A stretch of 62,028 nucleotides of DNA, taken from the IMG/VR virus record IMGVR_UViG_3300036715_003821, positions 1 to 62,028 of that record; one strand, 5' to 3'. Each line of letters opens with the position of its first letter. Within the stretch, counting starts at the first letter, position 1. The notes beneath the pieces were generated by a model that was given only the letters and a program-made list of their open reading frames with translations, did not search any database and was not told the origin of the DNA. Positions 1 to 62,028 of this stretch are shown in pieces. The position numbers and the translations under genes are program-made. The DNA comes from a virus.

Positions 1-248
1 ACCGCGCTTCAAAATCTATATTAGAAAATATAAAAGAATTTATACAAGAAGATATTGAGATGCCTAGAAATCATAATTATTATAAAGGTTTTTCAAGATT
101 TGATATCATGCCAGAAACTGCTCATTTTATGTCTTTTTTAAAATACTTGGAAAAGTTCAATATTCGTTGGGCAGATGTTCATGCAAACAATATAATGAGA
201 AGACCCGGAACAGGGGATTTAGTCCTCTCAGATCCGGGTGTGTATTAA
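1..248 (+). CDS. Kinase-like protein, 3' part only
   Basis: This is the C-terminal end of a gene that enters from the left edge: the frame is open from base 3, before the internal ATG at 60, so the true start lies outside. The visible end carries 'WADVHANNIMRR' followed by 'LSDPGVY'. This matches the catalytic loop and metal-binding positions of protein-kinase-fold enzymes (D-x-x-x-x-N, then D). The gene at 26075-26644 ends in the same way ('HVDLSANNIMRF', 'DIDR'), so the two are probably relatives. Substrate unknown. It converges on the glycosyltransferase gene, and the two stop codons overlap at 245-248. Confidence 0.6.
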   Translation, partial: RASKSILENIKEFIQEDIEMPRNHNYYKGFSRFDIMPETAHFMSFLKYLEKFNIRWADVHANNIMRRPGTGDLVLSDPGVY

Positions 249-1018
249 CCTCGATTTAGATACAAATCTTTTGCTTTTGTATCTTGCTGCGTTTCTTTAA
301 ACTCATGCACATAAAACAAATCAGGCATTAATTCTCCGAAAATATCAGCCCTGCCTTTTCCGCGTTTTTTAAGATATTCTTCTCTTGACTTATTTATGTA
401 ATGTGCACAATAAAGAATACTATGATCAACTGGATTGCTAAATGGTCCAGTTACCCTTTGCTTTTGTGTGTTTACTGAAATGTGCCCTGGCAATAAAACA
501 GGGGTATGAGGGTCAGGACCTTTTACAGGATTGGCTTTACTTGGTTGTACAATAAATTGACAATGAGCATTTACACCTTCTTGTGACAAAGCGGATTCTG
601 TAAATCTTTCATACAATGATCCTGGTGTTTTTTCAACTTGCTTATTTGAGGTAAATGTGCTCCAGTTTATTTGAATCGCACCAAAGTCTTCATATTGTTT
701 TAGTATGGAAACCATGTCTTTTGTTTGACTTGGTATTAAACATTGGTCACCATCAATGCAAGCAAGCCACTTTGTTTTACCTTGGGTCAACTTTACCATA
801 TCTGCCCAGGCTTGAGCATGGACACGATCTGCCCCTTCTGGGTAATGATGGACTTCTACTTTTGGATTATCTCCAACCAAAGCTTTTATTCGGTTGTATT
901 CTCGGTCAAAAATAATTATTTTATCGACGCCATCAATTGCTTTTAAATGATAATCAATAAATTCAAGACAAACATCATCTTCATCTTTCCAAAGTGTGCC
1001 AATTGTTAAATAATCCAT
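245..1018 (-). CDS. Glycosyltransferase, GT2/GT92-like
   Basis: A 257-aa protein resembling the Glyco_tranf_2_4/GT92 group. It opens with 'GTLWKDEDDVCLEFIDYHL', typical of the nucleotide-sugar binding N-terminus. 'CIDGDQ' near residue 90 stands where the DxD metal site is expected. 'HYINKSREEYLKKRGKGR' near residue 210 matches the conserved C-terminal part of the family. It probably transfers a sugar to a glycan or protein; acceptor unknown. ATG start at 1018 with AAGGAA upstream. Three more glycan genes lie in the window (29896, 38969 and 39922). Confidence 0.75.
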   Translation of the reverse strand: MDYLTIGTLWKDEDDVCLEFIDYHLKAIDGVDKIIIFDREYNRIKALVGDNPKVEVHHYPEGADRVHAQAWADMVKLTQGKTKWLACIDGDQCLIPSQTKDMVSILKQYEDFGAIQINWSTFTSNKQVEKTPGSLYERFTESALSQEGVNAHCQFIVQPSKANPVKGPDPHTPVLLPGHISVNTQKQRVTGPFSNPVDHSILYCAHYINKSREEYLKKRGKGRADIFGELMPDLFYVHEFKETQQDTKAKDLYLNRG

Positions 1019-1095
1019 AATTTAAATTTCCTTGTGATGCGAAATGTTGAACATTTTGATAAAACCTATAACAACCTGATATATACTATATAACA

Positions 1096-2439
1096 ATGAA
1101 TTTTATAAGAGCAAGTAAACACAAATTTGATAAAGCCAACAAAGGAAAATTATCCTTTGTTAATCAAATTTTACTTGACTTCAGAAATATGTCTCAAGAT
1201 CTAATTGATTATCTTTGGACAAATCCTTATAACTTTGATAAATACAATTTCAATATCTCTAAAAACAAATTAGATATTCCAACATTTCTAAGCCCTGAAC
1301 TTTATAAGAAAAATTCCACTTCTATATTTAAATTTGATGAAAAATATGATAAGTACTCTTCAAGATTTAAAGCGTTAGTTGTCTCTCAAGTTAGAGAGCT
1401 GCTTTGTTCAGTAGTTGAGCAACGTAAAAAACAAATTTTTATGTTGAGAAAACTTCAAAAAGAAAATAAAGATACTAAAAGCCTTCAAAAAACTATTGAT
1501 AAACAACCTTTAGTCAAGCCAAAAACTAATAAAATAAATATCAATTTTGATAGTTGTTATGTTGATTTTAAGTTTGATCAAAAGAAGTTTTTAACTTTTA
1601 TTAGAATAAAATCTATATTTTCAAAAGATTATAAAATATCTAAAAAAGAAAGATTCATTAATATTCCAATAGAAAATAATCCTGTTTATCAAAAATGGAA
1701 TACTCTTGGTAAAAGAAAAGACTCCATTAGATTATCTGATAATCATATCAATATCATATTTGATGTTCCAGAACCTCCTAAAAACACAACAGGAGAGATT
1801 GTATCTTGTGATCAAGGTATTAATAACATGATTACTTTATCTGACAATCAAAAGATTAAAAAATATCAAGATAAGTTTCTTTTAAAAGATGTTCTTGAGA
1901 GATTTTCAAGGAAGAAAAAAGGATCTAAAGCATTTAAAAGAACACAACAATTTAGAACCAACTTGATTAATTGGTCAATTAATCAACTTAACTTCAAAAA
2001 TATTAAAGAGTTAAGATTAGAAAAACTTTTTCAAGTTGGAAAAGGAAAATCTAAAAGTAGACTTTTATCACATTGGGCATATACTGAAATCAACAATAAA
2101 CTCAAGAAGGTATCGGAGGAAAAAGGTTTTTCCCTCCGAGAAATGCCAAATGAGTTTAGATCTCAAAGGTGTTCTCAATGTTCGTTAGTACGTAAAGCAA
2201 ATAGGAAGAAACAAACGTTTAAGTGTGTGAGCTGTGGTTACACCGCAGACTCAGATGAAAATGCATGTTCTAACTTGTTGCCAGATCTTTATCCGATCTC
2301 CGACTGGGTACGTTTAGGAAAGTATAATATTGAAGGTTTTTATTGGAAACCAGAAGGGTTATACGATCTTGAGTCAGGAGTATTAGTCCCTGATACAGAA
2401 GAAGAATTATTTATAATAAAGAATTTAACTGATATATAG
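1096..2439 (+). CDS. tnpB: TnpB-like RNA-guided nuclease (IS605 OrfB family)
   Basis: A 447-aa protein with a complete RuvC-type nuclease signature: 'VSCDQGINN' (D239), 'ELRLEKL' (E309) and 'DSDENACSNLL' (D387). A four-cysteine zinc ribbon lies between the last two (C359, C362, C377, C380). TnpB proteins cut DNA guided by an RNA made from the 3' end of their own gene and the element's right end. No TnpA transposase is present, so this is a lone TnpB, as is common in phages. The end of the gene carries a hairpin (TCAGG 2374-2378, CCTGA 2389-2393) that recurs in the remnant at 3050-3325. All catalytic residues are present, so it may be active. It ends in TAG. Confidence 0.88.
   Translation: MNFIRASKHKFDKANKGKLSFVNQILLDFRNMSQDLIDYLWTNPYNFDKYNFNISKNKLDIPTFLSPELYKKNSTSIFKFDEKYDKYSSRFKALVVSQVRELLCSVVEQRKKQIFMLRKLQKENKDTKSLQKTIDKQPLVKPKTNKININFDSCYVDFKFDQKKFLTFIRIKSIFSKDYKISKKERFINIPIENNPVYQKWNTLGKRKDSIRLSDNHINIIFDVPEPPKNTTGEIVSCDQGINNMITLSDNQKIKKYQDKFLLKDVLERFSRKKKGSKAFKRTQQFRTNLINWSINQLNFKNIKELRLEKLFQVGKGKSKSRLLSHWAYTEINNKLKKVSEEKGFSLREMPNEFRSQRCSQCSLVRKANRKKQTFKCVSCGYTADSDENACSNLLPDLYPISDWVRLGKYNIEGFYWKPEGLYDLESGVLVPDTEEELFIIKNLTDI
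2373..2394 (+). ncRNA. Putative right-end/guide-RNA hairpin of the TnpB gene
   Basis: Inside the tnpB 3' end, TCAGG (2374-2378) can pair with CCTGA (2389-2393). The same arms and nearly the same loop recur at 3286-3306 in the second tnpB 3' fragment, although the flanking bases have diverged. IS605-family right ends and their guide-RNA scaffolds carry hairpins in this place, so the conserved stem may be the RNA scaffold end. The RNA boundaries and guide cannot be read from sequence alone. Confidence 0.4.
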
Positions 2440-2471
2440 TTATCAAGCCAACCATACTATAGCGGGGAAGC

Positions 2472-3002
2472 ATGAATCGATTTTATATTTTTTTATTTAT
2501 AATTATCTCAATTTTATTTGAAGGTGAGAAAAAGTTCCCATCTTTTATTGTTGATGTTTATTTTGATAAACATCTGGACAATGATATTGTTTTTGAAACA
2601 TTACTTGCTATGGATGAATGGGAGACTGCAACAAGAGGTGAGGTTAAGTTTATTAATAAAGAATCCATATCTTATGAAGAATATAAAAAAATAGACTCAA
2701 ATTCTATATTTTTAAAATCAGACGTTTCATCCTCAAAAGAAATGAGTAAAATGGTTGAGATGAAATACAACACATTAGCTTTTTATCACTATAAAACAAA
2801 GCAGATTATTGTTGTTAAAAATCACATTAATGATGAAAATTTAAATGGAATTATGCTTCATGAAATTGGACATGCTTTAGGATTAGGTCATACAAATGTA
2901 AAAAACACCATCATGTATCCTACGACCGATGGTGCTTCTTTACATTTAACAGAAACAGATATTCGTCAATTTTGTTACAAAAATTATTGTTATTGGCAAT
3001 AA
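2472..3002 (+). CDS. Secreted metzincin-type metallopeptidase
   Basis: A 176-aa protein with a hydrophobic N-terminus (about residues 3-16) that reads as a signal peptide or membrane anchor. The zinc motif 'HEIGHALGLGH' near residue 130 and a following 'IMYP' Met-turn define a matrixin-like metzincin. It is short, with a single catalytic domain and no obvious propeptide. It probably acts outside the cytoplasm, for example on envelope proteins; substrate unknown. It lies 32 bp after tnpB on the same strand. A 66-bp part of it is repeated downstream, fused to tnpB sequence. Confidence 0.8.
   Translation: MNRFYIFLFIIISILFEGEKKFPSFIVDVYFDKHLDNDIVFETLLAMDEWETATRGEVKFINKESISYEEYKKIDSNSIFLKSDVSSSKEMSKMVEMKYNTLAFYHYKTKQIIVVKNHINDENLNGIMLHEIGHALGLGHTNVKNTIMYPTTDGASLHLTETDIRQFCYKNYCYWQ
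2735..2800 (+). repeat. 66-bp direct repeat, copy A
   Basis: This segment inside the metzincin gene recurs at 3043-3108 with two mismatches, offset by 308 bp. It encodes the 'MVEMKYNTLAF' region. The similarity stops sharply at the right edge, where copy B turns into tnpB-like sequence. Confidence 0.9.
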
Positions 3003-3042
3003 TCACAAAAATGGATTTACAATAATAATTTCTTTTTTCTGA

Positions 3043-3108
3043 AAAAGAAATGAGTAAAACGGTTGAGATGAAATACAACACATTAGCTTTTTATTACTAT
3101 AAAACAAA
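3043..3108 (+). repeat. 66-bp direct repeat, copy B
   Basis: Second copy of the metzincin segment at 2735-2800. Its right end is the junction to a diverged copy of the tnpB 3' end. The peptidase part is nearly identical while the tnpB part is much more diverged, so the two parts have different ages or origins. Confidence 0.9.
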
Positions 3109-3325
3109 AGTAAATAGAAAGGGTAAGACATTTTTATGTAGATCTTGTGGTTATACAGAAGATTCAGATAAAAATGCAGCTTCCAATTTATTACTTGACC
3201 TTGTAGAGGTTCCATATTGGGTACGTTTAAACAACTATAATTTGTCAGGTTTCTATTGGAGAGCTGATGGGTTATACAATTTAAGTCAGGAGTTATTAGT
3301 CCCTGATACATCTGAAGTTTTATAA
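3050..3325 (+). pseudogene. Chimeric remnant: metzincin fragment fused to TnpB C-terminus
   Basis: A 91-codon open frame. The first 20 or so residues ('MSKTVEMKYNTLAF') copy an internal part of the upstream metzincin. From about residue 22 on it matches the TnpB C-terminus: half of the zinc ribbon ('CRSCGYTEDSD'), the last RuvC motif ('DKNAASNLL') and the tail ending 'LLVPDTSEVL'. It lacks the peptidase active site and two of the three RuvC motifs, so it cannot be an active enzyme of either kind. It keeps the 3' hairpin (TCAGG 3286-3290, CCTGA 3302-3306) and so may preserve a guide-RNA end. Confidence 0.8.
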
Positions 3326-3483
3326 ACTATGAAGAGAGCTATAAGAAAATATATTCAAAATTTTTAGCAAAGTCAGAATCACATATTATCTCTCAATCAT
3401 CATATTATCCATCTGTTATACAGGGCTTGGAATGACTTGACAACCGATTTTGTCAGGTCCAGGTCCAGTAACTGCAATAATCA

Positions 3484-4392
3484 TCAAAAGCTCGCATTCG
3501 GGTCGCCTACGCGCATTAAAGGTAATCCTAGTTCATACCAAAGCTCACATACTTGAAGTCGATCATCCATAACAAGTTCGACAAAATATTTATCTTTAAT
3601 TTCTTCGTTGAAGATATTTCTTTTTATAATAGAGTCTTTTTCAACATTGCCCTGTGGTCTCATAAACAATTCAAAATCACCAGTAACATATGTATTTAAC
3701 CATTCTAATGTTAATTGTCTAAAAGCAGAATCTCTTCCTGACAAAAAGATAACTTTTGCACCTGAGTTACGATACAATAAAACAGTTTTAAGTACATGTT
3801 CATTCACATCATCATCCAGACACTTTGAAGCATCATATGGATTACGATGAGAGATTTCAGCAATAGTTCCATCAAGATCAACAATAATTGCTTTTGGTAA
3901 AGTTTTATCTTGTACAATTTTTTCAATAGGAGTTTGATCGATCATTTCTTGACGCGGATTATAAAACTTAAAATCCTTTTTACCAAGAGAGTTGTAAAAC
4001 TTTTTAACCACTTCCTCACCAACAGGTTTTTCTCTTTGCTTATCACGTGATACAAGTTCATCAAGATCCACATAAAAAGGCTTTTCCATAATAAAAGCTT
4101 TTTTACCAGACGCTTTTACCAACTTAACCACTTCATCATAATGTCTTTTATTTGAATTAACATTATCAATAACAATGTTTTTGTTTTTACGTAAAGCTTC
4201 TTTAATAAGAAGGGTTCGAGCAGAGGTGATAATTTTCTCGTAATCGGCTGAAAAAACAGAATTATTAAACATTGCACGAATATCATCATTATTGATGCGA
4301 ACCCAATCCAAAGGTTCTTTTGCAATCATTTGCTTTGACCATGTTGATTTCCCAGATGCAGGAGCACCAACAGTCATAATAATCTTTAACAT
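3484..4392 (-). CDS. pseT: Polynucleotide 5'-kinase / 3'-phosphatase
   Basis: A 302-aa protein, almost the length of T4 Pnkp (301 aa), with the same domain order. The N-terminal kinase has the P-loop 'GAPASGKST' (residues 9-17). The C-terminal HAD-type phosphatase has 'VDLDGTIAE' near residue 170 and 'FLSGRDSAFR' downstream. In T4 this enzyme heals broken tRNA ends (removes 3' phosphate, adds 5' phosphate) before sealing by Rnl1; an Rnl1-like ligase is at 46820-47956. Last gene of a minus-strand run; about 160 bp without a recognisable gene separate it from the chimeric remnant. Confidence 0.93.
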   Translation of the reverse strand: MLKIIMTVGAPASGKSTWSKQMIAKEPLDWVRINNDDIRAMFNNSVFSADYEKIITSARTLLIKEALRKNKNIVIDNVNSNKRHYDEVVKLVKASGKKAFIMEKPFYVDLDELVSRDKQREKPVGEEVVKKFYNSLGKKDFKFYNPRQEMIDQTPIEKIVQDKTLPKAIIVDLDGTIAEISHRNPYDASKCLDDDVNEHVLKTVLLYRNSGAKVIFLSGRDSAFRQLTLEWLNTYVTGDFELFMRPQGNVEKDSIIKRNIFNEEIKDKYFVELVMDDRLQVCELWYELGLPLMRVGDPNASF

Positions 4393-4408
4393 ATAACTTT
4401 ACTTTCTA

Positions 4409-5005
4409 TTAGAATAAATTTGAATCTTTTAATGACTTCCACATTTCATACATGTAACTTTCTTTTGTCACAGTGTATTCATTGTATTTACTTATATCTT
4501 CAAAAGATATAAGTATCTTCTTGTTAATCTTTTTTATAATTTCTTTTCTTTTTTTGTCGTTTAAGAAGGACAATAGTGGTGAAGTTGTTGGATTGCCGAT
4601 TTCAAATATAGAATTTTTGTTTTTTATTTTGAAATTAATCCACTTTATACCGTAACTGTCATCGAATGAGTATTCAGAATCAAAATTGTGATATATTTTT
4701 GTATATCCATTTTTAAAGTTTACTTTCCTGTAAATATAATCAGGAATAATAAGATATTCTTCATTAAAAGGAGTTGAGTAATGAAGATAATGATCTTTAT
4801 CACCCAACTCTGATGGATCTGAATATAAAAAAACAGGAGTATTTCCTCTAAAAAAAACAGAAGATCCATATAAATCATTTATATGTTTTACTTTTTCTAT
4901 TTTATTTTTGTATTGCTTTTTTATAGCATTACTTTTGTTTTTATTTATTTTATGATTTAATTCTTCTATGTATTGTTTTGCTGTTTTATCAAAATCAAAT
5001 TTCAT
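4409..5005 (-). CDS. Hypothetical protein, 198 aa
   Basis: Not recognised. Lysine-rich N-terminal helix (residues 1-45), then a mixed region with aromatic residues and 'DDSYGIKWINFKIK'. No signal peptide or cysteine motif. Its ATG overlaps the thioredoxin stop by 4 nt (ATGA), so translation is probably coupled. It sits between thioredoxin and pseT in one minus-strand operon. Confidence 0.8.
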   Translation of the reverse strand: MKFDFDKTAKQYIEELNHKINKNKSNAIKKQYKNKIEKVKHINDLYGSSVFFRGNTPVFLYSDPSELGDKDHYLHYSTPFNEEYLIIPDYIYRKVNFKNGYTKIYHNFDSEYSFDDSYGIKWINFKIKNKNSIFEIGNPTTSPLLSFLNDKKRKEIIKKINKKILISFEDISKYNEYTVTKESYMYEMWKSLKDSNLF

Positions 5006-5310
5006 ACAACCAATAATTCATCCAACGCTTTGGCGGATAATGAACCTACTTTTCTTTTCTTTTCAGATCCATTTACAAATACAATGGTAGTTGGAAGACC
5101 ATGTACTCCATACTTTCTGGCAGCATCAATGTCTTCATCAATATCAATTTCTAACACCAAATATTCAGGATGCGCCTCAGCATAAGAGTGTAATACAGGT
5201 TCGTATGCTTTGCAAGGGGCACACCAAGGGGCGCCAAACTTTACCAATACAATGCTACCGTTTTCTACTTTTAATTTTTCTTCAAGTTCTTCAAAAGATA
5301 CTTTAATCAT
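5002..5310 (-). CDS. trxA: Thioredoxin
   Basis: A 102-aa single-domain thioredoxin with the redox site 'WCAPCK' near residue 30 and the cis-proline loop 'GLPTT' near residue 75. Phage thioredoxins act as electron donors, for example to ribonucleotide reductase, or as structural partners of polymerases; the partner here is not visible. 4-nt overlaps with the genes on both sides place it in a tightly coupled operon. Confidence 0.93.
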   Translation of the reverse strand: MIKVSFEELEEKLKVENGSIVLVKFGAPWCAPCKAYEPVLHSYAEAHPEYLVLEIDIDEDIDAARKYGVHGLPTTIVFVNGSEKKRKVGSLSAKALDELLVV

Positions 5311-5936
5311 GCTATTCCTATGGTTGAATTTATTTTTTGTGCCAATTGTTGGTTTTGAGAGCCCATTTCTGATTTATTAAAATTCTTAAGATTTGTAACC
5401 AATCTATCTCTTAATAAATCAATCTTTTCTTTTGTTTGTGAATATTGTGTGAGAATTTTTGTATCCACAAAATTTGAAGCTTCGTTTTTTATTGTGCCAC
5501 GAGAAAGATTGTATCTATGAGCTTCCCATGCTAATTTATCACTTGCTTTTGTGAAATCAGAATACGCAGATAAAGCCCAATCAATGATATTGATTACAAC
5601 TTTGCTTGTCGCTTGTAAAGACTGTTTATAAGAAACAAGCTTTTCCAAATCTGATATTTTTTGAGAATATTTATAATACAAATTTGTATATTCTTTTTCA
5701 ATATTATCCAAACCCAATTGAAGTGTTTTGCCAACACTTGTATCTGAAAATAACAATTGAATTGTGGATTCAGTTGGTTCTCCAGATACTTCAATGTGAT
5801 TGTTTTTTTGAAACAAAGAAATAGCTTCTCTTGTCTCTGGACCTAAAATATTATCTACAACAATTTTATATCCATTTTCATTTAACTTTTGTTGAATGTC
5901 TTTTATTGACTTTTGAAGCTGTGATTTTTTAATCAT
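5307..5936 (-). CDS. Peptidoglycan-binding-domain protein
   Basis: A 209-aa protein. Residues about 12-60 match the PG_binding_1 three-helix fold ('ILGPETREAISLFQKNN'). The rest is a long helical region with heptad-like spacing and no visible lysis catalytic motif. No signal peptide, so if it meets the cell wall it does so after lysis or as a virion part. Placement between a helicase and thioredoxin gives no functional clue. Confidence 0.7.
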   Translation of the reverse strand: MIKKSQLQKSIKDIQQKLNENGYKIVVDNILGPETREAISLFQKNNHIEVSGEPTESTIQLLFSDTSVGKTLQLGLDNIEKEYTNLYYKYSQKISDLEKLVSYKQSLQATSKVVINIIDWALSAYSDFTKASDKLAWEAHRYNLSRGTIKNEASNFVDTKILTQYSQTKEKIDLLRDRLVTNLKNFNKSEMGSQNQQLAQKINSTIGIA

Positions 5937-5950
5937 ACTCTTATTTAAAT

Positions 5951-7546
5951 TTAATAGTTGGATTCAAAACATTCTTGGCATATCTTGTGTGCATAATTTA
6001 AATGCAATTTTTTATCACAAGATCTGCATATTTTATGAATTTGAGCTTTCTTCATTAAGAAATCATCTAATGTTTTAGATAACTTTGCTTTTGCTTTTAA
6101 AATCTCTTCCCTTTTCTCTGTGTAATAAGAGTATTGCTTTCTATAAGAAAACCAAAGATAAATATCATGTTCTTTTACAGCATTTTCAGTATCTGACAAA
6201 TCTCTTTCACTAGAGATAATATACCCTTTTCTTGGCTTTGGAATATATTCATTGTTGTAAATTGCCTTCACACAATTGATCCAATAAGCTCTTGTTTCTT
6301 TTGTTGTTGGACATTTTACAAGTTCATAACACTCTTCAAATGTAAATGATTTATCAAGACCAGAAAAATGAAGTTGTTTTGCTAGTTCAATTTGTTCATC
6401 CAAATTAGACATAACAACAATATCTTTTAAGTTATCAGGAACAGCAGATACATTTTTCCATGTAGATAATGCATCAAACAAAACAGGTCTACCAAGAGTT
6501 TTTAAATCAGCTACTTCTGGAGCAATTTGAGCCTTTTTAATATAAGGTGGGATCTCAGCTAATTTACCAGCAATGAAGTTAAGTTCAGTTTTTCCCCATG
6601 CAGATATCTCACCTTCCTTCGCCAATCCGTAGCGTCCAGCACGTCCTGCAATTTGTTGCACTTCATGGGCATGTAAGGGTCGCTGCTCAGTGCCATCAAA
6701 CTTAGAGATTGCTGTGAAGCAAACTCTTTCTGCTGGCAAGTTTAATCCCAAGCCGATAGCATCTGTGGCTACCATAACTTTTGTTATTCCATTCAAGAAG
6801 TTTTCAGCTTGTTTTTGCTTCACTTCTGGTGGGAGATTTCCATAAATAATAGAAGTTGGCATATTGTATTTATGCTCTAATTCATTTTTTAATGATAAAG
6901 CTTCCATTCTGGAGAATGTAACAAAAATTGTTTTTTCTTGAGGTTGCCCTGGATTATCTGGTTTTGAACAAACTTTTAATGGTAAAAATCTTTCATGATT
7001 TATAATCTCATATTTACGCTTTGTTCTTTTTAACAATTTCTCGATAATTGGAAGAGCATAAGGTGCGCAAATCAAATGCAAAACTTTTGCTTTAATATAA
7101 AGGATTGCTTTTGTCCAAGCATATCCTCGCGCTTCATCTGCAAGAAGTTGACATTCATCAATAACTGCTACATCATATTCTTTTGTTGGATTAAACATCT
7201 CAACAGTGCAAGCGTCTACCTTACTACCATCTACAATTCTTTGTTCTTCTCCAGTAAGTAATGTACAAGGAGTTCCAGCTTGAGTCATTTTATCAAAAAC
7301 TTCCCAAGCCAATAAACGCAAGGGACCAAGGTAAACGCCTCGTTCAGCTTTTTCTAAATCTAATAACGAAGAATATGTTTTACCAGAATTGGTAGGTCCA
7401 ACATGTATGAATATTTTGTGGGTTGTGTCTTTTTCCTCAGTTACAATTTTATGATATTTATCATTTAATAGTTCGGATATTTTAGCACGTAAACCACTTA
7501 ATTTATCAATTTTTTTGTTGTTTTTTATCTTATTCTTATTTTTCAT
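5951..7546 (-). CDS. Suv3-like SF2 RNA helicase
   Basis: A 531-aa helicase: 'HVGPTNSGKTYSSLLDL' (motif I), 'VIDECQLL' (motif II, DEcQ), and the C-terminal motifs 'TDAIGLGLNL' and 'QIAGRAGRYG' (V and VI). This combination is typical of the Suv3 group, which unwinds RNA with the degradosome in mitochondria and some bacteria. A short zinc-ribbon-like tail (CRSC...CQEC) follows. The frame is open further upstream, but I take the ATG at 7546: it has GAGAG 4 nt ahead, and the extension would overlap the divergent gene at 7602. Confidence 0.85.
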   Translation of the reverse strand: MKNKNKIKNNKKIDKLSGLRAKISELLNDKYHKIVTEEKDTTHKIFIHVGPTNSGKTYSSLLDLEKAERGVYLGPLRLLAWEVFDKMTQAGTPCTLLTGEEQRIVDGSKVDACTVEMFNPTKEYDVAVIDECQLLADEARGYAWTKAILYIKAKVLHLICAPYALPIIEKLLKRTKRKYEIINHERFLPLKVCSKPDNPGQPQEKTIFVTFSRMEALSLKNELEHKYNMPTSIIYGNLPPEVKQKQAENFLNGITKVMVATDAIGLGLNLPAERVCFTAISKFDGTEQRPLHAHEVQQIAGRAGRYGLAKEGEISAWGKTELNFIAGKLAEIPPYIKKAQIAPEVADLKTLGRPVLFDALSTWKNVSAVPDNLKDIVVMSNLDEQIELAKQLHFSGLDKSFTFEECYELVKCPTTKETRAYWINCVKAIYNNEYIPKPRKGYIISSERDLSDTENAVKEHDIYLWFSYRKQYSYYTEKREEILKAKAKLSKTLDDFLMKKAQIHKICRSCDKKLHLNYAHKICQECFESNY

Positions 7547-7601
7547 TTTACTCTCGAAGCTTATATAACAAGTAACCCTATGCCTTAAATAATATGTTGT
7601 T

Positions 7602-8099
7602 ATGAAAACGCTTGATCCCACTAAATTGTCATTTACAACTTTAAATCTTTTTATTGAAGAAGCAAAAAAGTTTCTTAAAAAAGATAAAACCATGAATGAG
7701 ATTTTCGATCAATACAAGGTATCAATAAAAGAGTTGGATTATATACCTATTTTTTTTGATGATCTTGATGTGAGTGCAAAAACCTCTCATGGCATTATTT
7801 TTCTAAATTACAGACTTTTAGAAGATGGTGATTTTTTTGAAGATTACTCTTATATTGTTCATGAAGTAAATCATTGGCTTCAACAAACAACCGCCTCAAA
7901 GCCAACGAAATCATCTGCGGGTGAAGATTATTTAGACAATAAGTATGAAGAAGAAAGCTTTCAAAGACAAATACAATTTATTGCTGATCAATTCTCAGAT
8001 AAAAAAGCACATAAATATGTGGATGATTTACTTGATTATCATGATGTTGAAGGAAAAGAACGTAAAGAGAAAAAAGAAAACCTTACAGAAAAACTATAA
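7602..8099 (+). CDS. Putative zinc metallopeptidase (HExxH)
   Basis: A 165-aa plus-strand gene. 'YIVHEVNHWLQQT' near residue 85 is an HExxH zinc site, and 'YEEESFQRQ' about 25 residues later could give the third ligand. The C-terminus is highly charged. Small cytosolic zincins of this kind are frequent in large phages; targets unknown. It ends in a 6-bp convergent overlap with the nucleotidyltransferase gene. Confidence 0.65.
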   Translation: MKTLDPTKLSFTTLNLFIEEAKKFLKKDKTMNEIFDQYKVSIKELDYIPIFFDDLDVSAKTSHGIIFLNYRLLEDGDFFEDYSYIVHEVNHWLQQTTASKPTKSSAGEDYLDNKYEEESFQRQIQFIADQFSDKKAHKYVDDLLDYHDVEGKERKEKKENLTEKL

Positions 8100-8666
8100 C
8101 TTTGGACAAAGCTCTCTAAAACGAGTCATGTATTGATTAAATATTGGCTTGTATATAGCATGATAATGCTCCCAATCCAATGAAGGATCAGTCATAATTT
8201 CTTCATAAATAGAATTGCAAGATTTATAATTTTCAATTCTATTATTTGAAGCTATTTGTATAGCAAAGTCAATCATTCTTATTGAATGAAATAATGACTT
8301 CTTACCAACATAATAATCACGATCTTTTTCTACTTCAAATTTTTTCTTGCATTTAACATAAGAATTACTTGACTTTTCAGAAATATAATTTCTTAGCTTT
8401 TTATTATCTAATGTAAATGTAAATTTAAACTCTTCAGCTAACTTATGTTCATTTGGTAGAAATAAACATTCCAAAGCATATATCTTATGATTATCAATAT
8501 GCTTTTGGAATGTTGATTTATTGTAATAATGAATAGATTTGTTACCATCTTCTATAACATATTCTTCATCACCAACATCACCAATAGCTATGAAGTCTTC
8601 ATCAGAATTTGGATTGTTTGTTCCATATACCCAACTACCATATCTATAAAGGTTGTTGTATTGCAT
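8094..8666 (-). CDS. Nucleotidyltransferase-like protein
   Basis: A 190-aa protein whose N-terminus 'YRYGSWVYGTNNPNSDEDF' fits the polymerase-beta nucleotidyltransferase signature (G-S, then D-x-D; here S-D-E-D). Similar phage proteins occur near RNA-repair genes, but no function is proven for this one. I choose the ATG at 8666, 1 nt after the stop of the VWA gene, rather than a TTG 39 nt upstream that lies inside that gene. Confidence 0.65.
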   Translation of the reverse strand: MQYNNLYRYGSWVYGTNNPNSDEDFIAIGDVGDEEYVIEDGNKSIHYYNKSTFQKHIDNHKIYALECLFLPNEHKLAEEFKFTFTLDNKKLRNYISEKSSNSYVKCKKKFEVEKDRDYYVGKKSLFHSIRMIDFAIQIASNNRIENYKSCNSIYEEIMTDPSLDWEHYHAIYKPIFNQYMTRFRELCPKL

Positions 8667-8667
8667 A

Positions 8668-10173
8668 TCATAATCTATGATTATATAAGTTATACACCTT
8701 GCCAAAAGGTGGTTGAAAATCTGTATTCTCTGATGTGATAATCCAATAAACAGGAATTTTAGGTGCTATATCTACATAATCAGCTGGTGTTAAATAACCA
8801 TCTGTCAAGATTACTAAAAAGTCAGCATCACCTAGTTCTTTCTTGTAATTTTCAAAGAAAGATCTAAATACAGTACCTCCACGTCCCTTTACTTTGAATT
8901 TTGATAATTCAGTAGTGGTACAATCTTCCAATTTAAGTGTATTTTCCCAGTACACTTCACTATCTGCGGGGACTAAGTTTCCAACTGAGATTTCTTTAAA
9001 AGCAGCCAATTGGCTTACTGCAAAAGTAATATCATCAATGCTCATAGAACCAGAGGTATCGCATAATGCATGGAATTTTGTAACATTGGAGAAGCGCCTT
9101 GGTTCATAAACGCCATAAATCATTTTCTTTGATTTAAATGTTGACCAATTGTTCTTTTCATCGCCTTCACGAATTGTTTGGATTGTAGATTTAATTTTAT
9201 CTTGCCAGCGAAGAACTGGCGCTAACAATTGATCAATTTCATCATCCAAACCAGCAGGTACTTTACCACCTGATTTTTTAGCAATTTCAGATGCATTGTA
9301 AATGCGTTTTGCAATATCTTTTTCAGATACTTCGCAATCAAAATGATCATCCAATGTATCACCCAATGAAAATATACCATCAGCAATATCTTTGCCAAAT
9401 TTCTTTTCAGCAGTATGATACATCTTTAAAAGATGATTGTAAAGCTTTTCTGGAGTACCAAATTCTTCTGTCATATTAGGGTCCATGACAGGACGCATTT
9501 TTTTATTTTCTTGCCGCTCCAAAGATTTTTTTTGATCATCTGTAAGTTGCTTATCTTCTAAAGAAGACGCTGAAAATCCCCCTTCCTTTAAAAGTTGATC
9601 AAGTTGGTTTCTAATTTCTTTGGGAAAATCTTTTACAGATTTATTTTTGAGAATCAAATCTGAGTAATCAGATATTGTCATATAATCGCCAAGATGTTGT
9701 TTAAACAATTTTGCAGCACCTTCACGACCAAAAACAGAACCATATGTTGCTTGAAGAAGATTTGGCACTGTGCGTGCTGCCAAATCTTCTATAATGATTT
9801 TATGAACAATAAAATCAACAGCAATATTCCATAGCTTTGGCTTACGTCCACCCACACGATTTGGATGCATAAATTGAGAATGCAAAGCTTCATGGCAAGA
9901 AACAATCCGCACACCAATTGGTGATAGTTTTAAAATGAATTTTGGATTCCAATAAAACCTACTACCATTTGTTGCTGCCGTTGGAATATTAAGAGTTGCA
10001 GTATGTTCTATTGTATTAAGCAATGAGCAATAAAACGGATCACCACCAATACCAGTAACATGATTTCTATCATCTACACGAAGAGATAATTCGAAAAATA
10101 TCTTGGTAAGAATTTTTTCCGCCTGCATAATCATGGCATCATCAACTTCGCCAATTTTATTAGAAAATTTCAT
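8668..10173 (-). CDS. VWA-domain protein with N-terminal metallopeptidase-like domain (DUF2201-type)
   Basis: A 501-aa protein. The N-terminal half has 'SCHEALHSQF' (HExxH) as in the putative metallopeptidase domain found with VWA-like proteins. The C-terminal half has the MIDAS motif 'DTSGSMS' near residue 375 and 'ILTDGYLT' near residue 455. These proteins pair with MoxR AAA+ ATPases in chaperone- or chelatase-like assemblies. The MoxR partner is directly upstream (10213-11499) in the same orientation, separated by a terminator-like hairpin. Confidence 0.85.
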   Translation of the reverse strand: MKFSNKIGEVDDAMIMQAEKILTKIFFELSLRVDDRNHVTGIGGDPFYCSLLNTIEHTATLNIPTAATNGSRFYWNPKFILKLSPIGVRIVSCHEALHSQFMHPNRVGGRKPKLWNIAVDFIVHKIIIEDLAARTVPNLLQATYGSVFGREGAAKLFKQHLGDYMTISDYSDLILKNKSVKDFPKEIRNQLDQLLKEGGFSASSLEDKQLTDDQKKSLERQENKKMRPVMDPNMTEEFGTPEKLYNHLLKMYHTAEKKFGKDIADGIFSLGDTLDDHFDCEVSEKDIAKRIYNASEIAKKSGGKVPAGLDDEIDQLLAPVLRWQDKIKSTIQTIREGDEKNNWSTFKSKKMIYGVYEPRRFSNVTKFHALCDTSGSMSIDDITFAVSQLAAFKEISVGNLVPADSEVYWENTLKLEDCTTTELSKFKVKGRGGTVFRSFFENYKKELGDADFLVILTDGYLTPADYVDIAPKIPVYWIITSENTDFQPPFGKVYNLYNHRL

Positions 10174-10183
10174 AAAACACCTT

Positions 10184-10210
10184 TAAAAAAAAGGAGATAG
10201 TCTCCCTTTG
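10184..10210 (-). terminator. Intrinsic terminator-like hairpin after the MoxR gene
   Basis: On the minus strand a GGGAGA...TCTCC stem with a three-base loop is followed by eight T. It lies between the MoxR and VWA genes, so it may partly reduce expression of the VWA partner. AAAGG just below it serves as the ribosome site for the ATG at 10173. Confidence 0.65.
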
Positions 10211-10212
10211 AA

Positions 10213-11499
10213 TTATTCATATTTTTGTTCTTCGGCAAAAGAAAGTACTTTATCAATAACAGGACCGATTCCTGGTCGTTTATCAAGAATGTGTTTATAG
10301 ATAACTTCTCGCCCAAGTTGTGATCTAAAGACCATCATCAAGTCTTCAAGCGGGATAATATCCAAGAAGTTTGATATTGATTGAATTGTTTTTTCAACGC
10401 TTTCTTTGTATGTTGGCAACTGCAAACCTTTATCTGTAAAGGTCGCTGGCTTTTGTGTGGAAAGAATGATTGCAAGTCTACTTCCAACAATCATAGACAA
10501 AAAGATTTGCTTTTGGCGTGATCCATCTTTTGCATGAAGAAGAGCATCGTATTTTTCTTTAATCACTTTTTTATCTGAGTTTTCTTGGCAGATAAGATCT
10601 GCCAAAGGAATCAAATCAATATAATGCTCATAATAAAGCTCAAACTTCTTACCCATGTAGTTACCCACACAAGAGCAAACTTTTTGCTTTAAAATATGTT
10701 TAAAAAGATCTTCTTGAGATTCTTTGCCAGAATGATTTTTAAACGAAAAGGTTTCACGTTCAGCAGCGTAAAGAATATCAGATGCACGCTTCCATGAACG
10801 TGGAGAAACATCTTTATAACGATTATCCTCACTTACAGGTGCTTGTAAATGTTCTGGATGTTCTCGAAGATATGTCATTACAGCAGGGTGAATGTAACCA
10901 CGTGTTCTTGAATAATTTTCAAACGAGTTGAAATCCGCCTCTACCAAGAAAGCTTCACATCGATCGAGAAGAGGAGCGGAAGGTTTACGAGCACCTTCCG
11001 AAAGAAGATTTCCCGTCATAATCACACAGCGAAGATTTGGAAGCAAAACACCATTTGCGGTTTTTGTTTGCAAGATTTCAAGAACTGGTGATTCCACAGA
11101 ACGATCTGCTTTATCAATTTCATCCAAGATAAGAACAACTTGTGGTCCATTTGGACCCGCCGGTTTAATAAGCTCTTCGTAATAATAAGGAAGCAAAAAC
11201 TTAACAAACTTTTCCTTACCTTCTTGATCACTATTTTTGATATCATTGAGCTTACCAATAAGATCAGGATATCCAGCTAATTCAGGCTTATCAATAAGTG
11301 ATAAGTTTAGAAATACGCTAATAAAACCAAGATTTGAAACCACTTGAGATACAAGCTCTGATTTACCTGTACCTCGTATTCCAAATACAGCAACATTTTG
11401 CTTGAATGAAATGCTCATTTCCAAATGATGCTCAAGCTCGATAGGTGAAATTACGGAAAGGTTATAATTGGCAAGTGATAATTGTTTTTCTTTAGACAT
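10213..11499 (-). CDS. MoxR-type AAA+ ATPase
   Basis: A 428-aa AAA+ protein: Walker A 'GIRGTGKSELV' near residue 37, Walker B 'LILDEIDKADRSVES' near residue 122, then 'MTGNLLSEGARKPSAPLLDR', which matches the sensor-1/arginine-finger region of MoxR-like ATPases. With the VWA protein downstream it probably forms a RavA/ViaA-like remodelling pair. Transcribed from the strong promoter at 11530-11557, with a leader of about 20-25 nt. Confidence 0.88.
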   Translation of the reverse strand: MSKEKQLSLANYNLSVISPIELEHHLEMSISFKQNVAVFGIRGTGKSELVSQVVSNLGFISVFLNLSLIDKPELAGYPDLIGKLNDIKNSDQEGKEKFVKFLLPYYYEELIKPAGPNGPQVVLILDEIDKADRSVESPVLEILQTKTANGVLLPNLRCVIMTGNLLSEGARKPSAPLLDRCEAFLVEADFNSFENYSRTRGYIHPAVMTYLREHPEHLQAPVSEDNRYKDVSPRSWKRASDILYAAERETFSFKNHSGKESQEDLFKHILKQKVCSCVGNYMGKKFELYYEHYIDLIPLADLICQENSDKKVIKEKYDALLHAKDGSRQKQIFLSMIVGSRLAIILSTQKPATFTDKGLQLPTYKESVEKTIQSISNFLDIIPLEDLMMVFRSQLGREVIYKHILDKRPGIGPVIDKVLSFAEEQKYE

Positions 11500-11529
11500 G
11501 TTTTTTATCCCCGAATGGTTTATGACTGT

Positions 11530-11557
11530 ATTATAAGGACGTGCAACGCGCTGTCAA
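11530..11557 (-). promoter_or_regulatory. Sigma70-type promoter for the MoxR/VWA operon
   Basis: Perfect TTGACA (-35, at 11552-11557) and perfect TATAAT (-10, at 11530-11535) on the minus strand, separated by 16 bp of GC-rich spacer. Best example of a promoter type repeated in front of several minus-strand operons here. The -35 box lies at the 3' end of the preceding gene. Confidence 0.9.
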
Positions 11558-11772
11558 GTGGGGTTACTGTTTTCTTTTGCAAATTGGTACGTCACTTTTA
11601 CTTTATCATACGTATTGATTTTTGCAAAAGGATAATTTGGCGATTTAGAGTGTATTACCAAGCAATAATCATCATTTTGAATAATAATATCAGTACCAAG
11701 ATACCAGAAGTAATTTGATAAATTCATTTTCAATTTTGTTTTTGCCTGAAAAGCTTCTGAGTATGTCGCCAT
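11554..11772 (-). CDS. Small hypothetical protein, 72 aa
   Basis: Not recognised. A small, probably beta-rich protein with many aromatic residues ('NYFWYLGTDIIIQNDDYCL'). Its ATG at 11772 abuts the stop of the membrane-protein gene, so the two are probably co-transcribed. Its 3' end carries the -35 box of the next promoter. Confidence 0.65.
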   Translation of the reverse strand: MATYSEAFQAKTKLKMNLSNYFWYLGTDIIIQNDDYCLVIHSKSPNYPFAKINTYDKVKVTYQFAKENSNPT

Positions 11773-12072
11773 TTATTTACCTACTTTTTGAATAAAACTA
11801 ACCACAACAAGTGAACACATTGCTGAAGCAAATGCTGTCGCCAATATAAGTCGCGCATTCAAGCTGTCAAGCGGGTAAATCACCATCGACATAATATAAG
11901 ATGTATGAAAAGTTAAACAATAATAACAATCAAATAAAGAATAAAAAAACCCTCCAACATGTTTATTAGAGAGTAATTTAGATCTTAGATTTATAAAAAT
12001 ATCAAATGGTCCATTCAACTCTTTAATAAGAAATGCCAAGGATATAGCACTTAATATATTAAGTAATATCAT
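11773..12072 (-). CDS. Small membrane protein, DUF1360-like
   Basis: A 99-aa hydrophobic protein with a central 'DCYYCLTFHTSY' and two or three membrane segments, recalling the small phage/bacterial DUF1360 proteins with a CxxC near a membrane helix. The open frame extends further, but I choose the ATG at 12072 because AAGGA lies 9 nt upstream; it overlaps the preceding gene by 14 nt. Confidence 0.6.
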   Translation of the reverse strand: MILLNILSAISLAFLIKELNGPFDIFINLRSKLLSNKHVGGFFYSLFDCYYCLTFHTSYIMSMVIYPLDSLNARLILATAFASAMCSLVVVSFIQKVGK

Positions 12073-12634
12073 GAAATAAATCCTTATGTTGGATAAGAGA
12101 ATCAAAATATACTGCGCATTTGTTACCAAATTGCAAATAAGTAAGTTTAGGTTCATCGAATAAGTTTTTTTCATGAAGCAAATTCAATCCAACAAAAGCT
12201 TTTAAATCAGCTGACCAATCTACCAAATCTACACTCATAAAAGCTATATATTGATTTGGAGAAAGTTGATCAAATATTTCTTTGTCATAATGCCTTGCTT
12301 TCCCATTTCCCTTTTGGAAAAGCCATGATGTACCATATTTTTTACCCTGCTCAACATTTTGAGATTTAACATGAACATTGTATCTATCACCTTTTAAATC
12401 AAAATCCCATGACTTATTTTTTGCTTCATAGATTTTAAAATCAGGTTCTGTTAAATTCTCAATTTTACCCTTTAACAAATGATAAGCAGCCACCTCACCC
12501 AATTTACCAATAAAAGCATCTTTCTTTCTTTTATCATCATTTAGTTGACCACGCTGTGCATACAAAGAAGTGTTTACATCCTGAGAAAAAGTCTTACACG
12601 CTAAAATGTCTTGTTTTGTAAAATTATATTCCAT
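12059..12634 (-). CDS. Putative PD-(D/E)XK nuclease
   Basis: A 191-aa protein. 'KLGEVAAYHLL' near residue 45 could be the helix-borne glutamate, and 'WDFDLKGDRYNVHVKSQN' near residue 76 fits the D...x-x-K core of the restriction-endonuclease fold (here V-K). Phages use such single-domain nucleases in DNA degradation, recombination or homing. The assignment rests on motif spacing only. Confidence 0.55.
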   Translation of the reverse strand: MEYNFTKQDILACKTFSQDVNTSLYAQRGQLNDDKRKKDAFIGKLGEVAAYHLLKGKIENLTEPDFKIYEAKNKSWDFDLKGDRYNVHVKSQNVEQGKKYGTSWLFQKGNGKARHYDKEIFDQLSPNQYIAFMSVDLVDWSADLKAFVGLNLLHEKNLFDEPKLTYLQFGNKCAVYFDSLIQHKDLFHDIT

Positions 12635-12647
12635 AGCAATACATATA

Positions 12648-12968
12648 TCATTTTAAGAACCTTGACAAATCTTTTTTGTTAGTCACTAAGTCTTTGGTTT
12701 TACTATCTTTTTTAGGTGTAATTTTCTTTGGAGTACCTTCAAATTCTGCTTCAACAATAATAACATATTTTGATTTTATAAACATATCAATGATTTCATT
12801 AATATATTCATCTTGAATATTGACTTTGAAACCGAATTCAAATGTAGAAGAAACCGTATGTTCAACAGATATTTTTCTTTTCATGTTTTTTATCATGGAT
12901 TCAAATATCTTTTTAACTTCATCTTTTTTATAATTAACAATATCTAGAAATATATAATAATTTTTCAT
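12648..12968 (-). CDS. Hypothetical protein, 106 aa
   Basis: Not recognised. A compact N-terminal domain of about 80 residues with alternating helices and strands, and a basic tail ('KKITPKKDSKTKDLVTNKK'). The tail could bind nucleic acid, but this is only composition. Starts 4 nt inside the helicase stop (ATGA-type overlap), so it is co-translated with the UvrD-like helicase. Confidence 0.7.
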   Translation of the reverse strand: MKNYYIFLDIVNYKKDEVKKIFESMIKNMKRKISVEHTVSSTFEFGFKVNIQDEYINEIIDMFIKSKYVIIVEAEFEGTPKKITPKKDSKTKDLVTNKKDLSRFLK

Positions 12969-14431
12969 TTTACAATTTCATTTGATAAAAACTGATTAAA
13001 TGTTGAAACCTCTGGTTTATTGTATTTGTAGATAAAATACAACTTTTTCCTTGCACGAGTAATGGCAACATAAGAGATATTTTTTTCTTCTTCAGAAGTT
13101 TGCTTGAATGTATCCCAAAGTAAAAATACATTATCTCTTTCAAGACCTTTTGCTTTATGAGTTGAAGATAAGATAATCTTATCTCTATCATCTGTTTTTG
13201 TGAACAAGGCTTTAATAAGATCCAATAGTTCTTGAACTGTTTTTGCATTTTCGCATAAATTTTCCAATGTTTCTACACGATCTTGAACATATTCAATACT
13301 TTTATTTTCCAATACAAGTTTTGCTATTTCTTTTTTTCTATATTTTTCCAAATATTTTTTAAAAGCATCTATTGATTTTGTATTGCTTTTGTTGATAAAC
13401 CAAATTAAATTATCAGCAATATCACTACCTTGGATATTTGCTGGTATTTTATTTTTAATCAATTTCATACATATTTTGATAAGAGGTGCATTTGTACGTG
13501 ATAAAATAAAGTCACCTTTTTTAACATAATCAAGAAGCTCCGTATCCAAGATGTCTTTTACTTCTCCATCTGGCGCATCTTTCGTATATTGAAAATCAGC
13601 TGCATATTTCTGCGCAATAAAAACAACATTTTTGGGGCAACGATATGTGATTGGTAATTTAAATTGTTTGGCAGATAATTGTTCCAAAGTTTCTTCTACG
13701 TTTTTAATATCTGCACCCATAAAAGAATAAATTGCTTGTTTAGGGTCAAGAAATATGATTATTTTACTTGTTTCATGAGCGGCAGATAACGCAATTTTTA
13801 ATTGTGCGGGGCTCATATCTTGAGCTTCGTCAATAAAAATATAATCATATTTACCAATGCTTAAATTGTAAACATAAGGAAAATAAATCATATCTCCATA
13901 ATCAATTTGTTTTGTTATTTTTTTGCATTTATCCAAACCCTTTATAATAACAGATATGTATTCATCTTCTGTTAAATCACATATATTTATGCTGTGTTTT
14001 TTTATAAGGTATTTTATTTTTGATGGATAATCAGCTAAACAAGATTTGCATAATGTTGTAAACTCACATAATGAATCCATAAGATCTTGTTTTTTTGGAT
14101 CAACAAGTTGTTGATAAATGGCGTGCATTTTGCCTCCAAAAAATTGAACATCAGATCCAAAGCGTCTTTTTACAGCAGAATATCCAAATGAATGGATAGT
14201 ATTACAATCCACATAAGGTGGACATCTATCTTTTAATTCGTTGGCAATGGACTTATTAAAGGCAGCCAACATTACTTTCTTACCTTTTGGTACAAACTTC
14301 AAAGAATGTATGAGAGAAAATGTTTTACCAACACCTGCTCTAGCAATTACTGCCATATTATTTGTGCCAGAGTTTATTTCTTTAAATATTAACTTTTGAT
14401 AATCTGAATATTCTATTTTTGCTTTTGTCAT
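12965..14431 (-). CDS. UvrD/Rep-like SF1 DNA helicase
   Basis: A 488-aa superfamily 1 helicase with 'ARAGVGKTFSLI' (motif I, near residue 30), 'IFIDEAQDMSPAQLK' (motif II, near residue 200), 'TYRCPKNVVFIA' (motif IV region), 'STHKAKGLERDNVFL' (motif V) and 'VAITRARKKLYF' (motif VI). It is shorter than UvrD and lacks large inserted domains, like phage helicases that move on single-stranded DNA during replication or recombination. Overlaps both neighbours by 4 nt. Confidence 0.9.
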   Translation of the reverse strand: MTKAKIEYSDYQKLIFKEINSGTNNMAVIARAGVGKTFSLIHSLKFVPKGKKVMLAAFNKSIANELKDRCPPYVDCNTIHSFGYSAVKRRFGSDVQFFGGKMHAIYQQLVDPKKQDLMDSLCEFTTLCKSCLADYPSKIKYLIKKHSINICDLTEDEYISVIIKGLDKCKKITKQIDYGDMIYFPYVYNLSIGKYDYIFIDEAQDMSPAQLKIALSAAHETSKIIIFLDPKQAIYSFMGADIKNVEETLEQLSAKQFKLPITYRCPKNVVFIAQKYAADFQYTKDAPDGEVKDILDTELLDYVKKGDFILSRTNAPLIKICMKLIKNKIPANIQGSDIADNLIWFINKSNTKSIDAFKKYLEKYRKKEIAKLVLENKSIEYVQDRVETLENLCENAKTVQELLDLIKALFTKTDDRDKIILSSTHKAKGLERDNVFLLWDTFKQTSEEEKNISYVAITRARKKLYFIYKYNKPEVSTFNQFLSNEIVK

Positions 14432-15339
14432 ATAATCATTACTCTCAACATATCATAGGGCTTTGCATTGTCGCCATATTTCGTTAAATACAATGCTGGA
14501 CCAAACCTTTCAAAAGAATAAATCATTTGTTTATCATCTTTTGAAAATTGCCTCACATTATATTGAGCGGCATAATGGATATTACTTATTATATCTTTAG
14601 GGATGATTATTGAATCGATTTTTTTTACGCAAGCATTTGATTTACTTATATTAATGTATTTTAATAATTTAGCTGGATCATTTATTATATTTTGTATATT
14701 GGATACATTGAATGATTTTGGAAATTTAGCAAAGATAAAAGCATTTTTAACTTCTTTTGTTTTATAATCATGCAAAGTTTTAAAGTTAAATTTTTTCGTA
14801 TCACCCCTACCGAGATAAACAAATATTGCTTTTCCTTTAGACATATAAACATCACCTTCTTGCATTTCATTTTGTTTTATGAATGGAAGTAAATGTAATT
14901 TTTGTCTTAATATTAATTCATTAAATTTGCTCGAACCAACCCTTACTAATTGGAAGTAATTATTTGTATAAGCCCATATAAAATTTGAATCAATAATTCC
15001 CTTTGTTTTAACACCAACATTTATAAAACACTCTGACATGGTTAGTAGTGAAATGTGATGCATATATCCATCACTCATCAAAACGTTAAAAGAACCATTG
15101 AAATGACTATCAATGATTCTAAGACCGTTTAGAAAAGTGTTTTTTTTAACAAACACATGATGTGCATTGCTGGTTTTTTTTATCTTTTGAATTTCTTTGT
15201 CAGATAAAGAAGATAAAACAGGGGTAACAATTGATGCCTGGATTTCATCCAAACCAAGTGAACCATTGAAAGGTTCAATATCTTGTTTTTGTTTAACTAG
15301 ATAAATAATATTCTCTGGGAAAAATTTTCCATATTCCAT
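14428..15339 (-). CDS. Hypothetical protein, 303 aa
   Basis: Not recognised. A soluble protein with many beta-prone stretches ('VYMSKGKAIFVYLGRGD', 'FNVLMSDGYMHHISLLTM') and no membrane segment. It overlaps the UvrD-like gene by 4 nt and sits downstream of GroES. A virion or replication accessory role cannot be told apart. Confidence 0.75.
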   Translation of the reverse strand: MEYGKFFPENIIYLVKQKQDIEPFNGSLGLDEIQASIVTPVLSSLSDKEIQKIKKTSNAHHVFVKKNTFLNGLRIIDSHFNGSFNVLMSDGYMHHISLLTMSECFINVGVKTKGIIDSNFIWAYTNNYFQLVRVGSSKFNELILRQKLHLLPFIKQNEMQEGDVYMSKGKAIFVYLGRGDTKKFNFKTLHDYKTKEVKNAFIFAKFPKSFNVSNIQNIINDPAKLLKYINISKSNACVKKIDSIIIPKDIISNIHYAAQYNVRQFSKDDKQMIYSFERFGPALYLTKYGDNAKPYDMLRVMII

Positions 15340-15360
15340 AGAGAAATATCAATAAAATAG

Positions 15361-15648
15361 TTATTTCTTCAATACACACATAATACCATCTTCACGTAAG
15401 ACATAGTATTTTACATCTTCTAATTCAATTTGTTTTGCAGATGATGGGGCAAATACAACCTCATCACCAACTTTTACTTGTAATTCAACCAATTTACCAT
15501 GATCCATAAAGCCAGGTCCAACAGCAACCACTTTTGATGTAACAACTTCTTTTTTTACAGTAGTTGTTAGAAATAAGCCACCAGCTGTTTTTTCGGTTTC
15601 ATCGGGCACAGATACAAAAACAAAGTCATTTAACGGTAATAATTCCAT
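15361..15648 (-). CDS. groES: GroES-like co-chaperonin
   Basis: A 95-aa protein of GroES length. 'LNDFVFVSVPDETEKTAGGL' covers the first strands and the start of the mobile loop that grips GroEL. 'VGDEVVFAP' and the 'VLREDGIMCVL' end match the conserved C-terminus. Like T4 gp31 it may redirect host GroEL to fold phage proteins; no GroEL gene is in the window. Own ribosome site (AGGAG) at 15656-15660. Confidence 0.9.
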   Translation of the reverse strand: MELLPLNDFVFVSVPDETEKTAGGLFLTTTVKKEVVTSKVVAVGPGFMDHGKLVELQVKVGDEVVFAPSSAKQIELEDVKYYVLREDGIMCVLKK

Positions 15649-15701
15649 AATAAATCTCCTAGTGAAAGGTATTATATCATGGAATTACATGTGGTAAAAA
15701 T

Positions 15702-16019
15702 TTAGTTATCAAAGCGTTTCTTGATTTTTACGTAATGTTGATTGATACGTAAAACAATATCATTTGCTTGGCAACAAGCATCCCCAAATAATGGGTTTTT
15801 AGATATTTTCTCAAAGTAAGATTTAATAAAAGGTAAGCTCTCTGGTTCCATAAATTGGACGGCATATTCAAATCCCTCATCATAAATTCTTTGAATATGA
15901 CTTTGTATTTTAGATCCTGAATTTGAATATTCTTTGCAAATATCCAACAAATCCGAAATATCAATTGGGTTACTGAACTCGTCATCAGAAATGAAATCAT
16001 CTGATTTTTTTAAAGGCAT
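15702..16019 (-). CDS. Hypothetical protein, 105 aa
   Basis: Not recognised. An acidic N-terminus followed by predicted helices ('DLLDICKEYSNS', 'FIKSYFEKISKN') and a basic C-terminus. The AGGAG upstream (16023-16027 on the plus strand reads tcctc) supports the ATG at 16019. Confidence 0.65.
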   Translation of the reverse strand: MPLKKSDDFISDDEFSNPIDISDLLDICKEYSNSGSKIQSHIQRIYDEGFEYAVQFMEPESLPFIKSYFEKISKNPLFGDACCQANDIVLRINQHYVKIKKRFDN

Positions 16020-16057
16020 AAATCCTCCTTGGGTTGAGCTTACAGGAATATGCTAAA

Positions 16058-16375
16058 TTATTCTAAATATTTATCATTTTGAATACTTTGCGTTTTTACA
16101 ACTAAAGTAATTGTGTCTTCCAAAACTTCAAAAGATGTAGAATCATTTGGCTCCACAATGATTATATCACCAGTACTAAAGATCCTATCAAACATCTTTA
16201 CTTTTCCTGAAGCAATAACAGTTATTTCCGTTGCTATTTTATGATGATGCTTTTGTTCAAAATCACCATTTTTATAATATTTCAAACCAACTTCATAATT
16301 TTCTTTTAAAATAGAAGGTTCAAAATTACCAACAATCCAACCTTTGAAAAAATCATTTATGTTTTTTACAATCAT
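16058..16375 (-). CDS. Cupin-fold protein
   Basis: A 105-aa single-cupin protein: 'QKHHHKIATEITVIASGKVK' carries the metal-binding histidines and glutamate of cupin motif 1, and 'FSTGDIIIVEPNDS' follows as motif 2. Small cupins of this type bind metal and small ligands; enzyme activity unknown. Overlaps the HNH endonuclease gene by 4 nt. Confidence 0.75.
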   Translation of the reverse strand: MIVKNINDFFKGWIVGNFEPSILKENYEVGLKYYKNGDFEQKHHHKIATEITVIASGKVKMFDRIFSTGDIIIVEPNDSTSFEVLEDTITLVVKTQSIQNDKYLE

Positions 16376-16926
16376 AAAAATTCTTTTAAATCATCATATT
16401 CAAAATCAATTTCATTTGAATATTTCTCTTCCAATAACAATTCAACAGAAGCGTACTTTTTCTTATAGTATGTAGAATCTGCAGATGGCTGTACATCAAA
16501 TTTATCCACCAACTTAAGTTGAATAGATCTTGCATACTTACCCGCACAAGATTTGCCGCAAAAAGGACCCGCTTTTTCTTTTTTGTTTCTTTCACGCATC
16601 AATCTTGGACTACGTTCAAATTCTTTGCCACACCAAGAGCATATGCATTTTACAGGATGAACTCGCTTTGTATCTTCTGCCGAATGTTCCTCACGGGTAA
16701 GTATTCTAAAGTTAGAAATATCATTGTTGTCATAATCACTATCCCAATGATCTACTGTTTCATCCATAGTTAATGGACGACCAAGATGCTCACTCATAAG
16801 CCATTTTGGATAAGACATGGTTTTTCGATTACCAGAATTCTCTATAATAACAACGAATTTTCTTCCATTTGGTTTTGTATAAGGACCTAATACCCTCATA
16901 CCATTATCTGTTATTTTTAATGCCAT
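16372..16926 (-). CDS. HNH homing-type endonuclease
   Basis: A 184-aa protein with 'VDHWDSDYDNNDISNFRILT' near residue 58, the D-H...N...N layout of HNH_3-type free-standing phage endonucleases. A zinc site follows (CSWC ... CGKSC). Such genes are usually selfish mobile elements that cut the same locus in related phages. It stands at the right end of the minus-strand operon, a likely insertion point. Confidence 0.8.
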   Translation of the reverse strand: MALKITDNGMRVLGPYTKPNGRKFVVIIENSGNRKTMSYPKWLMSEHLGRPLTMDETVDHWDSDYDNNDISNFRILTREEHSAEDTKRVHPVKCICSWCGKEFERSPRLMRERNKKEKAGPFCGKSCAGKYARSIQLKLVDKFDVQPSADSTYYKKKYASVELLLEEKYSNEIDFEYDDLKEFL

Positions 16927-16990
16927 GATTATATGTTAAATTAGCAGCATTTAATGGCATTAGGTTGGCGCAAGTTTACTTAGGAGTTTT

Positions 16991-17692
16991 ATGAATAAAT
17001 TTTCCGGAGAAATCGAAGCGCAATCTGTTGTGGATTTAATACAAATTCACATTACTCAGGGTGTGCCCGTAAAAATAAAAATTAAAGGGACTTTATTCGA
17101 AGCTTATCTTTGGATAGATAAAGGTACTGTTGTACACGCAGAATTAAATGATTTATCTGGTGTGGACGCATTTTATCAAGCAATCATGATGGACCAAGGT
17201 TTATTTTCTGTTGAAGCGAATGTTGAAGCTCCAGTTCAATCCATGCATAAACCTTTCACTGAACTTGTTTTAGAATCATATGTATTAATTGATGAAGGTA
17301 AAATCAAAAAACAAGAACCTAAAATCAATAAAAAAAGTGATTCATTTAAAACATGGCAAAGCAAATTGGAAGAATTTGCAAATATCGATGGCTTTTGCTG
17401 CTCTTTATTAATTGATACCACCAATGGGATGTGTGTTTTTGATAAGTTTGTTAACAAAGATTTCCACTTAAAAAGCGAACAAATATCCGCTTTCTTAACT
17501 GAAGATTATAAAAACAAAAGAAAACTAGAAAATGCAATAGATGCCAAACTTATAGAAACAATAAATGTTTTTGAAAAATACTATTTCCTATACAGATTGA
17601 TTAGTAAAAAATATTTACTCGCAGTTGTATTATTATCAGAAAATACAAATCTAGCTATGGCTAGAATTATGCTTGAAGAAAACTCAAACTAA
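16991..17692 (+). CDS. PATAN (DUF4388)-Roadblock domain protein
   Basis: A 233-aa protein. Residues 1-105 match the DUF4388/PATAN pattern: 'FSGEIEAQSVVDLIQ' at the start, 'DKGTVVHAELNDLSG' in the middle and 'LVLESYVLIDEGK' at the end. Residues about 120-233 look like a Roadblock/LC7 domain ('LEEFANIDGFCCSLLIDT'). In bacteria such proteins sit with response regulators and the small GTPase MglA in motility and polarity control. Here it is a lone plus-strand gene with its own AGGAG site and terminator. It may mimic or bind a host regulator; that is inference. Confidence 0.75.
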   Translation: MNKFSGEIEAQSVVDLIQIHITQGVPVKIKIKGTLFEAYLWIDKGTVVHAELNDLSGVDAFYQAIMMDQGLFSVEANVEAPVQSMHKPFTELVLESYVLIDEGKIKKQEPKINKKSDSFKTWQSKLEEFANIDGFCCSLLIDTTNGMCVFDKFVNKDFHLKSEQISAFLTEDYKNKRKLENAIDAKLIETINVFEKYYFLYRLISKKYLLAVVLLSENTNLAMARIMLEENSN

Positions 17693-17716
17693 AAAAACGC
17701 CGAAAGGCGTTTTTTA
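17693..17716. terminator. Bidirectional intrinsic terminator
   Basis: An AAAACGCC-GAAA-GGCGTTTT stem-loop with A and T runs on both sides, between two convergent genes. It can end the plus-strand PATAN gene and the minus-strand gene at 17720-18907. Confidence 0.9.
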
Positions 17717-17719
17717 GTT

Positions 17720-18907
17720 TCAAATCTCGTATTGCATGTATGTATGATGGATATTACCACGACTGTCAAAAATAACATATCCTTTAAACTCATCATCATT
17801 GATCGCTGAGCAGTATAACTTTAATTCTGTATACTGAAGACCCAATTTTGAAAAGCTCACAGAAATTGGATACCAGTTTTCCTTTTTTGAACAATCTGAA
17901 TTTATAAATGCCGCAATATCTTTATTCTCTGAAGTATATTTGTTATAATCATTGTAAGGGGCAATTGCATAAATGTCTTGTGCAATTTCAGCTGTTTTAT
18001 TTGGTATATTGTCAGAAATTAATTTTTCAATCAAATCATCTAGTGAAATCTTATATTTTTCAAAAATAATTTTTGACTGCTTTTCTTTAACTTCATCTTT
18101 TGATAAATTCAATAACTCCCAAGTTGGGTCTGTGATTTGATAAAAAGATTTAACATATTTACGTTGCCTTGTTGAAAGTGGTGTTTCAATATCATAAACA
18201 TCCAAATATTTATAAAGATTTTCCTCAATATCCAACATGGCGGCGCTAAAAGCGTAACCATCTATGTCTTTTGTTTCATCCAAGAAATCCAAGGGTGTTT
18301 CAATTGGATCTCCAGACTGCAAATAAGTATATCCCAATTCTTCAAGAAGAGATTGTGTCTCACTTAATTTATTGGTTAACTTTAACATAGTTGGGATTTT
18401 TGAACCAAAACATTTTATCTGAATTAAACCATCAATCGGATCTATATTAAACGGAGTATATGCTTTGTTTTTATCCCATTCTGATTTTTCAAATAAAGTA
18501 ACGAAATAATCAAAATTATAAATATAAAAAGCAAAATAACACTCTTGAGGTTCGCATTTCTTTAAAGAAGTATCAACTTCTTCCTCTTTATTATCTTCTA
18601 ATTCTTTTTTAATTTTTTCTTTTTCTTTTTGTTTTTTGAAATCATTATTTGAAATCTCGGTAAAACCAAGTATTTTTAAATCAGATATTAGATCATGCAA
18701 ACTAATATCTGAATGAAAAATACCCTTATCATATCGGAAAGATTTTAAATCACTTAATATTTTAAAGATTTGTGGATATTTACCGCAAATATCTTCATCA
18801 AAAAAACCATCTTTTTCCCACTCAGTTTTTAAAGCAATTTTGAAGTAAGTGTTAAAAAAGCTGTTGGTAGATTTATCAGCATAAAAGCAGAAATCAGAAA
18901 TATTCAT
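17720..18907 (-). CDS. Hypothetical protein, 395 aa
   Basis: Not recognised. A mainly acidic protein with a charged linker near residues 88-115 ('KKELEDNKEEEVD'), which suggests two domains. No signal peptide, membrane segment or catalytic motif was seen. It follows the 178-aa gene by 7 bp, so they form a two-gene unit. Confidence 0.75.
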   Translation of the reverse strand: MNISDFCFYADKSTNSFFNTYFKIALKTEWEKDGFFDEDICGKYPQIFKILSDLKSFRYDKGIFHSDISLHDLISDLKILGFTEISNNDFKKQKEKEKIKKELEDNKEEEVDTSLKKCEPQECYFAFYIYNFDYFVTLFEKSEWDKNKAYTPFNIDPIDGLIQIKCFGSKIPTMLKLTNKLSETQSLLEELGYTYLQSGDPIETPLDFLDETKDIDGYAFSAAMLDIEENLYKYLDVYDIETPLSTRQRKYVKSFYQITDPTWELLNLSKDEVKEKQSKIIFEKYKISLDDLIEKLISDNIPNKTAEIAQDIYAIAPYNDYNKYTSENKDIAAFINSDCSKKENWYPISVSFSKLGLQYTELKLYCSAINDDEFKGYVIFDSRGNIHHTYMQYEI

Positions 18908-18914
18908 ATTATCC

Positions 18915-19451
18915 TTAAAGAATGATTTTTTTATTGTTAATTGTTAAATATTTACAATCACTTGGGTGAATGATAAAAGATCTAAATTTTGAAATGGGAA
19001 GGGTTTTTCGAATTTCATTTTTTACAAGTGTAAAAGATGAGTGATTTATTTGCTTGTAATTACCCTTAATAATAACTTTTTTACTTACTAAAGTGCCATA
19101 TATATGAAGGTTATTATTTGATTTGCAGATTCTCAAGCCGTTAATAATATTATTATCAACAATAACAGGCGAGTAATACTTATCAAGCTTGTCAACATTA
19201 GGGTTATTTAAAGACTCATGTAATGAATTTAAAATTTCCATTTTAGCAAAATATTGAACTGACTTGGCAGCAAAATTAACTTCTTGCAAAAGAGCAATTG
19301 ATTTTTTAATCATTGAAGAATATTTAATATTCAAAATGAAATTGTAATCAGAAACTTCATCATTTTTGTTTTTGTATTCTTTTAAGAATGCAAAAGTTGA
19401 AGATTTTGGCTTATCTACAAGTTGTGAAATAATTTTTGCACGAGTTTGCAT
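18915..19451 (-). CDS. Hypothetical protein, 178 aa
   Basis: Not recognised. N-terminal helices, then a repetitive beta-like stretch ('NNIINGLRICKSNNNLHIYG', 'KKVIIKGNYKQINHSSF'). The -10 element of the promoter ahead of it is only about 7 bp from the ATG, so its mRNA would have almost no leader. Confidence 0.7.
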   Translation of the reverse strand: MQTRAKIISQLVDKPKSSTFAFLKEYKNKNDEVSDYNFILNIKYSSMIKKSIALLQEVNFAAKSVQYFAKMEILNSLHESLNNPNVDKLDKYYSPVIVDNNIINGLRICKSNNNLHIYGTLVSKKVIIKGNYKQINHSSFTLVKNEIRKTLPISKFRSFIIHPSDCKYLTINNKKIIL

Positions 19452-19457
19452 GGTGTT

Positions 19458-19486
19458 ATCTTAACCATGCTCTTCGTCACTGTCAA
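19458..19486 (-). promoter_or_regulatory. Sigma70-type promoter, possibly giving a leaderless mRNA
   Basis: TTGACA at 19481-19486 (minus strand) and TAAGAT at 19458-19463, spacer 17 bp. The expected start of transcription falls on or next to the ATG at 19451. If the promoter is real, the message is leaderless or translation starts further inside. Confidence 0.55.
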
Positions 19487-19487
19487 G

Positions 19488-19649
19488 TCAGCTGGGAAGA
19501 AGTTTGCAACGCCCATTGCATGGACATTCTAACTCTAATTCGCCTTCCATTAAATCTTTTATATCATCCTTGTTATCCAAAGATATAGAAAGAATCATAT
19601 TGCATGAGACACACATCATTAAGAAGTAAAATTTCTCAGGAATCAACAT
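19488..19649 (-). CDS. Small cysteine-rich protein, 53 aa
   Basis: An open frame from ATG 19649 to TGA 19488. The product carries 'CVSC' near residue 13 and 'CPCNGRC' near residue 43, the spacing of a small zinc-ribbon or treble-clef protein. The cysteines make chance coding unlikely, but the ribosome site is weak. The stop codon lies against the -35 box of the next promoter, a layout seen several times here. Confidence 0.5.
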   Translation of the reverse strand: MLIPEKFYFLMMCVSCNMILSISLDNKDDIKDLMEGELELECPCNGRCKLLPS

Positions 19650-19700
19650 AAACTAATAGCAATAAATTAGCACTTAAAGAGATATATATTATCGGAGAAC

Positions 19701-22490
19701 ATGAAAATGTCAATTAAAAAAACAAGTGATGCCTACAGATTTTCAGAATTCCTATTAAAACTTGCGCAAACAAGCGGTTATGAAGAAGAGGATGATGAGA
19801 TTTTATCAGAAATAACAAGTTATATCTTACGCCTTGGTGAAAGCTTGGGAGGACAAGAAGATAAAGATATCGCAAGCATTTCTATTGGTCTTCAAATTAT
19901 AGCCGATGCTTATGAAAATGTTAAAAGAAATAATCTTCTTTTAGGTTCCTCATTCTTAAAAACATTTGCTGAAAATATCCTTGAATCCAAAGAAAAATTT
20001 GGAGACAATGAAGATATGATGGAAGCATTAGATGATATTTCTTATCTTGTTTTTGACAAAGAAATTAATGATGAATCTGATTTATCCGATTTAAACCAAA
20101 TTACATCTACCGATTCTTTGGTTGGAAAACAAGTTGCCAAACTTAAATCCATCTTAAAGAATGATGAAGCTTTGCAAAAAGCACTTACCCTATCCGCTGA
20201 AAGCTCTGCATTATCTTTGCAACTCGCTTCTGAAAAGAAACGTGGCAAGACTATGGAAGAACTTGTTCAAGAAGCTCAAAACAAAGAAGCGGGCATGGTT
20301 GCTGGCGTACAATCAGAAATGGATGAATTAACAAATCCAAGTCTTTCTGATGTTTCTTCTGTTGCAAATGATGAGGGTAAAGTTAACACAATAAGTATGG
20401 GTACCGCACAATCGTATAGCGGTAAGTTCACTGCTCGCGCTAAAAAAGAATTAGATACATTACGTAAAAGAATTCAACTTATCTCAGAACGCGGAAATGC
20501 AGTTAATAATGATCGTTTGCAAATAAAATTGCAAAATTTCATGGATTTAAAACAATCTGCTGATCAATTGGATGTTAAACTTCAAGAGTTAGCTAGTTTA
20601 GACTTAGCAGATACTGGAGATGCCAAGGAAAACCAAAGAAAGAAAAAAGATTTGGTTGAAAGAATCAGAGATATTAAACATGGCATGAGTCGCTTGTATA
20701 GTGTCAATAGATACTACAGAGATCAAAATGTTGATCAAAGCCTTTTAGGCATTCGCTTAACAGATGATCCATCTAGAAACAAAGAAACATTATCAGCAAT
20801 TATTGATAATATGGTTCAAGATATTGATAATGATCCTTCTTTTGTTGGTAAGTTGTCTGATGAAGATATTGTTGATCCACGATCAATGCCATCCTGGGAA
20901 AAAGAAGTTTCACCACCAAAAGAATTTTACTTAAAATGGCTTCGAGTCATGAAAGATAAACTTTTGGAAAATAAACCAGAAAATACCAAAATTGTTTATA
21001 ATATTTATCAAAAGATAAAAATGATTCTAAATGATAAAGGTATTGAAGTTTCAGTCGACCGTGGTGTTAAAAACTATTACATCAATGGAAACCCAACTGT
21101 ATTCTCATCCTTGGCTAAATTATCTCTTACTATGAATGATTACTTTGCAGGTAATGGACACTTTTATCTTCATGCAGTTGCTTATGCATTGTTTTCTTAT
21201 AAACAATCAAAGTCTGCAAATCCAAAGATTATCGCAGAATTAGAACGTAGATCAAAAGAAGTGAAAACACAAATTTCTGGAAAAATGAAAGATCGTGTTT
21301 TATTCTTACTTGAACGCAAAAAGTATCTTATTGAGATTATCAATGAAATGGCTGATAAAATCGAAAAAGGTCAACTTACAAGCTCACAACAATTTGATCA
21401 AATCAAGAAAAAAGAAACCAATTCAAGAGATGCGTTAAGCATTATCATTAATGAAATTGGTAGAATTAGCGCTGCTTTAAATTTCTTCCAACATGCTGTT
21501 AAACAAAATAAAGCTGTTTATGATATTTATAAAGAAATTGAAAAATCTTTTGAACAAGCTGGTGTGTCTACTAAATTCTTAACTTCTTCTTACGAAGAAA
21601 TGATGCCAGACTTAAAGTTATTTAATACTGATAAAGTAAAGATTGCTGAAATTGCAAAAAATCTAAACGACTACAATAAACAATTAGCTGAAGTTAGAAA
21701 TAAAATTGATAAAAAAGCTTCTGAAATGAAAGCTTTTAATAAATACATCTTGGGTGTAAATGAGCAGTCTTATATTTCTCCAGAACTTTTGGAACGTGTT
21801 GTTGAAGATGAGCAAGCTGGTGAAGAAGAATTCCAAAGATCATTGCAAAAAGCTTTGGATATGTTTGGTAAGAATGAAGCAGATCGTTTGCGTCAAAATA
21901 AAAATCCAAATGCTTTACTTACAGATAAAGTACAAACGGAAAGTACAACAAGTGTTGTTAAATATATTTTGGAAAATGCTGAAGTAGAAGAATCATTACG
22001 TACTGTAAGACACAATTTGGTTGACTTGCAATCTTCTATTAAAGCCATCCAAGAAAAAACAAACATCATTAAACAAAGAATTGAATCTGGTAAAATGGGC
22101 GCCTTCCAATATGAAGGTGAACTTGGTAAATCTATTCGAGAAAAAATCAACCTCAATAGAGGCAATGATGAAAATCAATTAAAACACCTTGAAGCTATGA
22201 ATAAAGAAAATAAAGAACTTTATAGATCTTGGACAGATGCAATGCGTAGTTTCGATAAAATTACAAAACGTATCGCAGCTTCAGTGCCAGGTAAAGATAT
22301 CAACACACAATCAATTGATAATTTAATTGGAAACTTTAATAGTTCCATCATCTTACTTCGTGGATATATAAACCAATTAGATACAATTATTCGTAAATAC
22401 AAAAAAGATTCTGCAAACTTTGAATCTAAAAACAAAGATGGAAAAAATGTATTTACATTCAACCCAGAATTACAAAAGATGGAGCGCTAA
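19701..22490 (+). CDS. Large helical/coiled-coil protein, 929 aa
   Basis: Not recognised by sequence. Rich in Lys, Glu, Asp and Gln, with long helical stretches and no membrane segment. A Ser/Thr/Gly-rich stretch near residues 190-245 separates an N-terminal helical domain from the long rod. The 4-nt GGAG site just before the ATG is strong. One of the few plus-strand genes, with a 149-aa partner 6 bp downstream. Strand switch and size suggest a late, virion-associated protein, but no family evidence supports this. Confidence 0.75.
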   Translation: MKMSIKKTSDAYRFSEFLLKLAQTSGYEEEDDEILSEITSYILRLGESLGGQEDKDIASISIGLQIIADAYENVKRNNLLLGSSFLKTFAENILESKEKFGDNEDMMEALDDISYLVFDKEINDESDLSDLNQITSTDSLVGKQVAKLKSILKNDEALQKALTLSAESSALSLQLASEKKRGKTMEELVQEAQNKEAGMVAGVQSEMDELTNPSLSDVSSVANDEGKVNTISMGTAQSYSGKFTARAKKELDTLRKRIQLISERGNAVNNDRLQIKLQNFMDLKQSADQLDVKLQELASLDLADTGDAKENQRKKKDLVERIRDIKHGMSRLYSVNRYYRDQNVDQSLLGIRLTDDPSRNKETLSAIIDNMVQDIDNDPSFVGKLSDEDIVDPRSMPSWEKEVSPPKEFYLKWLRVMKDKLLENKPENTKIVYNIYQKIKMILNDKGIEVSVDRGVKNYYINGNPTVFSSLAKLSLTMNDYFAGNGHFYLHAVAYALFSYKQSKSANPKIIAELERRSKEVKTQISGKMKDRVLFLLERKKYLIEIINEMADKIEKGQLTSSQQFDQIKKKETNSRDALSIIINEIGRISAALNFFQHAVKQNKAVYDIYKEIEKSFEQAGVSTKFLTSSYEEMMPDLKLFNTDKVKIAEIAKNLNDYNKQLAEVRNKIDKKASEMKAFNKYILGVNEQSYISPELLERVVEDEQAGEEEFQRSLQKALDMFGKNEADRLRQNKNPNALLTDKVQTESTTSVVKYILENAEVEESLRTVRHNLVDLQSSIKAIQEKTNIIKQRIESGKMGAFQYEGELGKSIREKINLNRGNDENQLKHLEAMNKENKELYRSWTDAMRSFDKITKRIAASVPGKDINTQSIDNLIGNFNSSIILLRGYINQLDTIIRKYKKDSANFESKNKDGKNVFTFNPELQKMER

Positions 22491-22496
22491 TATTTT

Positions 22497-22946
22497 ATGA
22501 AAAAAAACGCATTACAAGGTACCACACCAGATATTAGTGGCTTTCTTGGAGAAGAACCAGCTGTTGAAGTTGGTTCCTCCGAATTAAGCGCTTTAGCTAG
22601 TGAGCTTGACGCACAACAAAAAATCATGATGGAAATTGCATTCGCATTGCGTTCCATGGCTGAAGCTCAAGAGGAATTCTTATCCCTCACTGCTTCTATC
22701 AAAAATAAGCAACCAGAATCTGATGTAGAAGAACAAACACTCGCAAGTGACATGGGTATTACCAGTCTTGATTTGCAAGAAGCTCAAGCTATATTATCTT
22801 CTTTATTAGAAGGATCTCCAGAGCAGATTTCACAATTGCTAGGCGCAGTAGCTTCATTAAATGAAGAACTTGCAAACATGAGTGATCATGAAGAAAACCT
22901 AGAAATGGCAAAAGCTGCCGGAGCAGCTTTGGCAAAGAAATACTAA
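22497..22946 (+). CDS. Hypothetical helical protein, 149 aa
   Basis: Not recognised. Alanine-, glutamate- and leucine-rich, almost wholly helical ('LDAQQKIMMEIAFALRSMAE', 'LQEAQAILSSLLEG'). It follows the 929-aa gene by 6 bp, so they are one operon and may form a complex. Converges with the exonuclease gene in a 4-bp overlap. Confidence 0.75.
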   Translation: MKKNALQGTTPDISGFLGEEPAVEVGSSELSALASELDAQQKIMMEIAFALRSMAEAQEEFLSLTASIKNKQPESDVEEQTLASDMGITSLDLQEAQAILSSLLEGSPEQISQLLGAVASLNEELANMSDHEENLEMAKAAGAALAKKY

Positions 22947-23794
22947 GGAATATCTTTAAAGGTATCTACAAATCGACTCCATGACTTATCATTTGTTATG
23001 GAGTCGAATTTCATTTCATTGAATCTTTGTTTTAATGCATCAAAATCCTTTTGACCATCAAAGAACTCCAACTCATCTTCATTGATTTGCGGTATCTTAA
23101 TAAGACTTAAATTCCTGTTGAATTTTTCCTTATTCTTATCATCATTTATAAATGCCTCAAAAGCTTTTGGATCAGAGATGATTTTCAAAGCTTTTGCTTT
23201 TGATAAAAGTCCCTCAATATTATCCGTTTTATCTCCAACCAAAGCTTTATGTGCAACATAATGATATTCTGGAGCAACCATGTATTCTTTTTTAATTGGG
23301 TTGTAAATCTTACACTTTAAACCTTCTTGCAAAAGCTGCGTGAAGTCTGAGTCATTACTGATAATCGTTACATCATCATTTGGTAGGTCACGACAAATAT
23401 AAGCAATAACATCATCACACTCATAGTTTTTTGCTTTGTATTGTCTAACAGGTAATAACTTCAATAAATCAATAACAATTCTTTTTTGTCTATGAAAATT
23501 TTCATTATCAATTCTTTTCTTTTCATCACCTGTTTTGATAATTCGATTTGCTTTGTATTCTGGGTATAGGTCATACCTAAATTGTGGATGACCTTCCAAT
23601 ACAAAACAAATAAGATTCGGATCAAATTGCTCAACAATAGCTCTAAAACTTCTAAAGAAGTTATAAACCATTGTGAAATCTTCTGTTTGCTCTTCTTTCG
23701 CTTCTTCTTCTACTTCTTTTTTCTTAAAATCAAAAGAAATATTTGCTCTGCGCATTTGATTGTGCGCATCAATGATAAGAACTTTATCTTTCAT
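22943..23794 (-). CDS. 5'-3' exonuclease / RNase H (FEN family)
   Basis: A 283-aa FEN-type nuclease: 'LIIDAHNQMRR' at the N-terminus, 'YECDDVIAYI' and 'IISNDSDFTQLL' supply the acidic metal ligands, and 'ALVGDKTDNIEGL' is the helix-three-turn-helix DNA-binding loop. T4 RNase H and T5 D15 are relatives; they remove RNA primers from lagging strands. An acidic insert (residues 25-40, 'KKKEVEEEAKEEQTED') is unusual. Overlaps the lipoprotein gene by 4 nt. Confidence 0.88.
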   Translation of the reverse strand: MKDKVLIIDAHNQMRRANISFDFKKKEVEEEAKEEQTEDFTMVYNFFRSFRAIVEQFDPNLICFVLEGHPQFRYDLYPEYKANRIIKTGDEKKRIDNENFHRQKRIVIDLLKLLPVRQYKAKNYECDDVIAYICRDLPNDDVTIISNDSDFTQLLQEGLKCKIYNPIKKEYMVAPEYHYVAHKALVGDKTDNIEGLLSKAKALKIISDPKAFEAFINDDKNKEKFNRNLSLIKIPQINEDELEFFDGQKDFDALKQRFNEMKFDSITNDKSWSRFVDTFKDIP

Positions 23795-24360
23795 AGGTCC
23801 ACTTTAAATGTCTTATAGATTGTATATGTTAAGTCTTCAAACGCTGGGCTATCACTTTTGGTTGAAAAGGAAAGTACATACAAGTAACCCTTATCTGCAC
23901 CAACGTATTGCATGATTCTACGATCATCTTTTCTTGAAGATAAACGCTTAGTGTCATTTCCATCAATTTGCGCAAGCAACATATCTGTTGCGCCCAAATC
24001 ACGAACATCTTGAATGCCCTCATCAATAACATCATCAACAGTACGGTTATTTTGCTTTTCCATAACAACAGAAAACAAAACATCACTATCCAAAATATGA
24101 ATAACATAAAAATTAGATAGCTTGTCTGTATCCACAGGAAGTTTTACCTCCCAGGGACCTTCTTCCACAGTAACCCACGGAGTGAGCTTTAAATCGGTTG
24201 TAGTGAGTTTTGGCGCAGGTGGCTGGGTAGGTGGGCTAGCATCCGTTTGAACCGCCACAGAGGGTTGCGGAGGCAGCGGAGGGGCTGGTTGGGAAGTGCC
24301 TTGACACCCACTGTTGCATCCCAAAAGAAACAAAGAAACAAACAAAGCCTTGTAATTCAT
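23791..24360 (-). CDS. Lipoprotein, 189 aa
   Basis: Signal peptide with lipobox 'SLFLLGC'. A long Pro/Gln/Ala linker ('PAPPLPPQPSV') follows, then a globular domain of about 125 residues. Linker and lipobox suggest a domain held away from the membrane by a flexible stalk in a Gram-negative envelope, perhaps for superinfection exclusion (inference). I choose the ATG at 24360 because AGAGGT lies 4 nt upstream; a longer frame has no such site. Confidence 0.8.
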   Translation of the reverse strand: MNYKALFVSLFLLGCNSGCQGTSQPAPPLPPQPSVAVQTDASPPTQPPAPKLTTTDLKLTPWVTVEEGPWEVKLPVDTDKLSNFYVIHILDSDVLFSVVMEKQNNRTVDDVIDEGIQDVRDLGATDMLLAQIDGNDTKRLSSRKDDRRIMQYVGADKGYLYVLSFSTKSDSPAFEDLTYTIYKTFKVDL

Positions 24361-24456
24361 ATAACCTCTAAAGTGTGATTTCAAAATTCTTAATAGCTTA
24401 AAAAATAGCTAGATTTTTTTTTTGTTTAAATTAAATAAATATCAATTGATTTATTA

Positions 24457-25303
24457 TTATTTTCGACTCGTTAATACATCTGGGATGTAATGTACAAAAT
24501 CAGAATGCTTACGCTTGTCTTTAAAAGAACTATCCACCATGGAAGGGTCTGTATTCGACAAATGCGTCATTGGAGTGTAAGCCCCCATGTAAGACCCGCA
24601 AGCCCATCGCATCTTCTCCCGATAAAGAAGCATCATTAAATGGATGATGGTGAGAATCAAAACAAATAGGTATATTTGTACTTTTGTAAATTTCAAATAA
24701 ATCTTTTACGTTATAACTTAACTCATCATTTTCAAGAGTTAATCGTTTACGAATATTATCTGGTAATTCATTAATAGAAGAACATAATATTTTTTTGTCA
24801 CGCACACCCCCGTGAATATTGATGGAGTAATAAGGACTTTCATCAAGACCCATTTTATCAAAAATCCAAGCATGATGTTTTAGTTGCTTAATAGAATTTT
24901 TAATTACATTTGGATTTAATGAAGATAATACAACAAATTGACTTGGGTACGTTGTAACTCTCATTTGATGAATTTTGAATTTATCACCAATTTTTTTAAT
25001 TGTTTTGAAATTTACTCATCTTCAAGAAGGTCTTTTTCAAAATCGCAAAGTGGAAATAAATTAGATGAAACACGCATTGAACGTATTCCATCTTTAATAA
25101 TTACATCTTTAATAATTACATCTAAACATTTTTCAAAAGATAAAATATCATGTAACCATGTAGATAGTATTTTATCTTTTGAGTATTTACCTAAAATTAT
25201 ATTTCCCAAACTGTAAAGATTTTTCATCCATAGCATAGATGTATTCAATACTACCCTCTCGTTTTTTCTTAGGGACCATGTACTGACAACACAAACCAAT
25301 CAT
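24457..25303 (-). pseudogene. uvsE: Broken UV damage endonuclease (UvdE/UvsE)
   Basis: UvdE similarity runs in order through three frame changes. The start 'MIGLCCQYMVPKKKREGS' (ATG 25303) ends at TAA 25187. From about 25191 a second frame gives 'GKYSKDKIL' and 'MRVSSNLFPL' and stops at 25012. A third frame from about 25015 gives 'THQ'-like 'IHQMRVTTYPSQFV', 'YYSINIHGG' and 'RLTLENDELSYN'. The end 'MTHLSNTDPSM...KHSDFVHYIP' is again shifted (about 24597) and stops at 24457, about 50 residues short of the usual C-terminus. A 15-bp tandem duplication duplicates VIIKD. The gene is inactive as read. Confidence 0.8.
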
Positions 25304-25321
25304 AATAAAATTCTTTCAAAA

Positions 25322-25347
25322 GAAAAACCCCTGATAAACAGGGGGTT
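25322..25347 (-). terminator. Intrinsic terminator
   Basis: On the minus strand CCCCTG-TTTAT-CAGGGG is followed by TTTTTC. It closes the operon ending with the gene at 25371-25733 and separates it from broken uvsE. Confidence 0.85.
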
Positions 25348-25370
25348 GTGTTAACACTAGATTCTTGATT

Positions 25371-25733
25371 TCAATCAATGTCATCATCATCTGATAGCAA
25401 GTTGCTATCTAGCTTTGCTTTAATCATAGCATTGACTTGCTCCATTACTTCAGGTGATACCGTTTTTTTATTGCTTTTCTTAACAGAAGTACGCAGACGA
25501 ATACCTCCATTTGCGCCTGGCGTAATGGTCCATACATCATCATGTTTGAAATAAAGACGAACCGTTGGGTCAATAAGACGCATATTGGACTTATCAAGAT
25601 TAAGACTGGCTCCAATAATTTGCAGCATTTCCTCAACCTTCATTGTTTTGTCACGATTTGGATCTGGCAAATTACCTTCGATAATATCAAATACCTTGGA
25701 TAAAGAGTCTATTACTTTTTGTTTGGTTGACAT
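25371..25733 (-). CDS. Hypothetical protein, 120 aa
   Basis: Not recognised. A small soluble protein with a central segment 'DPTVRLYFKHDDVWTITPGA' and an acidic C-terminus (SDDDDID). Last gene before a terminator; the upstream neighbour ends 2 bp before its start. Confidence 0.7.
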   Translation of the reverse strand: MSTKQKVIDSLSKVFDIIEGNLPDPNRDKTMKVEEMLQIIGASLNLDKSNMRLIDPTVRLYFKHDDVWTITPGANGGIRLRTSVKKSNKKTVSPEVMEQVNAMIKAKLDSNLLSDDDDID

Positions 25734-25735
25734 AT

Positions 25736-26071
25736 TCAGTTCTTTTCTTTTTTTGTTTTTGTGGAGAGTAATTCTTCAGTGGGTAAAAGCGATTCTTGTG
25801 TGGGACCTGTGAAAAAAGTCATTTTTATTTTATCCAACATATCTAATTCATTTGTACAACCAGTGTTAAGTGTGTTTTTTATATTTGTTTGCAATTCTTG
25901 CAATAAAATATTCGCCTCCCAATTCATGGATTGAAGCAAACCGAGGAGCATAGATGATTTATTGATATATTCAATATTACCATCTTGCTTTGGAAGGGCT
26001 TCCAACTCTTCAGATAGTTTCTTAACTTGTTCAAGTAGATTGGTTACCATTTTTAGATCAATGTTTGACAT
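25736..26071 (-). CDS. Hypothetical helical protein, 111 aa
   Basis: Not recognised. N-terminal coiled-coil-like helix ('LLEQVKKLSEELEAL') and a Lys-rich tail. Three bp separate it from the kinase-like gene upstream, so it is co-transcribed. Confidence 0.65.
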   Translation of the reverse strand: MSNIDLKMVTNLLEQVKKLSEELEALPKQDGNIEYINKSSMLLGLLQSMNWEANILLQELQTNIKNTLNTGCTNELDMLDKIKMTFFTGPTQESLLPTEELLSTKTKKEKN

Positions 26072-26074
26072 ATT

Positions 26075-26644
26075 TCATTCCTTTATTTTCACCCTGTCAA
26101 TATCAATTAATTTGTAATTTGCGCCAAACCGCATAATATTATTTGCGGATAAATCCACGTGTTGGATTGGGCATTTTTTTAATGATTCAATGAAGTCGTA
26201 TACCTTTTTGGTATTAAATTTCAGATAACTAAATTCTTTTACAATTTCTTTATAATTTTCTGGAAAATTATCCCCTCGTAGTAATGCATGAAATAACTTA
26301 CGTTCATCAGAATTTAACTCTTGACCCTTATTCATGGTGTAACAAAAAATGTAATACTTTTGTTTTACTTTTTCGCCATCAAAAATAAAGTCCCTAAAGC
26401 CAGACTCCAACTCTTTGAAAGAGTTGATTTTCACAAATCCATTTGGATTATTTTCCATAATGTATTGAATGGACTTTTTTACTGTATCATATCTTTTATC
26501 AATATTTGAATCATAATCATAGAAAAAAGATATTTTTACAACCTTACCGAATTCATCCAAGTAAGCATCACCATCTAAACCATAGCCTAATCTTTTTATA
26601 AGGTTAAATGGTTCTTTATACTTTTGAAAAGTTTCAGTTCGCAT
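26075..26644 (-). CDS. Protein-kinase-fold protein, 189 aa
   Basis: A small kinase-like protein: glycine-rich loop 'RLGYGLDGDAYLDEFG' near residue 18, lysine strand 'KVVKIS', catalytic loop 'HVDLSANNIMRF' near residue 161 and metal site 'LIDIDR' near residue 179. The order matches eukaryotic-type kinases (K, HxDxxxxN, D), shortened to under 200 residues. It could modify host or phage proteins, or small molecules as aminoglycoside-kinase relatives do. Related to the partial gene at 1-248. Confidence 0.7.
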   Translation of the reverse strand: MRTETFQKYKEPFNLIKRLGYGLDGDAYLDEFGKVVKISFFYDYDSNIDKRYDTVKKSIQYIMENNPNGFVKINSFKELESGFRDFIFDGEKVKQKYYIFCYTMNKGQELNSDERKLFHALLRGDNFPENYKEIVKEFSYLKFNTKKVYDFIESLKKCPIQHVDLSANNIMRFGANYKLIDIDRVKIKE

Positions 26645-26831
26645 CGCTTACCCAAGATGTGTCAATTTTGTGCATCATGTATGTATCAAATTCAAAATCT
26701 GATACGCCATATTTGTCAAGTGTTTTAAAGTACTTCTCTATGTAAAAAAAACAATCTTCCTGGCAAGCGTGGAATGCAATTAAATACTGAAGTTTGTAAA
26801 GATCTTTTGAAATAATATCAAAGACATTCAT
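26634..26831 (-). CDS. Small hypothetical protein, 65 aa
   Basis: Not recognised. Rich in aromatic residues and acidic ('FHACQEDCFFYIEKYFKTLD'). It overlaps the kinase-like gene by 11 nt and follows the deaminase gene by 2 bp, so it belongs to the same operon. Confidence 0.6.
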   Translation of the reverse strand: MNVFDIISKDLYKLQYLIAFHACQEDCFFYIEKYFKTLDKYGVSDFEFDTYMMHKIDTSWVSDAN

Positions 26832-26833
26832 AA

Positions 26834-27217
26834 TTATCTCAGGTTGTAAACTCGGTCAACATCATTTTCAACAGACCAAACACCATATTGCTCAGCATTG
26901 ACTGTATAATAAACCTTATGTACCTTTTTTGTTACAATGAACTTAGAGCAATTATGACATGGACGTGCCATTCCATAACTACCATCAGCTTTTACTCGGG
27001 CAACAAAAATTGTGGAACCAACATCACACTTTTTAAGAAGTCGATATTCAGAATGAATCAATCTGTTTGGTGAAATGGAGGGCGAATTTACAGCAAAAAC
27101 ATGCGCTCCATCATTACGAATACCAACAGAACCAAGAAAAAATGTACGATTATCATGTTTACACGTAGCTTTTTGAGCAGCTATTTTAAAGAAACTTCGA
27201 ATCTTAGCGATGTTCAT
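26834..27217 (-). CDS. Cytidine/deoxycytidylate deaminase-like protein
   Basis: A 127-aa zinc deaminase-fold protein: 'RLIHSEYRLLKK' (H-S-E in place of H/C-A-E) near residue 55 and 'ARPCHNCSKFI' (P-C-x-x-C) near residue 84. With thymidylate synthase and DHFR in the window, a dCMP-to-dUMP role for dTTP supply is plausible; length also allows other CDA-fold deaminases. Overlaps the lipoprotein gene by 14 nt. Confidence 0.75.
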   Translation of the reverse strand: MNIAKIRSFFKIAAQKATCKHDNRTFFLGSVGIRNDGAHVFAVNSPSISPNRLIHSEYRLLKKCDVGSTIFVARVKADGSYGMARPCHNCSKFIVTKKVHKVYYTVNAEQYGVWSVENDVDRVYNLR

Positions 27218-27503
27218 TTTGAATACCGATATTCAGGTTATTGTCCTGGGGACGACCCTTTTCAATATATGTGCTTGGATCACACATTACGGGAACTTCA
27301 AGAAGAGTAGGTTGATCATTGATAACAACAACTCTGAAAACCTTTTGCGAGTCACAGGATGTACCTGGCTCAGAGCTAGTGGTAGTATAACCACCCTTTT
27401 CTTGGCTGTCAACGGTGGGAACGGTTTTTTCCTCTGGTGCGACGATTTGTTCTGCGCAACCAGATAACATCATTAAACATGCAAAGATAAAAAAGGTTTT
27501 CAT
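27204..27503 (-). CDS. Small lipoprotein, 99 aa
   Basis: Signal peptide 'FIFACLMMLSGCAE' with a clear lipobox (LSGC). The mature part is short, with two cysteines (CDSQ, CDPS) that could form a disulphide. Ribosome site AGGAG about 6 nt before the ATG. Phage lipoproteins of this size sometimes block receptor function (superinfection exclusion); not shown here. Confidence 0.75.
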   Translation of the reverse strand: MKTFFIFACLMMLSGCAEQIVAPEEKTVPTVDSQEKGGYTTTSSEPGTSCDSQKVFRVVVINDQPTLLEVPVMCDPSTYIEKGRPQDNNLNIGIQNEHR

Positions 27504-27514
27504 AAATACTCCTA

Positions 27515-27766
27515 TTACTTGTTCGAAATTCCAGCTTCAGATCCACGACTCTTGATAACCTTATTAGGATAGTTATTCAAGATAATTTTAACAATATGAT
27601 ACACTTTATCGGAAGTCATTCCTAAATGATCTGCAACATGCTTTACTAAAGCTTGTTGCGTGATTCTTTCATCATCTTTTAAAGCCTCTAAACGGGCTGA
27701 TGTAATCGTAATAACGGTTTTAAAAAACTGCATACAAACTTCAACGTGATTTTCTAGTTCAGTCAT
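27515..27766 (-). CDS. Hypothetical protein, 83 aa, HTH-like
   Basis: Not firmly recognised. 'RITQQALVKHVADHLGMTSD' followed by 'VYHIVKIILNNYPN' has the pattern of a helix-turn-helix or a bacterial DNA-binding-like domain. First gene after the promoter at 27784-27812, so early expression and a regulatory job are possible. Confidence 0.65.
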   Translation of the reverse strand: MTELENHVEVCMQFFKTVITITSARLEALKDDERITQQALVKHVADHLGMTSDKVYHIVKIILNNYPNKVIKSRGSEAGISNK

Positions 27767-27783
27767 AAAGCACCTCTACCCAC

Positions 27784-27812
27784 AACGTAAGACGCCCAAT
27801 GCGGAAACGCAA
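27784..27812 (-). promoter_or_regulatory. Sigma70-type promoter with GC-rich spacer
   Basis: TTGCGT at 27807-27812 and TACGTT at 27784-27789 (minus strand), spacer 17 bp and GC-rich within an AT-rich genome. It drives the run of minus-strand genes from 27766 leftwards. Confidence 0.6.
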
Positions 27813-27825
27813 GGGGCGCGGTGCA

Positions 27826-28446
27826 CTATGTTTTGTTTTTGTAAAATTTTTCGTATATCTCACGCGACAATCCGAAATCAATCATTACCAATCTTCCGTT
27901 CTTATTTCCGTAAGAAGATATTTTACCTAAATCACCAGGTACTAAATTTAATTTATTTGCAAATTTCACAAAAGCTTCAAAAAATGGTTCATTTTTTATT
28001 TTTGAAAAAATATTTTTATCAGGATCTTTTACTTCTTTTTTTGTTAAATTCTTTAAAGCATATTTTAAACAAATCGCAAAATCTTTAAAAGCATACCCAG
28101 TTATTTTCTTGAATTCTTGCTCTGTAATTTTATCCGCATAACCCGCTCTTAAAAAAGAATGATCATCCGAAAAATAAAGAACCCTATTCATAAATTGATT
28201 GATTTCTTTTTGACTTGCTTCTATTTTATTCTGAGCAATACCTTTATTATTTTTAGCTACCTTTATAACTGTATTATCAAATAACTTATAAACAAGCCTT
28301 GAAGAGCCTTTTCCTATTCTTTCTAATTTGTATTCACATAATTCTATTTTATCTTTAAAGGATTTGCATTGTTTTAATTCGTCTAAAAATTCTTTTGTTT
28401 TTTTTAGCTTTTCATCTAGGTTTTCTGATAGTTTAATGATATTCAT
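27826..28446 (-). CDS. Protein-kinase-like protein, 206 aa
   Basis: Kinase-fold features: 'RIGKGSSRLVYKL' (glycine loop, near residue 43), 'TVIKVAKN' (lysine strand), 'LVPGDLGKISSYGNKNGRL' (degenerate catalytic loop) and 'VMIDFGLSREIY' (D-F-G, near residue 190). The catalytic HxD is replaced by G-D, so activity is uncertain; it may be a pseudokinase. The DFG is intact, unlike in the kinase-like protein at 26075. Confidence 0.7.
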   Translation of the reverse strand: MNIIKLSENLDEKLKKTKEFLDELKQCKSFKDKIELCEYKLERIGKGSSRLVYKLFDNTVIKVAKNNKGIAQNKIEASQKEINQFMNRVLYFSDDHSFLRAGYADKITEQEFKKITGYAFKDFAICLKYALKNLTKKEVKDPDKNIFSKIKNEPFFEAFVKFANKLNLVPGDLGKISSYGNKNGRLVMIDFGLSREIYEKFYKNKT

Positions 28447-28456
28447 AAGTTTATGA

Positions 28457-28636
28457 TTATTTATTAGATTCTTCCAATGAAATTAATGCAACATAATAAG
28501 AATCTTCATCCCATCCATTTAAATCTAAATAACTTTCAAAAACATCTTTCTCCATATCCGAATTGTGTGATAGCTTTTTTATAAGTTGATAGTGGTATTC
28601 TACCAAATGAATGCTAGGCTTTTTTAAGAAAAACAT
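28457..28636 (-). CDS. Small hypothetical protein, 59 aa
   Basis: Open frame from ATG 28636 with AGGA 6 nt upstream to TAA 28457. Product begins 'MFFLKKPSIHLVEYHYQL' and contains 'SYLDLNGWDEDSYYVAL'. It fills the gap between two minus-strand genes in the same orientation, and its composition matches its neighbours. Function unknown. Confidence 0.6.
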   Translation of the reverse strand: MFFLKKPSIHLVEYHYQLIKKLSHNSDMEKDVFESYLDLNGWDEDSYYVALISLEESNK

Positions 28637-28649
28637 TTTGTTCCTACCG

Positions 28650-29291
28650 TTATATAAAAATATTCAAATCTCTCATGTATTTTATTTCCTGCAAAATCCT
28701 TTCTCTTTCATAACATTTTTCGCCAATGTTTACTTTGAATTTTAAATCCCACTTAGATTCAAAATTACAAACAATAAAAGTAAAGTTTCTTATAAAAGAA
28801 ACAAAAGCAATATTAAATTTTTTTTTCAATTTATCATCATTAAACAATATTGTTGGGTCAATAAAATTGATTTCATTACCATTGATTAAATTGAAAAGAC
28901 TAAGCTTTAGGTTTATTTTATTAACTTCATTTAACTCATGCAAATCAGTGATACTAAATTTGAAGTCATCTGTAATAAATTCTTGCGTTACAATAGGTAG
29001 CTTTATTTTAAAACGCATGAATCTTGTTTTTTTTGTGTGATGCTTGCACGAAAGTTTAGAGTAAGAAATTTTTGTTATATGATCTTGTAAAGGGGACTTC
29101 CTAACAAACTTATAGGTAAAATGAAAAAAAGGCTTTTTAATATATATATGCGTATTGAAATTGTATTTTTTATACAATTCATGATTAGATACTTCGTAAA
29201 TATACTGTTGCTTTTTGTAAAAGAAAAGATGTTTTTTCTTTTTAAAAACCAAAGTATCAAGCCTTTTCTTTATTTTATCTAATTCAATCAT
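28650..29291 (-). CDS. Hypothetical protein, 213 aa
   Basis: Not recognised. Very rich in Lys, Phe, Ile and Asn, with beta-like strands ('MRFKIKLPIVTQEFI'). It overlaps the upstream 203-aa gene by 4 nt. The two have similar size and composition, but I could not align them convincingly. Confidence 0.65.
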   Translation of the reverse strand: MIELDKIKKRLDTLVFKKKKHLFFYKKQQYIYEVSNHELYKKYNFNTHIYIKKPFFHFTYKFVRKSPLQDHITKISYSKLSCKHHTKKTRFMRFKIKLPIVTQEFITDDFKFSITDLHELNEVNKINLKLSLFNLINGNEINFIDPTILFNDDKLKKKFNIAFVSFIRNFTFIVCNFESKWDLKFKVNIGEKCYERERILQEIKYMRDLNIFI

Positions 29292-29899
29292 CCAAAAATA
29301 CCACTTCTTAAATAAGCGTTCACAAGTTCTTTTTTACCTAAAAAGTCGGATTCTTTTTGAAATGGAAATTCTTTATTGTTTTTATGTATAAAATCCATAA
29401 TAACACCTATATTGTAATTCATAACCATATAATAATTTTTTATGAAATTTTCTTGACTTTTATTATTTGGTTTTATATTGTACTTTTTAATAATGTCTTC
29501 CATCAAAAATAATTGATATTTTTTTCTAACTGTAACTTGTTCGAAAAAATCAATTTGTTTATCTAAATCTTTACTCAAATTTTTAAAAGAAACTATTTCT
29601 GATAAAAAATTAAATCCATTTTTAATAAGTGGTTTTTGCATTTTTATATCAGTAATTTTTATTGTCTTAATATATATTTTTGATTTAGGTTTTTTTGAAG
29701 ATACCCTAAATAAAATATCTTCATCTTCAATGTATTTTAATTCCAAATTAAGATTATGATTTAATACATAATTTTTACCTTCAAATAAATCATTTTGATT
29801 TTGTTTTACAAATTTTAGAAAATCTATTTTTTGCATTAGAAAATCAATTTGTTCTTCAAAGTTGTTGATATGATAATCAATCCAGTCAATTTTAGTCAT
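29288..29899 (-). CDS. Hypothetical protein, 203 aa
   Basis: Not recognised. N-terminal helix ('YHINNFEEQIDFLMQKIDFL'), then strands and more helices. 4-nt overlaps with both neighbours make it translationally coupled to the GT2 enzyme upstream, but no glycan-related motif is seen. Confidence 0.65.
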   Translation of the reverse strand: MTKIDWIDYHINNFEEQIDFLMQKIDFLKFVKQNQNDLFEGKNYVLNHNLNLELKYIEDEDILFRVSSKKPKSKIYIKTIKITDIKMQKPLIKNGFNFLSEIVSFKNLSKDLDKQIDFFEQVTVRKKYQLFLMEDIIKKYNIKPNNKSQENFIKNYYMVMNYNIGVIMDFIHKNNKEFPFQKESDFLGKKELVNAYLRSGIFG

Positions 29900-30564
29900 T
29901 TTTTACCATGCAATTTAATAAATGTTTTTTTGCTATCTTGATATAATTGAGCCGTATTTATTTGGGAAGATGTTATTTTACCAAAATGAACAACTGGAAC
30001 ATCTTGCTGTATCAACTTTATATTGTTTTTTCTAGCCACAAATGATAAATGAGTATCTTCAAAATAAGCAAAAAATTTTTCATTCCAAATCTTACCAGAG
30101 TCAGCTTTAGCTACTTTCTCCCAATTCACTTTACTAGAAGCAATACACCAACCAGATAAGTAAGATAATGGACTTGTAAGTTGCTTATCTACTTCTCGTA
30201 AAAAAGAAAAATCAGCCTTCAACTCACCCATTGTAGGTCCGACCAAACCTTCATCACAATGCTTTAACAATGCATCTGTCCAGTTTTCATGGTTTTCTTT
30301 CACACGAATATCGTTGTTAATAAAACAAACATAATCTGAAGTCGCATGTTCATAACCAATATTATTTGCCTTACCAAATCCTAGATTCTCTTCATTGCGA
30401 ATATATTTTATATGTGGATAAAGTTCTGGAATTTTAAATGTATCATCTTGTGATGCGTTGTCGACAACAATGATTTCATGATCTTTTAATTTTGATAAAT
30501 CATTTAAACATGATTTTGTGAAGTTGAATTTATTGTACACACAAATAATAAAAGAAAGTCTCAT
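29896..30564 (-). CDS. Glycosyltransferase family 2
   Basis: A 222-aa GT-A enzyme: 'SFIICVYNKFNFTKSCLNDL' at the start, 'IVVDNASQDDT' (nucleotide binding), 'NLGFGKANNIGYEHA' and the metal site 'FINNDIRV' near residue 85. This is the rhamnosyltransferase-like branch of GT2. Its start codon sits in the arm of a possible hairpin (30558-30588). No other glycan gene is adjacent. Confidence 0.85.
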   Translation of the reverse strand: MRLSFIICVYNKFNFTKSCLNDLSKLKDHEIIVVDNASQDDTFKIPELYPHIKYIRNEENLGFGKANNIGYEHATSDYVCFINNDIRVKENHENWTDALLKHCDEGLVGPTMGELKADFSFLREVDKQLTSPLSYLSGWCIASSKVNWEKVAKADSGKIWNEKFFAYFEDTHLSFVARKNNIKLIQQDVPVVHFGKITSSQINTAQLYQDSKKTFIKLHGKK

Positions 30565-30588
30565 ACACCCTTATATAGCGCATGAGAC
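30558..30588 (-). promoter_or_regulatory. Possible hairpin covering the GT2 start codon
   Basis: On the minus strand GTCTCAT pairs with ATGAGAC, the first seven bases of the GT2 gene, leaving the AAGGG ribosome site in a 17-base loop. The stem would hide the start codon. Seven base pairs could occur by chance. Confidence 0.35.
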
Positions 30589-30594
30589 CGTTTT

Positions 30595-31056
30595 TTAATC
30601 ATTTTTGATATACCTGTTAAATACCAAATTATATTGAATGGTTTGGTAATAATGCTTGTATACACTTGGTATTGAATTTATAAATATTGTTGATTCATCT
30701 ATCTCAACAACATCTGGTACAATTGTTTCGTAAATAATATCTCCTATATTTTCTTTAAAACACTTGTTGTAAATAGAAGCTCCACCAATAATAAAAGCAT
30801 TATTTTCTGTATAAGTTAAAGCATCTTCTAGTGATGTAAATGTTTCAATATCTTTTATTGGTATGGATGATAAAACAATGTTTTTTCTTTTTGGTAAAGG
30901 TCTTCCAATGCTTTCAAATGTTTTTCTACCCATAATGATTGTTGAGTTTAATGTTTTTTCCTTAAAGAATTTGAGGTCCTCTGAATGATGCCAACATAAT
31001 TGGTTGTTTTTCCCAATTACATTTTGATTGTTTTTTGCGTAAATAATAGATATCAT
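30595..31056 (-). CDS. folA: Dihydrofolate reductase
   Basis: A 153-aa DHFR: 'NVIGKNNQLCWHHSEDLKFF' covers the substrate loop (with D for folate binding), 'IIMGRKTFESIGRPLPKRKN' the NADPH-binding core, and 'FIIGGASIYNK' the second cofactor loop. It regenerates tetrahydrofolate used by the phage thymidylate synthase (42506-43351). It lies just below a terminator, so it may have its own start of transcription. Confidence 0.93.
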   Translation of the reverse strand: MISIIYAKNNQNVIGKNNQLCWHHSEDLKFFKEKTLNSTIIMGRKTFESIGRPLPKRKNIVLSSIPIKDIETFTSLEDALTYTENNAFIIGGASIYNKCFKENIGDIIYETIVPDVVEIDESTIFINSIPSVYKHYYQTIQYNLVFNRYIKND

Positions 31057-31067
31057 ATTTTAAATGC

Positions 31068-31097
31068 AAAAAAAATGAGGCTTGGTAGCCTCATTTT
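31068..31097 (-). terminator. Intrinsic terminator after the SPFH gene
   Basis: Minus-strand TGAGGC-TACCAA-GCCTCA stem (31076-31093) followed by a run of T. It ends the transcript of the SPFH gene before DHFR. Confidence 0.88.
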
Positions 31098-31106
31098 ATG
31101 TTGTTA

Positions 31107-32099
31107 TCAGTTAAGATTTAACATTGGTGTCGCACCAGCTCCCATGTAAGCGGGTAGTTTACCATCCCAGTAGTACAAGGATTTATATCGCAATACAGCA
31201 GGTGTTAATGTTGAATTAATTTTCTTATTGGCTGTTGAATCAGCCTCTGCTGTCATGACTTTAGAATCTGCTTCAGCCTTTGTTTTGATAAGGAGAGCAT
31301 CAGCATCACCCTTGGCTTTTTGTCGAACTGCATCTGCGGCACCATTTGCAGCCGCAACAGCTTGTTCGGCTTCTGCTTTTACTTGACGAACTTTGTTCTC
31401 ACTTTGAATTGCATTTTGAGTTGCTGCAATTGCATTGTTAATTGAACTTGCAACATTTTCTGGCAATCGTAATGCACCGTTTACAGTAAGTTGATCAATG
31501 ATAATACCATCTTTATCAAAGATAAGCTTTACTTTTTGATTTACATCTGCAATAAGCTTTGTTTTACCTGCTCCATAGATTTCTTGAACTTGCATTTTGG
31601 AGGCAACATCCCCAAAAGCTTCTCGGATAATATTCCTCATATATCCATAACCAAGTTCTCGCATATCTGTTTGCTTAAAACGTGCATAAAGTTGAGGAGC
31701 CATATTGGGATCAATATGAAAGCTGCAACCAACATCTGCGCCAACATTCACACCTTCCACTGAGGAAAAGGTAATGGATTCATCACCAGCATGACTTGTG
31801 TCATTTTTTGACTTTTCTTCCTTGGATTGCCCTTCATTTGGACTTGCGCTTAGCACAATGTTTTGTACGTTTACAGGAAACTCTACAATATCCTCAGTAA
31901 GAGGATTGTACATTACCCAACCTGTTTTAAGTTGCATATCTTGTACGCCTCTCGCCGATCCTGATAATCGAACCTTTACGCCAACATGACCTACTGACAC
32001 ACGAGTTGTACTACATCCAGCCGTCGCACCACCAATTACAAGTAAAATTAAAATCAACATTAAAACTAACTTAAACATTCCACTATCTTCACTTGACAT
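31107..32099 (-). CDS. SPFH/prohibitin-like membrane lipoprotein
   Basis: A 330-aa protein. A hydrophobic N-terminus (residues about 9-28) ends in 'GATAGCS', a possible lipobox. An SPFH/Band 7 domain follows ('GHVGVKVRLSG' to 'QEIYGAGKTKLIADV'), then an Ala/Glu-rich coiled coil (residues 240-300, 'AEQAVAAANGAADAVRQKAK'). SPFH proteins form large ring-shaped membrane scaffolds and control membrane proteases. Phage copies are known in large phages, but their role is unclear. Followed by a strong terminator. Confidence 0.85.
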   Translation of the reverse strand: MSSEDSGMFKLVLMLILILLVIGGATAGCSTTRVSVGHVGVKVRLSGSARGVQDMQLKTGWVMYNPLTEDIVEFPVNVQNIVLSASPNEGQSKEEKSKNDTSHAGDESITFSSVEGVNVGADVGCSFHIDPNMAPQLYARFKQTDMRELGYGYMRNIIREAFGDVASKMQVQEIYGAGKTKLIADVNQKVKLIFDKDGIIIDQLTVNGALRLPENVASSINNAIAATQNAIQSENKVRQVKAEAEQAVAAANGAADAVRQKAKGDADALLIKTKAEADSKVMTAEADSTANKKINSTLTPAVLRYKSLYYWDGKLPAYMGAGATPMLNLN

Positions 32100-32113
32100 A
32101 TCTTACCTCAAAT

Positions 32114-32686
32114 TTATTTTGTAATTTCATACAGTAGGGACGCCAATACTGTTGCGTGTCCTACTTTAATTTTATCATTTTCCCACAAAGAATCGTAATT
32201 ATTATTTTCTGGAAGATTGTGAGAATCAAAATCTACCAAATGCAATGTTTTATTTTCAGATAAACATTGTTGATATATAGATGACAATCGTTTAAAAGCC
32301 TCAGTTTTCTTTACGGCTTTTGCGTAAAGAGGTATGTAAATTTCCTTTCTAGCCTCTACATACCCGAGAGTTTTTCCATCCCAAATGGAGCAAATAGGTT
32401 TTACATCTCTACCCATAGGATATCTTTCAGCTTTGCTAGAAAGCCAGCCCGCTTGAGCCCATGTAAAATACCTACTTGATGGCTTACCATTATCTGCATA
32501 GTATGCATACAATTTTGAATATTGCCATCCATTTTCTACGTTTTTAGAAAAATAATTACCATACAAATCTACAGGTCCAAGAAAAAAAGGACTCAAACCT
32601 GAAGACCAATTTTCAGAACGTGATGTTGTATTTACACTAACATCTGTTTTATTTAACTTATAGTTAAAATTTACCAATTTAATCAT
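32114..32686 (-). CDS. Conserved phage-type protein, 190 aa
   Basis: Resembles a protein I recall from other phages, with 'FFLGPVDLYGNYFSKNVENG' near residue 34 and 'YFTWAQAGWLSSKAERYP' after it. The family has no known function. No signal peptide or membrane segment. Neighbours are the SPFH gene and a 126-aa protein in one run. Confidence 0.65.
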   Translation of the reverse strand: MIKLVNFNYKLNKTDVSVNTTSRSENWSSGLSPFFLGPVDLYGNYFSKNVENGWQYSKLYAYYADNGKPSSRYFTWAQAGWLSSKAERYPMGRDVKPICSIWDGKTLGYVEARKEIYIPLYAKAVKKTEAFKRLSSIYQQCLSENKTLHLVDFDSHNLPENNNYDSLWENDKIKVGHATVLASLLYEITK

Positions 32687-32690
32687 AATA

Positions 32691-33071
32691 TCAATTACAA
32701 TGTTCCTGAATGTATTTTGTTACTTTGCTCATTGAATGAATAGCATCAAGTAATGTATCGGCTAATGTTTTCCCCTTAAAAACAATGGAGCCATTTTCTT
32801 TGAAAGTTTTGTTAATGGATAAAATATTCAATTCAGTATGTTCAATGATGATTACCTCTGTATCACTTTTTGCACCATCACAGTAAATTAAATGAGGTTC
32901 AACAATCCATTCTTGTTGTTCACTGGCATAAGCAATATGCAAACCAATAAAACACTCATATGGATCTTGTTTTGAGAAAAAATTGATAAGCTTATCTTTA
33001 GATTGATACAACGAAGTTGTTAGTTCTGTATATAAGCTGGCAATCTTTTGATCATAATCATTCATCATCAT
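32691..33071 (-). CDS. Hypothetical protein, 126 aa
   Basis: Not recognised. The open frame extends upstream, but the first 55 codons overlap the small basic gene, so I start at ATG 33071 ('MMMNDYDQKIASLY'). A globular protein with 'CFIGLHIAYASEQQEWIVEP' in the middle. It overlaps the small gene by 14 nt. Confidence 0.6.
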   Translation of the reverse strand: MMMNDYDQKIASLYTELTTSLYQSKDKLINFFSKQDPYECFIGLHIAYASEQQEWIVEPHLIYCDGAKSDTEVIIIEHTELNILSINKTFKENGSIVFKGKTLADTLLDAIHSMSKVTKYIQEHCN

Positions 33072-33201
33072 TCTCACATTCAAAAGACCTTGATTTTTTT
33101 GAAGACTTAGGAAGTTTATTGTTTTTCGCAAGCAATGCTTTACGAGAAAACTTATCCGATTTTTCAAAAGAGTCACGATTCTTTTTCCATTTGCTTTCCA
33201 T
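33058..33201 (-). CDS. Small basic protein, 47 aa
   Basis: ATG 33201 with GGAGAAG 4 nt upstream, the best ribosome site in this region; stop at 33058. Product 'MESKWKKNRDSFEKSDKF...' is Lys/Ser-rich and ends in 'ECENDDE'. First gene after the promoter at 33243-33270. Such small basic proteins are typical early phage proteins; target unknown. Confidence 0.65.
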   Translation of the reverse strand: MESKWKKNRDSFEKSDKFSRKALLAKNNKLPKSSKKSRSFECENDDE

Positions 33202-33242
33202 TTCACTTCTCCATAATTGGTGGGCGGCTTACCCACCTTTTG

Positions 33243-33270
33243 AATGTAATGCTGCGTTGCGTCCTGTCAA
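33243..33270 (-). promoter_or_regulatory. Sigma70-type promoter with GC-rich spacer
   Basis: TTGACA at 33265-33270 and TACATT at 33243-33248, spacer 16 bp and GC-rich, minus strand. It stands about 40 bp before the small basic gene. Confidence 0.8.
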
Positions 33271-33283
33271 CGCCTTCGACGCA

Positions 33284-33739
33284 TCAAAAATAAAAATCAT
33301 TGCAATTTTTGGCAAATAAATCAAAACCTTGTTTTATCTTGTATCTACTAAGACCATTTTCTACGGAAAAACAATTTATAATTTCGTTAATATCTATTAA
33401 AAGATTTGGCTGAATATTTTCAACACCTTTTATTTGTTTAAACCTAACTAATAAGTCTTTTATTAAAAGAGCTGTATAATGATCTAAATCTTGAATTTCT
33501 CGGTCTGATGCTTTGTATAATTTTCTTTGACAAAATTCACCAAATTTATGATTACAATTCATTATACTTTCAATAAATCTTTTTACTGGATATCTTATAT
33601 CAGATGAATGTTTATCAAAAGCATCTTCTGGCACAAAGTGATTATTTACTATCCTAAAATGTTTTTTATGAAATTCATCCAATGAAAGATAAAAAATATG
33701 ACTATATTCATTTCCAAATTTCAAAATTTTTGTTAGCAT
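33284..33739 (-). CDS. Hypothetical protein, 151 aa
   Basis: Not recognised. Helical, His/Lys/Asp-rich, with 'DRYQIQDL'-type charged helices and no catalytic motif. It overlaps the deformylase gene by 32 nt, a long overlap for this genome, so the start could be further in (for example Met codons after 33700). Confidence 0.6.
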   Translation of the reverse strand: MLTKILKFGNEYSHIFYLSLDEFHKKHFRIVNNHFVPEDAFDKHSSDIRYPVKRFIESIMNCNHKFGEFCQRKLYKASDREIQDLDHYTALLIKDLLVRFKQIKGVENIQPNLLIDINEIINCFSVENGLSRYKIKQGFDLFAKNCNDFYF

Positions 33740-34277
33740 GTAATTTCTCCATAATATCTTCCATGGAAAATATAGGTTTTCTTTCTTTGATTTTTTTTCT
33801 TAATATACTTTTCTCAATATTAGAAATAAAATCACCAAGCGTTTTACCCAACAAATGATCATACTCATGTTGAATGATCCTAGCTTGCCAATCTTGTGAA
33901 TCAAGAGTTTGTGGCAAACCATGTATATCCATGTAATCCACACGTATATTTAATGATCTTTTCATGGGTATGATGACGCCTGGAAAAGACAAACAACCTT
34001 CATCTTCAATGGCAATATTATTTGAATCGCATGTTAGTTTTGGATTGATAAAAATCATCGGTTGATGTTTTTCATTTTCTTTTGGAGATGAAAATTCATC
34101 TATGATAAACAAATTTATATTTTCTCCAATTTGTGGTGCAGCTAAACCCACACCACGATCATTGTACATAATATAAAACATGTCTAAGATTAATTTCTTC
34201 AAATGATCATCAAACAAAGTAATATCTTTGTTTTTTCTTTTTAAGATTGGATCATTAAAATATTTTAATCTATTCAT
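33708..34277 (-). CDS. def: Peptide deformylase
   Basis: A 189-aa enzyme with the three deformylase motifs: 'GVGLAAPQIG' near residue 42, 'EDEGCLSFPG' with the metal cysteine near residue 95, and 'IIQHEYDHLLGK' (HExxH) near residue 135. It removes the formyl group from new proteins. Phage and cyanophage deformylases are known and are thought to keep host or phage protein turnover high. It overlaps the HicA-like gene by 8 nt. Confidence 0.92.
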   Translation of the reverse strand: MNRLKYFNDPILKRKNKDITLFDDHLKKLILDMFYIMYNDRGVGLAAPQIGENINLFIIDEFSSPKENEKHQPMIFINPKLTCDSNNIAIEDEGCLSFPGVIIPMKRSLNIRVDYMDIHGLPQTLDSQDWQARIIQHEYDHLLGKTLGDFISNIEKSILRKKIKERKPIFSMEDIMEKLHANKNFEIWK

Positions 34278-34479
34278 CTTTAAAGCCAGATCTTTTTAAG
34301 AAACGTCTTATGGTATAATAAACATTAAAGTCACTTGGTGTAAGTGCAATCACAACAATATCATGTTTTGAATTTGGTGGTATTAAACTAAGTGACTTTT
34401 TGTTTTGAGTTAATGTAAATCCTTGCTCAATCGCTTTGTTTAAAAGCTGCTTTACTTTTTTGTTGTAAAGAATGTTCAT
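34270..34479 (-). CDS. HicA-like small protein, 69 aa
   Basis: 'LLNKAIEQGFTLTQNKKSL' and 'ALTPSDFNVYYTIRRFLKRSGF' match the dsRNA-binding-like fold of HicA toxins (G-x-T, then TPSD and a final basic helix). The catalytic histidine usually seen after K-x-H is not evident, so nuclease activity is doubtful. No HicB is next to it; the neighbour is an acidic protein. It may be a domesticated RNA binder. Confidence 0.55.
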   Translation of the reverse strand: MNILYNKKVKQLLNKAIEQGFTLTQNKKSLSLIPPNSKHDIVVIALTPSDFNVYYTIRRFLKRSGFKDE

Positions 34480-34793
34480 ACATCATCTTCATCTTCATCT
34501 TCTTCATCTTCTTCGTCCTCTACATCATCCTCGCCATCAATACTTTCTCCATATTGGATTTTTTCCCACTCATCTTCTGTAACTAATTTGAAAAGGCAAT
34601 TTTCAGATGAATAACCATCTTCAAAGGCTTTTGATTGACCTTGTTGCAAATAAGATTTACGACTGTCATCCTCACTTTCTGTGAGGAAATAAACAGCATC
34701 AGGTTCTAAAACCATTTCTACACAGTCATTTGCATCTTCACAACCTTCATCATCACATTGCTCCATTGACCAAACAAGAAATACATAACTCAT
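34476..34793 (-). CDS. Acidic protein, 105 aa
   Basis: Not recognised. A folded N-terminal part with cysteines (CDDEGCEDANDC) and a tail of about 20 Asp/Glu residues. Such tails mimic nucleic acid and occur in phage inhibitors of DNA-binding proteins. Overlaps the HicA-like gene by 4 nt; a partner role in place of HicB is speculative. AGGAG lies 8 nt upstream of the ATG. Confidence 0.65.
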   Translation of the reverse strand: MSYVFLVWSMEQCDDEGCEDANDCVEMVLEPDAVYFLTESEDDSRKSYLQQGQSKAFEDGYSSENCLFKLVTEDEWEKIQYGESIDGEDDVEDEEDEEDEDEDDV

Positions 34794-34803
34794 AATTATT
34801 CTC

Positions 34804-34974
34804 CTAGTAACATAAAATAAAACAATCGCTGTAAATATGATTATCTTTTGTGTGATAATCTAAACCAATAATATCACATATCGCAAACAAAAACGATATG
34901 TAAATAACTGTATAAAGAATCTCCCATAAAAAAGACCATATCAATAAAGTTAAAAACTTATTAATTTTTTTCAA
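34804..34974 (-). CDS. Small membrane protein, 56 aa (TTG start)
   Basis: Open frame from TTG 34974 (AAAGG 8 nt upstream, inside the RNA ligase end) to TAG 34804. The product has one or two membrane helices ('FLTLLIWSFLWEILYTVIYI'). It fills a 167-bp gap, overlaps the ligase by 14 nt and ends on the ribosome site of the next gene. The TTG start keeps confidence moderate. Confidence 0.4.
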   Translation of the reverse strand: MKKINKFLTLLIWSFLWEILYTVIYISFLFAICDIIGLDYHTKDNHIYSDCFILCY

Positions 34975-36145
34975 GCTTATAACCTTTGCCTTTCAATTTA
35001 ATGATTTTACGACCCAGCTTATGGTGATTGGATTCTGGAATACTACGCATTACAAAACCTTCTCTCACACATTTGCCCAAAACAGACTCACCTTCAGCAA
35101 ACTGCTTGAATTCATCTGAGTTTTTAAATTCACCTTTGTATAAAATGGGTGCGGTTTTTAAGCCAACTTCTTTGCATATTTTTTCAACTTCTGACCATTC
35201 CAAGTATTTTTTCTTGTATACATCATACATGTCGAAAACTCGGAAATCTCTTTCTTCTTTACCAGGGCAATCATAACGCCATTTTGAAAGATTACCATAC
35301 CATTCGCCAAAGATAGCAATTCCATTGTATTTCTTAAGCTTACGCTCAAGATCATATTTTTGAGCCATTGACCACCAATGATCATGAGAAAGCTTTGGAT
35401 CAAACCATTTAAGATAAATGGAAGTCTTTACAGCTTCATACAATTTGCCACAAGCTTCAAGTAAAGAAGAAACAGAAGATATCCTCTTAAAAAAATCACC
35501 ATATCTTACAGCCGGATGTTTTGCTTTAAAGAAATTACGTGAGCGAACCCAAAGTTTATTTTCCGCATAAACCATGCAAAGGTTTTGACCTTCAAGCTTT
35601 TCTTGAATTAAAACCTGCTCACCTTCTTCAAAAGCATAACCATATTTTGCCATACCTTCCAAGTCATACTTAAACATCTGAAATGTTTTTGGTGACTTTT
35701 CATTTTGATTATGGTTTTTTACTTTTTGAGAAACAACTTCATCAAGTTCTTCTTCATAAATACGCTTTTTCAAAGATAAGGCTTCTACTACAGAATCACC
35801 TTCTTTTAAGTCACTTGGAACTGGTGCAAGTAAACCTTCCGAATACGTTCCTCGCAAACGTCTTGCTTTGATGTAACGGTATTTTTCAGGAACCGAACCC
35901 ACTTCATACAAAGGAATTGTTTTACCATTATCATCTTTTCCTGTTGGACAAAGAAAATGAAATTGTTCAGTATCTGGAACAACAGTATCATAAGGTAAAA
36001 ATGCAGCCAAATCACCTTCTTTGAAGTCACCCTTTTTGAAAATAACTGGGTACTCATTCATTACAGTGGTAATGGAAAGAAAGTCAGAATTTGGTAGTGG
36101 TTTTACTTCTGAAATTTTAACTACAATAGGATGCCAATCACTCAT
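34961..36145 (-). CDS. RNA ligase with N-terminal OB-fold (DraRnl-like)
   Basis: A 394-aa nucleotidyltransferase. The N-terminal 130 residues look like an extra OB-type domain ('FKKGDFKEGDLAAFLPYDT'). Motif I 'IQEKLEGQNLCMVY' has the lysine that takes AMP; 'VRSRNFF' (motif Ia), 'AIFGEWYG' (motif III), 'EGFVMRS' (motif IV) and 'KLKGKGYKL' (motif V) follow. The layout recalls Deinococcus RNA ligase DraRnl, which seals RNA breaks in duplexes. Together with the Rnl1-type enzyme it gives the phage two RNA ligases. Overlaps the methyltransferase by 4 nt. Confidence 0.82.
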   Translation of the reverse strand: MSDWHPIVVKISEVKPLPNSDFLSITTVMNEYPVIFKKGDFKEGDLAAFLPYDTVVPDTEQFHFLCPTGKDDNGKTIPLYEVGSVPEKYRYIKARRLRGTYSEGLLAPVPSDLKEGDSVVEALSLKKRIYEEELDEVVSQKVKNHNQNEKSPKTFQMFKYDLEGMAKYGYAFEEGEQVLIQEKLEGQNLCMVYAENKLWVRSRNFFKAKHPAVRYGDFFKRISSVSSLLEACGKLYEAVKTSIYLKWFDPKLSHDHWWSMAQKYDLERKLKKYNGIAIFGEWYGNLSKWRYDCPGKEERDFRVFDMYDVYKKKYLEWSEVEKICKEVGLKTAPILYKGEFKNSDEFKQFAEGESVLGKCVREGFVMRSIPESNHHKLGRKIIKLKGKGYKLEKN

Positions 36146-36759
36146 ACATTCACCTTACTTACAAAATCATTCATAATAATACCTGAAGCCACTGCGACAT
36201 TCAAACTTGGAACAGAGCCAAATTGGTTGATATGAACAATGTTATGACAAAAGGACTGCATAAAAGGACTAATGCCATATCCTTCCGATCCAAAGATCAT
36301 TAAAGTATTTGGCTTCCATTCAAAATCATTCATGGAAACACTTTTACCTTCCACATAATCCAAACCAACAATATGATCATGAGAGTTAAATAACTCTTTC
36401 AAACGATCAAAATCACGAACATAATTAACTGGAGTATAATGATATACACCACAGCAACCACGACGATCAAAACGTTTGTATCCTAAATAATAAACATCTC
36501 GGCATCCAAAAGCATTTGCATTCCGAATACCAGATGCCATATTGAAATCATGAAGGATATTCTCAAACAAAACAGAATAAGACTTTTTAGATTTATCAAG
36601 ATGCTTTTTGATTTCATCTTGACTCATATGTTTTAGATCTTTAGATACATTATAATTCCAAGAGTTTTTCAACTCTTCCTCATTGGGAAGAATCTTACTC
36701 ATAGTATCAAGGTATTCCGTTGGCATATCTGTTTTCTTAAGTTGCTCAAATTTATTCAT
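36142..36759 (-). CDS. SPOUT (TrmH/SpoU) RNA methyltransferase
   Basis: A 205-aa SPOUT protein: 'NMASGIRNANAFGCRDVYYL' near residue 75 (motif 1 with N and R), 'LMIFGSEGYGIS' near residue 153 (motif 2) and 'VPSLNVAVASGIIM' near residue 182 (motif 3). TrmH-type enzymes methylate ribose 2'-OH of tRNA or rRNA. 4-nt overlap with the RNA ligase suggests joint work, perhaps marking or protecting repaired tRNA. Confidence 0.85.
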   Translation of the reverse strand: MNKFEQLKKTDMPTEYLDTMSKILPNEEELKNSWNYNVSKDLKHMSQDEIKKHLDKSKKSYSVLFENILHDFNMASGIRNANAFGCRDVYYLGYKRFDRRGCCGVYHYTPVNYVRDFDRLKELFNSHDHIVGLDYVEGKSVSMNDFEWKPNTLMIFGSEGYGISPFMQSFCHNIVHINQFGSVPSLNVAVASGIIMNDFVSKVNV

Positions 36760-37013
36760 TTTATTAATGATGTAAGATCTACATCATCTCCAATCCATTC
36801 ATGAGAAAGTGTATTATCTTCTAAACGTTCAATAGAAAGAACGACGTAGCCATCTGTTTTATGTGTTTCATCAAAAAATGGATATGTACCTTCTTTTAAA
36901 GAAACTGGAAACTCACCAAGATCTTTAATTGTTACATACCCTGATTTAACAGGTAATGATAAACAAATTACAGTTAGATCTTGGATGATTTTGCTTAAAA
37001 CAAATTGTTCCAT
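36756..37013 (-). CDS. Hypothetical protein, 85 aa
   Basis: Not recognised. Beta-rich ('GYVTIKDLGEFPVSLKEGTY', 'GYVVLSIERLED'). 4-nt overlap with the methyltransferase; same operon. Confidence 0.65.
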   Translation of the reverse strand: MEQFVLSKIIQDLTVICLSLPVKSGYVTIKDLGEFPVSLKEGTYPFFDETHKTDGYVVLSIERLEDNTLSHEWIGDDVDLTSLIK

Positions 37014-37017
37014 AAAT

Positions 37018-37215
37018 TCAAATCCTTGTTAACTCACGATTTGATAGATAAGATTCATCGCCATGATAAATTACTTTTTCAGCCGGGCGGCACATGTGAG
37101 GTGAATAATAAATATGATATTTACCTTTTTCAACCTCATCATAATGTGTGGCACCAAACAAATTGGTATTTTCAAAATTCATGTCTTTTTTATCAAGCTT
37201 GATTTTCTTTATCAC
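37018..37215 (-). CDS. Hypothetical protein, 65 aa
   Basis: Not recognised. 'ENTNLFGATHYDEVEKGKYH' and 'SPHMCRPAEKVIYHGDE' give a small folded protein. First gene behind the promoter at 37232-37259; GGAGGTGAC gives a strong ribosome site. Confidence 0.65.
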   Translation of the reverse strand: MIKKIKLDKKDMNFENTNLFGATHYDEVEKGKYHIYYSPHMCRPAEKVIYHGDESYLSNRELTRI

Positions 37216-37231
37216 AAGTCACCTCCGCATC

Positions 37232-37259
37232 AATGTAAGCACCCCGCTGGCGCTGTCAA
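37232..37259 (-). promoter_or_regulatory. Sigma70-type promoter with GC-rich spacer
   Basis: TTGACA at 37254-37259 and TACATT at 37232-37237, spacer 16 bp, almost all G/C. It heads the run RNA methyltransferase - RNA ligase - deformylase on the minus strand and overlaps the end of the broken gene upstream. Confidence 0.8.
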
Positions 37260-37695
37260 TACCTCTGGCGCCCACTTTCAGAACAACAAGATGTGTAACC
37301 ACAAAATGTGCGTTCTCTTAATTTACGAATTGCCTTGGTATTAATAATAGCTGGACCAATGATTTCAACATAAATTGTTGGTAAAGAACGTATCATTGCA
37401 TCCACAACATTATAAAATATTTGACATTTTATTTTTTCATTATCAGACAATGAATCATAATCATTTTCTTCAGATAAATGATGAGCATTTCTTGGATCTT
37501 TTAAAGAAGATCGGTTTAAATTATCAAATTTATTAATTTGATATTTTTATCATCATCATTCAAATTTTCCCAAGAAGAATAACTTTCACCAATCGTTGCA
37601 GCATATGCTGCCACAGCTTCATAACCAGCTTTTGCTAAAAGGTTTTGTCTTTCTATCACAAGCTTATTTGTTTTAAATTCATTAGGGACTTTCAT
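37256..37695 (-). pseudogene. Frameshifted gene, about 145 codons
   Basis: Two open stretches follow on from each other. ATG 37695 gives 'MKVPNEFKTNKLVIERQNLL...SWENLNDDDK' and stops at 37516. A frame shifted by -1 from a run of five A (around 37545) continues '...NLNRSSLKDPRNAHHLSE' to the TAA at 37256. Joined, they give one protein of about 145 aa with no gap. No standard slippery heptamer is present, so a lost A, real or from sequencing, is the simplest explanation. Family unknown. Confidence 0.65.
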
Positions 37696-37829
37696 GATTT
37701 CTTCTTATTTACATAAAATACAACAACACGATCTGAGGATTTATATGCTCGTACCACACCTTTAAAAGGTAAAAACTTTTGAATTTTTTCGCTTGGCTTT
37801 TCAGTAGTTTGTAGGTCTTGTTCTTGCAT
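37692..37829 (-). CDS. Small protein, 45 aa
   Basis: Open frame from ATG 37829 (GGAGA about 8 nt upstream) to TGA 37692, which overlaps the ATG of the frameshifted gene by 4 nt. The product ends 'LPFKGVVRAYKSSDRVVVFY', a small beta-rich domain, and KKKS. Function unknown. Confidence 0.6.
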   Translation of the reverse strand: MQEQDLQTTEKPSEKIQKFLPFKGVVRAYKSSDRVVVFYVNKKKS

Positions 37830-37830
37830 A

Positions 37831-38592
37831 TCAAATCTCCACAATAAGGTTAGGGTTAAAAGATGGATTTTCTAATTTGTTTTTGGTATATTCATACCCA
37901 CGAGGATTGCATAAATACCGAGTAGAGTTATCTATAAAATCAAAAGAAGCATGAGTATGTCCAGATACCCAAAGTTTGGCATTCATGTAATTTTGTAAAA
38001 CATAAGGCTGGGCATGATAATAAAAAGTATTATCTTTGTCTGCATACAAAGGGTTTATTCCCTTCGGGTGAGCGAATGTATGAGTAACGACTACATCAGG
38101 GTCTCCATATTCTTGAAATGCATTTATCATAAATTCTTCACATTCATCCGTGAATTGATGATGATATTCTTGAAACCCAAGCATCTGATAAAAATCAGCA
38201 AATGTTTTATTTTCTGGGTTTTTATACATCCAAGGGCTTAGAAAAAACACCTTATCATCAATTTTAACAACTTTATTTAGACCCGATATAATACCGTAGT
38301 GTTCTAAAGTTTTTGACCAATCATCAAACTTCTTGATCATATGGTCATAACTTAAAAGTATCATTCCCCAAAAACAATGGTTACCTGGAACCCAAATGAT
38401 TTTTTTATCTGCTGGTATAATTTCACGTAAGTATTTGGCGAATTTACCTGTTTTGCTGCTCTCGCAAACATCTCCAGCAATAACTAAAACATCATAATCA
38501 CCTTCTGAGATACTTTTTATAATATTTCTTCCTGAGAATTTTTTATGATTAGAAACATCAAGATGCAAGTCTGATACTATTTTTAGCTTCAT
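37831..38592 (-). CDS. Calcineurin-like metallophosphoesterase
   Basis: A 253-aa enzyme with all metal-binding motifs: 'SDLHLD' (residues 6-11), 'VIAGDVCE' near residue 37, 'VPGNHCFWG' near residue 70, 'VTHTFAHP' near residue 170 and 'VSGHTHASFD' near residue 212. It hydrolyses phosphomono- or diesters; possible substrates are nucleotides or signal molecules. No N-terminal signal, so cytosolic. It has its own promoter (38602-38629). Confidence 0.88.
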   Translation of the reverse strand: MKLKIVSDLHLDVSNHKKFSGRNIIKSISEGDYDVLVIAGDVCESSKTGKFAKYLREIIPADKKIIWVPGNHCFWGMILLSYDHMIKKFDDWSKTLEHYGIISGLNKVVKIDDKVFFLSPWMYKNPENKTFADFYQMLGFQEYHHQFTDECEEFMINAFQEYGDPDVVVTHTFAHPKGINPLYADKDNTFYYHAQPYVLQNYMNAKLWVSGHTHASFDFIDNSTRYLCNPRGYEYTKNKLENPSFNPNLIVEI

Positions 38593-38601
38593 AGCCCACC
38601 A

Positions 38602-38629
38602 ATATAACCATGCTTCGAACGATCGTCAA
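38602..38629 (-). promoter_or_regulatory. Sigma70-type promoter
   Basis: TTGACG at 38624-38629 and TTATAT at 38602-38607, spacer 16 bp, minus strand. It lies 10 bp before the metallophosphoesterase ATG, so the leader would be very short. Confidence 0.65.
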
Positions 38630-38678
38630 CCCCTCATAAAACAACATGGTATTTTTTTAACATTTTAATAGGGAATTT

Positions 38679-38987
38679 ATGAAAACACTTGAAAAATTAA
38701 AGAAACACTTTTACTTTTATCTTTATCTAATTTACTATTTTTTTATTGACCCATTAACTACTGTTGAAACTGGAGAGTTGATGGTTTCTGGAGAAGACTT
38801 TGCGGTATTTGAATTAAAAGAATGTCCAAAGAAAATAGAACTGCATTTTGATAAACATTTTGATCATTGCCAAACACCTTGTGATTATTCAGAATCTGAA
38901 CTTGATTATGTGATAAAACATAAAAAGCTAATCATTGAATGGAAGGTTGTTGGCGTAAGGAAGATCAAATGGAAAATCATTTACTGA
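38679..38987 (+). CDS. Hypothetical membrane-anchored protein, 102 aa
   Basis: Not recognised. A membrane segment at residues 11-24 ('FYFYLYLIYYFFID') and a small globular part. First gene of the plus-strand glycan cassette; it overlaps the pyruvyl transferase start by 19 nt. An anchoring role in that pathway is conceivable. Confidence 0.6.
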   Translation: MKTLEKLKKHFYFYLYLIYYFFIDPLTTVETGELMVSGEDFAVFELKECPKKIELHFDKHFDHCQTPCDYSESELDYVIKHKKLIIEWKVVGVRKIKWKIIY

Positions 38988-39925
38988 AAGTTTTAGTATA
39001 CGGTTTTTATCAGAAAAATAATTTGGGTGATGATTTTTTTGAAGATGCATTTAAATCATTATTTCCATTTTTAAAATTTAAATTCGTAAACGAAATAAAA
39101 TCAAAAGACTTACAAGAATATGATTATGTATTTTTTGGTGGAGGTTCTTTTGTTTATGATCCTATTCAAGTTGAAGATTTTAATTTGCTATTAGATAAAA
39201 ATATATTTTACATTGGAGTTGGTGTGGAGAAAGTTATTCATGAACAACACCAATTGTTAATGCGTAAAGCCAAACTAATTGCAACCCGCTCAAATATGGC
39301 AATATTCGATTTATTAAAGCTAAATAAAAATAGTTTTATTATTCCAGATATTGTTTATGCAATACCACCAACAACATCAAATATAAAAATAAATAAAATT
39401 CTTTATATACCCAATGGTTGTGTGGTTCCTAATAATAAAAGTCCACATTGGATGCATAATTCTTGGAATTATTTTAAATCAGAATTCTCACAATTTCTAG
39501 ATGAAACAAATTTGTCAATAGACATTTTACCCATGTGTGATTCAAAAGATAATAATGATATCGCTGCTGGATATGAAGTTATGAATTTATCCGTAAACAA
39601 AAAATATAATTTACTCGATAAACCATTAAACTTTAAATCAATGACTTATGAAATGAGCAAGTATCCAATAGTCATCACACAAAGATTCCATGGGATTATC
39701 TTATCTGAAATACTTGGTAAAAATTACATAAACATACATCATCATGATAAATTAAAACAAGCAAAGCCACATAGTGGTTCAGCTATTTCTTATTATGGTT
39801 TAACAAAAGATGAAATTTCTTTGAAATTCAATATTGAAAAAAATAAAACAAAAAATCCATTCATAATATCAAATACATTTGAGGATTTGAGTTTCAAAGT
39901 AAAATCAATATTGGAGAGGTTATGA
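38969..39925 (+). CDS. Polysaccharide pyruvyl transferase
   Basis: A 318-aa CsaB-like enzyme: 'YQKNNLGDDFFEDAF' near residue 14, 'FFGGGSFVYDP' near residue 58, 'ATRSNMAIFDLL' near residue 102 and 'VITQRFHGIILSEIL' near residue 235. The family transfers pyruvate ketals onto glycans, where they anchor S-layer or capsule proteins. I use the ATG at 38969 (AAGGA upstream) rather than an ATG 30 nt earlier. It overlaps the GT4 gene by 4 nt, so both probably act on one glycan. Confidence 0.8.
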   Translation: MENHLLKVLVYGFYQKNNLGDDFFEDAFKSLFPFLKFKFVNEIKSKDLQEYDYVFFGGGSFVYDPIQVEDFNLLLDKNIFYIGVGVEKVIHEQHQLLMRKAKLIATRSNMAIFDLLKLNKNSFIIPDIVYAIPPTTSNIKINKILYIPNGCVVPNNKSPHWMHNSWNYFKSEFSQFLDETNLSIDILPMCDSKDNNDIAAGYEVMNLSVNKKYNLLDKPLNFKSMTYEMSKYPIVITQRFHGIILSEILGKNYINIHHHDKLKQAKPHSGSAISYYGLTKDEISLKFNIEKNKTKNPFIISNTFEDLSFKVKSILERL

Positions 39926-41199
39926 GATTTGCTGGAGTAAAAAATAATAAAATTTTTGTAGTATCCGATAAGCAAATAAATAATTCAAATTATGAAGTTA
40001 TTAAAGTTGATGATCATCTTGATTCTGTAAAAGATGTTGATCTTATTATGAACTACAAAGTATTTGAAAATAAAATAGTACCTCAAAAATCACAAAAACC
40101 ATTATCAGAACTAAAATTTGCATTTATAGGTAATTGGAGAATGAAATGTGGTATCTCTACATATTCAGAAAATCTATTGCCATATATTGTTAAAGAATTT
40201 AAACATTTTAAATTATTTGTTGAAGAAAATGATTCACCAACACATGATATATTTCAAGTTGGTGAATATACTTTGGATAAAGATCAAGTTAGCACTTGTT
40301 GGAAACGCGGAGAATCTTTAAAAAAATTGGTTGATGAAATCAAAAAATACAATCCAGATGTTATTTTAATTCAGCATGAATTTGGATTATGGCACAATGC
40401 AAGATATTGGCTTTCTTTTATGAACCAAATATCTGAGTTTAAAACATTTGTTACTATGCATTCTGTGTTTTATCATAAAGACAAAACAATATGTGAAGCT
40501 GCAATGCCAAATATTATTGTTCATCTTGATGGCGCAAAGAAAGTTTTAAAAGAAGATAAAGGTGTGCCAGGTAATGTATTTGTTATTCCTCATGGTTTTA
40601 ACAAAGCTACAAAAGAAAAGCTATGGAATTTCTATAAAAGTGATAAAACATTTATGCAATTTGGCTTTGGCTTTAGATACAAAGGCTGGGAAAATTGTAT
40701 TAAAGCAACTGCTATTCTAAAAGAAAAATACAAAGATGTTTTTTTTACAGGTTTATTTTCTGAATCACCATTTAATAAATTAGATCATGAATTGTATTAT
40801 AATGACTTGATGGCTTTAATTTCTTCTTTGGGTTTGGAAGAAAATGTTGCTCTTATTCGCGGGTATCAATCCAATGAAACGCTAGACGCGTATCTAAGGA
40901 CGAATCAAGCTTGTGTGTTTCCATATGGCTCTCACCCCGAACATGAGGTTTTTGGAGCCTCTGGGGCAGCAAGAATGGCAATGGCAGCGGGGACCAGCAC
41001 GATCACTTCTTCTATCCATCATTTTGCGGATATTCCTTCTATCAAAGTTGATACAGAAGAAGATATGGCAAATGCTTTATCCACCATCTTTGAATCCAAT
41101 GAAAAAAAGCAAAAACAAATTGATGTACAATTTGAATTTGCTTTAAACAACAGCTGGGAAAAATGCGCTGAAAAATACTTGGATTTGTTCAAATCTTAA
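39922..41199 (+). CDS. Glycosyltransferase family 4
   Basis: A 425-aa GT-B enzyme: 'FIGNWRMKCGISTYSENLL' near residue 72 (glycine loop), 'VILIQHEFGLWHNARYWLSF' near residue 150, 'FVIPHGFNK' and 'FGFGFRYKGWENCIKA' in the donor domain, and 'PEHEVFGASGAARMAMAAG' near residue 335 (E-x7-E-like donor site). It adds a hexose to a growing glycan. Upstream residues 1-65 are an extra N-terminal module not needed for GT4 folding. Confidence 0.85.
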   Translation: MRFAGVKNNKIFVVSDKQINNSNYEVIKVDDHLDSVKDVDLIMNYKVFENKIVPQKSQKPLSELKFAFIGNWRMKCGISTYSENLLPYIVKEFKHFKLFVEENDSPTHDIFQVGEYTLDKDQVSTCWKRGESLKKLVDEIKKYNPDVILIQHEFGLWHNARYWLSFMNQISEFKTFVTMHSVFYHKDKTICEAAMPNIIVHLDGAKKVLKEDKGVPGNVFVIPHGFNKATKEKLWNFYKSDKTFMQFGFGFRYKGWENCIKATAILKEKYKDVFFTGLFSESPFNKLDHELYYNDLMALISSLGLEENVALIRGYQSNETLDAYLRTNQACVFPYGSHPEHEVFGASGAARMAMAAGTSTITSSIHHFADIPSIKVDTEEDMANALSTIFESNEKKQKQIDVQFEFALNNSWEKCAEKYLDLFKS

Positions 41200-41507
41200 A
41201 ATACAAGTTTTTTAATGTCGTATTCCCTTTTATAACCTTGATACAAATTTCTTAAAAATAAACCATCAGAATAATATAAACTGATGGTTATATTTTCATT
41301 ATAATCTTGTATTAGTATGCAATACTTTACTTTATTTATTGTTGCGTAAATTTTGTATTGATTTTCTTTTTCATTGTAAGAAAGAATAGATCCTATAAAG
41401 TGATCTTTTATCTCTTGAGAGATAAAAAGAATGTCTTTTGTTTTCCTCCGACAAGAAAGAAAAATAAAAGACATCACACCAAGTACAAGTAAAAGATAAA
41501 GCATCAC
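41196..41507 (-). CDS. Small membrane-anchored protein, 103 aa
   Basis: N-terminal hydrophobic segment 'YLLLVLGVMSFIFLSC' ending in a cysteine; the box is not a good lipobox match, so anchoring by the helix is equally likely. The rest is a beta-rich domain. It overlaps the 101-aa gene by 4 nt and converges with GT4. Confidence 0.6.
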   Translation of the reverse strand: MMLYLLLVLGVMSFIFLSCRRKTKDILFISQEIKDHFIGSILSYNEKENQYKIYATINKVKYCILIQDYNENITISLYYSDGLFLRNLYQGYKREYDIKKLVF

Positions 41508-41809
41508 TTAAGAGCTTTAAAGAATCCTTGCACAACAGAAGTTAGTGTGCCAGTAACAGCTTGGTATTGCATTGACTTACCAACATCTTGTCCAAGGGAC
41601 TTTTCTTTGGAAGTTTGCTCAACAAGCTTACCCACACCAAACGCCGCTGCCGCCTTGGTAATACCAGATGCCAAAGTTACTGTAATAACCTTTGGAACAG
41701 GCAATGCATCGGCAACTTTATCCACAGCAAGATGGACAGCTTTGTTTGCTGAACTTGCAGCAAGAGCAGTAGCAGTATCTTTAACCATATTTTTTAGCAT
41801 ATCTTTCAT
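41504..41809 (-). CDS. Ala-rich amphipathic protein, 101 aa
   Basis: Not recognised. Ala/Val/Lys-rich with long amphipathic helices and a Gly-rich core ('GITKAAAAFGVGKLVEQTS'). The pattern suits a membrane-active or virion-internal peptide. The gene at 46154-46615 has similar composition but no clear alignment. Confidence 0.6.
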   Translation of the reverse strand: MKDMLKNMVKDTATALAASSANKAVHLAVDKVADALPVPKVITVTLASGITKAAAAFGVGKLVEQTSKEKSLGQDVGKSMQYQAVTGTLTSVVQGFFKALK

Positions 41810-41840
41810 AATATTCTCCTATAAATGCCATTAGGCAAAA

Positions 41841-42014
41841 TCATTTCATGTTCTTTGCGTTTTTGCAAATCAAATCTTCAATATCCAAAACCTTTAGACG
41901 CTCTTCTTTTGAAAGAGAATCCTCATTTTTCATGTATTCTTCAAGCGTTTTTGCATGTAGATAGTTTGACATAGTGATGCAAAAATTATTCATATTGATC
42001 ACATTTTTCATCAT
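41841..42014 (-). CDS. Small hypothetical protein, 57 aa
   Basis: The start at ATG 42014 is chosen because GGGGG lies 6 nt upstream; a longer frame overlaps the next gene. Product 'MMKNVINMNNFCITMSNYL...' with a charged C-terminus. Function unknown. Confidence 0.55.
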   Translation of the reverse strand: MMKNVINMNNFCITMSNYLHAKTLEEYMKNEDSLSKEERLKVLDIEDLICKNAKNMK

Positions 42015-42015
42015 A

Positions 42016-42174
42016 TCATTCCCCCTTTTTACACATAAGTTCAATAAAACGCATGGAAACAGCAATACCAATCGCAGGGAGTAATCCTAAATGACCAGGA
42101 AATTTAATAAGTGGAATAACAACAACATTTGCCACAATCAGGATGAAAATAGTATATACAATTGCACGCCACAT
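42016..42174 (-). CDS. Small membrane protein, 52 aa
   Basis: Starts 'MWRAIVYTIFILIVANVVV'; two hydrophobic helices separated by 'KFPGHLG'. First gene behind the promoter at 42218-42245. AGAG upstream supports ATG 42174. Early phage proteins of this kind often alter the host membrane; not shown. Confidence 0.6.
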   Translation of the reverse strand: MWRAIVYTIFILIVANVVVIPLIKFPGHLGLLPAIGIAVSMRFIELMCKKGE

Positions 42175-42217
42175 AAATTTCTCTTTTCTTTCTCCCGGCG
42201 AAGTTGCCGACTCCCTT

Positions 42218-42245
42218 ATCATAAGGCGCCCCCAACGTTGCGCAA
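42218..42245 (-). promoter_or_regulatory. Sigma70-type promoter with GC-rich spacer
   Basis: TTGCGC at 42240-42245 and TATGAT at 42218-42223, spacer 16 bp of mostly G/C, minus strand. It stands 43 bp before the small membrane gene. Confidence 0.65.
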
Positions 42246-42249
42246 GGGG

Positions 42250-42504
42250 TTAGCCGAACATGCTGTATTTTTCCATCACAGAAAATTTTTTCATATCATC
42301 ATCATTTGATACAGAGAAAATTAGTCTACCTTGATAAAGATACAACTTTTTTCCATCTGCATATTCTACGGCTGGTCCATCTTCTCGATGCGCTTTTCCT
42401 TCTATATACCAACGCTTTGTACCATTTTCGTAAACAACAGCTGGTCCATTTTCATTATGCAACACACTGTCCTTAAAATGAGCTTCAATTAATTTTTTAC
42501 TCAT
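42250..42504 (-). CDS. 'HREDGPA' repeat protein, 84 aa
   Basis: Contains two or so units of the repeat seen in the large protein at 59706-62028: 'LHNENGPAVVYENGTKRWY' and 'AHREDGPAVEYADGKKLYLY'. These repeats resemble beta-hairpin (MORN/YwqK-like) modules. It overlaps none of its neighbours and follows thyA by 1 bp. Perhaps a stand-alone version of the repeat domain. Function unknown. Confidence 0.75.
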   Translation of the reverse strand: MSKKLIEAHFKDSVLHNENGPAVVYENGTKRWYIEGKAHREDGPAVEYADGKKLYLYQGRLIFSVSNDDDMKKFSVMEKYSMFG

Positions 42505-42505
42505 A

Positions 42506-43351
42506 TCATACTGCCATTGGTGCTTTTAATGGTGGATGTGATTTATAATCTTTTAATACAAAACCAGATAATGGTATTGCTTTCTTACCAAAAACAAGTG
42601 TCTCTAAATCTTCTTTAGATGGTAACATCAATGTTGGAGCTGGCAAATGATCTTTACTAAGTTGCTCTTCCACTTGCTTTACATGATTGGAATAAATATG
42701 AGCATCACCAATAGATTGTATCAAAAACCTTGGTTGGTAACCCGTTAGTTTTCCAACAATATGAGTAAGCAAAGCGTAACTTGCAATATTAAAAGGTGCA
42801 CCTAAAAACAAATCATTAGATCTCATGTAAAAATGACAATCTAACTCATTTGTTTTTGTTACATAAAATTGAAAAGAAATATGACATGGTGGTAATGCAA
42901 CTTCATTCACAAAAACATCAACAGGATTCCAAAATGAAATAAAGTGCCTTCTTGAATAAGGATCTTTTTTTATACAGTCAATAATATTTGATAATTGATC
43001 AAAAGAACCATTACTCCATGATCTTAATTGGACACCATAAACAGGACCTAAGATTGGATTTCCTTTTGCGTTAGCTGTCCAGATGGTTGTTTTGTCTTTT
43101 AGATTTTCTCGCTTATCTTCATAAAGAATTTCTGCCAAACGACGCTCATCATTGCTACCTTCAATAAACCACATCAATTCGCTTACAACAGCTTTCCAAG
43201 CGAGTTTCTTAGTGGTAATGGCTGGGAACCCTTCTCGCAAATCAAAACGCATCTGAGCGCCAAATAAGCCGATTGTACCTGTGTTGGTTCGATCATCACG
43301 AACCTCACCTTCTTCAAGTACTTTTTTTAATAAATCATGATACTCAATCAT
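42506..43351 (-). CDS. thyA: Thymidylate synthase
   Basis: A 281-aa ThyA: 'DRTNTGTIGLFG' at the N-terminus, 'LPPCHISFQFYV' with the catalytic cysteine near residue 158, 'RSNDLFLGAPFNIASYALL' (dUMP and folate site) near residue 180, and 'GDAHIYSNHVKQVEEQL' near residue 220. It makes dTMP from dUMP, consuming folate that the phage DHFR regenerates. ATG overlaps the upstream small gene by 4 nt, with AGGAAG as ribosome site. Confidence 0.95.
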   Translation of the reverse strand: MIEYHDLLKKVLEEGEVRDDRTNTGTIGLFGAQMRFDLREGFPAITTKKLAWKAVVSELMWFIEGSNDERRLAEILYEDKRENLKDKTTIWTANAKGNPILGPVYGVQLRSWSNGSFDQLSNIIDCIKKDPYSRRHFISFWNPVDVFVNEVALPPCHISFQFYVTKTNELDCHFYMRSNDLFLGAPFNIASYALLTHIVGKLTGYQPRFLIQSIGDAHIYSNHVKQVEEQLSKDHLPAPTLMLPSKEDLETLVFGKKAIPLSGFVLKDYKSHPPLKAPMAV

Positions 43352-43512
43352 TTTCTTCCTTTGTATTTTGAAATTTCAGATTCAAGAAAGTTGTTGTACT
43401 TTTCTAAAATCTCAAAGTTATTTTGCTTTATATATCGCTCAATGCAATACCCAGTAAAATACATAAAAGTACAAATCAATACCCACGGGTTTTGTGCTAT
43501 GAAATCTATCAT
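43348..43512 (-). CDS. Small membrane protein, 54 aa
   Basis: Open frame from ATG 43512 to TGA 43348 with one hydrophobic helix ('PWVLICTFMYFTGYCIERYI') and a charged helical tail. 4-nt overlaps with thyA and with the next upstream gene show a coupled series of small membrane genes. Confidence 0.65.
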   Translation of the reverse strand: MIDFIAQNPWVLICTFMYFTGYCIERYIKQNNFEILEKYNNFLESEISKYKGRK

Positions 43513-43661
43513 TTTTTACCCTGTAATTTGTCTAACAATATTTGATTGTGAATGACTTTTTCAGAAATTTCATGTAGTTGTTTATCTAATTTTTTAAATG
43601 TTATTTTACAAATAATAAGATAGATAAAACCAATAATTAAAACTAAGAATATTGATATCAT
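43509..43661 (-). CDS. Small membrane protein, 50 aa
   Basis: 'MISIFLVLIIGFIYLIICKI' is a single membrane helix; the rest is an amphipathic helix. Stop overlaps the start of the 54-aa gene (ATGA). Same pattern as that gene: short anchor plus coiled helix, so the two might pair. Confidence 0.6.
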   Translation of the reverse strand: MISIFLVLIIGFIYLIICKITFKKLDKQLHEISEKVIHNQILLDKLQGKK

Positions 43662-43755
43662 TTAAGAATACTTTCAATGCAAAAAAAAACAATATAGCAT
43701 AAATCATGATACAAGAAGGCGCTATAAATGCAATGCTTTTTATAAATTTTTTCAT
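43606..43755 (-). CDS. Small hydrophobic protein, 49 aa
   Basis: Open frame from ATG 43755 to TAA 43606 with two hydrophobic stretches ('IAFIAPSCIMIYAILFFFAL'). It overlaps the 50-aa gene by 56 nt in another frame, so only moderate confidence. No clear ribosome site. The rest of 43662-43836 shows no gene. Confidence 0.4.
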   Translation of the reverse strand: MKKFIKSIAFIAPSCIMIYAILFFFALKVFLNDINILSFNYWFYLSYYL

Positions 43756-43836
43756 AGTATGAGTTCTTTAAAAATAAAGAAAACAAGCCAAATATCTATC
43801 AATATAAATATAGACAATATTACATCAACAAATGGA

Positions 43837-44295
43837 TCAGACTTTACGTGGCGGTGGTATTGTTGGGGTTTCTGAGCCGGCATGACGATCCTCAATATTT
43901 TTAATTTCAGATAAAGCTGTTAATTTACAGCCTTCGCAAAATCTTTTTAAAAGCTTTTCTACATTTGGATCTGAATAATTAGAATATTCATTGCATAAAA
44001 ATATGATATCATCATACACATATTTTGCGCCATTGAAATCAAAATTCTCTTTAAGAGTTGTAGCTCTATCAAACAAACGTTTTAAATGATTTATTCTTTT
44101 ATCATGAGTTTCACGATTCAAAATTATCTTTGCATTTGCAATTTCCATTTGTTGAATCTTATCATTCCAATCCACAGATTTCTCTGGTTTTATATCCGAA
44201 AGAAGTGATGAATAATATTCATTCTCTTCTGGTGGTGGAAGAATATTTGCATATTTTTTAGATAATTTTATGGCTAATTTTTGAATCCTACTCAT
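43837..44295 (-). CDS. Hypothetical protein, 152 aa
   Basis: Not recognised. Mostly helical with charged residues ('DKRINHLKRLFDRATTLKEN') and a Pro-rich end ('PTIPPPRKV'). Two Pro-rich ends suggest an elongated or virion-linked protein; unproven. Confidence 0.7.
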   Translation of the reverse strand: MSRIQKLAIKLSKKYANILPPPEENEYYSSLLSDIKPEKSVDWNDKIQQMEIANAKIILNRETHDKRINHLKRLFDRATTLKENFDFNGAKYVYDDIIFLCNEYSNYSDPNVEKLLKRFCEGCKLTALSEIKNIEDRHAGSETPTIPPPRKV

Positions 44296-44322
44296 TCTTA
44301 AATGAATAAATATGAGTGGTTA

Positions 44323-45216
44323 TTAAATATACTTATTATTCAAGTAACAATATTTTTTATTATTTATCATTGGTTTTGCGTATTTAAAAACTTTACTTGT
44401 ATCAATTTGTGGTGTATTTTGTTTAATATATGGGGTTAAGATATTTTTAATGTGAAAATCAGAAAACATACCATTATCTTTATGAATGTAAAAAATAACA
44501 GCAAATAAATCTGTAATTGAAGATTTTGTAGTTATTTTTGTTTGAAGATTATACAAAGTATTAACATCTAACTCATGAAATTGATCCATTGTTAGTTCAA
44601 GATCAAATTCAGCAAATGAAAAAATTAATTGATAATATTTTTCAAACAACCCACATTCTGGATGTTTTGAGTTTTCTAAAAAACCCTCTTTATTCCTTGT
44701 AAATTTGTCATATTTTGTTTCATTATTTATTTTATATGAAATCATTTGAATAATTCTATATTTAAGAAAATTATCATCTTCTTTCATTATTTTATCAATT
44801 ACATGTAGTAATTTGAAAATTTGCAAATCATGACCTTCATTTTTAAATGATGATAATGACGATATAATGTTATTTATCTTCATATAAAATGATGGCATTT
44901 TTACATGAAATTCCGAGGGCTGTATAGGTGGGCTTAATATATTCTTATTCTTATCCAAATATTTAGATAGATGAATAATCATATCATCATTAAAATTATC
45001 ATACTCTACAATATTATTGAAACTACCAGTAATTTTTACATCTGAAATAATACTAGTACATATTTCATCAATATATGCGTTTAATTCATTGATGTAAGAT
45101 ACTTTAATATCTAGATCAAATCTATTTTTATAATAGATATCTTCTTTCAATATTTTGCGATCATACAATCTAAAATAAGTGTAAATATCTTTTTTTTCTT
45201 TTAATTCATCTACCAT
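44323..45216 (-). CDS. Hypothetical protein, 297 aa
   Basis: Not recognised. Asn/Ile/Lys-rich, mainly helical. No membrane segments or catalytic motif. Overlaps a 60-aa gene by 7 nt. Composition is like that of other unknown proteins of the window (28650, 29288). Confidence 0.7.
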   Translation of the reverse strand: MVDELKEKKDIYTYFRLYDRKILKEDIYYKNRFDLDIKVSYINELNAYIDEICTSIISDVKITGSFNNIVEYDNFNDDMIIHLSKYLDKNKNILSPPIQPSEFHVKMPSFYMKINNIISSLSSFKNEGHDLQIFKLLHVIDKIMKEDDNFLKYRIIQMISYKINNETKYDKFTRNKEGFLENSKHPECGLFEKYYQLIFSFAEFDLELTMDQFHELDVNTLYNLQTKITTKSSITDLFAVIFYIHKDNGMFSDFHIKNILTPYIKQNTPQIDTSKVFKYAKPMINNKKYCYLNNKYI

Positions 45217-45392
45217 TTTCTAAATCCAGTTGTAGCAGAATAAACAAGTACAACTTCTTTATTATTGCCATCATGTTTTTCAATTTGAGATTGAAATCCA
45301 GCTTTTACAGCTATTTTCTTTGCCCCTTCTAATGTATCAGAGCAGTTATCTGAGTAATATGAAAAATTTATGAAATAAACTTTGTAAGTCAT
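45210..45392 (-). CDS. Small hypothetical protein, 60 aa
   Basis: Not recognised. Compact alpha/beta pattern ('VYFINFSYYSDN', 'LEGAKKIAVKAGFQSQIEKH'). A terminator at 45396-45426 lies just upstream, so it may be transcribed from a promoter close to 45395. Confidence 0.6.
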   Translation of the reverse strand: MTYKVYFINFSYYSDNCSDTLEGAKKIAVKAGFQSQIEKHDGNNKEVVLVYSATTGFRKW

Positions 45393-45395
45393 AAA

Positions 45396-45426
45396 ATGAA
45401 AAATGGCGGATTTTACTCCGCCATTA
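45396..45426 (-). terminator. Intrinsic terminator
   Basis: Minus strand AATGGCGGA-GTAAAA-TCCGCCATT followed by TTTC. It closes the run 45432-46615. Confidence 0.85.
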
Positions 45427-45431
45427 TTAAA

Positions 45432-45824
45432 TCAACCGGTTGTGCGGGAGCTTAAAAGAACTTGTTGGTATTTGCGCAAATCCTTTTTGCTAGAAAAAGC
45501 TTTTGAACAACGGCGTGAAAGAACTTTGTGAGACTTAATCTCAGCAAGAATCATTTTTTTCACAAGCTCACCATCATAAGATTCTGGGTAATCCTTAAGA
45601 CCAATCTCTGTAGTAATTGGAATCTTGAAAGATTCTTCTTCCAAACGCTCCATAGCTTGAGACATACCAAGTTGACGGTTGAAAACTTCTTTGTACGACT
45701 TACTGAGTCGGGGAATAGAATATTGATACTGAACTTCCTTATCCACCACTCGATATGCTATGGTGCAAAGAATTGTGCTTTCAGAGTAAAGATTGAATGT
45801 GTAATTTTGTTTTAGCTTTGCCAT
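45432..45824 (-). CDS. Hypothetical protein, 130 aa
   Basis: Not recognised. Basic C-terminal helices ('AEIKSHKVLSRRCSKAFSSK') and an N-terminal beta region. Overlaps the 112-aa gene by 13 nt. Could bind nucleic acid by charge. Confidence 0.7.
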   Translation of the reverse strand: MAKLKQNYTFNLYSESTILCTIAYRVVDKEVQYQYSIPRLSKSYKEVFNRQLGMSQAMERLEEESFKIPITTEIGLKDYPESYDGELVKKMILAEIKSHKVLSRRCSKAFSSKKDLRKYQQVLLSSRTTG

Positions 45825-46150
45825 GATGAAACCTCTTTAAATGTAATTTGTGGGAAATAAACAATAACTTCGAAACCAATTTGATCCTCAAAACACTGCG
45901 AAAAAGCTTCCCTTAGTTGAGGGATAACCCATTGTATGTTTTTTTGATCAAGTAAAATGCCAGATAAAACTTCACAAAACAAATCTGTTTTGCCTCGTAA
46001 TCCTGGTCCCTTCAATCCAAGGCAGTTTTTACCCTGGAGTGTCTTTGGCGTATAATCAATAAGTTGATATCCAAGATCAAAGAAGAAAGAATGCAAGGAA
46101 GGTAACGCACCTTTAAATTCATCCTCATATTTAGAGGATTCTTTCATCAT
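45812..46150 (-). CDS. Hypothetical protein, 112 aa
   Basis: Not recognised. Alpha/beta layout ('CLGLKGPGLRGKTDLFCEVL', 'FEVIVYFPQITF'). Its ATG is 3 bp from the stop of the next upstream gene. Confidence 0.7.
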   Translation of the reverse strand: MMKESSKYEDEFKGALPSLHSFFFDLGYQLIDYTPKTLQGKNCLGLKGPGLRGKTDLFCEVLSGILLDQKNIQWVIPQLREAFSQCFEDQIGFEVIVYFPQITFKEVSSWQS

Positions 46151-46153
46151 AAA

Positions 46154-46615
46154 TCACTTATGCTTGTTAGCAGCTTTTTGATCGTCAACCAATTCTGCTT
46201 CCAAAGAAGTTGAAGAACTGGTGCCCTCAGCAATTCGTGCAGTTGCAACAGGTTGTGGCAACTTATCCATTGCAGTGTTGAAAATGGGTAACACGCTCTC
46301 CGCAAGCGCACCAATAAGTGTATTACCAGCCTTGGCGATACCTTCTGTGGCAAACTCATCTGCTAAACGATGCACACGAGGATCCTCAATAGGAGCTTGG
46401 CTTAGTGCCGTACCAATACCAAACGAAACCAATGACAAACCAAGATCCGTCTCAAGAAATGCTTCCAAACCCTTCATGGCATCTGAGGTTGGATTTGCAG
46501 CAGAAAATGCCTTCAAAATAGCAGCACGACCTGCTTTTGAAATTTGATTGCTAGCAACACGGTATTGCGCTTCAATACCAGCAGATTTCGTGAGTTCTTT
46601 TAAATTCTTTTTCAT
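46154..46615 (-). CDS. Ala-rich helical protein, 153 aa
   Basis: Not recognised. Ala/Ser/Leu-rich with amphipathic helices ('AGRAAILKAFSAANPTS', 'AKAGNTLIGALAESVLP'). First gene behind the promoter at 46647-46674. Similar in composition to the protein at 41504-41809. Confidence 0.7.
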   Translation of the reverse strand: MKKNLKELTKSAGIEAQYRVASNQISKAGRAAILKAFSAANPTSDAMKGLEAFLETDLGLSLVSFGIGTALSQAPIEDPRVHRLADEFATEGIAKAGNTLIGALAESVLPIFNTAMDKLPQPVATARIAEGTSSSTSLEAELVDDQKAANKHK

Positions 46616-46646
46616 ATATTTTCCTTCTGCTCACTTGAGCCTTTGT

Positions 46647-46674
46647 AAGATAACCACCGCGCTACGCTTGTCAA
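46647..46674 (-). promoter_or_regulatory. Sigma70-type promoter with GC-rich spacer
   Basis: TTGACA at 46669-46674 and TATCTT at 46647-46652, spacer 16 bp and GC-rich, minus strand, about 31 bp before the gene ending at 46615. Confidence 0.75.
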
Positions 46675-46697
46675 CACAACCCACGCTTTTAACACAC

Positions 46698-46823
46698 TCA
46701 GTCATAACATTCATTTTCAAAAAATTCATAATCATCATCATAATCATAATCATGTTCTTGATCATTATAGTTAACGCAAATTACATCAGAGTCTTCTAAT
46801 ACAACTGAATCAATAATAATCAT
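46698..46823 (-). CDS. Small acidic protein, 41 aa
   Basis: Open frame from ATG 46823, overlapping the RNA ligase stop by 4 nt, to TGA 46698. Extremely rich in Asp and Tyr ('EHDYDYDDDYEFFENECYD'). May mimic nucleic acid. The overlap and composition support it, but it is short. Confidence 0.5.
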   Translation of the reverse strand: MIIIDSVVLEDSDVICVNYNDQEHDYDYDDDYEFFENECYD

Positions 46824-47956
46824 TTTTCACCCATCTTTGAAAGAAAAAAGTCAATTAAACTGGTTGGATATCCACCAATATCTTTTTGAGCATCTAAGAA
46901 TTTGTCAAAATCACCATGCTTTAACATACCAAACAAAATATGTTTGTAATTACTATATTTACCGACAACATATAATGCGAATTCTTTTTTATTATTCGGA
47001 TCTGTAGAAGATAAACAATCTTTAAAAGCATCTTTTATTTCATGAGAAATAACAATATACTTTTCTTTTAAAGCCATAAGTTCTTCAAACAAAATCTTTG
47101 GAATCAAAGGCTCCAAATCATCTTCTAGATTGTTGATAATAGCTTGAAGCATATTACGCTTGCTTGAACCAACATTTGATGAAAGATGATGAGCAGCAAC
47201 ATAATTCCCACTTTTAATTTTCACACGCCGAAAATCAGGCGTTAAAATAACAAAACCTTCAGCTTCTTTTGCAGGGCGATTTTCTAAAAATAAAATCAAA
47301 CCTTCCCAATGATCAAAAGAATGTGTCTTTGCTTTTTCTACAGGCAAATCAATTTGTTCAATATCCATTTCTTCCAATGTAATATTAGAACGACAACCTG
47401 TTAAAACAAGTTTTGGATGATCATGCAATACCACGATTTGATTCCATGGACTCAATATTTCAAAAATATACGTATTATTTTTATCTAACAATGACGTAAA
47501 ATCATTGAAGTTCAAATTATTGTACGTTAAACAACGTTCAAATATCTCTCTAAATGTTAGATCTAACTGGTTTTTAATATCTGCATCTGGAGCGGAACGT
47601 GTGGCTACACACCATTGTCCCATATCATAATAAACAATACCACAAGTGCCATCATACTTTTCATAAACCTTAGAAGCTAAAATTTCTTCTTTGGTTGAAA
47701 TGGAGGCGGATCCTTGACCAAAATTAAAGAATCTAAAAAATGGGACAGCAATTGATTTATATTCATTGCCTTCCATGCGAACGATAAGACCACGACATTC
47801 TTGTGCGATTTCATCATCATTGGAAGCTTCCAATGAATCATAATTCAAAGAAATCTTATTATTGCTACCAATACTAAACTCAACTTTATGATCTTCGTAA
47901 AGATCTTCTAAAGATTTTCCAGAGTTTAAATATTGCAATGTTTTTAAAGTTTTCAT
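46820..47956 (-). CDS. rnlA: T4 Rnl1-type RNA ligase
   Basis: A 378-aa ligase, near T4 Rnl1 in size (374 aa). Motif I 'VYEKYDGTCGIVYY' near residue 98 holds the lysine for AMP; 'ATRSAPDAD' near residue 118 (motif Ia/III), 'YIFEILSPWNQIVV' near residue 165 (motif III), 'EGFVIL' near residue 232 (motif IV) and 'RVKIKSGNYV' near residue 243 (motif V) follow. With Pnkp (3484-4392) it repairs tRNA cut by host anticodon nucleases such as PrrC. C-terminal domain is present. Confidence 0.9.
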   Translation of the reverse strand: MKTLKTLQYLNSGKSLEDLYEDHKVEFSIGSNNKISLNYDSLEASNDDEIAQECRGLIVRMEGNEYKSIAVPFFRFFNFGQGSASISTKEEILASKVYEKYDGTCGIVYYDMGQWCVATRSAPDADIKNQLDLTFREIFERCLTYNNLNFNDFTSLLDKNNTYIFEILSPWNQIVVLHDHPKLVLTGCRSNITLEEMDIEQIDLPVEKAKTHSFDHWEGLILFLENRPAKEAEGFVILTPDFRRVKIKSGNYVAAHHLSSNVGSSKRNMLQAIINNLEDDLEPLIPKILFEELMALKEKYIVISHEIKDAFKDCLSSTDPNNKKEFALYVVGKYSNYKHILFGMLKHGDFDKFLDAQKDIGGYPTSLIDFFLSKMGEK

Positions 47957-48297
47957 TGGTCATCCATGTCGTAACTATTGTTTTCTTCTTTTGACCAAAT
48001 CTTCGCGATATCACGATCTTCTTTTGAAGCAAATTGAATTTGTGACTTCACATGCTCAATAAGAGATTCACGATTTTTCAAAGCATCTTTTTTTGGATAC
48101 GTAGAATTGATTAATGCAAATTTCATGCAAAATCGAATTTTTGACTTCATAGACAAAGCAATGATTTCATCAATTTGATCACATTTATTATGCTTAATCA
48201 GATAATTCATTTCCATTAAAACGGATCTACAGCAAGAAATACCAGGGTTTACCCTTCCGTATTCCTCAAACATTTGTACAATTAATTCAGGATCCAT
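47953..48297 (-). CDS. Hypothetical protein, 114 aa
   Basis: Not recognised. Helical ('LIVQMFEEYGRVNPGISCC'). I choose ATG 48297 rather than a TTG two codons earlier. Overlaps rnlA by 4 nt and the upstream gene by 11 nt. Confidence 0.65.
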   Translation of the reverse strand: MDPELIVQMFEEYGRVNPGISCCRSVLMEMNYLIKHNKCDQIDEIIALSMKSKIRFCMKFALINSTYPKKDALKNRESLIEHVKSQIQFASKEDRDIAKIWSKEENNSYDMDDQ

Positions 48298-48625
48298 TTT
48301 CAATCACCGAAGGAACAATAAACCAACTTTTAACGGGTGATGCTTTTTCATCATGCGTCCATTTTTCTTCATATGCATTATAAGAGTCAATGAATGTTTC
48401 ATTATTTTCCGTGGTGGAAACAAACTTAAAGTAAGGTGGAGCCCAAGAAGGAATTGGGTCAAGACTATCCAAAATGTCAACGTGCTCTGCACGGAAATAA
48501 TTAATGGAATAATCTTCACCTTGACAAAAGAAAACACGAGTTGGAGAATCATATTCCAAAACATAATAATGTTTGTTATCCTGCTGATGCTTTACAACAA
48601 TCGCTTCTTCTGGTTTTGCTTTCAT
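48287..48625 (-). CDS. Hypothetical protein, 112 aa
   Basis: Not recognised. Beta-rich start ('HYYVLEYDSPTRVFFCQGED') and a Trp/Phe-rich middle. First gene behind the promoter at 48666-48693, heading the rnlA operon. Confidence 0.65.
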   Translation of the reverse strand: MKAKPEEAIVVKHQQDNKHYYVLEYDSPTRVFFCQGEDYSINYFRAEHVDILDSLDPIPSWAPPYFKFVSTTENNETFIDSYNAYEEKWTHDEKASPVKSWFIVPSVIENGS

Positions 48626-48665
48626 ACAACCTCTTGGTTAGACCGTTGTGGTCAGGTAAGCACAC

Positions 48666-48693
48666 AACATAACACGCCTCACCCATCCGTCAA
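48666..48693 (-). promoter_or_regulatory. Sigma70-type promoter with GC-rich spacer
   Basis: TTGACG at 48688-48693 and TATGTT at 48666-48671, spacer 16 bp and GC-rich, minus strand. It heads the rnlA operon. Confidence 0.75.
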
Positions 48694-48741
48694 GTGCTTT
48701 TTATTCTTCCGTAACATATCTACATTTTCAGATATCTTACT

Positions 48742-49575
48742 ATGAAATCAAACATAAAAAACATTATCTCACAAATAAATCTTATAAAAAATGCTGGAAT
48801 GATTGATGTTCCTAATTTTATTCTTCAAAAATTCAAACAAGAAATGCCAAAAAGAATAAATTCAAAAATCAACTTATTTATAAAATCAAATCGTGATTTA
48901 CATTTAGAGTCCAAACTAAAAGATGCCACTTCATTCTCTGATATTTATTTTGAAATAAACTCAAAAGAAGATTTGCAAGATTGGAAATACAAAGATTATT
49001 GGGTAAATGATTTACATGTTTCTTTAAATGTTGTATTTGCTGGTTTAAAATCTGATGTTAATTCTTTATCTGCTGCAAATTTCACTCATGAATATGATCC
49101 AAAAGAAAACTTATTGGATTGTCAAATTGTTATTAATGTACCCAAGATAACAATTGAAGATGTTCAAGATCCCATACCTCTTTATAAAGAAATTTATTCT
49201 TTGTTTCATCATGAATTAACTCATTTTGCACAAACTCTTTTGTACAAAATAAAAAATAATGATCATGGTAAATATTATGGTAATTGGAACAAAAAAACAA
49301 TTGACCTTAACAATCATACTCAAAATTCTTTAGAACTTTTAGAAGAACATTCTTTGATGGATATTGAGTTTTATCCAAATATTATCACACAAATAAATAA
49401 TTTTGAAAATTACTTAAAAACAAATGATAAATCTTTGGATGAAAATCTAAAAGAATTTATTGGAATACATGATGTGCCAAAATCACCTTTCTTTGCAGCA
49501 TTAAAAAAACACAACAAAGAAAAATACAAAAAAGCAATCAAAGAATTTTATAAACTTTATTCGAACCAAGAATAA
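48742..49575 (+). CDS. Putative zinc metallopeptidase (HExxH)
   Basis: A 277-aa plus-strand protein with 'SLFHHELTHFAQTLLY' near residue 153 (HExxH) and 'LEEHSLMDIEFYPNII' about 50 residues later, where an acidic residue could complete the zinc site. No signal peptide, so cytosolic. It converges with the TIM-barrel gene in a 19-bp overlap. Confidence 0.65.
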   Translation: MKSNIKNIISQINLIKNAGMIDVPNFILQKFKQEMPKRINSKINLFIKSNRDLHLESKLKDATSFSDIYFEINSKEDLQDWKYKDYWVNDLHVSLNVVFAGLKSDVNSLSAANFTHEYDPKENLLDCQIVINVPKITIEDVQDPIPLYKEIYSLFHHELTHFAQTLLYKIKNNDHGKYYGNWNKKTIDLNNHTQNSLELLEEHSLMDIEFYPNIITQINNFENYLKTNDKSLDENLKEFIGIHDVPKSPFFAALKKHNKEKYKKAIKEFYKLYSNQE

Positions 49576-50231
49576 AGATCTTCAACATAAGAATTTAAAG
49601 CTTCAACTTTATGAAAGTTACCTTCATAAACAATTGGACAAAGATTTTTGTTTTCAACAACCCAATCAACCATAAAAGCTTCTTTTGTGGCAGGTTGATG
49701 TGAATCCCTCCTGCCATCATTCATAGAAATATGAATTTCTCTTATATTATCATACCCCTGAATTCTTTTTATTGTTTTATCTGAAATTAATTTTTGATGT
49801 TTCAAAATATAAACATGTGAAATATCAAGTGCAATTGGTCTTTTTGTATCCAAATAATAATTTATCTCTTCATCATTTGCAAGCCAATAACCTGGATGCA
49901 TAATTTCAAAAACCTGATTCTCAGGTTGTTTTTCTAACCACTCTTTAAATGTCATTGAATTTAATAACTTATTTGGTGGGTGAACAGATCTTTCATCTTG
50001 AATAAGTAATTCGAGATTGTTATTATAAATAGATGGAGCTACAGAATAATAACTAAAATTATGATGTACCTTATCTTGTGGTGATATAATACTTTTGAAT
50101 AATTTATTAATCTTATTCCCAGAACACAATTGTATTGCTTTTGGTTTTAAGTTTTTTAGTTTGTTATAAGCTTCAACTTGATCTATGCCTTGAAAACAAG
50201 ATGTGGCAAAATGAATGTAATTTGATTGCAT
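49557..50231 (-). CDS. Xylose-isomerase-like TIM-barrel protein
   Basis: A 224-aa protein with 'PIALDISHVYIL' and 'REIHISMNDGRRDSHQP' near residue 166, followed by 'PIVYEGNF' near residue 205. The strand-end His/Asp/Glu pattern matches the AP-endonuclease-2/xylose-isomerase superfamily (metal-dependent). It could be a sugar isomerase or an endonuclease; length is on the short side. Confidence 0.55.
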   Translation of the reverse strand: MQSNYIHFATSCFQGIDQVEAYNKLKNLKPKAIQLCSGNKINKLFKSIISPQDKVHHNFSYYSVAPSIYNNNLELLIQDERSVHPPNKLLNSMTFKEWLEKQPENQVFEIMHPGYWLANDEEINYYLDTKRPIALDISHVYILKHQKLISDKTIKRIQGYDNIREIHISMNDGRRDSHQPATKEAFMVDWVVENKNLCPIVYEGNFHKVEALNSYVEDLYSWFE

Positions 50232-50284
50232 TTATGAATAATTCCGAATAAGGTTTGTAGGTTATATTCTATATAGGTGAAAAA

Positions 50285-50884
50285 ATGGATCCAGTTATTA
50301 AAAAATTAGCAGATATTGTCAAGAAACAACAAGTTATTATCAAAAAACTTGCTCAACAACGTTCTTTAGATGATGCAATGAGGGACGCTGCCGAGCATCC
50401 AGAATTGCACAATTCCGCTCCAGGTTTGCGCTCTGCCCCTGGGTTAAGCTCTAACCCACAGATGGACGACACTGGACCCGATATTGGTAAGGTCGCTCCT
50501 GCGGTTCGTCCAACCCAACCAGCAGCAACTCCCATCCCAGCCGCTGATCGTCAAAAATATCTTCCTGTTGATGTTTCAGCTGCTTTAAAACAAGTTGCAA
50601 AAGCGAATGGTGATTCAAAGGGTAAATTCAATCAAGCTTCTTTAAAATATATTTCTTCTGTTAAGAAAAGCCCAGATGGTTCAGTGTTTCATTTTACCGT
50701 TAGTTCTTCTCAATTGAAAAATGCTTATCAAACAATGTTGCAAGATCCATCTAAGCAAGATAAACTTGATAAAGCAAAAGGTCAAATTCTTAACCAAGAT
50801 GCCAAAGTTCGTAAAATGCTAGAACTAGCTGTACAAGAACTTAATCAAGGTAAACCAGCTAAATACGATTACAAATACTTATGA
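50285..50884 (+). CDS. Hypothetical protein, 199 aa
   Basis: Not recognised. N-terminal coiled coil ('IKKLADIVKKQQVIIKKLAQ'), a Pro/Ala-rich linker (residues 60-95) and a C-terminal globular part. Single plus-strand gene with its own terminator; base use in the linker is more GC-rich than the neighbours. Possibly a virion protein. Confidence 0.7.
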   Translation: MDPVIKKLADIVKKQQVIIKKLAQQRSLDDAMRDAAEHPELHNSAPGLRSAPGLSSNPQMDDTGPDIGKVAPAVRPTQPAATPIPAADRQKYLPVDVSAALKQVAKANGDSKGKFNQASLKYISSVKKSPDGSVFHFTVSSSQLKNAYQTMLQDPSKQDKLDKAKGQILNQDAKVRKMLELAVQELNQGKPAKYDYKYL

Positions 50885-50912
50885 AAAAAAGCCACTGCAA
50901 AGTGGCTTTTTT
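50885..50912. terminator. Bidirectional intrinsic terminator
   Basis: AAAAAGCCACT-GCAA-AGTGGCTTTTT stem-loop between two convergent genes; T runs on both strands. Confidence 0.9.
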
Positions 50913-50914
50913 AT

Positions 50915-51373
50915 TTAGTACCTCAAATATTTACCACCATATTTTCCCCAAATTTTCAAATCACATGCAAGTATGATTAAATCAATATATTTATCATTAA
51001 TTTCTGATAATTCTTTGATAACTTCAACTAATTCATTAATATGAATTTCATTGATTTTATTTAAAATCAATTCTTCATCTTCAAATTGACATTTCATATC
51101 TTCAATTATATCTTCAACATATGATCCTTGATTTGATAAATCATAATTGAATAAACGGATATCTTTATGAGAATCATCATTGTAATAAACAACCATGTAA
51201 ACAGAATCTGAATAGCCACCTTCATCATTATATGAGCGATTAAGGTCAAATGAAAGATGACATTTTTCTGGAAGTTTTAATTTACATGTATCATAAAACA
51301 TCTTCTCAACATCACAAATAAGTTCTTCTTGAAGTGCTTTATATTTGGTTAGTTTTAATTTAAAAGATTCCAT
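50915..51373 (-). CDS. NDEGG-motif protein, 152 aa
   Basis: Member of a family repeated in this part of the window. The shared core is 'DLNRSYNDEGGYSDSVYM' near residue 45: a strand, then N/D-D-E-G-G, then a second strand. Around it are a helical N-terminus and a C-terminal helical pair. Function unknown; I recognise no outside family. Its ATG is adjacent to the stop of the next member. Confidence 0.75.
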   Translation of the reverse strand: MESFKLKLTKYKALQEELICDVEKMFYDTCKLKLPEKCHLSFDLNRSYNDEGGYSDSVYMVVYYNDDSHKDIRLFNYDLSNQGSYVEDIIEDMKCQFEDEELILNKINEIHINELVEVIKELSEINDKYIDLIILACDLKIWGKYGGKYLRY

Positions 51374-51810
51374 CAGTAACCAATCTTAACTGGAATGCAT
51401 GAAAGACCTAGCAAATGATTGTATTCATTTAGTGACATGCAATCCATAACATGTTTTGCTATTTTCTCTAAATTATCAGTAAGTAATTTAATTTGCTTTT
51501 TTGTTAATCCAGTTTCAACTGGATCAATGTAATATTGCATCTCACTTCTAATATCTTCATTTATTACAATTGAACCGCCATCATAGATTAAATAGCAACA
51601 AATATTAACACCACCCTCATCATCCCCTTCATTATAAATTCTCCATTCCTTTACTTTTGGAAAGGTTTGTTTAATTTCCTCGGATAGTAAAGAAATATGA
51701 TTTCGTTTGGCTTCATTTAAAGCATTTAAGGCGTCATTATATTTACCATACAATTTATCAATTTTTTTCGCTAGTTGTGCTTTTGTTTGTTTTTTTTCAG
51801 TATTCTCCAT
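51373..51810 (-). CDS. NDEGG-motif protein, 145 aa
   Basis: Second family member: 'RIYNEGDDEGGVNICCYLIY' near residue 58 carries the motif, here D-D-E-G-G. A Lys-rich N-terminal helix ('KKQTKAQLAKKIDKLYGKYN') and a helical end complete the shared layout. Overlaps the gene at 51797-52072 by 14 nt. Confidence 0.75.
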   Translation of the reverse strand: MENTEKKQTKAQLAKKIDKLYGKYNDALNALNEAKRNHISLLSEEIKQTFPKVKEWRIYNEGDDEGGVNICCYLIYDGGSIVINEDIRSEMQYYIDPVETGLTKKQIKLLTDNLEKIAKHVMDCMSLNEYNHLLGLSCIPVKIGY

Positions 51811-52072
51811 CTCGAACCTCTACTGGTAATTTATATTCATCACAATCGCCATCTGTACAAAAAGTATAAAATGTTTTCAAGAATTGTTGAATAACTTTTT
51901 TGTCTTTTTCTTTTAGATCCTCTGGTAAGAAAGTATCTAATGTAAATTTAGAACAATCTTCCGTGTTCATAAGAGCATCTTCTGAATCCATTTTGTAAAC
52001 ATTATAAGACTCATCATCTTCTTGCACCACACAAACATCGTAGCATCTAACCCGACCCACATGGTTTCGCAA
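51797..52072 (-). CDS. Possible truncated NDEGG-family protein, 91 aa
   Basis: The end ('LPEDLKEKDKKVIQQFLKTF') resembles the C-terminal half of the NDEGG proteins, and 'CVVQEDDESYNVYKM' stands where the motif would be, in degenerate form. The frame opens with a TTG, not ATG. A separate short frame upstream (52095-52262) may be its former N-terminal helix, so this could be the 3' part of a broken member. Confidence 0.45.
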   Translation of the reverse strand: MRNHVGRVRCYDVCVVQEDDESYNVYKMDSEDALMNTEDCSKFTLDTFLPEDLKEKDKKVIQQFLKTFYTFCTDGDCDEYKLPVEVRDGEY

Positions 52073-52094
52073 TGAACTGTTAGATTTGCTTTAG

Positions 52095-52262
52095 TTAAAG
52101 CTTCTTTTGCTTTATCATATAGGGATAAACTTCTTCTTTTAGTTGATGAACTTCTGCTTGAAGATTTGAAATTTTTTCTTGTAATTTTTCAATTTTATTT
52201 ATTTTTACATCACTCATATTGCGTTCCTTAATTTTTACTTCATCTAACTTTGAATTAGTCAT
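52095..52262 (-). CDS. Small coiled-coil protein, 55 aa
   Basis: ATG 52262 (GGA 8 nt upstream) or ATG 52217 (AAGGA 7 nt upstream, 40 aa); both have a ribosome site. The product is mostly one coiled coil ('IEKLQEKISNLQAEVHQLKE'), like the N-terminal helix of the NDEGG proteins. Either a real small gene or the detached front of the next, degenerate member. Confidence 0.5.
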   Translation of the reverse strand: MTNSKLDEVKIKERNMSDVKINKIEKLQEKISNLQAEVHQLKEEVYPYMIKQKKL

Positions 52263-52731
52263 GTTCATATTCCTTTGGAATATCTGTATTATCACAAACA
52301 TCTTCTAACCAAGACTCATCCGCATAATGTTGTAAGAAATCTGTTATTTTTTCAGCTAATTCATCCATCTTTTGTGCATCTTCCGATTGGAAATCTTTAA
52401 TATCACATTCTTCCAAGAAATCTAAAGCACTAATATCATTCACATACTCAGAAGCATGTTCAATTGTTTTCACTTCTTTTTTGTGTTTAACTACAATAGT
52501 TTCATATGTTTTGTGAAAGTGTAAATTAGGTGTAAAACTTTCTTTACCATCATCATCGTGAGAATAGCTACAAATTAACTGAAGTCCAACCTAATGTTTT
52601 TGAGCAGCTGGTATTTCCTTGAATTCTTTATAAAAACCATTTAATATACCCGCCGAAATATCAACGATTTTACAGTGAATTTCATTGCTTTTAGCAATTA
52701 AGTCATCAATTTCTTTATTCATTTTATTCAT
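52255..52731 (-). pseudogene. NDEGG-family gene with a premature amber codon
   Basis: From ATG 52731 the frame reads 'MNKMNKEIDDLIAKSNEIH...' and meets TAG at 52591-52593 after 46 codons. It then continues in the same frame as 'VGLQLICSYSHDDDGKES' to the TAA at 52255. Without the TAG it aligns along its whole length with the intact gene next door (52744-53232), including the motif region and the 'ESWLEDVCDN' end. TAG ends other genes here, so recoding is unlikely. Confidence 0.75.
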
Positions 52732-52743
52732 TTTATTAATATT

Positions 52744-53232
52744 TCAGCTGAAATCATATTTAGATGGAAGGATTGTTTTGTCTAATGTATCTTCAATCCA
52801 AGGTTCTGCGGAATAAAACTCAATTAACTCACTTATTTTAGTTAATAGTTTCTCTCCATTTTCGATATCCTCATTTGGAAGATCTTTATCAATACCTAGT
52901 TTATCTGTCATAAAGTCTAATAGCGATTGATCTTCAAAATATGTAGATATGAAATTAGGCTCTTCTATTATTTTACATTTTCTTTTATCTTGAGTAGTTT
53001 CCTCTGGTTTATGAATGGTTTTAATGAGAATAAGTTTTGGATAAAAATCTTCTCCACCATTATCATTTGAATCGTAGTATTTAAATACAAAGATCTCAAT
53101 GCCATGTTTTTTGATTGTTGGTATTTCTGTAAATTCTTTATAGTAACCATCCAATAAGTCACTTGATATCTTTGCCATCTCATTGAAAAGTTCATTTACT
53201 TTTTCTTTTAATTTGTTAATATCTTTATTCAT
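52744..53232 (-). CDS. NDEGG-motif protein, 162 aa
   Basis: Third intact member, motif 'KYYDSNDNGGEDFYPKL' near residue 53 (N-D-N-G-G). N-terminal helix ('INKLKEKVNELFNEMAKISS') and C-terminal 'EPWIEDTLDKTILP'. The adjacent broken gene is its closest relative, so a tandem duplication is likely. Confidence 0.75.
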   Translation of the reverse strand: MNKDINKLKEKVNELFNEMAKISSDLLDGYYKEFTEIPTIKKHGIEIFVFKYYDSNDNGGEDFYPKLILIKTIHKPEETTQDKRKCKIIEEPNFISTYFEDQSLLDFMTDKLGIDKDLPNEDIENGEKLLTKISELIEFYSAEPWIEDTLDKTILPSKYDFS

Positions 53233-53241
53233 ATTATTTAC

Positions 53242-53720
53242 CTATATGTGTTGCATTAAAGTTTCATAATCAATATGAGTTCTTTCAGTTAATCTATATT
53301 GCTCTCTAGCAATTTTATCCACACTTCTCTTTAGTTTACCCAGTGTAAAATGAAAATTAACCATATAAACATCATTGTGTTTTAATGTTGGTAATCCAAA
53401 ATGTTCTCTAATTCTACATAAATCTTCCGAATAACAATCTGTCCAAACATGTAAGCCATTTGTTTCATATTTTGAACTACACTTAAATTTTATAGTTGCA
53501 TCTTGGAATTTTTTGTTAAACCAATCATTATTTATAGAAGGTAACTCTGATTTAATTACGGAAATATGTGGTTTTTATTTACTTTTAAATCTAAATTAAA
53601 TTTTTCAATTTGAGAATTTTGAATTTCTTGACTGATATGCAATAACATCCAATCATCCTCATATTTAATAATACCTTCAACATAAGATGAATTCGAATAA
53701 TCTAATATGGATGAACTCAT
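53242..53720 (-). pseudogene. Frameshifted 2H phosphoesterase, Acb1-like
   Basis: ATG 53720 gives 54 codons and stops at 53556. A frame shifted by -1 at a run of five A (near 53565) gives 'KPHISVIKSELPS' and continues to TAG 53242. Joined, the protein has about 157 aa with two H-x-[ST] motifs: 'PHISVI' (H51) and 'NFHFTLGKL' (H123). Size, spacing and a 'REHFGLP' stretch before the second motif recall phage 2H phosphoesterases such as T4 anti-CBASS Acb1 (152 aa, H44 and H113). Overlaps the DNA ligase stop by 4 nt. Confidence 0.6.
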
Positions 53721-55051
53721 TTTATTTCCTTTAATGAATTGGCAATGGTTTTATCAAATCTAATTTCTAAAAATACTGGTAAGAATAATGACCAAGCATC
53801 ATGTTTATCTTGTATTTTTGTGTTGTATTGTACCTTGGCTATTTTTCCAACCCATGATTCTGGGTCTTTGGAAAAATGAATAAGCATATCTTCGGTAAAA
53901 CCAGATCCAACATTAACATTTAATGTTTTATCTTCAGACTGACAGATAAATCCACCAATCCATCCGTTTTCTTTTCGCTTATTTTCACCTTCAAAGTAAC
54001 CAATGATTTTCAAGTCACAATCATTTACTTCTTTTAACTTAATCCAATGCTTTGAGCGTTTGCATTCGTAAAGGTGTGAAGCTGTCTTAATGATAAGACC
54101 TTCGCCTCCTTTGGCAACCACTTTGTTGAACAAATCATTAATTTCTGTTTTAGAAGAAACAACATGCATCTCTGCTTGAAGCAAATGCTTAAAAGAAGTG
54201 TCAAGAAATGTAGAAACAATTTGTTCCCTACGTTTTGTATATGGAACATTTCCTGTAATATCTTTTTCAATCCAAGCAAAATCACCAACATCAAATATAT
54301 TGAAAAGCAAATCACTATCTAAAGCTGATTTGGCTTTTCCCTTTAGAATTTGGTTTACTTTACCTGTTACAGATTTGCGATTAAAGTCTGTTAACTCACC
54401 ATCAATAAATACTTGATGGGAAATATTATTTTGTTGTTTAAACTTTTTGATAAATTCCGCCGCTTCTTTTTCAATAGAAGGCATCAAATCTGAATTAAGA
54501 ATATTGAAATTTCTGGTGTAAAAAGTTACGCCTTCTTTTTCTTCAACAGCAATTACACGCACACCATCATATTTGATTTCAGCATAATTCACTTTTGAAG
54601 TATCAATTTGCGTCATATCATCTTGTGCTGCCATTAACTCCAAATCTGGAATAAAGTTCTTGCCAAAAACTTTGTTGATAATAGAAACACCAACGCCAAT
54701 ATTAAGGTTTTTTGTTAGGATTTTAACAAGCATTTCTTTTTGTTCATCCGAACAAGATAAGCAACTCACTTGCTTTTCCAAGAAATGACGATCTTCATCT
54801 TTTGCTGCTTTCACAGTAAGTAGATAATTGATTTTTTCTTGGATTTTATCAAATGCATCATCACTTGTGGATGAAGAAGTTGTAATACTTAATTTTGAAA
54901 CTTTTGTTGTTTTGAATGGATTTGTTGCTATTTGCAGAAGCCATTTCATAGTTTCTGTCTTACAATCAGCAAGTAATTTTTGTTTTTCAGTTGCTGAACC
55001 TGTCCCAGATAACTGAGACATATCAATAAGTGTTTGTAATTCTTTCATCAA
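53717..55051 (-). CDS. ATP-dependent DNA ligase
   Basis: A 444-aa ligase. The N-terminal domain (residues 1-150) resembles the DNA-binding helical part of phage ligases. 'YAEIKYDGVRVIA' near residue 158 is motif I with the AMP lysine. 'FIDGELTDF' (motif III), 'GGEGLIIKT' (motif IV) and 'HWIKLKEV' (motif V) follow. It seals Okazaki fragments together with the FEN-type exonuclease (22943). Length is close to T4 gp30 (487 aa). Confidence 0.92.
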   Translation of the reverse strand: MMKELQTLIDMSQLSGTGSATEKQKLLADCKTETMKWLLQIATNPFKTTKVSKLSITTSSSTSDDAFDKIQEKINYLLTVKAAKDEDRHFLEKQVSCLSCSDEQKEMLVKILTKNLNIGVGVSIINKVFGKNFIPDLELMAAQDDMTQIDTSKVNYAEIKYDGVRVIAVEEKEGVTFYTRNFNILNSDLMPSIEKEAAEFIKKFKQQNNISHQVFIDGELTDFNRKSVTGKVNQILKGKAKSALDSDLLFNIFDVGDFAWIEKDITGNVPYTKRREQIVSTFLDTSFKHLLQAEMHVVSSKTEINDLFNKVVAKGGEGLIIKTASHLYECKRSKHWIKLKEVNDCDLKIIGYFEGENKRKENGWIGGFICQSEDKTLNVNVGSGFTEDMLIHFSKDPESWVGKIAKVQYNTKIQDKHDAWSLFLPVFLEIRFDKTIANSLKEIK

Positions 55052-55456
55052 TCATTCCTCATCTTCTATTTTAAATCCAGATTTTTTTAGAATCTTCACT
55101 ATATCCAAATGATTTTGGCTTGCATCATATGTTAGCTCATAAAATGAATCAACGAATTTTTTAAAAGATTTCTTATCATCTTTGCCAAAAGCATTAAGAC
55201 ATTCAATATCCTCGAAATCAAAGTCATCAAGAATATAATTTTCTTTTAAATATAGCGAATAATCTGTGATTATTCCACCCTCATCATCACTATTAATATC
55301 TACCATGATAATTAACTTATCAACAGATGAAATTAATTTCTTGACTTGTGAATATTCCCATTTAAAAACATCGATATAAGAATTTGTAAAATCTTCTTTT
55401 GATTTTTTAAATGCAACTTCTGCTTCTTTTATTTTTTCTCTTAGTTCTTTTGACAT
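55052..55456 (-). CDS. NDEGG-motif protein, 134 aa
   Basis: Member with 'MVDINSDDEGGIITDYSLYL' near residue 53. Start ATG 55456 ('MSKELREKIKEAEVAFKK') chosen over a longer frame because the gene upstream ends at 55458. Directly precedes the DNA ligase gene. Confidence 0.75.
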   Translation of the reverse strand: MSKELREKIKEAEVAFKKSKEDFTNSYIDVFKWEYSQVKKLISSVDKLIIMVDINSDDEGGIITDYSLYLKENYILDDFDFEDIECLNAFGKDDKKSFKKFVDSFYELTYDASQNHLDIVKILKKSGFKIEDEE

Positions 55457-55457
55457 A

Positions 55458-55862
55458 TTAGTAATCAGAGCTTTCTTTAATACCAATATTAAATGCAATG
55501 TTTTCACAATCAAGATAAGTTTCTCCCAACATATCATCAAATGATTCTGAAAATTCTTTGAAATTTTCTTTTTGTTCTTCTGTTAGTTTTTCAACTTCTG
55601 ATTCTTCAAAATAATCTTCTAAGCAATCAATATCAAAATAATATCCATTAATACATGGATTATAATACGTCTTTGTACCACCCTCATCATTTGAGCTATA
55701 AGAAATATTAAGAGTTAAACCACCAATAGCTTTAGTAAGGTCTTTTATTTTATTGTATTGATATTTTAAAAGATCAATGTATAATTGTGAAATTTCATCA
55801 CGAGTATCTTTATATTTTTTAATGGATGAATTAATTTTATCTTTTGTTTCTACTACATTCAT
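55458..55862 (-). CDS. NDEGG-motif protein, 134 aa
   Basis: Member with 'ISYSSNDEGGTKTYYNP' near residue 52 and the same helical ends. ATG 55862 is used; a TTG two codons earlier overlaps the previous stop. Same length as the members on both sides. Confidence 0.75.
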   Translation of the reverse strand: MNVVETKDKINSSIKKYKDTRDEISQLYIDLLKYQYNKIKDLTKAIGGLTLNISYSSNDEGGTKTYYNPCINGYYFDIDCLEDYFEESEVEKLTEEQKENFKEFSESFDDMLGETYLDCENIAFNIGIKESSDY

Positions 55863-55864
55863 AA

Positions 55865-56269
55865 TCAATATACTTCCTTAATTTTCATACCATATTTTCT
55901 CAAAGTATTAACACCATCAAAATCATCACTTCTTACGATTGCCTCAATTGTATTGCTAAAATCGTGAAAAAACTCCACTTGCTCTTCAGTTGGTTTATTA
56001 CCTAAATCAGCTAAAAAATCACCACAACGTTCATCAAGCCCTAAATAACTACCAGCTAAGACAAGAGAATAACTTTTGTATGTACCACCTTCATCATTGT
56101 AGTGATTACTTACATTAAGACTAATCTCACCAATTGGTTCAATAAATTCTTTAATTTTCTCATAGTCAGCTTTTAGTAAATCAACATGTAAGTCTGATAG
56201 TTCTTTTCTTAATTCATTCGCTTTTTCTTTAGACACTTTGATTTTTTCTAAAATTTCTGTATTACTCAT
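55865..56269 (-). CDS. NDEGG-motif protein, 134 aa
   Basis: Member with 'SNHYNDEGGTYKSYSLVLAG' near residue 53. N-terminal helix 'NELRKELSDLHVDLLKADYE' matches those of its neighbours. First of the three equal-length copies; a terminator lies between it and nadV, so the family is transcribed apart from the NAD genes. Confidence 0.75.
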   Translation of the reverse strand: MSNTEILEKIKVSKEKANELRKELSDLHVDLLKADYEKIKEFIEPIGEISLNVSNHYNDEGGTYKSYSLVLAGSYLGLDERCGDFLADLGNKPTEEQVEFFHDFSNTIEAIVRSDDFDGVNTLRKYGMKIKEVY

Positions 56270-56285
56270 ATTTTCTTACCTTTAA

Positions 56286-56316
56286 AAAATAAACCCAACT
56301 TTCGTCGGGTTTATTG
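56286..56316 (-). terminator. Intrinsic terminator after nadV
   Basis: Minus strand AATAAACCCGAC-GAAA-GTTGGGTTTATT followed by TTTTTAAA. Ends the NAD+ salvage operon; the next gene starts 17 bp further on. Confidence 0.88.
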
Positions 56317-56319
56317 TTA

Positions 56320-57696
56320 TCACTGTTCAGATAGTCGTTTTCGTATTTCATCCATAGAATCATTTACCAAAACTTCACCATTCAAATATACGGTTTGCAT
56401 AACCGAGTTAGTATGAGGTTCTTTATCACCAAGAGCAGAAGTTTGATAAAGACCAAATACATCCACCAAATCCAATCGACCCGCTTTGCTGCGCTTCCCT
56501 GGGTCCGTAACGGGATCTTTAAAGACTTCACGAGTCTTTCCATCAACAGTGATAGAAGAGCACTTCATGGCGAATTTAAAGGTGTCACGATTGGGAGCTT
56601 GAAGCAATGCTCCGCCCATCCCAAAAGCAATATTCGTTGCTGAATATTTATGGGAAACTAAATTATCCAAAATATCTTTAATCGAATCATAATTAATACC
56701 ATCACCTTGAATAACTCGAATATTATTAAGAACTTTATAACCCTTACTATTTAGGGTATGACCAAATTTTTTATCAAGAGATTGTACAACTTGCAAAACA
56801 ATATCTTTTGGGATACCAGAATCTGGACGAATAACAACAGTTGCTCCAGAATCAATTACCTCTTGCTTGAGTTTATCTCCCCACAAATTCTCACAAGCAT
56901 TGATAATATCATAACTATCAGAAACAACAGCTAGTATAGAACCAGGTTTAGCAAATTGCTTAAGCATATTACGATAAGCATCTTCTTCATGATCCTTACC
57001 CCATGAAGTGATTGAACTATGCTCCGCTGCTGGAATACTAAATCCAGCCATCTTGCAATTATAAAATTTATTTGCCATTCGAATACCTGCGACAGTATCA
57101 GAACCCAAAAAGTTTACCAAATGAGCTGCACCGCCAATTGCTGCGCTTTCTTGACTTGAAACTCCCCGAGAGCCGAAGTCATGGATTTTGAAGGAAATTT
57201 CAGCACTTGGGTCATCTGAGGATTGTTCCAAATACTTCATAACAAGTTTTTTCATGAAGTATGAATTGGTAGCAACGGTAATTGGATACCAAATTCGAAG
57301 AAGCATTGTTTCGAGCCAAGAAACAACCCAAAATGCTTTTGGATCAGTAGACTCCACAGAAACAAGAATGTTATGAGTTTCAATCAAAGAACCTTCCTTG
57401 GGTGCTCGAATACGTACTGGAAGTTTACCACCAAGATCCTTGGCAATATACATCCAGCCTTCATAATTAAAAGGTTCACCATGAGCATCAAAAAATTCTT
57501 TTGCTTCTTCAACTTCTTCAACAGTAACGCGATGAGTTAAATACTTCTTTAGATAATATTGAAGACCAAAGAAAACAGTACTTTCAAAGGGTCCACCCCG
57601 AGATTCCACGTAGCTAAACATACTCGTGGTATTAGGTGGGTATTGCACCGAATGACTTACTTTATAAGAATCAACGTCAATAAGATAATTTTCCAT
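56320..57696 (-). CDS. nadV: Nicotinamide phosphoribosyltransferase (NAMPT)
   Basis: A 458-aa enzyme of typical NAMPT length. 'DVDSYKVSHSVQYPPNT' at the start, 'FKIHDFGSRGVSSQESA' near residue 168, 'SIPAAEHSSITSWGKDHEED' with the catalytic histidine near residue 226, 'VVSDSYDIINACENLWG' near residue 258 and 'VIQGDGINYDS' near residue 330 are all conserved. It turns nicotinamide and PRPP into NMN. The NMNAT-Nudix gene lies upstream, so the pair can rebuild NAD+ from nicotinamide, as in the NARP2-type phage pathway. Confidence 0.94.
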   Translation of the reverse strand: MENYLIDVDSYKVSHSVQYPPNTTSMFSYVESRGGPFESTVFFGLQYYLKKYLTHRVTVEEVEEAKEFFDAHGEPFNYEGWMYIAKDLGGKLPVRIRAPKEGSLIETHNILVSVESTDPKAFWVVSWLETMLLRIWYPITVATNSYFMKKLVMKYLEQSSDDPSAEISFKIHDFGSRGVSSQESAAIGGAAHLVNFLGSDTVAGIRMANKFYNCKMAGFSIPAAEHSSITSWGKDHEEDAYRNMLKQFAKPGSILAVVSDSYDIINACENLWGDKLKQEVIDSGATVVIRPDSGIPKDIVLQVVQSLDKKFGHTLNSKGYKVLNNIRVIQGDGINYDSIKDILDNLVSHKYSATNIAFGMGGALLQAPNRDTFKFAMKCSSITVDGKTREVFKDPVTDPGKRSKAGRLDLVDVFGLYQTSALGDKEPHTNSVMQTVYLNGEVLVNDSMDEIRKRLSEQ

Positions 57697-57739
57697 AATA
57701 TACTCCTGTAATTTGTTATTTTTTATCCCCTACCTGGGA

Positions 57740-58801
57740 TCAAACCTCAGAATAAGTTCTGTGATGTGATGTAAAATAACTTAAAATATGATAATGATCT
57801 TCAAAAAACAACTTTGGATTTGCCATTGCTTGGTTGATTTCAACCCATGAGGCGGATGCAGCGTCATCCCCACCTGTTACTTTTGGTAGCGATTTACCCG
57901 TACCTTCATAAAAGAAAGCATGAGTAATTGCTCTACCACGAGAACTTCTACTTGGATGATCAAAAACTTTTGATTCAACAAAAGTAAAATCCTTGTTTTT
58001 ATACAAATTTAAATTTGTCTCCTCCAACAACTCTCTTTTTGCACCATCAATAATTCTTTCATTTTGATTCAAGAATCCTCCGGGCAATGCCCATAAGCCT
58101 TTGCCAGGATTTATCTTTCTTTTAATTAAAAGAACATGACCATGATGACAAATAACACTATCCACTGTAACAAATGTTGGTGGAAATGGTACTGACGCCC
58201 ATTGACTCTTATAATTCTTTACATATTGATGTTCAGATTGAAGGGTTTTATGATCTGTAGTACCATTGTACAACTCCAAAAATGTTAGAGTACCCTTTGG
58301 TAGATAAGAGCGAACAGACTCTAATGTAAATTCTTTTCCAAAAATACTTTCACGTATGTCCGTTGCGTGGACTGTTGCAGGGAATGTAACCTCTGCCTCT
58401 CGATATGTCCACTGGGGAAACAAATCTAAATAATAAGAAGAGTCATCACTCTTACAACCTACCAATGCAATCTTTGGTTCATAATTTTTTGTCCATTTTG
58501 CATCAATAGCTTCAGATACTTTATGTTGTACCTGAGAAATCCAAACCTTATCATTGTAAAGGTAATCATTAATTTCAATAGTTGTAAATGGAAAGTCAAG
58601 CGAATTATTCAACATCGCTTTTCTTTGCTCAGGATTAAAAGGATTCCTGATATTCATCGAAGAATTGCATGATCCCAATAATACAATAACATTATGAGCA
58701 ATTTCATTTGCAGTGTTTAAAATATCTACATGCCCCAAATGTAGAGGTTGAAATCTACCAATAACAATAGCAAAGTCGTAATTCTTAAATTTTCCGTCCA
58801 T
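57740..58801 (-). CDS. nadM: Bifunctional NMN adenylyltransferase / Nudix hydrolase
   Basis: A 353-aa fusion. The N-terminal domain has 'VIGRFQPLHLGHVDIL' (residues 13-28), the nucleotide-binding site of NMNAT, and 'TDIRESIFGKEF' (substrate loop). The C-terminal Nudix domain (from about 205) has 'WALPGGFLNQNERIIDGAKR' and 'ELLEETNL', which together form a nearly perfect Nudix box. It makes NAD+ from NMN and ATP; the Nudix part may clear ADP-ribose. AGGAGG lies upstream of ATG 58801. Works with nadV next door. Confidence 0.93.
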   Translation of the reverse strand: MDGKFKNYDFAIVIGRFQPLHLGHVDILNTANEIAHNVIVLLGSCNSSMNIRNPFNPEQRKAMLNNSLDFPFTTIEINDYLYNDKVWISQVQHKVSEAIDAKWTKNYEPKIALVGCKSDDSSYYLDLFPQWTYREAEVTFPATVHATDIRESIFGKEFTLESVRSYLPKGTLTFLELYNGTTDHKTLQSEHQYVKNYKSQWASVPFPPTFVTVDSVICHHGHVLLIKRKINPGKGLWALPGGFLNQNERIIDGAKRELLEETNLNLYKNKDFTFVESKVFDHPSRSSRGRAITHAFFYEGTGKSLPKVTGGDDAASASWVEINQAMANPKLFFEDHYHILSYFTSHHRTYSEV

Positions 58802-58880
58802 ATAATCCTCCTTGGATATTTGTTTCGAAGCTACCTGCCTCTAGTTATATAACGAAGATTTAGTGGTTTGTACTTTTTTA

Positions 58881-58911
58881 TATTAAGCGCGTGAGTTGCA
58901 CGTGCTTAATA
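58881..58911 (-). other. 13-bp stem-loop between small gene and nadM
   Basis: TATTAAGC-GCGTG pairs with CACGT-GCTTAATA (one G-T) around a five-base loop. It begins within the stop region of the small basic gene on the minus strand and has no T run, so it is not a standard terminator. It may be an RNA-processing or protein-binding site. Confidence 0.45.
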
Positions 58912-59040
58912 ATTCTCTTCTTTATCAAAAAACTCTTTATCCTTTTGTTTTTTTCTTTTATCTTTTTTGTTTTTATGTGCGCCCCCCGAATGACGTTTTG
59001 CTTTCATCATGGAGATTGCTGTATAGTTACGTACTGACAT
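58906..59040 (-). CDS. Small basic protein, 44 aa
   Basis: Open frame from ATG 59040 to TAA 58906 right behind a promoter. 'MSVRNYTAISMMKAKRHSGG' followed by 'HKNKKDKRKKQKDKEF': a strongly basic peptide of a kind common among early phage proteins. It may bind nucleic acid. First gene of the NAD operon. Confidence 0.6.
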   Translation of the reverse strand: MSVRNYTAISMMKAKRHSGGAHKNKKDKRKKQKDKEFFDKEENY

Positions 59041-59049
59041 ACTATCCTT

Positions 59050-59076
59050 AGTATAATCACGCCACCGCGGTGTCAA
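59050..59076 (-). promoter_or_regulatory. Sigma70-type promoter of the NAD operon
   Basis: TTGACA at 59071-59076 and TATACT at 59050-59055, spacer 15 bp and GC-rich, minus strand. It stands 10 bp before the small basic gene. The short spacer is less usual than the 16 bp found elsewhere in the window. Confidence 0.7.
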
Positions 59077-59091
59077 GGCGATGGGGTGTGG

Positions 59092-59742
59092 TTACGAATC
59101 ATTTGAAATTAAATGATTAGCTTTATATGCTCTATTATCGGTGTTATTTGTATCTTTTAAATAAACTTTTAATAACATATTTACATTTTCTTTTAAAGAA
59201 GATTTTACTCTTTTAAATTCATCATTTAATTTATATAATGCCCTATCAAATGCGGGTGGTCTATCAAATAATAATGAAGACAATACATTTATATAAGAAA
59301 TAATAATTGACTTTTCAATCTCAACATACGCATTATCTATTGAGTGATAAATGTTTATGATATCATTAAAATGAGTTTCATATTTTTCTTTTAATTTTGG
59401 TAATTTTGTAGATAAATCTTCTGATAGTGGCACAGAACATATGGCATTGACAAGAAAGCTAAGTATAAAAGTGCAATTATCAGAATTTAAATAATCAAAC
59501 AATTTATAAACATCTTCATTTAAAAGACAGTATAACAATGTTTTCTTGTACATTGGGTATATGTAATTTGATTCTTTGCATATATCCAACACATAAAGAC
59601 TTATTGTTTTTCTTTCTTCATTAGATAAAAGCCTTATACTTTCCTGATAATCATATGAATATAAAACATCAGAATTAGAATTTTCAATTGCCAACAACAT
59701 ATCGTTCAAAGATATTCTTGTTGAAGTGATTGGTTCAAACAT
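59092..59742 (-). CDS. Hypothetical protein, 216 aa
   Basis: Not recognised. Helical and leucine-rich, with no membrane segment or enzyme motif. Starts 37 nt inside the end of the repeat gene, so it is probably co-expressed with it. No glycine-rich or cysteine-rich motif. Confidence 0.65.
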   Translation of the reverse strand: MFEPITSTRISLNDMLLAIENSNSDVLYSYDYQESIRLLSNEERKTISLYVLDICKESNYIYPMYKKTLLYCLLNEDVYKLFDYLNSDNCTFILSFLVNAICSVPLSEDLSTKLPKLKEKYETHFNDIINIYHSIDNAYVEIEKSIIISYINVLSSLLFDRPPAFDRALYKLNDEFKRVKSSLKENVNMLLKVYLKDTNNTDNRAYKANHLISNDS

Positions 59743-62028
59743 AATTCCTCATCTTGTTCTTGAATATTATTTATTTCTTTTTTTGCTTGTAGACTTTCAA
59801 CTACAACTCTGATTTCGGATTCTTTTTCTTTTTGAAATTGATCCATAACAACATCTATGAAAATGTTTTCCAATTTAGCAATTGATGAAACAAGCATTTC
59901 ATAAGAAATATTTTCTAGATATTCATTTTCAGATAATGCAAGCATTGTTACACCAACTGCTGATTGAAGAATTATTTCACCAGCTTTGCTGTTCATAATT
60001 TCTTCCGAGATATTGCCGTATTTCTCTAAAATCGCAATAAGGGTATGCTTTATAACCTGAGAAATGGTTTCCACGGATATTTTGTAACCGGACTTTACCA
60101 ATATTCTTTTAAATCTATCAAGATTTGGCTCTCTTGTTAAATCATTCATATCATAATCATCAGTTTCTATATCATGATCATTTGATGTAGATTCATCCAA
60201 CTCTTCTGAATAATATTCTTCTGCATCAATGCTATTTACATTTAAATATCTACCAGAAATATTATTTACATTTAAATGTTCATCAGAAATAGAGTCTAAT
60301 AAATACATGAATTCGTTTTTTCTTTGTTCTGATATTGAATCAATGTGTTTGATTTGTGTTTTTAATGAAATAATTGTCGCCAAAAACCCATCAATATATT
60401 GATTATTTGTTTTGTCAATATTATTTACAGTCTCATTTGCAAGTTCTGCTTTAATAATTTTTAGATATTTATTTTTTTCATTTTTTGGTAGTGAATCAAT
60501 TAATTTGATTATAGATTCAGATTCTTCCTTCATTGAATCAACATGCTCTGATAATTCTTTGGCAGAAAAACCTTTAATAACATCCTTCACCTGCTGCACT
60601 GACTCATTTTTAAATTCTTTATAAATGCCTTTACCCTTACTTTCACTTTCTTTCGGGTCAAATCCTTTAATCATTTCAATATAATTATCCAAACCTGTTT
60701 TTGGAATTTGTTTTAAAAATGATGATTGTATATTTTGCGAAAGATCATGGCTTGATATCTTTCTGATATTTCCAAGTTTTGTATCTCGTTCGGAAATTAT
60801 TTCTTTAAGTTGCTCTTGTGCAGGACTTTGTCCTTGTACCCCACCTATTCCGAGTGTTTTATTATATTGTTCTTTCATCATTGCCTGCGATTTCTTTTGG
60901 AATAATTCATCCAATAAATTATTGGATTCTTTTATATATTCCGTGTTGTTTATTAGTGGGTATTTATTTTCTACATATTTAAAATCCATTGGATTAAAAT
61001 GAATACCATTTACAAACCATTTTTGAGTACCATCTCCTTTTATAACAGCAGGTCCATCTTCTCGATGAAGATGCCCATTTTTATAAAAGTATGTTGAATA
61101 ATCATCAACAACTCGTATAATACCCGTAAATTCATGTGATGCTTCAAAAACATCATTTGTAGATCCAGCAAATTTTAATACATATTCATTTTTATCAAAT
61201 ATATCTTGTGCTTGTTGTTTTAACTTATCTGATAATTCTTTTTCTTTTTTTGTTGAATCAACTTTTTCTTTAACCATCTCATTATAATAATCTACATCTG
61301 TTTTGGGATTATTAAGTTCTTCAAACATTTTCTTTAGATCATTATTTATTTGATCAAATGATTCTTTCATTTCACTTAAAGATCCTGATATTTTCTTTAC
61401 ATCTTCTTTGAGTAATTCATTACTTTGTTTTGACAATTTAGAAAATTCTTTATCAGAGATTTCTTTACTATCATTTGTTTTTATTTTATTTTTTAAATTA
61501 ATATAATTTTCAAAGTCAATTTCATCGAGCATAAAGCCATTTATCCAATATTCTTTTTCGTCTTTATTTTCGACAGCGGGTCCATCTTCCCTATGTAGTT
61601 TATCATTTATAAACCAAGCTTTATAATTACCTTCTTCTATAGCAGGTCCATCTTCCCGATGCAACTTGCCATCTTTATAATAACGAATATCACCAGTGTG
61701 TGTTATTTTACAAGAACCTGTAAAATTTAATGGTATATTATTTAGTTTCTCAAACTCTACAATCATATTTGATACTTTTTGTTTAAATTCTTCTTCTGAA
61801 TACTTTATACCTTCAATAAACCAAGAGTTATTTCCATTAGGGTACTCAATAGCTGGACCATCTTCTCGATGAAGATGACCATTTTGATACCATTCTTTAA
61901 CACCATCTTCATATTCAGCGGCAGGACCATCTTCCCGATGAGTTTTACCATTTAAATACCATAATTTGACGCCATCTTCATATTCAACAGCAGGTCCATC
62001 TTCCCGATGCAACTTGCCATCTTTATAA
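59706..62028 (-). CDS. 'HREDGPA' repeat protein, 5' part cut off
   Basis: At least 770 codons; the frame is open to the right edge ('YKDGKL' precedes the first visible repeat), so the start lies outside. The N-terminal part has at least six 'HREDGPA' repeats of about 20 residues (for example 'HREDGPAVEYEDGVKLWYLN'), broken up by linker regions. Residues about 190-560 are coiled coil. The C-terminus is helical. Resembles repeat proteins of large phages and giant viruses with beta-hairpin modules; function unknown. A stand-alone repeat protein is at 42250-42504. Confidence 0.8.
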   Translation of the reverse strand, partial: YKDGKLHREDGPAVEYEDGVKLWYLNGKTHREDGPAAEYEDGVKEWYQNGHLHREDGPAIEYPNGNNSWFIEGIKYSEEEFKQKVSNMIVEFEKLNNIPLNFTGSCKITHTGDIRYYKDGKLHREDGPAIEEGNYKAWFINDKLHREDGPAVENKDEKEYWINGFMLDEIDFENYINLKNKIKTNDSKEISDKEFSKLSKQSNELLKEDVKKISGSLSEMKESFDQINNDLKKMFEELNNPKTDVDYYNEMVKEKVDSTKKEKELSDKLKQQAQDIFDKNEYVLKFAGSTNDVFEASHEFTGIIRVVDDYSTYFYKNGHLHREDGPAVIKGDGTQKWFVNGIHFNPMDFKYVENKYPLINNTEYIKESNNLLDELFQKKSQAMMKEQYNKTLGIGGVQGQSPAQEQLKEIISERDTKLGNIRKISSHDLSQNIQSSFLKQIPKTGLDNYIEMIKGFDPKESESKGKGIYKEFKNESVQQVKDVIKGFSAKELSEHVDSMKEESESIIKLIDSLPKNEKNKYLKIIKAELANETVNNIDKTNNQYIDGFLATIISLKTQIKHIDSISEQRKNEFMYLLDSISDEHLNVNNISGRYLNVNSIDAEEYYSEELDESTSNDHDIETDDYDMNDLTREPNLDRFKRILVKSGYKISVETISQVIKHTLIAILEKYGNISEEIMNSKAGEIILQSAVGVTMLALSENEYLENISYEMLVSSIAKLENIFIDVVMDQFQKEKESEIRVVVESLQAKKEINNIQEQDEELCLNQSLQQEYL
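61641..61680. repeat. 40-bp exact direct repeat within the HREDGPA gene, copy 1
   Basis: Identical to 61989-62028 over 40 bp. The match may extend beyond the right edge. It encodes 'KDGKLHREDGPA' in both places. Exact identity suggests a recent repeat gain. Confidence 0.9.
61989..62028. repeat. 40-bp exact direct repeat, copy 2
   Basis: Second copy of 61641-61680, ending at the window edge. The array probably continues outside. Confidence 0.9.

Follow-up and report, generated by a model that had tools for sequence, protein, structure and literature searches.

The array and its genes

We analyzed a 62,028-base phage contig from IMG/VR (hereafter the window; G+C content of 31%), which carries eight or nine related small proteins in a row, most of them acidic. 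We refer to them as NDEGG copies and name them in the order of transcription, i.e., U1, U2 and U3, followed by a DNA ligase, a short cassette, and D1 to D6, all on the minus strand. Six copies are intact, D2 is broken by a stop codon, D4 is frameshifted, and D3 persists as a remnant. The same locus lies on a second, single contig of 8,167 bases (IMGVR_UViG_3300000234_000590, hereafter L008). The features of the window are listed below with the evidence for each.

57740..58801, minus strand: NadM-Nudix type protein (NMN adenylyltransferase/ADP-ribose pyrophosphatase); Pfam NUDIX 4e-17, CTP_transf_like 6e-11
56320..57696, minus strand: NadV, nicotinamide phosphoribosyltransferase; tblastn to annotated phage NadV, up to 58%
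56288..56315, minus strand: terminator-like hairpin and T-run in the NadV/U1 gap; -15.6 kcal/mol, z -4.4; L008 has one too
55865..56269, minus strand: U1, 134 aa, NDEGG copy; open reading frame, upper-group profile, L008 counterpart 40% identical
55458..55862, minus strand: U2, 134 aa, NDEGG copy with ATG at 55862; open reading frame, profile, AlphaFold2 model, L008 orthologue 60% identical
55052..55453, minus strand: U3, about 133 aa (133-134), DDEGG copy; open reading frame, profile, 45% to the broken third copy of L008
53717..55048, minus strand: ATP-dependent DNA ligase, within the array, not a family member; Pfam DNA_ligase_A_M E 3.5e-22, 97% aa identity to L008
53233..53720, minus strand: 488-bp cassette, frameshifted possible 2H phosphoesterase; junction at a stop/start overlap, Pfam 2H-SAK E 0.015
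52744..53232, minus strand: D1, 162 aa, NDNGG copy; open reading frame, profile-profile comparison, motif, model
52255..52731, minus strand: D2, copy broken by TAG (52591-52593), motif HDDDG; D1 paralogue
52236..52262, minus strand: D3 remnant; alignment with L008 6540-6926, the 387-bp body being present in L008 only
51797..52217, minus strand: D4, frameshifted copy without the exact motif; intact in L008 (149 aa), hhalign of D3/D4 against the upper group P 9e-6
51373..51810, minus strand: D5, 145 aa, DDEGG copy; open reading frame, profile-profile comparison, motif, 88% aa identity to L008, dN/dS 0.26
50915..51373, minus strand: D6, 152 aa, NDEGG copy, weakest member (P 0.013); open reading frame, profile-profile comparison, motif
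50885..50912, minus strand: terminator-like hairpin and T-run after D6; -14.2 kcal/mol, z -4.3

All six intact open reading frames named in the original prediction are present on the minus strand, each with the motif [ND]D[EN]GG. It had also counted one or two damaged copies; two are confirmed, D2 by its TAG and D4 by a frameshift near 52072-52095, and the short D3 remnant had been missed. The gene at 55052 is real, with its start probably at ATG 55453 and not, as had been proposed, at TTG 55540, a codon that falls within U2 in a different frame. Stops and starts of adjacent genes overlap or almost touch, and hairpins lie at both ends of the array, suggesting that the whole array, including the ligase, is probably a single operon. 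A scan for sigma-70 promoters gave a signal no better than that of shuffled sequence.

Beside the end of the array lies a 224-aa protein without a Pfam match (49557-50231). Elsewhere in the window, we noticed a TnpB/Cas12f1-like protein (1096-2439; TNB domain, E 1.2e-10) with a second fragment that has a similar zinc-finger end (3050-3325), an SUV3-type RNA helicase in this phage (5951-7693; DEXQc_Suv3, E 2.9e-54), an HREDGPA-repeat protein at the contig end (59706-62012; DUF6745, E 2.4e-6), and, besides the DNA ligase, two RNA ligases of different families (46820-47956 and 34961-36145; T4 Rnl1-type and RNA_ligase).

Family membership and search for relatives

A first profile built from six copies returned all of them at E <=1e-39, plus the broken D2; it was set aside because the copies had trained the profile, making the result circular. 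A profile of the window's U1-U3 alone recovered the upper copies of L008 (E 4e-41 to 2e-22), and the D copies scored no better with it than shuffled sequences. A profile of six upper copies lifted just three D sequences above every shuffle, namely both D5 copies (0.0021 and 0.0066) and D4 of L008 (0.024). Profile-profile comparison against the upper group gave P values of 9.3e-6 for D3/D4, 5.7e-5 for D5, 3e-4 for D1/D2 and 0.013 for D6, with ten unrelated window proteins serving as controls (P of 0.15 or worse). The motif itself occurs in 6/6 intact copies vs 0/4,651 other open reading frames of at least 100 aa (1.05 million residues from related phage loci), and its exact form is lost in D2 (HDDDG), D3 and D4 (SDHGTG in D4). 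Membership is thus very strong for U1-U3, the copies nearest NadV, good for D1-D5 by profile-profile comparison and motif, and weakest for D6. Judged from sequence, U1-U3 and D1-D5 form one family, to which D6 probably also belongs by its motif and a weak profile match. The paralogous family that had been proposed is upheld by these non-circular profile, profile-profile and motif tests, and is larger than claimed.

We found no match to the family in Pfam, PHROGs, NCBIfam, PDB, BFVD, INPHARED, about 90 further phage records and sampled bacterial genomes. Specifically, direct searches of Pfam, PHROGs, NCBIfam and PADLOC returned just scattered sub-threshold matches, PDB sequence searches gave nothing consistent, and profile searches run over entire records, those of ligase and NadV relatives as well as named jumbo phages, matched only short segments of the helical part, below threshold. 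Records with a NadV 43-73% identical or a ligase 40-45% identical yielded no family member, many of these records being fragments. Scans of viral contigs and bacterial genomes, together with tblastn of phages, identified L008 as the only carrier besides the window, the pattern scans being insensitive to distant relatives. Within the collections and sensitivity used, the family is restricted to the window/L008 lineage, and the earlier view that these proteins belong to no known family agrees with the lack of a consistent match in the profile and structure libraries searched. One L008 copy (L008 2974) matched GajB, the UvrD-like helicase of Gabija, at 4e-5. Neither the orthologue of this copy, 60% identical to it, nor the other siblings do so, and we regard the match as chance.

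Predicted fold

Fold comparison within the family used models of U2 and D1. The AlphaFold2 model of U2 (12-row alignment; mean pLDDT 93.3, pTM 0.83) predicts a 43-residue helix (residues 3-45), two strands (49-57 and 63-71) and three further helices (78-87, 95-112 and 119-125), with NDEGG forming the hairpin turn (58-62). D1 was modelled from D1/D2 rows alone and is therefore independent of U2. Its model is weak (pLDDT 70, with 1/5 models converged and the others at 37-40) and predicts helices 3-35 and 38-43, strands 45-55, 61-73 and 93-98, and helices 104-111 and 120-141; NDNGG (56-60) sits in the turn between strands 45-55 and 61-73. The helix-strand-motif-strand-helix plan read originally from the sequence is accordingly reproduced with confidence in U2, and the weaker D1 model places the motif in the same turn, which conserves D-D-x-G(-G). 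The structural search that had been recommended returned no Foldseek match at E <=0.001 for U2 against PDB and BFVD, nor for D1 against BFVD. Atu_ph07, the best Foldseek candidate by probability, was rejected, its genome having no family match. VIA-align gave best Z values of 4.5 and 4.8 for the two models, within the chance range and with no standout.

Gene turnover and rates of change between two related phages

The order in L008 is NadV, a LAGLIDADG endonuclease, four upper copies, the ligase, D1, D2, D3, D4, D5 and the start of D6. Its third upper copy and D3 are frameshifted, D1 and D2 are damaged, and D4 is intact; D2 is broken in both phages, by different lesions. Some lesions may be assembly errors, as both contigs are metagenomic. 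The fourth upper copy (U4) and the 387-base body of D3 are present in L008 only, and the 488-base cassette is found in the window only, exactly where the ligase stop overlaps the next start. In a tree, U2 and U3 each pair with their L008 counterpart with moderate support, suggesting that most of the duplications had already occurred when the two phages diverged. The ligase is 97% identical between them at the amino acid level vs about 55% for NadV, which indicates that the NadV end was probably replaced in one of the two.

The L008 endonuclease (L008:1691-2488; Pfam LAGLIDADG_3, E 7e-6) lies between NadV and the array and has no counterpart in the window. In other phages, a homing endonuclease (SegB) drives amplification of anti-defence genes (PMC13096335). 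The multi-copy locus of L008 likewise adjoins a homing endonuclease, although this enzyme is of LAGLIDADG type and occurs in L008 only, with no evidence tying it to copy formation.

We counted dN/dS between the window and L008 by the Nei-Gojobori method. The ligase has a dS of 0.35 and a dN/dS of 0.04, the D copies have dS of 0.21-0.55 and dN/dS of 0.06-0.59, and the upper copies have dS of 0.66-0.95 and dN/dS of 0.36-0.71. Silent divergence of the D copies is thus close to that of the ligase, whereas dN/dS in most of them is 6-10 times the ligase value; their amino acids therefore change much faster. These values remain below 1; no copy exceeds 1 in this comparison, i.e., there is no positive-selection signal between the window and L008. 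In D5 and D6, identity is 94-96% over the N-terminal helix and drops in the C-terminal part, to 82% (D5) and 61% (D6). The pI is 4.1-4.8 in 9/11 copies vs a window median of 6.6, both D5 copies being near 6.

NAD+ neighbourhood and the embedded cassette

NadV and NadM-Nudix lie upstream of the array, so that the predicted NAD+ salvage flank stands. The 2H phosphoesterase that had been taken as the other border lies within the array: the cassette is frameshifted, its HIS and HFT motifs do not share a frame, and its Pfam 2H-SAK match falls below the cutoff. It is possibly a 2H phosphoesterase. We rejected Acb1, a 2H phosphoesterase, as its identity, there being no intact open reading frame with two HxT/S motifs.

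In relatives of NadV, the slot just after this gene holds NADAR, ADP-ribosylglycohydrolase and NAD synthase genes. Among the records listed, L097, L098, L100, L101 and L168 carry NAD synthase, NADAR, ADP-ribosylglycohydrolase and DUF6939 genes downstream of NadV. The window also has a DUF6939 protein (32114-32686; Pfam E 1.4e-6), related to those NadV-adjacent genes, here 24 kb from NadV. Phage NadV and NadM have been interpreted as countering NADase effectors, and domains of the NADAR, ADP-ribosylglycohydrolase and NAD synthase types have been discussed within phage NAD+/ADP-ribose conflict systems (PMC9503650). The array resembles these neighbourhoods in its slot beside NadV and NadM-Nudix, and differs in its NDEGG proteins, which have no match to any of these domains. 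It occupies a site that other phages use for NAD+/ADP-ribose conflict genes, an association of position, not of function.

A possible counter-defence array

Small size, acidity and divergence, together with gene turnover and the position of the array, are consistent with the copies being inhibitors or antitoxins against host defences. For this class as a whole we would put the chances at a little under even, and far lower for any specific target. The locus would then serve counter-defence, as an island made up chiefly of small inhibitors, most of them acidic, encoded in tandem. Each copy would work as a phage-encoded antitoxin or defence inhibitor, comparable to TifA, Dmd and EsaG-type immunity proteins. 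All copies would share the helix and hairpin as scaffold or binding tip, the choice of host toxin or defence effector would lie with the C-terminal part, which is more variable, and the copies would diversify to cover different targets, with NadV and NadM-Nudix restoring NAD+ in parallel. The fast protein change, the gain and loss of copies in two close phages, and the NAD+ context all support this reading, and an arms race at the array is suggested. On the other hand, the copies have no homology to any known inhibitor in the libraries searched, their dN/dS stays below 1, and the central ligase is not a counter-defence gene. Most copies had already arisen before the two phages diverged, so the array is not a recent burst, which also counts against inhibitors. 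Furthermore, many phage proteins are small and have an acidic pI, which weakens the case.

TifA and Dmd, from the anti-toxin island of phage T4, are likewise small phage-encoded protein inhibitors of bacterial toxins; for the NDEGG copies, such an anti-defence role, raised in the original prediction, remains an inference. The inhibitor gene tifA is amplified in tandem in T4 under selection (PMC9391042). TifA has 85 aa, and its amplified copies are segmental amplifications of one gene in experiments, whereas the NDEGG copies are divergent and common to two phages; none of the libraries searched with the NDEGG copies named TifA.

Alternatively, the array could confer immunity to rival phages or to polymorphic toxins of bacteria, and not to intracellular defence systems, which we consider rather unlikely. 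Arrays of esaG are tandem, consist of non-identical copies and undergo gene gain and loss (PMC9484751), a layout that the strings of non-identical small paralogues resemble, and EsaD-EsaG/DUF600 entries appear for both models at Z 2.8-3.1. EsaG/YezG-like proteins are bacterial T7SS immunity proteins with a four-stranded sheet (PMC9616950), compared with two (U2) or three (D1) strands here. At a cutoff as loose as E 10, the YezG-like Pfam profile (PF04634) still found nothing in the window, although it did match in B. subtilis, the positive control, and no toxin gene was recognized near the array.

It is improbable that the copies are accessory factors of the embedded ligase or replication machinery, which would bind ligase or DNA ends and have been duplicated for different complexes. 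The ligase does sit mid-array in both phages, apparently co-transcribed. Yet its strong conservation beside such fast-changing copies is unexpected for obligate partners, and phage records with a 40-45% identical ligase yielded no family member when searched.

An improbable reading, too, is a hetero-oligomeric coiled-coil or chaperone-like complex with a prefoldin-like layout and the paralogues as subunits. Prefoldin and V-ATPase stalk subunits share the long helix, beta-hairpin and helices, U2 having a 43-residue first helix; both appear among the weak structural matches of the two models (Z 3.5-4.5), and the window also has a GroES gene. These Z values, including those for prefoldin (4.0 for 1fxk_C and 3.5 for 2zdi_C, neither significant), are within the chance range for long helices, however, and the Pfam prefoldin profile has no match to the copies. 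The C-terminal part of U2 consists of three short helices, not one long one, and copy number varies between close phages.

Least probable is a decaying accessory expansion of little function with duplicates passively kept: two damaged copies and a remnant (D2, D4 and D3) and dN/dS up to 0.7 would fit, but six intact copies, a retained motif, dN/dS mostly well below 1, orthologues in both phages, and lesions that may in part be assembly errors speak against it.

Returning to inhibition of host defences, a fuller version would have NDEGG as an undescribed fold family of phage defence inhibitors, in a modular array that exchanges entire genes and adjusts the C-terminal half to each target, maintaining a standing repertoire; taken as a whole, this is somewhat unlikely. 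If the copies are inhibitors, they would constitute a new protein family missing from current profile and structure libraries, and a ready-made candidate panel with one scaffold and eight or so specificities, for which two closely related phages supply natural differences in gene content. It would also mean that phages maintain diverged inhibitors as standing repertoires, beyond the transient amplification of one gene.
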